Source: a virus. Taken from it: a stretch of DNA of 21,779 nucleotides. Positions 1 to 21,779 of the stretch are shown piece after piece. Numbering within the stretch: the stretch's first letter is position 1; each line of letters starts with the position of its first letter. Below the pieces are notes generated by a model, which saw only the letters and a list, made by a program, of their open reading frames with translations, was not told the DNA's origin and did no database searches. The translations under genes and the position numbers were made by a program. The stretch spans positions 1 to 21,779 of IMG/VR virus record IMGVR_UViG_3300025362_000051; one strand, given 5' to 3'.

Positions 1-1094
1 CGGCGAGTCAGATCGAAGCGATTGACAAGGACGAAGCTCTCATTAGGGATAATGAGCGGGTTGTCCGAGCCAATTCCAAGATCAAAGAGGACGAGTTGAA
101 AACGTTCAGCATTGCCCGAGCAGCGAATTTCGTGCTCACCGGCAATCGTAAGGGTCAGGAACTCGAAGCTGACTGGATCAAGAGCCGCGATGCTTTTGCC
201 CCGTCGACCGACAAGTCCCTTCAGGAACTCGGCACTGACATTGCCGGTGGTTTCCTGGTGCCTTCTGTCGTCGTGAACGATCTGATCGAGATGTTGAAGG
301 CTCAGACGATTGTTCGACGTTCAGGCGCTCGCATCCTCGAAAACTCACCGAAAACGATCTCAGTCCCGAAGAAGACCGGCAACAGCACCGCTTACTGGGT
401 AGGCGACACGCTTAGCTCTGACATCACTGATTCGTCCGTGACGTTCGGAGACCTGAGCTTGACGCTTCGCAACCTGGCCGCCGCTGTGCCGATCACTCGG
501 AACTTGATCAAATATGCAATGCAGTCTGTTGAGGGGATCGTCCGAGAAGACATCGTCGAACAGATGGCGTTGTCCGAAGACCTGGCATTCATGCAGGGGA
601 CTGGTGGTCTTCAGCCCTTGGGCTTGAGGAACTGGCCTTCTGTTCAGGCTACCGCCGCAGTCGGCAACCCGACGTTCGACGATCTGTTGGACTGCCTTAC
701 TACGCTTCGTGGTCGGAACGTCCAGATCAGCCCGACCATGACCTCGTGGTGGATGCACCCGAACGTCCTCGGCTATCTGCAGAAGCACAAGACAGGTGTT
801 GGGCAGTATGACTATGTCATCGACCTCACCCAGGCACCGCCTGACCGAATCCTCGGTCTTCCGGTTTACACGTCCTCGCAGATCCCAACAGATCTCGGGA
901 CCGGAGCAGACACGTATGCAATCTGTGGAAATGGTGGAACCTACGCCATTGCGCAGGGTGGCGGGATCGAGATTCTTGTCGATCCTTATACATTGTCCAA
1001 GCAGTTGAAGATTCAGCTCATTGCTGTGTTCGAGGTTGATGGTGGACCTCGCCGCGTCGAAGAGTTCCAAGTCCTCAACGGCATCACTACATAA
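1..1094 (+). CDS. HK97-fold major capsid protein, 5' end outside window
   Basis: This is the main shell protein of the phage head. The reading frame is open from base 3, so the gene begins before the window; the TTG at 96 is an internal leucine with no Shine-Dalgarno sequence. About 363 residues are visible. The first ~45 are charged and helical (ASQIEAIDKDEALIRDNERV), like the scaffolding delta domain of HK97-type capsid proteins. The rest fits the Phage_capsid family: GGFLVPSVVVNDLIEML, then the P-loop/spine region with LRNLAAAVPITRNLIKYA, EDIVEQMALSEDLAFMQGTGG and LQPLGL, and the C-terminal A-domain region ending VEEFQVLNG. A maturation protease and portal gene are expected upstream. Family assignment is confident; any cleavage of the N-terminal helical part is inference. 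Confidence 0.93.
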   Translation, partial: ASQIEAIDKDEALIRDNERVVRANSKIKEDELKTFSIARAANFVLTGNRKGQELEADWIKSRDAFAPSTDKSLQELGTDIAGGFLVPSVVVNDLIEMLKAQTIVRRSGARILENSPKTISVPKKTGNSTAYWVGDTLSSDITDSSVTFGDLSLTLRNLAAAVPITRNLIKYAMQSVEGIVREDIVEQMALSEDLAFMQGTGGLQPLGLRNWPSVQATAAVGNPTFDDLLDCLTTLRGRNVQISPTMTSWWMHPNVLGYLQKHKTGVGQYDYVIDLTQAPPDRILGLPVYTSSQIPTDLGTGADTYAICGNGGTYAIAQGGGIEILVDPYTLSKQLKIQLIAVFEVDGGPRRVEEFQVLNGITT

Positions 1095-1106
1095 GGAGGT
1101 TCGATT

Positions 1107-1493
1107 ATGGCTTTGCAACGAGACCTCACCGATCATCTCAACGTTGTCCGATTGCTCGCCCCTGCCACCTACACGGCGGCAGCAGAGCAGACGACTGCAG
1201 CGATTGATACTGATTTCATGCGCGATGGCATCCTGGTCATTGACTGTGGTGCGATTGCGGCAACCTCGGAGCTAGGGTATCAGCTTCAGACATGCGACAC
1301 CGATGATGGCACTTATGCCGATGTTTTGTCAGCAGATGGCGCTATCACCACGGCAGACACCCTCACTGTTGTAGCAGTGGCAGTGAAGGACCTGAAGCGA
1401 TACGTGAAGTTCCAATACGATGTCGACACTGACGACGCGCTGTTCGGCGCTGTCCTTATCGGCTCACGACGTCCTGAAAATCCTCCGAACTAG
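1107..1493 (+). CDS. Small beta-rich protein following the capsid gene (possible head decoration)
   Basis: The product has 128 residues and I do not recognise a family. It starts at an ATG eight bases after a clear Shine-Dalgarno sequence (AAGGAGG) placed directly behind the capsid stop codon. The sequence is acidic, rich in Ala, Thr and Asp, has almost no charged helix, and alternates as beta strands, for example GILVIDCGAIAATSELGYQL and LKRYVKFQYDVDT. It is similar in style to the 131-residue protein at 12486. Its place between the capsid and the connector genes is often held by head decoration or other small head proteins, so that role is inferred from position only. No signal peptide or membrane segment is visible. 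Confidence 0.8.
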   Translation: MALQRDLTDHLNVVRLLAPATYTAAAEQTTAAIDTDFMRDGILVIDCGAIAATSELGYQLQTCDTDDGTYADVLSADGAITTADTLTVVAVAVKDLKRYVKFQYDVDTDDALFGAVLIGSRRPENPPN

Positions 1494-1505
1494 GAGCTGA
1501 TCTGA

Positions 1506-2144
1506 ATGGCATGGCCTACGGCTGTTGATGTACAAGCGCGAACTGACGTTACTCTGACGCAACAAGGCGAGGACGGTGACTATCTCACGTCATACGGCTT
1601 GAATGTGTCCGAGATGATTTTGGACGCCATTGCTTCAGCAGGCTTAGAATGCCTGAGAGATCCCGAAAACCTCTTCACTGAGGCTACGGTGATTGAGACT
1701 CATGATGGGAGTGGTGTCTTGCAGTTGAGCCACCCTCCCATACTTTCAGTGACATCTCTCGTGGACGATGCTGGGAACGACATTGACGAAGACGACTACA
1801 TTGCTTACCCGCGCCACATCAAAATCTTGGACGATGGTTCGAGATTTAGGATGCAGACTTACGCACCGGCACGCCCTGTGAGGGATGCCTACGTGCTTAC
1901 TTATGTCGGCGGGTACTCAGACGAGGACGGAGATCACACTCCGATACCGCGAGCCCTGAAAGCAATCATCCTTGAGATGACCTGCAGGGAATTGCTGAGA
2001 ATAGATCAAAAGTTGCGGGTCTATGACAATGTTCCAGAAGTGAGTATCGGTTCATCGAAGTACCGCTTCACGTCTGACAACTCGTTACTGTCAGATCTCT
2101 TTCGAAGGCTACGAGCTGCTGATTGGACGGTGATGGGAATTTGA
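1506..2144 (+). CDS. Head-tail connector, gp6-like adaptor
   Basis: The product has 212 residues and looks like an HK97 gp6-type connector protein, which forms the ring under the portal and joins the head to the tail. Typical features are the middle beta region with a recurring pattern (PPILSVTSLVDDAGNDID, then IKILDDGSRF), the strand VLTYVGGYSDEDGD, and the helix IPRALKAIILEMTCRELLRI after a short loop. The order capsid, connector, closure protein, gp10-like protein and terminator supports the call. The ATG at 1506 follows GGAG at about 8 bases. The C-terminus overlaps the start of the next gene. It acts in the virion neck; there is no sign of an enzyme. Confidence 0.82.
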   Translation: MAWPTAVDVQARTDVTLTQQGEDGDYLTSYGLNVSEMILDAIASAGLECLRDPENLFTEATVIETHDGSGVLQLSHPPILSVTSLVDDAGNDIDEDDYIAYPRHIKILDDGSRFRMQTYAPARPVRDAYVLTYVGGYSDEDGDHTPIPRALKAIILEMTCRELLRIDQKLRVYDNVPEVSIGSSKYRFTSDNSLLSDLFRRLRAADWTVMGI

Positions 2145-2488
2145 TCGGACTGAACATCAAGGTTGACATCTATCGTCCGACATTTTTAACAGATCCGGAA
2201 TGGAATGTCATAGAGACTTCTTACCCTGCACTCCCGACGTTCAGGAATGTGAGGGCGAGAATCTCAACGCTCCGAGCAGAACAGAAGGCGAGCTTACAGG
2301 CAATCGGAACAAGCGTTAGCACGACTGCCGCGTATGGTGTCTTCTTCAACTCGGATCAGGATGTTCAGATCAAAGACCACATTACCCATAACGGAAAGAC
2401 CTATGAAGTTGTCGCTCTCGATGACATGGACAAGAACGGACAGCACATGGAGGGCGTTATCGTCTTCTGGGAAGGAGTTGTTGAGTAA
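2141..2488 (+). CDS. Head-closure / head-tail joining protein
   Basis: The product is about 115 residues and matches the head-tail joining family (HK97 gp7, SPP1 gp16 type), which closes the connector channel after packaging. Visible signs are the opening IKVDIYRPTF, the strand FRNVRARISTL, and the late segment TYEVVALDDMDKNGQHMEGV, which fits the usual small beta barrel. I chose the TTG at 2141, which overlaps the previous stop codon as TTGA and gives an N-terminus of usual length. A TTG at 2123 in the same frame would add six residues, but neither start has a strong Shine-Dalgarno sequence. Translational coupling to the connector gene is likely. Confidence 0.8.
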   Translation: MIGLNIKVDIYRPTFLTDPEWNVIETSYPALPTFRNVRARISTLRAEQKASLQAIGTSVSTTAAYGVFFNSDQDVQIKDHITHNGKTYEVVALDDMDKNGQHMEGVIVFWEGVVE

Positions 2489-3021
2489 TGGCAAGAGTTG
2501 GTGGCGGAAAGCTACTTAGCTTTGGCCCAATGGCGGGGGCGTATGTCTGGACAGACTTCAATCCTGGTCGGGTTATTGCTGTAATTGACGCCACTATCCA
2601 TTCTCGGATGGAAGCTGCTATGAAGTTGGCCGCTGCCTCGGCAAGGGACAACATGCAGGACATTACTCCTCCTTCGTCTGTTGGCGACATGCCAGCGATC
2701 GATTCTGAAACACTGAAGAGTAATATCGAGTACAAGGTCTTCGACAGCCCCAGTGAAATCATTGGGGCCTTCGGTGTCTTCAAAGACACGGCCATCGACT
2801 CGACTACCGGAAAGGTCGTGGACTTGATCTATGCCCTATATCTGGAGATTGGGACGGTCCACATGGACCCACGCCCTTGGCTGACGCTAACCGTTGCCGA
2901 AGTTTGGGACGAGTGGAAGACACTCTTCAGTATCGGAGGATCTGGCATGGGCCAAACGGCCTCTGCTAGTTTCTCGATGGGACAACGAGAAGGACATACA
3001 GCACTTGGAGGCCGATTCTAG
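2488..3021 (+). CDS. HK97 gp10-like neck/tail completion protein
   Basis: The product has 177 residues. The motif DLIYALYLEIGTVHMDPRPW near residues 110-130 is the signature of the HK97 gp10-like family, a neck or tail-completion protein that works between connector and tail terminator. A helical stretch at about 30-60 (IHSRMEAAMKLAAASARDNM) also fits. The start ATG overlaps the previous stop codon as TAATG, with AAGGAG upstream. The last ~30 residues are Gly/Ser rich and hold no recognisable element. Position in the classic neck order makes the role fairly secure; the exact contact partners are inferred from family knowledge. Confidence 0.85.
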   Translation: MARVGGGKLLSFGPMAGAYVWTDFNPGRVIAVIDATIHSRMEAAMKLAAASARDNMQDITPPSSVGDMPAIDSETLKSNIEYKVFDSPSEIIGAFGVFKDTAIDSTTGKVVDLIYALYLEIGTVHMDPRPWLTLTVAEVWDEWKTLFSIGGSGMGQTASASFSMGQREGHTALGGRF

Positions 3022-3443
3022 TGAGGAAAGATGTAAACGTTCCTTTGCTCCAAGCATTGATCGCGAAGTTGCTCGCAGCATCTGGAGTGAAAGCGATCAC
3101 GAGCACAAGAATCAGCCCTGGAAAAGATAATGAACGGGTGCCATACATTGAAGTATGTGCTCTCCCAGAAATCCCACTACACGGGATCGGGTTTGATGAA
3201 CCTGCTGGTGTACATGCCAAAGCACAAATAGCTTGCTTCACTTTGACCAAGCATGAAGGGTACGAGCTGGCTGGCGAAGTGTCGAAGGCTCTTGATGGAG
3301 AAAGCCTGACCGTTACTGGTTGGGGAACATCGCGAATAAAAGGAACTGGTATGCCGCCCACGAAGTTTGAGGTAAAGGGCAAAGTCATCTACATGACGAT
3401 ACGGCGCATCACGCTCCTGCTCGCGAATACTGATACAACGTAA
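3021..3443 (+). CDS. Tail terminator protein (DUF3168 / gp17-like)
   Basis: The product has 140 residues and probably caps the tail tube and joins it to the neck. The N-terminus holds a helix (VPLLQALIAKLLAASGVKAI), followed by the strand VPYIEVCAL, the segment AKAQIACFTLTKHEGYELAG, and a late strand KVIYMTIRRITLLL. This alpha-beta order with a central strand is usual for tail terminators. The start is a GTG that overlaps the previous TAG by one base, with GGAGG eight bases upstream. The call rests on fold pattern plus position directly before the tail tube gene; no single diagnostic motif is present. Confidence 0.72.
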   Translation: MRKDVNVPLLQALIAKLLAASGVKAITSTRISPGKDNERVPYIEVCALPEIPLHGIGFDEPAGVHAKAQIACFTLTKHEGYELAGEVSKALDGESLTVTGWGTSRIKGTGMPPTKFEVKGKVIYMTIRRITLLLANTDTT

Positions 3444-3461
3444 GTTGGAGGTGTAAGAATA

Positions 3462-3872
3462 ATGGCTGATACATTTACAGCGAAAAAAGGACATCTGGCG
3501 ACACTCACGTTCAACGCGAAGGTCGTAAATGTTCGTGGAGAAATCCGTTGCTCTGTGAACAAGGGTCTCCTTGAGATTTCCTGTATTGGAGACACGGTTG
3601 TTCCGTTCCGATCGTACACGTTCGGTCTCTACGACCAAATGAGCTTCACTGTCCCAGTACCTTGGGATAAGACAAACGATGGCATCGTAGAGATCATGGC
3701 GAGAGCGATTGACGGGGTAGCAGACACGCTGATCCTTACGGATGGAGCAAATACATTGATGTCCGGCGAGGCTCTCGTTACCTACGAGTATTCTGCTGCA
3801 ATCGATGAGATGCAGATGCTGAGCGTGACGTTTACGTTCACTGGCGCACTTACCGGCAACCTTGTGGTCTAG
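3462..3872 (+). CDS. Tail tube protein (short form)
   Basis: The product has 136 residues and is likely the main tail tube subunit. It starts at an ATG after GGAGGTG. It is nearly all beta: GHLATLTFNAKVVNVRGEI, IGDTVVPFRSYTFGLYDQMS, VEIMARAIDGVADTLILTD and the C-terminal SVTFTFTGALTGNLVV, which ends in the way usual for tail tube proteins. The opening MADTFT is the same as in the next gene, and the FRSY segment and the closing SVT...G strand also have counterparts there, so the two genes appear to be paralogues. Which one forms the tube shaft cannot be decided from sequence alone. Confidence 0.75.
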   Translation: MADTFTAKKGHLATLTFNAKVVNVRGEIRCSVNKGLLEISCIGDTVVPFRSYTFGLYDQMSFTVPVPWDKTNDGIVEIMARAIDGVADTLILTDGANTLMSGEALVTYEYSAAIDEMQMLSVTFTFTGALTGNLVV

Positions 3873-3889
3873 GAGGAGGTGAATAGCTG

Positions 3890-4831
3890 ATGGCTGACAC
3901 TTTTACTCCTGTAAGCGGGTATCTGGCGGGGATTTACCGATCCCTCGGTACTGTTGTTGGTGCCGTAGAGAAGCATCAGCTCCTCGTAGACGGCGATTTT
4001 GCTACCGGAGCCCTTGCCCCAAATTGGGACGACGACAGTGTGGCGGCTTCTACTGCTGTTCCTACCGCTCTTAAAGGGTGGGACGAGCGTTCAATCGGGT
4101 TGGTGCTGAACGATGATGGCACGAACCTTGCTGGGGTCTCCCAGCTAGTTGCATTCGACACTAAGATTACAGCAGCTCAGGCATTGACTCACAGAATTAT
4201 TGTGAGTTGCTGGGCAAGATTTGACGCAGCATCAGATGAGGCTACCCTCAAGGTAACTCTGCAGGATGCCGCACATGCGAGCCTTGGTACTGCCTCTGTC
4301 ACGATGATCTCGGCGCACCCGTTCTATGACGACGGCACCGGATACGGATGTGACGGCTACTTCAGTGTGGCTATTGATGCGGTAGCAGACACAGAGGAAA
4401 TTGATGTAGAGATCTACTCAAATGCTGCTGCTGCACAAATCGTGAACATCAGTAACGTCCAATTGGCGATCGTAGAACAAGTTGCTGGCGCATTTGGCCA
4501 AGTAGCTATGCCGATCGGGCACGATCTCGAAGAGTCCACTACGTTTGCTACGGCAGACGATGGATTCAGATCGTATGCTACCACCTTGATAAAGCAAGGC
4601 GCTCTTACGTTCCCGTCGTTCTGGGTTCAAGAGGAGTCGATGGCTCACGAGCAGAGTACCGAAGACGAGCTATACGTCGTCTTGTGGACTCAGAAAGCAA
4701 CAAATACATTAGATAGGTTTGAATTCCTTGGAAAAGTAAGTGGAATTGAATGGGCCGCGCCTGTTGGCGAACTGCAGAAGGGATCGGTAACGATCGTTGC
4801 AAACGGCCTGATTGGATACGCGCACATCTAG
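3890..4831 (+). CDS. Tail-tube-like protein with inserted carbohydrate-binding-like domain
   Basis: The product has 313 residues. The ATG follows a very strong Shine-Dalgarno sequence (AGGAGGAGGTG). Residues 1-28 and about 197-313 look like a tail tube fold related to the preceding gene: both start MADTFT, both carry FRSY, and both close with a strand of the type ELQKGSVTIVANG. Between them, at about 30-195, sits a separate beta domain that opens LLVDGDFATGALAPNWDD and resembles CBM4/9-like jelly-roll modules (N-terminal 'DGDFATG...W' signature, then alternating strands such as IIVSCWARFD and ATLKVTLQDA). It may decorate the tail or bind sugars. Domain identity comes from pattern only. Confidence 0.75.
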   Translation: MADTFTPVSGYLAGIYRSLGTVVGAVEKHQLLVDGDFATGALAPNWDDDSVAASTAVPTALKGWDERSIGLVLNDDGTNLAGVSQLVAFDTKITAAQALTHRIIVSCWARFDAASDEATLKVTLQDAAHASLGTASVTMISAHPFYDDGTGYGCDGYFSVAIDAVADTEEIDVEIYSNAAAAQIVNISNVQLAIVEQVAGAFGQVAMPIGHDLEESTTFATADDGFRSYATTLIKQGALTFPSFWVQEESMAHEQSTEDELYVVLWTQKATNTLDRFEFLGKVSGIEWAAPVGELQKGSVTIVANGLIGYAHI

Positions 4832-4838
4832 GAGAGAA

Positions 4839-5549
4839 ATGGGTAAAAAATCGAACCTGCTACGGACATTTGAAAATGCTTCTAAAGAAACTCACGAACG
4901 CACGTTTAAGTTTAAGATCTCGGGCGAGGGGACAGATGTTGTGTGTCCCCGCCTGAGCCTTAAGAATCAGGCTGTCTTCGAGAGGAAGATGCTTGAAAAG
5001 GAAGGGAAGGAATGGTCTGGATTCAGCCTGTCTATGCTGAAGAACTCTTCGGCAATGAAGATGGCTGAGTGCTCGGCCAACGTGCTGAAAGAACTTCGGG
5101 AAGAAGGCGTTCCAGAGAAGTTTGAGACAGAGCAACTGGCAAAGATGTACATGACGGAATTCCAGGCTAGGCTGATAGCCAAGTTCAATCCGTATGCACA
5201 GGTCATGTTCGGCGGCTTCACGAAGGACGACCAGATCTATGCGGTGACGATGGCGCTTCAGCAGTATTACGGGGACTCTGAGACCAAGACAACGGGCAGA
5301 GGAGATAGCAGGAAAGACGAAGAGATCGTCATTGACGATAACTTTGCCAGAGTGATCTTCGACGCGCAAATGGATCATCTCGAAACCATGTTCCTATGGG
5401 CAATCGGCCTTGCTGATATTCCTGATGGAACTGACACAGAAGAACTTGCCAAGAGCCTAAGGGAATTAGGTGGTTCGGGAAACGTGACGGGGTCGACGAA
5501 GAAATCAGCTACAGAAGGGAAGTCAACTACGAAGACTACATCCCCATAA
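4839..5549 (+). CDS. Tail assembly chaperone, zero-frame product
   Basis: The product has 236 residues and is the gpG-type chaperone that coats the tape measure protein during tail assembly. I chose ATG 4839, which has GGAGAG just upstream; an in-frame TTG at 4812 lies inside the preceding gene and lacks a Shine-Dalgarno sequence. The body is helical and charged, with a compact domain to about residue 200 and a low-complexity Ser/Thr/Lys tail (STKKSATEGKSTTKTTSP) that looks like an unstructured end. Its place directly before the tape measure gene, and the slippery site at 5477-5483, support the role. Most ribosomes should end here at TAA; a fraction should shift into the -1 extension. Confidence 0.85.
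   Translation: MGKKSNLLRTFENASKETHERTFKFKISGEGTDVVCPRLSLKNQAVFERKMLEKEGKEWSGFSLSMLKNSSAMKMAECSANVLKELREEGVPEKFETEQLAKMYMTEFQARLIAKFNPYAQVMFGGFTKDDQIYAVTMALQQYYGDSETKTTGRGDSRKDEEIVIDDNFARVIFDAQMDHLETMFLWAIGLADIPDGTDTEELAKSLRELGGSGNVTGSTKKSATEGKSTTKTTSP
5477..5483 (+). promoter_or_regulatory. Slippery heptamer GGGAAAC, -1 ribosomal frameshift site
   Basis: In the chaperone frame the bases read as G GGA AAC, which is an exact X XXY YYZ heptamer. A -1 slip repairs as GGG AAA and leads into a frame open to 5803. The overlap in which a shift could occur runs from 5435 to 5549, and this is the only perfect heptamer I found in it. Downstream I see only a weak stem starting at the end of the site (CGTGA pairing with TCGACG, one bulge), not a convincing stimulator. 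Confidence 0.82.
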
Positions 5550-5803
5550 TTATAGAGCACTATCCCCAATATGATCTTGAAACTGTTTTTGAACTTGATG
5601 ACATCCAGTTTGCCTTTCTTGTGAGGGGCATGGATTCGAACTTTAGACTTGAACGTGCAAATACCCTTCCGGGGATGATCGATGGAGACGGCATGAAGTC
5701 TGTGGCTGGAGCAGCGCCACACATCATGACGGACAGTGACGAGACATTTGAATGGCTGCAAGAGCAGTGTGAGGCAAAGGGACTGATACCCCCGGAGAGA
5801 TGA
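5483..5803 (+). CDS. Tail assembly chaperone -1 frameshift extension (gpGT-like)
   Basis: This frame is open from 5435 but has no ATG, GTG or TTG in a good context before 5621, so it is best read as the second half of a fusion made by -1 frameshifting. After the slip it adds about 106 residues, giving a fused protein near 321 residues. The sequence is clearly protein-like before the first ATG: EEISYRREVNYEDYIPIIIE and YPQYDLETVFELDDIQFAFL, then a short helical end (ETFEWLQEQCEAKGLIPPER). In other long-tailed phages the extension links the tape measure to tail tube subunits. The stop is separated by one base from the tape measure ATG. Internal start at 5621 cannot be excluded. Confidence 0.8.
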   Translation, partial: RDGVDEEISYRREVNYEDYIPIIIEHYPQYDLETVFELDDIQFAFLVRGMDSNFRLERANTLPGMIDGDGMKSVAGAAPHIMTDSDETFEWLQEQCEAKGLIPPER

Positions 5804-5804
5804 C

Positions 5805-8800
5805 ATGGCGGAAGGGAACGTTTTAGGCGTAGCGATTGTAAAGCTGATGCTGCAAAAGGCTGGCTTCAACGCTGATATGGCGAACGTCAAGCAACAAACG
5901 ACAAAGTCTATTGGCGGTATCACGTCAGCCGTGTCTAAGCTGGCTGGCGTCGGTGTAGGCCTCTATGCCCTCAAGCAAGCAGTCATGACCGTTCACAAGG
6001 CGTTCGTTGACTTCGATCGCGACATGCACAACATTTGGACGCTGACAGACCAAACGAAAGAACAGGTTGTCGAGCTTTCGAATGAACTCAGGAACCTAGC
6101 CTGGGAGTACAACGTCACAAGTTCCGAGGCCGCTAAGGCCATGTATCAGATCTACTCAGCTACGTTCTACGGCGCTGACGCCATGAAGATCCTAGAATCA
6201 TCTGCCCGTGGCGCAGCCGCTGGACTCACAGACGTATTCACAGCAGCAAACATGGGCACTACTGTCCTCAATGCGTATGGGATGGAAGCTAAAGAGATAG
6301 CCCATGTTAATGACCTGTTATTTACTGCTATAAGATACGGAAAGACAACATACGGAGAACTAGCAAGCCAGTTCGGGCGGCTGGCAGGGGTCGCAGCTCC
6401 TGTCGGCGCTAGTATTGAAGAGATGGCAGCGGCTATTGCAACCCTTACTAGACAGGGAATTGCAACGGATTGGGCAGTCACGTCGCTACGCCAGACGTTG
6501 ATGAAAATGCTTCAGCCCACCAAGGAACTTGAGAAGGCAATCAACGATCTTGGATATTCCTCTGGCGGAGCAATGATCAAGGCAGTTGGATTTGCCAATT
6601 CAATCAAACAGGTAACTGACTGGGCCGCTGCAAACGGCGTCGAGATCAGCAAGATGTTCACAAATGTCCGTGCTGTCACAGCCGTTTTGCCGTTGGCGAC
6701 TACTGCCGCTGCTGGGTTTGCGAAAGATCTACAGCGCATGGCTGACGCCGGCGGAGCAGCCGACGATGCGTTCTTCAAGCAGACAGGATCGTGGGCATAC
6801 CAGCTTGAAATCCTGAAGACGCGGCTAAACGACATTGGGATCACGCTCGGTAAGCTCGTTACACCAGCGATTACTGGGTTCCTAGAGGCAATCATGGTGC
6901 TCCTAAGACCTATCGGGTTATTGGCCGAAGGGTTAGAGCTTATTGGTGGCCCAAATCTTCTTAGATACGTCGTTACCCTAGGAACACTAGCGGTAGGATT
7001 CCGTCTCCTAGCGAAGAGTATCAGAATGGCCGCTGGAGCTATGGGGCAAATGATGCTGAGCGGAGGGTTGCTTGGTAGGTCATTGCGTGGGTTGACTGAT
7101 GTTGGAGCTAAAGTTCTAGGGACAGCGTCGTGGTCTAAGGGCCTTGCTGGAGGACTTGGTATGGCAGGTATTGGGCTTGGCGGAGCAGCTCTGGCATTGA
7201 AAGGCCTCGTGAACCTAAATTTGGCGTTCGGCGAGCTTACGGGTGCCGAGGCAACAAAGAAAGCCATTGAAGGGGCCCTAGAGTCTGCTGTAGGTGGAGT
7301 TATTGCTGGGGCAATGGTCGGCAAGTTATTAGGATTTGGAATGCTTGGCTCTACTGGTATTGGTGCTGCAGTTGGTGTTGCCGCTGGTCTTTCGATCTAT
7401 GTCTACCACATCATCAAAAAAGAAGCTGACGACAGGGCGGCTAGTGTTGATATAGTTAGTAGAACGATGGCAACTTATGGAGATTTGCCACTTGAGATGC
7501 CAGCAACCGCAGAGTCTATAACCGCACTTAGGGACGAGCTTAGCCTGTTTAACCCGGAGATAGAAAGGACAAAAGAGTTCTTTGGAGCGACCACCACCGC
7601 TATAGAGCTAATGTATAACAGGGTAGGAATTTCAGCAAGAGACTTGCATGGCACATATAAGCTGAAACCAGAGTACAGCGGAGTTATCACGCTCGCTGGT
7701 ATTACAGGAATCGAGGTGCCTGTAGAAGATGTTGAGGCCGCCGCGATGTTATGGAACCGTGCGCTGATTGACGTAACCATTGGGTCATTTGCGGACCTTA
7801 CGAAATCAACCAGAAGATTATTGCCGAAAGGGATGCAAGATTACATCGACGAGATGGACAAGATAGCTGGTGAGGCGATATTAGACGCGCAGTGGCCTGA
7901 TTTCGGCGCGGCTATAACCGACATCATGAGAGAATGGGGCGAATCTGTAAATGCAGAGATCGACACTACCAAGATGGGAGTCCTTGTTGAGATAATGGGC
8001 AGATCGAAAGCTGCATTTGGCGCTTTAGGTGAGAAGCCAGTAGATGATATTAACAAGACAGCAGAAGAAAACGAAGCTGCAATGAATGCTTGGCTTGCTG
8101 CCGGGAAAGCTGCCGCTGAGTATAGCACAACAGCCCAAGAAGTATTCACCAACCTAACTAAAGACATGAGCGAGGATGAGAGGATAGCCACATTCTTCAA
8201 AATAGTCCTTAGCCTTGCAGGTGATACAGCAACGAATCTTGCTTATGTGGCAGAGTTGATGGAGGTTACGACACAAGAAACGGTCGATAAGGTCATGGCT
8301 ATCATCAACGAAGGTCTTGCGCCTCCCGCCGCCCCAGACGTTCCGGTGGCTACAGTACAGGAACAAATTGACAAAGCCAGTGCGGCATTTGATGAGGCGT
8401 TTGAAGCATTCCAGACAGGCGACGGGTTGCTCGGACAATCAGTAACTCAACTAGAGGCAATGAGAACGACAGCTAGCGCGTGGGCAGCAAATGCAGAGGC
8501 GGCTGAAATAGGGACAAGAGAGTATGCCGAGGCTGTAAGAGAACTTGCAGACCGGATGGCGGAACTTGTTGCTGCTGGTGCGGACGAAGCGATGGCGGCG
8601 ATAATTGTCAAATTCAATGCCGCTAAGAAGGCGTATCTAGCGGCGGCTGATGGGTCTCTTGAACAGGCTGTTGCCGTGAAAGATCTAACATCAGTTTCAG
8701 AGGAACTCTACAAGCTACAAGTCCTTCTTGGCCTCAGCGCGGAAGACTTGGCTGGCGACTGGAAGGATATGGCAGCCTGGCTTGACTCAATCGGGATCAA

Positions 8801-10946
8801 GATACAAAGCATTGTTGCGCTAGACTTTGCCGAACAGATTGGCGTGCTGCAGGCTGCGTTATCCGAAGCGATCAGTTCAGGAAACATAGCCGCGCAGGTT
8901 GCGGCTTTGTCCGGTCTACAGTCTGTTTATGGCAGCATGGTCGGGAGCCTGGACATGCTATCAGCCGCTGGAATGGGTGGATCAGAAGTCCTCAACGTCC
9001 TGATCCTCAGCCTTGAGAATCTGTACGGGTTTACGAGAGAGGCTGCTGGCGGAGTTGATGAGCTAGGTGACGCGATCGACGGGATGCTTGACGCTATCTC
9101 TGGAGCTATTAGCGAGTTCTCTGGCTTAATCAAAGAGAAATCACCAGTTATGGGTTCAATCCTTGATATGGGCGCTTCTTTTGTCGGAGCTGCATCTACA
9201 GCAAAGACAGTATATGGCACTGGAGGAACGGTTGATGCGTCATTGGCTGCCGCTGCTGCTGGGGAAGGATTAAACGAGTTAGTGCTAACGATCACAGGTG
9301 TTGCCGCTGGATTTGGCGCATTACTATCTGTCACAGGAGCGATAGTTGGCGTATTCATGGCAATACGAGCTAATGAAGAAAGAAAGCAAGAAGAACTTGC
9401 AGCCGCTGCCGAAGAGGCAAGACAAGGACTATTGAGCATAGTTGACGCGGCAAGCTCCGCAGCTTCTGCGCTGTGGGATCTGGCACAACAAGCCGAGAGT
9501 GTCCAACGCCTTCAGTCTGCGTGGATGACGCTTCAGGAGAAGCTGATCTCTGCACTGTTCGGCTTCCTATGGCCGATTGTAGGCATCTTAGAGATGATCA
9601 CAGGGTCGTTAGAGGACAGCACAGACGCGATCGAGGAAGAGACTGAGGCACGACGGGCGAGCCTCAACGTGCCTACTGGATATAAAGTTCGTCGAACAGA
9701 ATGGCGTGCTGCGACACCTGGACAGCCTGGAGATCTGATCGAAGACGACTCATCCGTCACAGACGATATAGAGGAAACTCTGACGTGGTGGCAACAGATG
9801 GTCTTGGAATTCGGCTCTGCTCTAGAGGATGTCATCGCGCCGTTCAGAAACTTCATCAACACGCTTAATGCTGCATGGGAATCCATCGCACCGGCAATTG
9901 TCCAAGCGGCAATCCCAGTATTAGACACATTCGGATGGACGCTGGATCAACTTGGAGGCTGGATTACTGATATCTTGGCACCAGACCTTGAGAAGTTTGC
10001 CGAGGGATTCGAGACATTCTGGACTGACAAGGTAGACCCATTCTGGAAAGATGACATGGGTCCAAAAGTAGCTGAATGGTTCAATAGAATCTATAGTTGG
10101 ATCGAGCCAGTTCTCGAATGGCTTGAAGGACCATTCTGGGATTGGTTGTCAGGTCCAGTGTGGGAAGCAGTTCAGCCTTACGTCGAAGACGTGCTAGAGA
10201 TGTTCGAGGATCTTGGCAAGTGGGTCGCTATGCACTGGGATGACATCAAAGACGACCTGCTGGTAAACCTAGAGACATCACTTAGCAGCTTGGTAGACGC
10301 TATCAAGGCAGCAGTAATATGGATCTTCGATTTTCTTGGTCTTCCGAATCCGTTTGAAGGAGAGCCTGGCGGCGGAGGAATGACTTCAGAAGAGGCGTGG
10401 AACAACGCATACAACAACGACGGCACTATCACTGTAAATGAGGATGATGTAGCCCCGATAACAGGCATTGATGATGAAACATCGTTCGATGCAGAATGGG
10501 CACAGTGGCTTATAGACCATCCAAGCACAGATTCATCTGACCCAGTTGCTACGCCAACTCCCAGCACAGATTATTCTAATGGCATTCCACAATACCAGCA
10601 GGACGCGATAACAAATGCTGGCTTCGGAGGAATAATCGGGTCTACAGGCCAGTGGGTTCCTTACTCGACGTTGAACGGTGTCCCAGTAGAGCAGCTTGCT
10701 AAGGGTGGCAAACTACTAACCGATGGCCTAGTCTTCGGTCATAAGAACGAGATTGTCATGCCAGCTTCTGTCGCACCGTTGTCTGCTGGAATGGGCGGAG
10801 GAGGGTCATTCGGGCTTGTCAACCACGTCACAGTTACTCTCGACGGGCGCGTTCTCACGAAAGAGATTACGAGAGAGAAGAGATTCCAAGAGAAGATCAT
10901 GACAGGGTCTCCGAACGGTAGACGATGGGAGGCGGTTGGCGCATGA
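5805..10946 (+). CDS. Tape measure protein
   Basis: The product has 1713 residues and sets tail length; the coil is expected to fill the tail tube and be ejected with the DNA. Residues ~70-300 match the TP901/PhageMin_Tail core, with WEYNVTSSEAAKAMYQIYSA, AANMGTTVLNAYGM, and GVAAPVGASIEEMAAAIATL. Hydrophobic, glycine-rich segments occur at ~485-535 and ~1158-1190 and could cross the host membrane. Long alanine-rich helices fill ~700-1150. The stretch ~1310-1500 is unusually rich in tryptophan and acidic residues. The C-terminus has the common glycine run followed by a beta segment (VNHVTVTLDGRVLTKEI). I see no peptidase or lysozyme motif. By the usual rule of about 0.15 nm per residue the tail would be near 250 nm. 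Confidence 0.95.
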   Translation: MAEGNVLGVAIVKLMLQKAGFNADMANVKQQTTKSIGGITSAVSKLAGVGVGLYALKQAVMTVHKAFVDFDRDMHNIWTLTDQTKEQVVELSNELRNLAWEYNVTSSEAAKAMYQIYSATFYGADAMKILESSARGAAAGLTDVFTAANMGTTVLNAYGMEAKEIAHVNDLLFTAIRYGKTTYGELASQFGRLAGVAAPVGASIEEMAAAIATLTRQGIATDWAVTSLRQTLMKMLQPTKELEKAINDLGYSSGGAMIKAVGFANSIKQVTDWAAANGVEISKMFTNVRAVTAVLPLATTAAAGFAKDLQRMADAGGAADDAFFKQTGSWAYQLEILKTRLNDIGITLGKLVTPAITGFLEAIMVLLRPIGLLAEGLELIGGPNLLRYVVTLGTLAVGFRLLAKSIRMAAGAMGQMMLSGGLLGRSLRGLTDVGAKVLGTASWSKGLAGGLGMAGIGLGGAALALKGLVNLNLAFGELTGAEATKKAIEGALESAVGGVIAGAMVGKLLGFGMLGSTGIGAAVGVAAGLSIYVYHIIKKEADDRAASVDIVSRTMATYGDLPLEMPATAESITALRDELSLFNPEIERTKEFFGATTTAIELMYNRVGISARDLHGTYKLKPEYSGVITLAGITGIEVPVEDVEAAAMLWNRALIDVTIGSFADLTKSTRRLLPKGMQDYIDEMDKIAGEAILDAQWPDFGAAITDIMREWGESVNAEIDTTKMGVLVEIMGRSKAAFGALGEKPVDDINKTAEENEAAMNAWLAAGKAAAEYSTTAQEVFTNLTKDMSEDERIATFFKIVLSLAGDTATNLAYVAELMEVTTQETVDKVMAIINEGLAPPAAPDVPVATVQEQIDKASAAFDEAFEAFQTGDGLLGQSVTQLEAMRTTASAWAANAEAAEIGTREYAEAVRELADRMAELVAAGADEAMAAIIVKFNAAKKAYLAAADGSLEQAVAVKDLTSVSEELYKLQVLLGLSAEDLAGDWKDMAAWLDSIGIKIQSIVALDFAEQIGVLQAALSEAISSGNIAAQVAALSGLQSVYGSMVGSLDMLSAAGMGGSEVLNVLILSLENLYGFTREAAGGVDELGDAIDGMLDAISGAISEFSGLIKEKSPVMGSILDMGASFVGAASTAKTVYGTGGTVDASLAAAAAGEGLNELVLTITGVAAGFGALLSVTGAIVGVFMAIRANEERKQEELAAAAEEARQGLLSIVDAASSAASALWDLAQQAESVQRLQSAWMTLQEKLISALFGFLWPIVGILEMITGSLEDSTDAIEEETEARRASLNVPTGYKVRRTEWRAATPGQPGDLIEDDSSVTDDIEETLTWWQQMVLEFGSALEDVIAPFRNFINTLNAAWESIAPAIVQAAIPVLDTFGWTLDQLGGWITDILAPDLEKFAEGFETFWTDKVDPFWKDDMGPKVAEWFNRIYSWIEPVLEWLEGPFWDWLSGPVWEAVQPYVEDVLEMFEDLGKWVAMHWDDIKDDLLVNLETSLSSLVDAIKAAVIWIFDFLGLPNPFEGEPGGGGMTSEEAWNNAYNNDGTITVNEDDVAPITGIDDETSFDAEWAQWLIDHPSTDSSDPVATPTPSTDYSNGIPQYQQDAITNAGFGGIIGSTGQWVPYSTLNGVPVEQLAKGGKLLTDGLVFGHKNEIVMPASVAPLSAGMGGGGSFGLVNHVTVTLDGRVLTKEITREKRFQEKIMTGSPNGRRWEAVGA

Positions 10947-12484
10947 GAACCATTGTTGGAGCTACAGACAAGGTATCAGCCAGCTTGCGCGTAACTGTGA
11001 AGGATCATGGCGACAACTGGCGAGACATCAGTGCGAGGGTGAAAAGCCTATCCTATTCTGACGACATGGAATCCGATTCGTGTTCTGTCTCAATCAGCAT
11101 CAGGAACCAGTACAGTGCCTATGTCAGCACGACGCCTAATGTCAATCTCGATCCATTAGACGAAGACTCCGACTTCAACAAGGTGTCGGCAGTCTACTAC
11201 CCGCTTCTTGCACGCTACAACGAGATCAAGGTTGAAGTGACTAAGAATGCTGGCGTCAACTGGTATGAGATATTCAGAGGCTATGTAGGCCCAGGGAATG
11301 TGATCATCGACACTGACGTTGAGGGCGACGACACGATAACAGTGAAGCCTGTCGACACGTCATTCCCGTACAAAGAGTTCTATTTCTACGACCCGCTTAT
11401 CTACAGAGATGCAGACGCTGTTTCCATCATGGGGCAGATGTTTGCCGACCATAAGTTCACGCAGTCGATCGTTGAGACAGACGCGCCAGGATTCCATGTT
11501 GAGGAATACAAGACTGGCGAGATCAACATCTGGGAATCTCAGCAGAAACTGCTTGAGCCAACTGGCTACATCTACAGAATTAAGTGGGATTCAGGTTCAT
11601 CTTCGTTCAAGCCGACTGTCTATGACCCTCTCAGGACGAACACGACACCTGACTGGGTGTGCGACGGAGACTTCAAGCATCGCAAGGTCGATCTTGACGA
11701 GTCTGACGTTAGATCAGAGGTCGTGATCTTCTATCGGCTGAGAGATGTCGGCACGCTAAAGACGTTCCAACTATCGAATGATTCAGCGCGGTTGAAGTAT
11801 GGCATCCCTGACGGCAGTGGAGGGCGACTACACAAGACAATGTGGTATCTCACGCAGGGCATTGGTGCCAGGCACTCAATGATCGACATGGTGAGTGAGG
11901 CACAGACGCTCTGTGAATACATGTTGCACGATCTCGAAGAGCCAGCGCCTGACATAGAAATCCAGCTTCCATACATCCATCCTGGCATCGAGGCGCACGA
12001 TCTGATTAGCTTCGTTGGTCGCGACTACACTGCGCTGGTTGGCGTGATGGGCGTTAGCTGGAGCATCGACGTTCAGAACATGGTTGGTTCTACGACCATC
12101 AAGGGAACAGTCGACAGAGTGATTGGTCAGTACCGTAGATGGACGGCCAGAGATGCTAGATCATCTGAGGTTAGGGACGCGCAATTGCTGGCAGACCTCC
12201 AGGGCGATGGATTTAGGCCGCCAAGGCCGGTTGGCATCACATCGCGTTCATACATGGGTAGGGATGCTTCAACAGGGAAAGAGACCACAATAACGATGTT
12301 CCAGGTTTCCGAAGTAGAAGTGTGGGATCGTGGTGGCTACATGTGGAAATGGTGGCTTGCTGGCGAGAACAAAGTACAAATTGAATACACGGCTGATCCG
12401 AAGCTGCTTCTTCAGGGATTGCCTTCTGGACAAACAGCCAAGGCTGAATGCTACGTTTATGATTGGAGCCACACAGGAGGTTGA
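10943..12484 (+). CDS. Tail tip / baseplate hub-like protein
   Basis: The product has 513 residues from the ATG at 10943, which overlaps the tape measure stop codon as ATGA and has GGGAGG upstream; an ATG at 10925 would add six residues without a better ribosome site. It follows the tape measure as distal tail and tail-tip proteins usually do. The first ~130 residues are beta-rich (SASLRVTVKDHGDNWRDISA, then WYEIFRGYVGPGNVIID), like the N-terminal part of Tal/gp27-type hubs, and the middle includes IWESQQKLLEPTGYIYRIKW and a later beta domain with LVGVMGVSWSI. The last ~90 residues look like a separate beta domain. No enzyme motif is visible. The precise class (Dit or Tal) is uncertain. Confidence 0.75.
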   Translation: MRTIVGATDKVSASLRVTVKDHGDNWRDISARVKSLSYSDDMESDSCSVSISIRNQYSAYVSTTPNVNLDPLDEDSDFNKVSAVYYPLLARYNEIKVEVTKNAGVNWYEIFRGYVGPGNVIIDTDVEGDDTITVKPVDTSFPYKEFYFYDPLIYRDADAVSIMGQMFADHKFTQSIVETDAPGFHVEEYKTGEINIWESQQKLLEPTGYIYRIKWDSGSSSFKPTVYDPLRTNTTPDWVCDGDFKHRKVDLDESDVRSEVVIFYRLRDVGTLKTFQLSNDSARLKYGIPDGSGGRLHKTMWYLTQGIGARHSMIDMVSEAQTLCEYMLHDLEEPAPDIEIQLPYIHPGIEAHDLISFVGRDYTALVGVMGVSWSIDVQNMVGSTTIKGTVDRVIGQYRRWTARDARSSEVRDAQLLADLQGDGFRPPRPVGITSRSYMGRDASTGKETTITMFQVSEVEVWDRGGYMWKWWLAGENKVQIEYTADPKLLLQGLPSGQTAKAECYVYDWSHTGG

Positions 12485-12485
12485 T

Positions 12486-12881
12486 GTGGACAAGACTGTT
12501 GAAACGATTCTGACACATGCGACATTGGCAAAAGGCGTCGAGACCGCGCTGACTGACTGCGATGAACATACCGATCTATCTCGCGTCATTTCCTTCACGC
12601 TGAGAGTTCAAATGACGTTCGACGCCGATGTGAGTGCAGACCCTACGGTGTCGATCTATGCGTCGACAGAGGCAGACAATGGCGAATACGACACGACAGC
12701 CTGGAAGACATGGACGTTCCCGCGCACGGTGTCAGAGACAGTGACGCTGCACTGGCCGGACGATGACGAGATCAAGCCGTTGCCGAAGTACATTAAGGTA
12801 TTGGTAAAGAACAACTCTGCTGACGCAGGCGATGAAGACATCACGAGCATCACTGTCAAGAAAGTTCCTTTAGCACTATGA
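12486..12881 (+). CDS. Small beta-sandwich tail protein, unknown function
   Basis: The product has 131 residues from the GTG at 12486, which has CAGGAGG five bases upstream. An upstream ATG at 12330 in the same frame lies inside the preceding gene and its added residues (Cys/Arg rich) look like an out-of-frame shadow, so I reject it. The protein is beta-rich: VISFTLRVQMTFDADV, TVSIYASTEADNGEYDTTAW, and KYIKVLVKNNSADAGDEDI. This is similar in layout to the protein at 1107-1493 (strand, DDGTY or DNGEY turn, RYVKF or KYIKV strand). It could be a tail-tip decoration or a partner of the following adsorption protein; its family is not recognised. Confidence 0.75.
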   Translation: MDKTVETILTHATLAKGVETALTDCDEHTDLSRVISFTLRVQMTFDADVSADPTVSIYASTEADNGEYDTTAWKTWTFPRTVSETVTLHWPDDDEIKPLPKYIKVLVKNNSADAGDEDITSITVKKVPLAL

Positions 12882-14413
12882 TCACATTACAACTCTGGTC
12901 TGCTATAGATAAAGAGGTGATGGACGTTGCCAGGACAGGCATGTCTGATCCATGCGAGACGGGCTCTATTGTTGTTGCATCTGCGGCGATAGCCCCTTCT
13001 GCGCCAACTTTCTCTATTGAGGCGGGAAGTGCGCAACTTATCCTTTCAATGGTTGCCCCTACGACCAAAGAGAATGGAGATAACCTGTACGCATTCAGCA
13101 AATTTGCGATCTATCATTCGTCAGAAGCGACAACTGGCGCAGGAATCGACGTAAATAATGACGCAACGTATGATGGGGTTTTCTATAGTCCAGCCACCAA
13201 CGTACACTTTGCTTGTACTGCCAAAACTTATTTCAGGATAACTGCATTAGACACTTTCAGTAATGAATCAGATCCATCGGCCGAGGATAGCGAGACTCCA
13301 GATGCCGCAGGAGGCACAACCCTACCTGAAGACGATGGTTTATGGGCACATCGGCTCGGGGTAGATTCTGTGTGGACAGAAGATTCTCCAGACACCGATT
13401 CAGTGGCCTGGTCAGGCGTTATCCTCTACTGGAAGGATAATAAATATACCATCACTAATGGCAACACAGACAAAAACTATATTTGGTGGGACTACAGCCT
13501 CTCAACGACAACATTCCAAACATCTGACACTCCTCCGACCTTGGCCCTTGAGGATGTTGTGGTTGCCTATAACCATAACGGGAAGGTCTTTTTAGCAATG
13601 TATTCTCCAATGGTGCTAACAGACTATCTTCGTTCTGGGACGATTACGTCACAATCTATTATTATGGCAGTAGAGGCAGGTCAAGGGGACGTAGAAATCA
13701 GGGCTGGAATCTCAACAGGAGATTTCGCGAATGCTGGCGGGAATCAAGGGTTTATAATTGGGCTTGATGACTCTGACGGCGACAAAGCTAAGTTATATTT
13801 TGGTGGGCCTGACGCGAATGGCCTTAATCGTTTCATGAAGTGGACGGGAAGTGTCTTAGACGTAAGCGCGGATCTTGTTTGCACTGATGACTTTTTGTTC
13901 TCCGGACTAATATCGAAACACATTTCGTATGCAGACTTCACTGGGGCTGGATTAGACGACATGACAACTAACAGTGAAGACGATTATGGAGGAACAGTCG
14001 AACGAGATTATCGTGTTCGTATTGACCTAGCTGCGGCAACAGACACATTCGAATGGTCTCATGATGGCGGGGCTTCGTATGAAGACACAGATATTCCTAT
14101 TGCTGGAGTTGCGCTAACTACAGGGTATGAACTAGAAGAGAATGTGAAAATAACATTCGGTGCGGCTACTGGGCATACCGCCACTAACTACTGGGACTTC
14201 TCAGTGGGCGGCAAATTAACGAACATTCATAATATAGCTGGTGTTTTTCAACTCTTTTCAACCACAACCATGCCTGCTGATGATACACGCATCAAGTTAG
14301 ACGGATTCGGTCAGGGAGGTGGGATAGACTTATACAGTGGACCGGCTGGTGACTCTCATGTGAACCTTCATGCTGCTGGAAGTATAAGTCTAGACGCATC
14401 GGGGGGGGCATAA
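12878..14413 (+). CDS. Tail tip / receptor-binding-type protein with fibronectin III-like domain, zero-frame product
   Basis: The zero-frame product has 511 residues and starts at an ATG that overlaps the previous stop codon by four bases. Residues ~38-140 look like a fibronectin type III domain (APSAPTFSIEAGSAQLILSM ... TYFRITALDTFSNESDPS). A middle region has several aromatic-rich beta segments (WSGVILYWKDNKYTI; VVVAYNHNGKVFLAMYS). The C-terminal part has Gly/Asp repeats typical of phage fibres (GGIDLYSGPAGDSHVNLHAA). The frame ends abruptly with GGA-stop just behind a run of eight G, while the same kind of sequence continues in the -1 frame to 14589. So this ORF is probably truncated relative to the full protein of about 570 residues. 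Role in host adsorption is inferred. Confidence 0.8.
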   Translation: MITLQLWSAIDKEVMDVARTGMSDPCETGSIVVASAAIAPSAPTFSIEAGSAQLILSMVAPTTKENGDNLYAFSKFAIYHSSEATTGAGIDVNNDATYDGVFYSPATNVHFACTAKTYFRITALDTFSNESDPSAEDSETPDAAGGTTLPEDDGLWAHRLGVDSVWTEDSPDTDSVAWSGVILYWKDNKYTITNGNTDKNYIWWDYSLSTTTFQTSDTPPTLALEDVVVAYNHNGKVFLAMYSPMVLTDYLRSGTITSQSIIMAVEAGQGDVEIRAGISTGDFANAGGNQGFIIGLDDSDGDKAKLYFGGPDANGLNRFMKWTGSVLDVSADLVCTDDFLFSGLISKHISYADFTGAGLDDMTTNSEDDYGGTVERDYRVRIDLAAATDTFEWSHDGGASYEDTDIPIAGVALTTGYELEENVKITFGAATGHTATNYWDFSVGGKLTNIHNIAGVFQLFSTTTMPADDTRIKLDGFGQGGGIDLYSGPAGDSHVNLHAAGSISLDASGGA

Positions 14414-14432
14414 CCCTCACCTCTGGTGGGGG
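14401..14432 (+). promoter_or_regulatory. G8 slippery run with downstream hairpin, candidate -1 frameshift site
   Basis: Bases 14401-14408 are eight G. In the zero frame they read G GGG GGG G, so 14401-14407 fit X XXY YYZ. The zero-frame stop TAA is at 14411-14413. A hairpin follows: 14414-14421 (CCCTCACC) pairs with 14425-14432 (GGTGGGGG) over 8 pairs, one a T-G wobble, with a three-base loop. The gap between heptamer and stem is 6 bases, within the usual range for -1 stimulators. A missed base in the G run would look the same. Confidence 0.6.
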
Positions 14433-14589
14433 GGATATAGATATAGATGCTGGTGCAGGAGACATCGTGTTAAGTATGGGCGGTGCAATCGTAATGGAAT
14501 TTGGAGGAGATACCTTAGAATTCTTAGATGTTGTGTACAACACACCATCTGCAACCGCAATTTATGGATACATACGGGTGAGTGTTTAG
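14407..14589 (+). CDS. C-terminal part of the tail adsorption protein in the -1 frame
   Basis: Reading continues in the -1 frame from the G run to a TAG at 14587 and adds about 60 residues: ITLTSGGGDIDIDAGAGDIV, then MEFGGDTLEFLDVVYNT and IYGYIRVSV. This matches the style of the zero-frame end (GSISLDASGG), with the same Gly/Asp beta repeats, so it belongs to the same protein. There is no ATG, GTG or TTG with a Shine-Dalgarno sequence that could start it alone. Its stop directly abuts the next ATG. It may be reached by programmed frameshifting, by slippage of the G run during replication, or only appear separate because of a sequencing error. Confidence 0.72.
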   Translation, partial: GITLTSGGGDIDIDAGAGDIVLSMGGAIVMEFGGDTLEFLDVVYNTPSATAIYGYIRVSV

Positions 14590-15042
14590 ATGGCAATCAC
14601 AATATCACTGGCATCAACTGGCGATACTGAGATAACGGCAAGCGGAGACATCTATCTGCGCGGCGATACGATTGATTTCTACAAGTCGGCTGCGCATCGA
14701 TTAAAGTTTTTAGGTATCTCACTAACTACAGCGGCACAAACTGCATCTGGCTGGGTATCTGTAAAGTGCAACGGCTCTAATAAGAAAATCTTCCTGACAG
14801 GAACTGACAATCGTATCCCGATTTACGCGCTCGTCACAGACACAACGTGGGTAATTTCTCATTACTACAGCGTTAATGATGTAGTTCTGGGGACTGATGG
14901 GTACTATCATCGTTGTACTAACGCGCATACATCTACCGCTGATCTTAAACCGACTACTGGGAGATTCTACCACTATTACTGGACTAGCACCTCTGCTCCA
15001 GCCGACTTAGGGAAGATAATCCTTATCCACAATTATTCATAG
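14590..15042 (+). CDS. Tail-associated protein with chitin-binding-like module
   Basis: The product has 150 residues; its ATG directly follows the TAG of the previous frame, with GGGTGA seven bases upstream. The first ~40 residues repeat the Gly/Asp fibre style of the previous protein (GDTEITASGDIYLRGDTIDF), which suggests that the two interact or derive from one fibre. Residues ~90-135 resemble a carbohydrate-binding module of the CBM5/12 type: YYSVNDVVLGTDGYYHRCTN, then AHTS...P and a closing YYW. Such modules are common at the ends of phage tail proteins and bind cell-surface sugars. There is no catalytic motif. Receptor role is inferred. Confidence 0.72.
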   Translation: MAITISLASTGDTEITASGDIYLRGDTIDFYKSAAHRLKFLGISLTTAAQTASGWVSVKCNGSNKKIFLTGTDNRIPIYALVTDTTWVISHYYSVNDVVLGTDGYYHRCTNAHTSTADLKPTTGRFYHYYWTSTSAPADLGKIILIHNYS

Positions 15043-15051
15043 GGAGAGACA

Positions 15052-15357
15052 ATGAAGAAAAACTTGACTTCGGTGCAGCACTGGAAAATGATGGCCGCGA
15101 ATACACTTCTAGAAAATATGAAACTTACCTCAATGCTTGCGCAGGAAAGAGAGGAACATTTGCATACGCAACTGAAGGGCGCACAAGAGGCTAACATTGC
15201 GGCCAAACAGCAATATAGGATGATGGGGCAAACGTTCAAAGCGGAGTTCGTCAACCTAGGGAGAGAGTTAGGCGCGGACGGGGATTCTGATAAGTGGAAG
15301 ATCCATATTGCAGACGAACCTTCAGAAAGCACAGTTGCGTGGGAAGAATCGAAATAA
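15052..15357 (+). CDS. Small coiled-coil protein, unknown function
   Basis: The product has 101 residues and I do not recognise a family. The ATG has GGGAGAG five bases upstream. Residues ~8-60 form a long amphipathic helix (MMAANTLLENMKLTSMLAQE followed by REEHLHTQLKGAQEANIAAK), rich in Met, Gln and Glu, likely a coiled coil. The last 30 residues are acidic. There is no signal peptide or membrane segment. Lying between the fibre genes and the membrane-protein genes, it could be a fibre chaperone or an early lysis-module protein; neither can be shown here. Confidence 0.75.
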   Translation: MKKNLTSVQHWKMMAANTLLENMKLTSMLAQEREEHLHTQLKGAQEANIAAKQQYRMMGQTFKAEFVNLGRELGADGDSDKWKIHIADEPSESTVAWEESK

Positions 15358-15371
15358 ACGTAAGGAATCTT

Positions 15372-15743
15372 ATGCCAGAGACGAAGCCAGTTAGCGGCGA
15401 GGTGTGTGCGTCTTATCGAGCCCTACAGGACGAGAAAAACGGCACCATTGCCGGTGATATAAAAGAGATCCGTTCTGGCATTGGGAAGCTGCTCAGAATC
15501 GTGACTGAGTCGAACGGGCAATCCAGCCTGTGCGATCAGGTCAAGCGGAACAACGAGTTCCGTTCTGAGATCCACGAACTCGGGATAGTCGACATCGTGA
15601 AAACGAATGCCGAGTTCCGGGAGCAGCTAACCAAGGGATCTGCAGACAAGTCAAAGAGACAGTGGGGGTTGATCCTGTCTATGGGTGGATGGGGCGTCAC
15701 TGCCGTCATGTTCATTCTGTCCAGGTTCGTAGCGAGAGCTTAG
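15372..15743 (+). CDS. XhlA-like membrane protein (holin accessory)
   Basis: The product has 123 residues from ATG 15372, with AAGGA upstream; an ATG at 15294 in the same frame lies inside the preceding gene and is rejected. The layout is a soluble helical part (IKEIRSGIGKLLRIVTESNG, then VKRNNEFRSEIHELGIVDIV) followed by a single membrane span at about residues 98-118 (WGLILSMGGWGVTAVMFILS) with basic ends. This resembles XhlA-type proteins, which work with a holin in cell lysis. A holin-like gene follows after ten bases. The similarity is in architecture and place rather than a diagnostic motif, so another membrane role is possible. Confidence 0.68.
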   Translation: MPETKPVSGEVCASYRALQDEKNGTIAGDIKEIRSGIGKLLRIVTESNGQSSLCDQVKRNNEFRSEIHELGIVDIVKTNAEFREQLTKGSADKSKRQWGLILSMGGWGVTAVMFILSRFVARA

Positions 15744-15753
15744 AGGAGGAGTC

Positions 15754-15999
15754 ATGAGCAAGACGTCCGACATCGTTGCCTCAAAGATTAAGTCACGAAA
15801 GTTCCTCGCGTACTGCATCGGTATGGTCTCGCTACTGGTTGCTGGGTTCACAAAGTTGATACCGGCAGAAGACATCTCTGGCATATTCAAGGTGATTTCC
15901 TTGGGGTATTGGGGAGCCCAAGGGAGCATCGACGCGATCAAGGCGCTTGGTGGCGTGATGGAGAAACGAAATAGCAGCACGGAAGACACTGAAGACTAA
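15754..15999 (+). CDS. Holin-like small membrane protein
   Basis: The product has 81 residues and starts at ATG with GAGGAGG upstream. It has two hydrophobic segments, about residues 17-36 (FLAYCIGMVSLLVAGFTKLI) and 41-60 (ISGIFKVISLGYWGAQGSID), a basic start (SKIKSRKF) and a very acidic end. The pattern 'SRKF...', two spans, 'GxxGAxGSIDA' fits small phage proteins annotated as holins. It would form pores in the inner membrane at lysis. It lies directly behind an XhlA-like gene. No endolysin gene is visible nearby, which weakens the lysis-cassette reading. Confidence 0.62.
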   Translation: MSKTSDIVASKIKSRKFLAYCIGMVSLLVAGFTKLIPAEDISGIFKVISLGYWGAQGSIDAIKALGGVMEKRNSSTEDTED

Positions 16000-16011
16000 A
16001 CGTGCTATACT
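15983..16011 (+). promoter_or_regulatory. Sigma70-type promoter with extended -10
   Basis: A -10 box TATACT at 16006-16011 is preceded by TG one base earlier (TGcTATACT, extended -10). A weak -35 (AAGACA, four of six matches) lies at 15983-15988, 17 bases away. The -35 lies inside the end of the holin-like gene. The same TGnTATACT core recurs at 21340-21348. It would drive the genes at 16042 and 16332. Confidence 0.55.
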
Positions 16012-16041
16012 TGTTGAGTCTGTATAGAGGAGGTTAGGAAA

Positions 16042-16335
16042 ATGACATGGCTGAGATGGATTTCTACAGCGTTTAAGATCATCGGAGCACTGGGTCCAAT
16101 GATCAAAGGTCTCGTCGAGGCAATGGAAGTACCGGGCAACGGCGGGTTGAAGAAGGAAAAGGTTATGGAGGGGATCACAGAGACTGTCGACCAGCTCATC
16201 GAAGTGAGCGACATCACTCTCCCGCCATTTATCAAAGCGTTCATACTCTGGTGCGCGAGCTTGCTCGTCGACAAGGTTGTCGCCGTCAAGAACGAGACTG
16301 GGGAATTCGAACACACAACGGAGGTTCCATCATGA
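16042..16335 (+). CDS. Small phage protein with C-terminal 'IV..N..G.F' motif, unknown function
   Basis: The product has 97 residues; the ATG follows GAGGAGGT. The opening 20 residues are hydrophobic (WLRWISTAFKIIGALGPMI), possibly an amphipathic or membrane-linked helix. Then comes a charged helix (GLKKEKVMEGITETVDQLIE) and the end ASLLVDKVVAVKNETGEFEH. Many phages carry small proteins with this end (a helix followed by 'IV...N..G.F') near their lysis genes, but their role is not established, so I leave the function open. The stop codon overlaps the next ATG by four bases, so the two genes are coupled. It lies just behind a likely promoter. Confidence 0.72.
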   Translation: MTWLRWISTAFKIIGALGPMIKGLVEAMEVPGNGGLKKEKVMEGITETVDQLIEVSDITLPPFIKAFILWCASLLVDKVVAVKNETGEFEHTTEVPS

Positions 16336-16820
16336 AGAGAGCATTGGTTTTAGCGTTCGCGGTAGTTATGGCGCTGGTAATTACGTTACCGGCGATGGCG
16401 TTCTTCGGGTTTGGGTACACACACGGTGTTCCGAACAACGACAGCAAGTTGTGGGCAGGGTTCGAGTTTGGCCCTGACTCGTCTATGTTCAATATCGATG
16501 TGTACCTAGCAGACATGTGGACGATGAATCAAAGCATTCCTGTTACGCCATTACAGGCTGACATGTGTTTAGGCGTCGACGCATACTACACCGGCGCTGT
16601 AGACATAATCGACATTGAAGTTGGCACATATATGGAATCCACGCCGCTGGTGAACTGGCCTACGGTCGCGCTAGCTAACGTTGGTTTTTACGGTGACTTC
16701 ACTGTACACGTTCTAGCCGGTCCTCCTATCATGTGGGACTTGTTCGCATCGTTTGATCTGAACGTCACCGCAGGTGTCCCTGCCCTCACAGCCGAGGTCG
16801 GTTTCGAAGTCGACATTTGA
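16332..16820 (+). CDS. Secreted or outer-surface beta protein with signal peptide
   Basis: The product has 162 residues from ATG 16332, which overlaps the preceding stop by four bases and has CGGAGG upstream; an upstream ATG at 16251 lies inside the preceding gene and would destroy the signal peptide. The N-terminus is a clear Sec signal peptide: basic start, hydrophobic core (ALVLAFAVVMALVITLP) and AMA cleavage site, leaving a mature protein of about 139 residues. The mature part alternates hydrophobic and polar residues (WAGFEFGPDSSMFNIDVYLA; VGFYGDFTVHVL; ends VGFEVDI), as in a beta-barrel or beta-sandwich. There is no cell-wall enzyme motif. Envelope modification or exclusion of other phages is possible but unproven. 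Confidence 0.8.
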   Translation: MKRALVLAFAVVMALVITLPAMAFFGFGYTHGVPNNDSKLWAGFEFGPDSSMFNIDVYLADMWTMNQSIPVTPLQADMCLGVDAYYTGAVDIIDIEVGTYMESTPLVNWPTVALANVGFYGDFTVHVLAGPPIMWDLFASFDLNVTAGVPALTAEVGFEVDI

Positions 16821-16844
16821 CTAACGAAGGATTCTCAAGGCACA

Positions 16845-16866
16845 GTTGTCGGTGACGTTCGACAAC
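16845..16866 (+). other. 7-bp inverted repeat between secreted-protein gene and terminator
   Basis: GTTGTCG at 16845-16851 pairs with CGACAAC at 16860-16866 across an eight-base loop. There is no T run behind it, so it is not a terminator by itself. It could be an RNA-protective or protein-binding structure. No function is shown. Confidence 0.45.
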
Positions 16867-16889
16867 CGTAGAGCCAACTGATTGAAGAT

Positions 16890-16916
16890 AAGGGGTCTCT
16901 GCGGAGGCCCCTTTTC
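16890..16916 (+). terminator. Rho-independent terminator after the secreted-protein gene
   Basis: AAGGGGTCTC (16890-16899) pairs with GAGGCCCCTT (16904-16913) over ten base pairs, one a T-G wobble, with a four-base loop TGCG. The right arm runs straight into TTTTC. It ends 14 bases before the next ATG at 16930, so it separates the genes at 16042-16820 from the lipoprotein genes, unless readthrough occurs. Confidence 0.85.
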
Positions 16917-16929
16917 AAAAGGAGTGACC

Positions 16930-17379
16930 ATGAAACGTATCAAACTAATGGCGATCGGCATCTTGCTGATTGTTGCGTTCTCTCTTGCTGGATGTTTTCA
17001 GCCGATAATCCCTGTAGTAGACCCTGTCGATCCTGTCGCGCCTGTTCTCACACTGCCGGTGGCGGCGTTCTCGTATTACCCGCCAGAATATCCGGTGCAG
17101 ACACATTCGAAAGTTCTGTTCGACGGGTCTGCGTCATACGATCCTGACGACGAGATCATGTGGGGCAAGTGGAACTTTGGCGATGGGACCATTATCGAGG
17201 GCATCTGGACTGAGACAATTCAGGTCTGGAAAGATGGCAAGTATGTATGGGAGCAAGTCTCTGTGAAGAGAGAGGTTGCCCACCGATTTGACGTGGTTGG
17301 CCGCTACACCGTGACGCTCACCGTCTGGGACTATGACGGCAACCAGGACTCTACAACGCGAACTGTTCGCGTGAAGTAG
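16930..17379 (+). CDS. PKD-domain lipoprotein
   Basis: The product has 149 residues from ATG 16930, with AAAGGAG seven bases upstream; a TTG at 16882 in the same frame lies in front of the terminator and is rejected. The first 22 residues are a lipoprotein signal (KRIK, hydrophobic core, lipobox LAGC at 19-22), with Phe at +2. A Pro/Val linker follows (PVVDPVDPVAPVL), then a PKD domain from about residue 46 to the end: FDGSASYDPDDEI, WNFGDG at 81-86, VAHRFDVVGRYTVTLTVWD and a closing TTRTVRV strand. PKD domains are common in bacterial surface and archaeal proteins and serve in protein-protein or sugar contact. Presence in a phage is unusual; envelope modification is inferred. Confidence 0.85.
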   Translation: MKRIKLMAIGILLIVAFSLAGCFQPIIPVVDPVDPVAPVLTLPVAAFSYYPPEYPVQTHSKVLFDGSASYDPDDEIMWGKWNFGDGTIIEGIWTETIQVWKDGKYVWEQVSVKREVAHRFDVVGRYTVTLTVWDYDGNQDSTTRTVRVK

Positions 17380-17401
17380 GAATCAATACTGGAGGTTGAC
17401 C

Positions 17402-18295
17402 ATGAAACTGAAACTGATTCTTTTGCTTTGCTTGGCGGTGATCCTCGGGGGATGTACGCAGCTCGACGAACCCGCTCTTGTTGTTACTGCTGACAAGCTG
17501 GCTGCTCACCCGCCAGCGACGATTACCATCCGAGCCGATATGCTGGCTCCAGGTTGGTCATTTGCTTTTGATACCGATGTGCGGACGATTCGTAATGGGA
17601 CTAACGAAGCAGATATCACGTTCTATGAGCTGCCTGCCGTCGTTACGGTAACAGCTTACAAAGGCGGAGAGACTCATACCGGAGAGATATTCATCGACCT
17701 GATCAACGAGCCTGTGAATATGAATGATCGACCATTTGTTGCTAGTTATGGGCACGTACAGGGCGGGACGCTACCAAACGCATTTAAGATGGCTCTCAGT
17801 CCACTACACGCCTCTCCTTCGGGCGACCACTACTTGTCACCGCTGGCTTACGAGGTCTTCCTATGTGAGCGAGATGCTGGTGAACCGTTCTGGCCTGGAG
17901 ACATCCCACTCGACTGGGGATTCTACGATCCTGATGGAGACGATTGGCGCATTGTTGAAGTTGTTGCCTGGTATGCCGAGGCTGGAGAGAACGATGCTGA
18001 CGCAGTGTTCGCGTCTGTACCATACAGGGGAGAGGGAATATACGAGTTCAAGAGGCATCCCAATTCCTTCCTGATTATTCCGTCATGGCCGCAGATGATC
18101 GACACTGAAAATTATCTGTACCTAGCTCCTGTTGGTGGAGTTCCCGGGTACAATTCCGTTAGCCACTGTTACGAATGCAGCGTACCCAACTATCCCGAGC
18201 AAGACTACTACGTTCGTATCACGACCGAGGACTCTCTCGGTGCGCGGAATACCAAGACGTTCCTGTATCGTCTGCTGCCTACTGGATGTTGGTAA
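17402..18295 (+). CDS. Lipoprotein, 297 residues, unknown function
   Basis: The product starts at ATG 17402 with GGAGG seven bases upstream. Residues 1-18 are a lipoprotein signal (MKLKLILLL, lipobox LGGC at 15-18), with Thr at +2. Residues ~25-100 look like an Ig-like beta domain (ALVVTADKLAAHPPATITIR ... PAVVTVTAYKGGETHTGEIF). The later part contains several aromatic and acidic segments (GFYDPDGDDWRIVEVVAWYA; YEFKRHPNSFLIIP), two Cys close together (HCYECS) and a final beta strand (YYVRITTEDSLGA). I do not recognise a family. It lies directly behind the PKD lipoprotein gene, so the two likely act together at the host envelope. Confidence 0.82.
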   Translation: MKLKLILLLCLAVILGGCTQLDEPALVVTADKLAAHPPATITIRADMLAPGWSFAFDTDVRTIRNGTNEADITFYELPAVVTVTAYKGGETHTGEIFIDLINEPVNMNDRPFVASYGHVQGGTLPNAFKMALSPLHASPSGDHYLSPLAYEVFLCERDAGEPFWPGDIPLDWGFYDPDGDDWRIVEVVAWYAEAGENDADAVFASVPYRGEGIYEFKRHPNSFLIIPSWPQMIDTENYLYLAPVGGVPGYNSVSHCYECSVPNYPEQDYYVRITTEDSLGARNTKTFLYRLLPTGCW

Positions 18296-18534
18296 TGGAG
18301 CCGATTTGGGAAGGCAAGCGGAAATATGAAGCATTTGTTGAGGGCGAATTCGGCATTGGTTGTGAAGAAGATTTCTACGGTACCTCTTCTTGTGTAAACA
18401 AAAACGGATATGGATCGGGCGGCAATGTCTCAGTCCCGATAGAAATTGTTGATGTTTTGATGAAAGAGGTAGGCATCTGCAAGTTCACGCCAAGAAAGTT
18501 CAGGATCGTCATCCTGGAAATAGAGGACTCATGA
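18295..18534 (+). CDS. Small protein, unknown function
   Basis: The product has 79 residues from ATG 18295, which shares bases with the stop codon of the lipoprotein gene (TAATG); an in-frame ATG at 18286 would add three residues. The sequence includes an aromatic and glycine-rich part with two Cys (GIGCEEDFYGTSSCVNKNGY), then a beta/helix stretch (VSVPIEIVDVLMKEVGI) and a basic end (KFTPRKFRIVILEIEDS). There is no signal peptide. No family is recognised. Coupling to the lipoprotein gene is likely because no independent Shine-Dalgarno sequence is visible. Confidence 0.65.
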   Translation: MEPIWEGKRKYEAFVEGEFGIGCEEDFYGTSSCVNKNGYGSGGNVSVPIEIVDVLMKEVGICKFTPRKFRIVILEIEDS

Positions 18535-18580
18535 CGAAGAAGAAGTACCATAATCTTCTACGATAAAGGAGGTGAGATAA

Positions 18581-18697
18581 ATGACTAAGAAAGTAACTGT
18601 CTGGACCTGGTTCCTTCGGATACTACTGCTTCCGTATTACCTCTACTGGGTGCGGGAAGCACGAAAAATGCACGCGGACATTATTAAAGACGCTTGA
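18581..18697 (+). CDS. Very small membrane-associated protein, 38 residues
   Basis: An ATG at 18581 follows a near-perfect Shine-Dalgarno sequence (AAAGGAGGTGA), which is the best ribosome site in this part of the window. The protein begins MTKKVTVWTWFLRILLLPYY and continues LYWVREARKMHADIIKDA. It has one aromatic/leucine-rich span, about residues 7-23, with basic residues at the start and amphipathic helix at the end. It is probably an inner-membrane or membrane-bound peptide. Tiny membrane proteins of this kind are known as phage lysis and inhibitor factors, but no function can be given here. Confidence 0.68.
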   Translation: MTKKVTVWTWFLRILLLPYYLYWVREARKMHADIIKDA

Positions 18698-18720
18698 AGA
18701 CAATCGGAGTGAGGCCGAAA

Positions 18721-18903
18721 ATGCGAGACTTGGCGGTTGGTTGGATAAACGGGCGATTCCTAACGGATGACCTTGCGGCGATTGTGTCGTGCGTGCCAGC
18801 CGCCGAGGGTAAAGGAGTGATGATTCGTAATGGGCCTAGAAGGGTTCAGCACATGCGAGCGACGAATTGGTTTATCGGAAGGTGCCGAGAAAGAATGGGG
18901 TAG
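18721..18903 (+). CDS. Small protein, unknown function (start and reality uncertain)
   Basis: The product has 60 residues from ATG 18721, with GAGG seven bases upstream; a TTG at 18694 would overlap the previous stop codon. The sequence is basic towards the end (GPRRVQHMRATNWFIGRCRE) and shows no known domain. The first half (VGWINGRFLTDDLAAIVSCV) looks protein-like. It overlaps the next gene by 74 bases in another frame, which is longer than usual for this window, so one of the two starts may be wrong. Confidence 0.5.
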   Translation: MRDLAVGWINGRFLTDDLAAIVSCVPAAEGKGVMIRNGPRRVQHMRATNWFIGRCRERMG

Positions 18904-19318
18904 CAACACACCAAAGAAGAATGCAAAGAAGAAGATACCAGACAAATGGCAGCTACTTCGCTATGACGACATCTCGTATGCCAACAGGAAACGGGCGCGA
19001 GTCCAAGGGCTGATCATCAATGGGCCTCTCGACGAGATCGAGATCGCATTGGCAGGTCATGACGCACTAGCGTTTGCCAACAAGTACATGCCAGGCGTTC
19101 AGGGTGTTGCGCTGTTCCTTTGGGCAGATCGAGAGAAGGTTGGTAAGGAAGAGGCCCTCGTGTCCATTCACTGGTGTCCTCACGGCAAGTGGGAATGGAT
19201 AGGCGAGTATCCGGTGACGGACAATATCTTCGCAATCGAGTTTAACAAGCAGGGAGGAGAAGATGCCGAAGATTCAGATAGCAGTGAAGCCGGACGAAGT
19301 CCCGTCAATCCTTCTTGA
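18830..19318 (+). CDS. Unknown protein, 162 residues
   Basis: The frame is open with ATG at 18830 and no later good start. AAAGGAG lies upstream but at 13 bases, which is long. The first 40 residues are low in structure and basic (NTPKKNAKKKIPDK). From there the protein looks globular, with RYDDISYANRKRARVQGLII, EIEIALAGHDALAFANKYM and VQGVALFLWADREKV, then beta strands (VSIHWCPHGKWEWIGEYP). The end is acidic and Ser rich. No family is recognised. It ends inside the next gene, overlapping it by 56 bases. It lies just before terminase, but it shows no helix-turn-helix, so it is not an evident small terminase. Confidence 0.68.
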   Translation: MGLEGFSTCERRIGLSEGAEKEWGSNTPKKNAKKKIPDKWQLLRYDDISYANRKRARVQGLIINGPLDEIEIALAGHDALAFANKYMPGVQGVALFLWADREKVGKEEALVSIHWCPHGKWEWIGEYPVTDNIFAIEFNKQGGEDAEDSDSSEAGRSPVNPS

Positions 19319-19496
19319 CGGGAAAGATATAGCGGAGCATGTGGTCGGAGTTATCCTCACGATGAAGCCAGGGCGGTGTCTAGTCTCGTTACAGCTACAG
19401 TCCGACCCAACAGACGACGACTCTGCCTCTGCGGTTATAGGAGGAAGGTTTGAAGGAGAGATCAATATCGAGATAGATGCCCTCCCAATCGGTTAG
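19263..19496 (+). CDS. Small beta protein before the terminase gene, unknown function
   Basis: The product has 77 residues from ATG 19263, with GGGAGGAG five bases upstream. It is beta-rich: KIQIAVKPDEVPSILLDGKD, VVGVILTMKPGRCLVSLQLQ, and INIEIDALPIG. Small phage proteins with 'DGxDI...V' and 'PG...V.L.L' are often found in structural operons without known role. It overlaps the previous frame by 56 bases and the terminase start by 20 bases. No helix-turn-helix or membrane segment is visible. Confidence 0.72.
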   Translation: MPKIQIAVKPDEVPSILLDGKDIAEHVVGVILTMKPGRCLVSLQLQSDPTDDDSASAVIGGRFEGEINIEIDALPIG

Positions 19497-21201
19497 CAGC
19501 GTATCTAGCCTGCTAGAGCAGGTAAAAGCTAGAGCCGGGCATGGTCCGTACCACTTCGCGAGAGCGTACAGGATCATGCCCAACGGGATTCAGTATGGCA
19601 TCTTCAGTGAGCTGCGATTCTACCCCTACCTGTGGGCTGTCTATGAGGCCCTTCGAACTCTCGGAGTATCTGGGTCTGTAGCTGTGATGAAGTGTGCTCA
19701 GACAGGATGGACAGAGACGGCGCTGAACCTGGCGCTGTGGTTCATGGCCACCAAAGGAGAGGGAGTGCTCTACATGCTCCCTACTGAGTCACAGCTCGGA
19801 GACTTCTCACAGGCTCGCATTACTCCTATCCTCAAGAACTCACCAGCCCTGCAGGCTGCATTCAGCAGTGCAGACAACGTTGGCCTCAAGCTCGCATTCG
19901 GACAGCCGATGTACCTACGTGGTGCCAAGGCTAAATCCAAGCTGCGAGAGATCCCCGTTGGCCTCCTCGTTCGAGATGAGTACGAAGAGATGGACAAGGA
20001 TGGAGCTGCAGTGGCCACGAGTCGTCTGGGAGCAAGCCGCTGGAAGTGGACCTACGATCTGAGCAATCCCAAATTCCCGTCAGAGAAAGGAATCTACGGT
20101 AGGTTTATGATGGGCACTCAGGAGGAGATAGTCATCACATGTCCGCATTGCGACCTTGAATCCCCTCCAGTGTGGCCGGATAGCTACAGTGAGAAGTTCC
20201 CTATGACAATCGTTTGCCCGGACTGCAAGACCCCACTCAATTTGCGTGAACGATGGGATCAAAAGAAGATGAGGTGGTTGGCGAACAACCCCACTGAGGG
20301 TAGGTATCGATCGTTCCACATGAGTCAGCTCATTTCCCCGACTGTAAAGCCGTGGGAGATTATGCAGCAGTGGATTGAGGCTCAAGGGAAAATAGCAGAA
20401 CTGCAGACATTCTACAACATGGTGCTCGGGCTCCCTTATGCTCCAGAAGGTTCGCGCATCACCCTAGAACTCATCAAGCAACTCCGCAGAATGGATGTCA
20501 TGCAGCCAGCTCACATAGGACCTTGCTGTATGGGCGTCGACGTTGGGGCTACACTGCATGTGGTTATCAGGACGATGGAGGGTAGAACGGTATGGATCGG
20601 CACCTGCACATTCGAGATTCTTAGCAGGTTGATGCACACCCACAACGTCGCTCATTGTGCTATCGACATCGCGCCAGAGACGAGAAAGGCCAAAGAGTTC
20701 GCGGCTGACTTCATGGGCAAGGTAGTGCTCGTAAGGTACAAGCCAAGCTCGACGGCAACTGGAATTGATGAGGCTGAAGAGAAAGACGATGACGGCGGAA
20801 GGCTGCGGAAACTCAATGCTGCCCGCACAGAAGTCCTCGACAAAGGGATGAGCAGGTTCTTGTCGATGGAAGAGGTCATGCCCGAGGACACCCCCGCAGA
20901 GTTCTGGAAGCATGTGATGGCTCTGACAAGGGTTGTTGTCGAAGAGGACGATAAGACCTATGCTACTTGGGAGAAAGATGGAGCGGATCATTTCGCGCAC
21001 GCTTTCTGTTATTCTGAGTTAGTTAGGCAGCAAGGCGGATTGTTTACTACAACACAGATGTTCCCACCAGGTTCTACTAGGAGGAAGTCAGATGGAAAAG
21101 AAACAGGACACGTACCAGGGAAAGAAAAAGAAGGCGATGTGGACAGTCTCGATCTTGGCGAAAGGGAAGGCCCTTTCGGCAATCAACGTATTGGCAGATA
21201 G
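19477..21201 (+). CDS. Terminase large subunit, GpA family
   Basis: The product has 574 residues and is the motor and nuclease that cuts and packages phage DNA. It fits the lambda GpA type: Walker A-like KCAQTGWTE at 72-80 (degenerate, as in GpA), VLYMLPTESQLGDFSQARIT at 97-116, and Walker B VGLLVRDEYEEMD at 161-173. A zinc ribbon inserts at 222-250 (CPHC ... CPDC). The nuclease part starts at GVDVG (Asp 355), continues at AIDIAPE (Asp 397), and ends near residue ~500 at DGADHFAHAFCY. The last ~55 residues are charged and loose, and overlap the next gene. The start at 19477 overlaps the preceding gene by 20 bases and has only a weak Shine-Dalgarno sequence. No small terminase gene is seen. 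Confidence 0.93.
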   Translation: MPSQSVSSVSSLLEQVKARAGHGPYHFARAYRIMPNGIQYGIFSELRFYPYLWAVYEALRTLGVSGSVAVMKCAQTGWTETALNLALWFMATKGEGVLYMLPTESQLGDFSQARITPILKNSPALQAAFSSADNVGLKLAFGQPMYLRGAKAKSKLREIPVGLLVRDEYEEMDKDGAAVATSRLGASRWKWTYDLSNPKFPSEKGIYGRFMMGTQEEIVITCPHCDLESPPVWPDSYSEKFPMTIVCPDCKTPLNLRERWDQKKMRWLANNPTEGRYRSFHMSQLISPTVKPWEIMQQWIEAQGKIAELQTFYNMVLGLPYAPEGSRITLELIKQLRRMDVMQPAHIGPCCMGVDVGATLHVVIRTMEGRTVWIGTCTFEILSRLMHTHNVAHCAIDIAPETRKAKEFAADFMGKVVLVRYKPSSTATGIDEAEEKDDDGGRLRKLNAARTEVLDKGMSRFLSMEEVMPEDTPAEFWKHVMALTRVVVEEDDKTYATWEKDGADHFAHAFCYSELVRQQGGLFTTTQMFPPGSTRRKSDGKETGHVPGKEKEGDVDSLDLGEREGPFGNQRIGR

Positions 21202-21310
21202 TGCAGCCCAGGCTAAGCGTGACAGTCGAGTTGTGGATGCCATCACTCTTTTGAAGAAGACGAATACAAAACTGTCAGTCAAGGCGGTGCTTCTCACGCC
21301 CATCGCTTAG
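21092..21310 (+). CDS. Small basic protein overlapping the terminase end
   Basis: The product has 72 residues from ATG 21092, with AGGAGG at seven bases. It overlaps the end of the terminase gene by 110 bases in a different frame. It is strongly basic (MEKKQDTYQGKKKKAMWTVS), then has a helix rich in Ala (ALSAINVLADSAAQAKRDSR) and a beta-like end (LSVKAVLLTPIA). It may be a small DNA-associated or regulator protein, but no family is recognised. The strong ribosome site argues that it is real, and that the terminase C-terminus in the overlap is under loose selection. Confidence 0.68.
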   Translation: MEKKQDTYQGKKKKAMWTVSILAKGKALSAINVLADSAAQAKRDSRVVDAITLLKKTNTKLSVKAVLLTPIA

Positions 21311-21318
21311 GTGCGGAC

Positions 21319-21348
21319 TTGACAGGATACGCGCAAGTGTGATATACT
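21319..21348 (+). promoter_or_regulatory. Strong sigma70-type promoter with extended -10
   Basis: TTGACA at 21319-21324 is a perfect -35. TATACT at 21343-21348 is the -10, after a spacer of 18 bases, and TG at 21340-21341 gives an extended -10 (TGaTATACT). It lies 38 bases before the regulator gene at 21387 and nine bases after the preceding stop. Confidence 0.82.
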
Positions 21349-21386
21349 TCCGCTGTTGATGAAACTGAACCTGGAGGTGAAAAAGC

Positions 21387-21560
21387 ATGGCAACTAAAGA
21401 ACTGATGTCCAAGATCTCGATCTACGTGCCTCAGTCGAAGATTGAACTGAAGCCTGTAGAGCGATTGATGGCTCTCGGGGCGAAGCGAGACCGCAGCGTG
21501 AACTATTTGGTTTGCGAGGCAATCATCGAATATCTTGATCGAGAAGAAGCAAAGAAGTAA
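21387..21560 (+). CDS. Ribbon-helix-helix DNA-binding protein (Arc/CopG type)
   Basis: The product has 57 residues. The ATG follows GGAGGTGA at six bases. The pattern fits a ribbon-helix-helix repressor: a strand-forming start (KISIYVPQSKIEL), a first helix (PVERLMALGAKR) and a second helix after a polar turn (RDRSVNYLVCEAIIEYLDRE), close to the common 'RDRSRNYLINEAI.EYL' signature. Such proteins bind operators as dimers. It has its own strong promoter and is followed by a terminator, so it is a separate one-gene unit at the edge of the late operon, probably regulating itself or the promoter. Its target is not shown. Confidence 0.85.
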   Translation: MATKELMSKISIYVPQSKIELKPVERLMALGAKRDRSVNYLVCEAIIEYLDREEAKK

Positions 21561-21584
21561 CCCACACCGGATGGTAGCTTGCAA

Positions 21585-21612
21585 GAGAGGGAGCCTACGT
21601 GCTCCCTCTTCT
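21585..21612. terminator. Terminator between convergent genes
   Basis: GAGAGGGAGC at 21585-21594 pairs with GCTCCCTCTT at 21601-21610 over about ten base pairs (nine Watson-Crick plus a G-T), with a six-base loop. It is followed by CTCATTTCT, moderately rich in T. The stop codon of the - strand gene lies within the loop, so it could serve both directions. Confidence 0.65.
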
Positions 21613-21779
21613 CATTTCTAGTACACGTTTGATCTGATCCATACAGCCAACAGGGTTTGATTTCAGCATTGCTCCGGTATAGCGCAAGATGATCCAGCCT
21701 TCTTCAATCGCAGCATTTATCTTCTCGTAGTCAGCGTCCTTCGTGTGCCTGCCGACCACGACGCACCTGTTCAGCTTCT
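21595..21779 (-). CDS. Nuclease-like protein, C-terminal part (5' end outside window)
   Basis: Reading the - strand from the end of the window gives 60 residues before a TAG whose last base is at 21595. The segment VVVGRHTKDADYEKINAAIE and GWIILRYTGAMLKSNPVGCM, then DQIKRVLEMRR, has the 'K.NAA...GW.vLR.T..M' order seen at the ends of small phage endonucleases of the VRR-NUC/Holliday-junction-resolvase class. That class is a suggestion from pattern only, because the catalytic part lies beyond the window. It is the only clear - strand gene here and faces the regulator gene tail to tail. Confidence 0.62.
   Translation of the reverse strand, partial: KLNRCVVVGRHTKDADYEKINAAIEEGWIILRYTGAMLKSNPVGCMDQIKRVLEMRRGST

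Follow-up and report, generated by a model that had tools for sequence, protein, structure and literature searches.

A tail-fibre-like phage gene with a probable programmed -1 ribosomal frameshift at its 3' end

The virus record IMGVR_UViG_3300025362_000051 (21,779 nucleotides, hereafter the window) contained a tail module, and a fibre-like gene in this module ended at a run of eight G residues followed by a stop codon, a hairpin, and a further open stretch in the -1 frame. The best supported explanation, to which we give a probability of about 80% from comparison of sequences, is a programmed -1 ribosomal frameshift that would end the gene in two forms, of 511 and 570 aa. A preliminary description of the window had offered this explanation together with a phase-variable G run and a missing base. 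It is now the favoured one of the three, since a diverged phage has the G8 run, the stop, the hairpin, and a homologous extension.

Setting and anatomy of the shift site

The window genes were arranged in the order chaperone-like pair, tape measure, conserved tail gene, small gene, fibre-like gene, and 150-aa gene (Table 1). Residues 352-441 of the 511-aa open reading frame (ORF) were similar to an annotated tail fibre of an E. coli phage, as well as to structural proteins of Cellulophaga phages. This partial similarity, combined with the position of the gene, loosely supports a fibre-like assignment. The 511-aa ORF matched no curated Pfam family, and its best PHROG match was weak (E 0.032). 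Therefore, the name "tail adsorption protein" used in the preliminary description is only loosely supported, and the adsorption function is putative. AlphaFold modelling of the short form gave a mean pLDDT of 35.5, too low to be used.

Table 1. Positions of the tail-module genes and of the elements of the candidate shift site in the window
Feature	Position	Strand	Details
Chaperone-like pair	4812-5803		With its own GGGAAAC
GGGAAAC, in phase, close to the end of the gene preceding the tape measure	5477-5483	+	-1 ORF to 5803
Tape-measure gene	5805-10946		PF10145
Conserved tail gene	10925-12484		
Small gene just before the fibre-like gene	12486-12881		
Fibre-like 0-frame ORF	12878-14413	+	511 aa, TAA 14411-14413; tail-fibre-like or distal tail protein, short form
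G8 run with in-phase heptamer G GGG GGG (14401-14407)	14401-14408	+	Same run at L005:225-232
28-nt island	14401-14428	+	Identical in window and L005
-1 frame extension	14407-14589	+	About 60 aa (59-60); stop TAG 14587-14589; predicted long form 570 aa
6-nt spacer GCATAA	14408-14413	+	Holds 0-frame stop TAA 14411-14413; identical in L005
Candidate stimulator	14414-14432	+	8-bp stem, 3-nt loop, CCCUCACC UCU GGUGGGGG
Next gene	14590-15042	+	150 aa; ATG right after the -1 frame stop (TAG then ATG)

The G8 run was the longest homopolymer in the window, in which the only other run of at least six G was a G7 at 14428-14434. As stated in the preliminary description, the run precedes a 0-frame stop and its first seven bases lie in phase as an X XXY YYZ heptamer. 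The 0 frame reads TCG GGG GGG GCA TAA at the site, with C-A separating G8 from TAA, and the unshifted product ends in ...DASGGA. The -1 frame reads GGG GGG GGC ATA ACC CTC and stays open to its TAG, confirming the earlier claim of a 60-residue continuation; the peptide in this frame is GGGITLTSGGGDIDID...GYIRVSV, and the predicted shifted product spans ...DASGGGITLTSGGG... across the junction. The extension had two Pfam matches below the cut-off, DUF2345 (0.02) and DUF5649 (0.043), which were set aside.

Downstream of the run, positions 14414-14421 pair with 14425-14432 around a UCU loop, as the preliminary description had proposed. The spacer required correction, since the stem begins 6 nt past the heptamer and 5 nt past the end of G8; the distance of 6 nt is within the range of 5-9 nt for X_XXZ_ZZN -1 frameshift signals. 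The window hairpin had a predicted energy of -14.0 kcal/mol and a z-score of -2.1 in a 26-nt segment, a value that is modest if taken alone, and the score was less exceptional in a segment widened to 45 nt to take in the G run (z -1.35). The main genes of the window contained six in-phase XXXYYYZ heptamers. The -1 frame stayed open beyond the 0-frame stop at three of them, namely at the tail-chaperone site (254 nt), the G8 site (176 nt), and the terminase end (53 nt). The G8 site had the strongest downstream hairpin among the window heptamers compared.

According to the proposed mechanism, most ribosomes would read through the two GGG codons and GCA, terminate at TAA, and release the short form. 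A fraction would stall at the 8-bp hairpin while GGG codons occupy both the P site and the A site, and the two Gly tRNAs would slip back simultaneously by one base and could re-pair perfectly on GGG GGG. The shifted ribosomes would then continue through GGC ATA ACC CTC to the TAG, adding a 60-residue tip that is rich in Gly, Asp, and Ile and looks like a beta-solenoid, and would terminate exactly at the start codon of the next gene. Both forms may enter the virion, and the tip may alter adsorption.

Among heptamers assayed in E. coli reporters, those rich in A and U worked best, and G_GG.G_GG.U without a stimulator gave 0.018%, which is background (PMC4066793). These values indicate that an all-G heptamer would require a stimulator, a role that the conserved hairpin fits. 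Since G-rich heptamers performed poorly in E. coli without a stimulator, the shift efficiency could be low, or the host could be unusual. We tentatively suggest that the site may set a ratio of short to long subunits, placing two kinds of tip on each virion or fibre by translational mixing and not by genetic switching.

Conservation of the site in a diverged phage

A search with the -1 peptide alone retrieved one relative, a locus (L005) in the virus contig IMGVR_UViG_3300029286_000042, which is a separate assembly of a diverged phage. The G+C content was 63% at the L005 locus versus 51% in the window. The -1 extension of L005 was 56% identical to that of the window over all 62 residues, and the last 75 residues of the 0-frame protein (window residues 437-511) were 63% identical, with both proteins ending in ...GGA*. 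L005 also had G8 in equal phase, followed by a 0-frame TAA at equal spacing. Its hairpin, CCCUCACC UCU GGUGAGGG, was a perfect 8-bp stem (-14.4 kcal/mol, z -4.7). The lone stem substitution between the phages, G to A in the 3' arm, changes U-G to U-A and keeps the pairing; because only one stem base varies, the covariation evidence is thin.

The homologue of the 150-aa next gene was 33% identical in L005, where the -1 stop and the start of the next gene overlap as ATGA. Thus, the next gene starts at the -1 frame stop in both phages.

The sequence G8CATAACCCTCACCTCTGGTG (28 nt) was identical in the window and L005, and its flanks were diverged on both sides. This island spans the slippery run, the stop, the 5' arm of the stem, the loop, and half of the 3' arm. 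At residues conserved between the two proteins, the same codon was used in 9 of 9 cases inside the island and in 21 of 68 outside it. Conservation beyond the need of the protein was tested on these two sequences by shuffling synonymous codons; none of 20,000 shuffles reached the observed identical run, which is 29 on the codon-aligned sequence (shuffle mean of 12.8, maximum of 20). In addition, a 0-frame TAA forces the codon ATA in the -1 frame. ATA accounts for 5% of the Ile codons in L005 and is nevertheless kept at the site, so the 0-frame stop itself appears to be conserved.

Past the island, the -1 frame clearly evolves as coding sequence. The differences between the window and L005 numbered 21, 16, and 33 at the first, second, and third codon positions of this frame, respectively, and the -1 peptides shared 22 of 45 residues, compared with 8 of 45 in each other frame. 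In the same stretch, the -1 frame had no stop in either phage, and the 0 frame had 6 and 1. Within the -1 ORF, just two standard start codons were conserved, an ATG 28 codons from its beginning and a GTG close to its end, which makes separate initiation unlikely.

Alternative explanations

Four other explanations fit less well, as each accounts for the two frames and leaves aside the combination of a hairpin at frameshift spacing with identical synonymous codons. The first, which we regard as unlikely, is that G8 is a phase-variable tract whose length changes during replication, so that each phage would make either the short or the long form and adsorption would be switched on or off. Eight G residues are long enough for instability, and length changes in polyG tracts are a known cause of bacterial phase variation (PMC10877375). 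Nevertheless, exactly eight G were present in both diverged phages carrying the site, and a contingency tract requires neither a hairpin nor identical synonymous codons over the 20 nt past the run.

An error made in sequencing or assembly, or a frameshift mutation that became fixed, is also quite unlikely. The true gene would then have seven G, or the phage would be a fibre mutant; one fewer G does produce a single ORF of 570 aa, and the -1 frame is clearly coding. However, the identical 8-G run and stop would have to recur in a diverged phage that was assembled separately, and this explanation leaves the conserved hairpin and codons unaccounted for, as well as the retention of the stop-forced ATA in L005 despite its rarity. 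No relative with seven or nine G in one open frame was found, and the sole homologue bearing the site has eight. Neither the phase-variable run nor the missing base of the preliminary description explains the 28 nt that are identical at synonymous positions, and both were disfavoured.

Transcriptional slippage, in which RNA polymerase would drop one G or add two and the altered mRNA would be read normally, would yield the same protein as a ribosomal shift, and a homopolymer of eight falls within the range for this process. It was considered very unlikely. Bacterial transcriptional slippage usually takes place at A or T runs, and the process needs neither a hairpin 6 nt past the heptamer nor an in-phase G GGG GGG.

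Independent initiation is hardly probable. The G run would then act as a Shine-Dalgarno sequence, and a separate small protein would start at AUA 14410-14412 or a later codon of the -1 frame. The conservation of this AUA speaks in its favour, as does an E. coli reporter in which G-rich motifs drove low-level initiation from an AUA lying about 7 nt further on (PMC4066793). However, AUA is a very poor start, the conserved ATG and GTG leave the hairpin unexplained, and the extension carries on the Gly/Asp style of the upstream protein. The shared 28 nt could also be a short recombination tract, although its borders would need to coincide exactly with those of the signal.

Known systems, relatives, and other carriers

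Virion and tail proteins extended by frameshifting are already established, including those of capsids, tail tubes, and lambda-type chaperones. The lambda-type tail assembly chaperone G/GT frameshift, reportedly described by Xu, Hendrix and Duda in 2004, resembles the predicted event in being a -1 shift at an in-phase XXXYYYZ near the 3' end of a tail gene, with a short and an extended protein. In contrast to G/GT, which lies directly upstream of the tape measure, the window gene is downstream of it and fibre-like, its heptamer is all G, and its 0-frame stop lies 3 nt past the heptamer and is followed by a strong hairpin.

The window also provides an internal comparator, as the GGGAAAC at 5477-5483 appears to be a typical tail-chaperone G/GT frameshift site, predicted from its sequence and position. 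GGGAAAC was also in phase at L007:513-519 in a related contig, with a homologous -1 peptide. Therefore, phages of this group already appear to use -1 recoding in the tail module, as far as can be predicted.

In gene 10 of phages T7 and T3 (10A/10B) and in the major capsid gene of Kuravirus, a -1 shift extends the C-terminus in a minority of copies (PMC9965538). These cases share with the window gene a -1 shift that ends a virion-protein gene and adds a C-terminal extension; they differ in that the protein is a capsid protein and the slippery sequence is another one (GGGAAAG in phage YF01). Among tail proteins extended by frameshifting, SPP1 gp17.1 and gp17.1* are both found in the virion (PMC6316719), as are both forms of MTP-TpeX in lactococcal 936 phages, where the extension is thought to aid host attachment (PMC4759559). 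In SPP1 and the 936 phages, the major tail-tube protein is extended by a +1 shift at CCC-stop, without a G heptamer or hairpin. Ribosomes are also known to slip on the G7 run of herpes simplex thymidine kinase (PMC5009743), but there the shift rescues a mutant gene of a eukaryotic virus at a low level, and the run is not a conserved programmed site. A literature search with incomplete coverage returned no programmed frameshift in a tail-fibre gene and no all-G heptamer with a conserved hairpin.

If the proposed shift occurs, virion-protein recoding would extend past capsids, tail tubes, and chaperones to a fibre-like gene, and an all-G heptamer, which is weak in E. coli tests, could serve as a selected slippery site. 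Phages usually diversify adsorption proteins via mutation, inversion, or retro-diversification; here, one genome would equip every generation with two tip variants whose ratio is fixed. Gene callers would cut such a fibre short and leave its 59-codon tip unannotated.

Viral contigs were scanned with the fibre, its C-terminus, the next gene, the upstream gene, a DNA pattern, a profile, and two C-terminal variants, and the site was found in the L005 contig only. A tblastn search of the fibre C-terminus against phages and plasmids gave no match. Three matches of the DNA pattern in genome contigs were judged to be due to chance, as these genomes had neither comparable reading frames nor a match to the fibre profile.

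The loci L007 and L008 have the upstream genes of the window in common (84% and 78%, respectively), and their fibre genes (L007:11197-12660 and L008:8954-11230) had no such site and ended in unrelated or swapped C-termini. The fibre genes share approximately their first 141 residues and then change completely, with a boundary of modular exchange just past the N-terminal domain. The small gene at window positions 12486-12881 was present twice in L007, at 8562-8957 and 10814-11197, and the second copy was fused to the end of a 656-aa protein. Additionally, the tape-measure protein of L007 (849-7022) contained an intein with a LAGLIDADG domain (PF14890, PF14528), which was absent from its counterparts in the window and L008.

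Residues 291-481 of the window fibre were 44% identical to L019 (IMGVR_UViG_3300029286_000209), a contig from the metagenome of L005. Over 145 bp within the fibre gene, the end of L019 overlaps the start of the L005 contig at 99%, and L019 ends short of the site. This overlap suggests that, just upstream of the shift site, either the assembly broke or the strains vary. In L005, positions 2275-5264 beside the tail genes encoded QueC, a phosphonate-type substrate-binding protein, a transporter permease, and a MobA-like nucleotidyltransferase, which are possible auxiliary metabolic genes or host flank.
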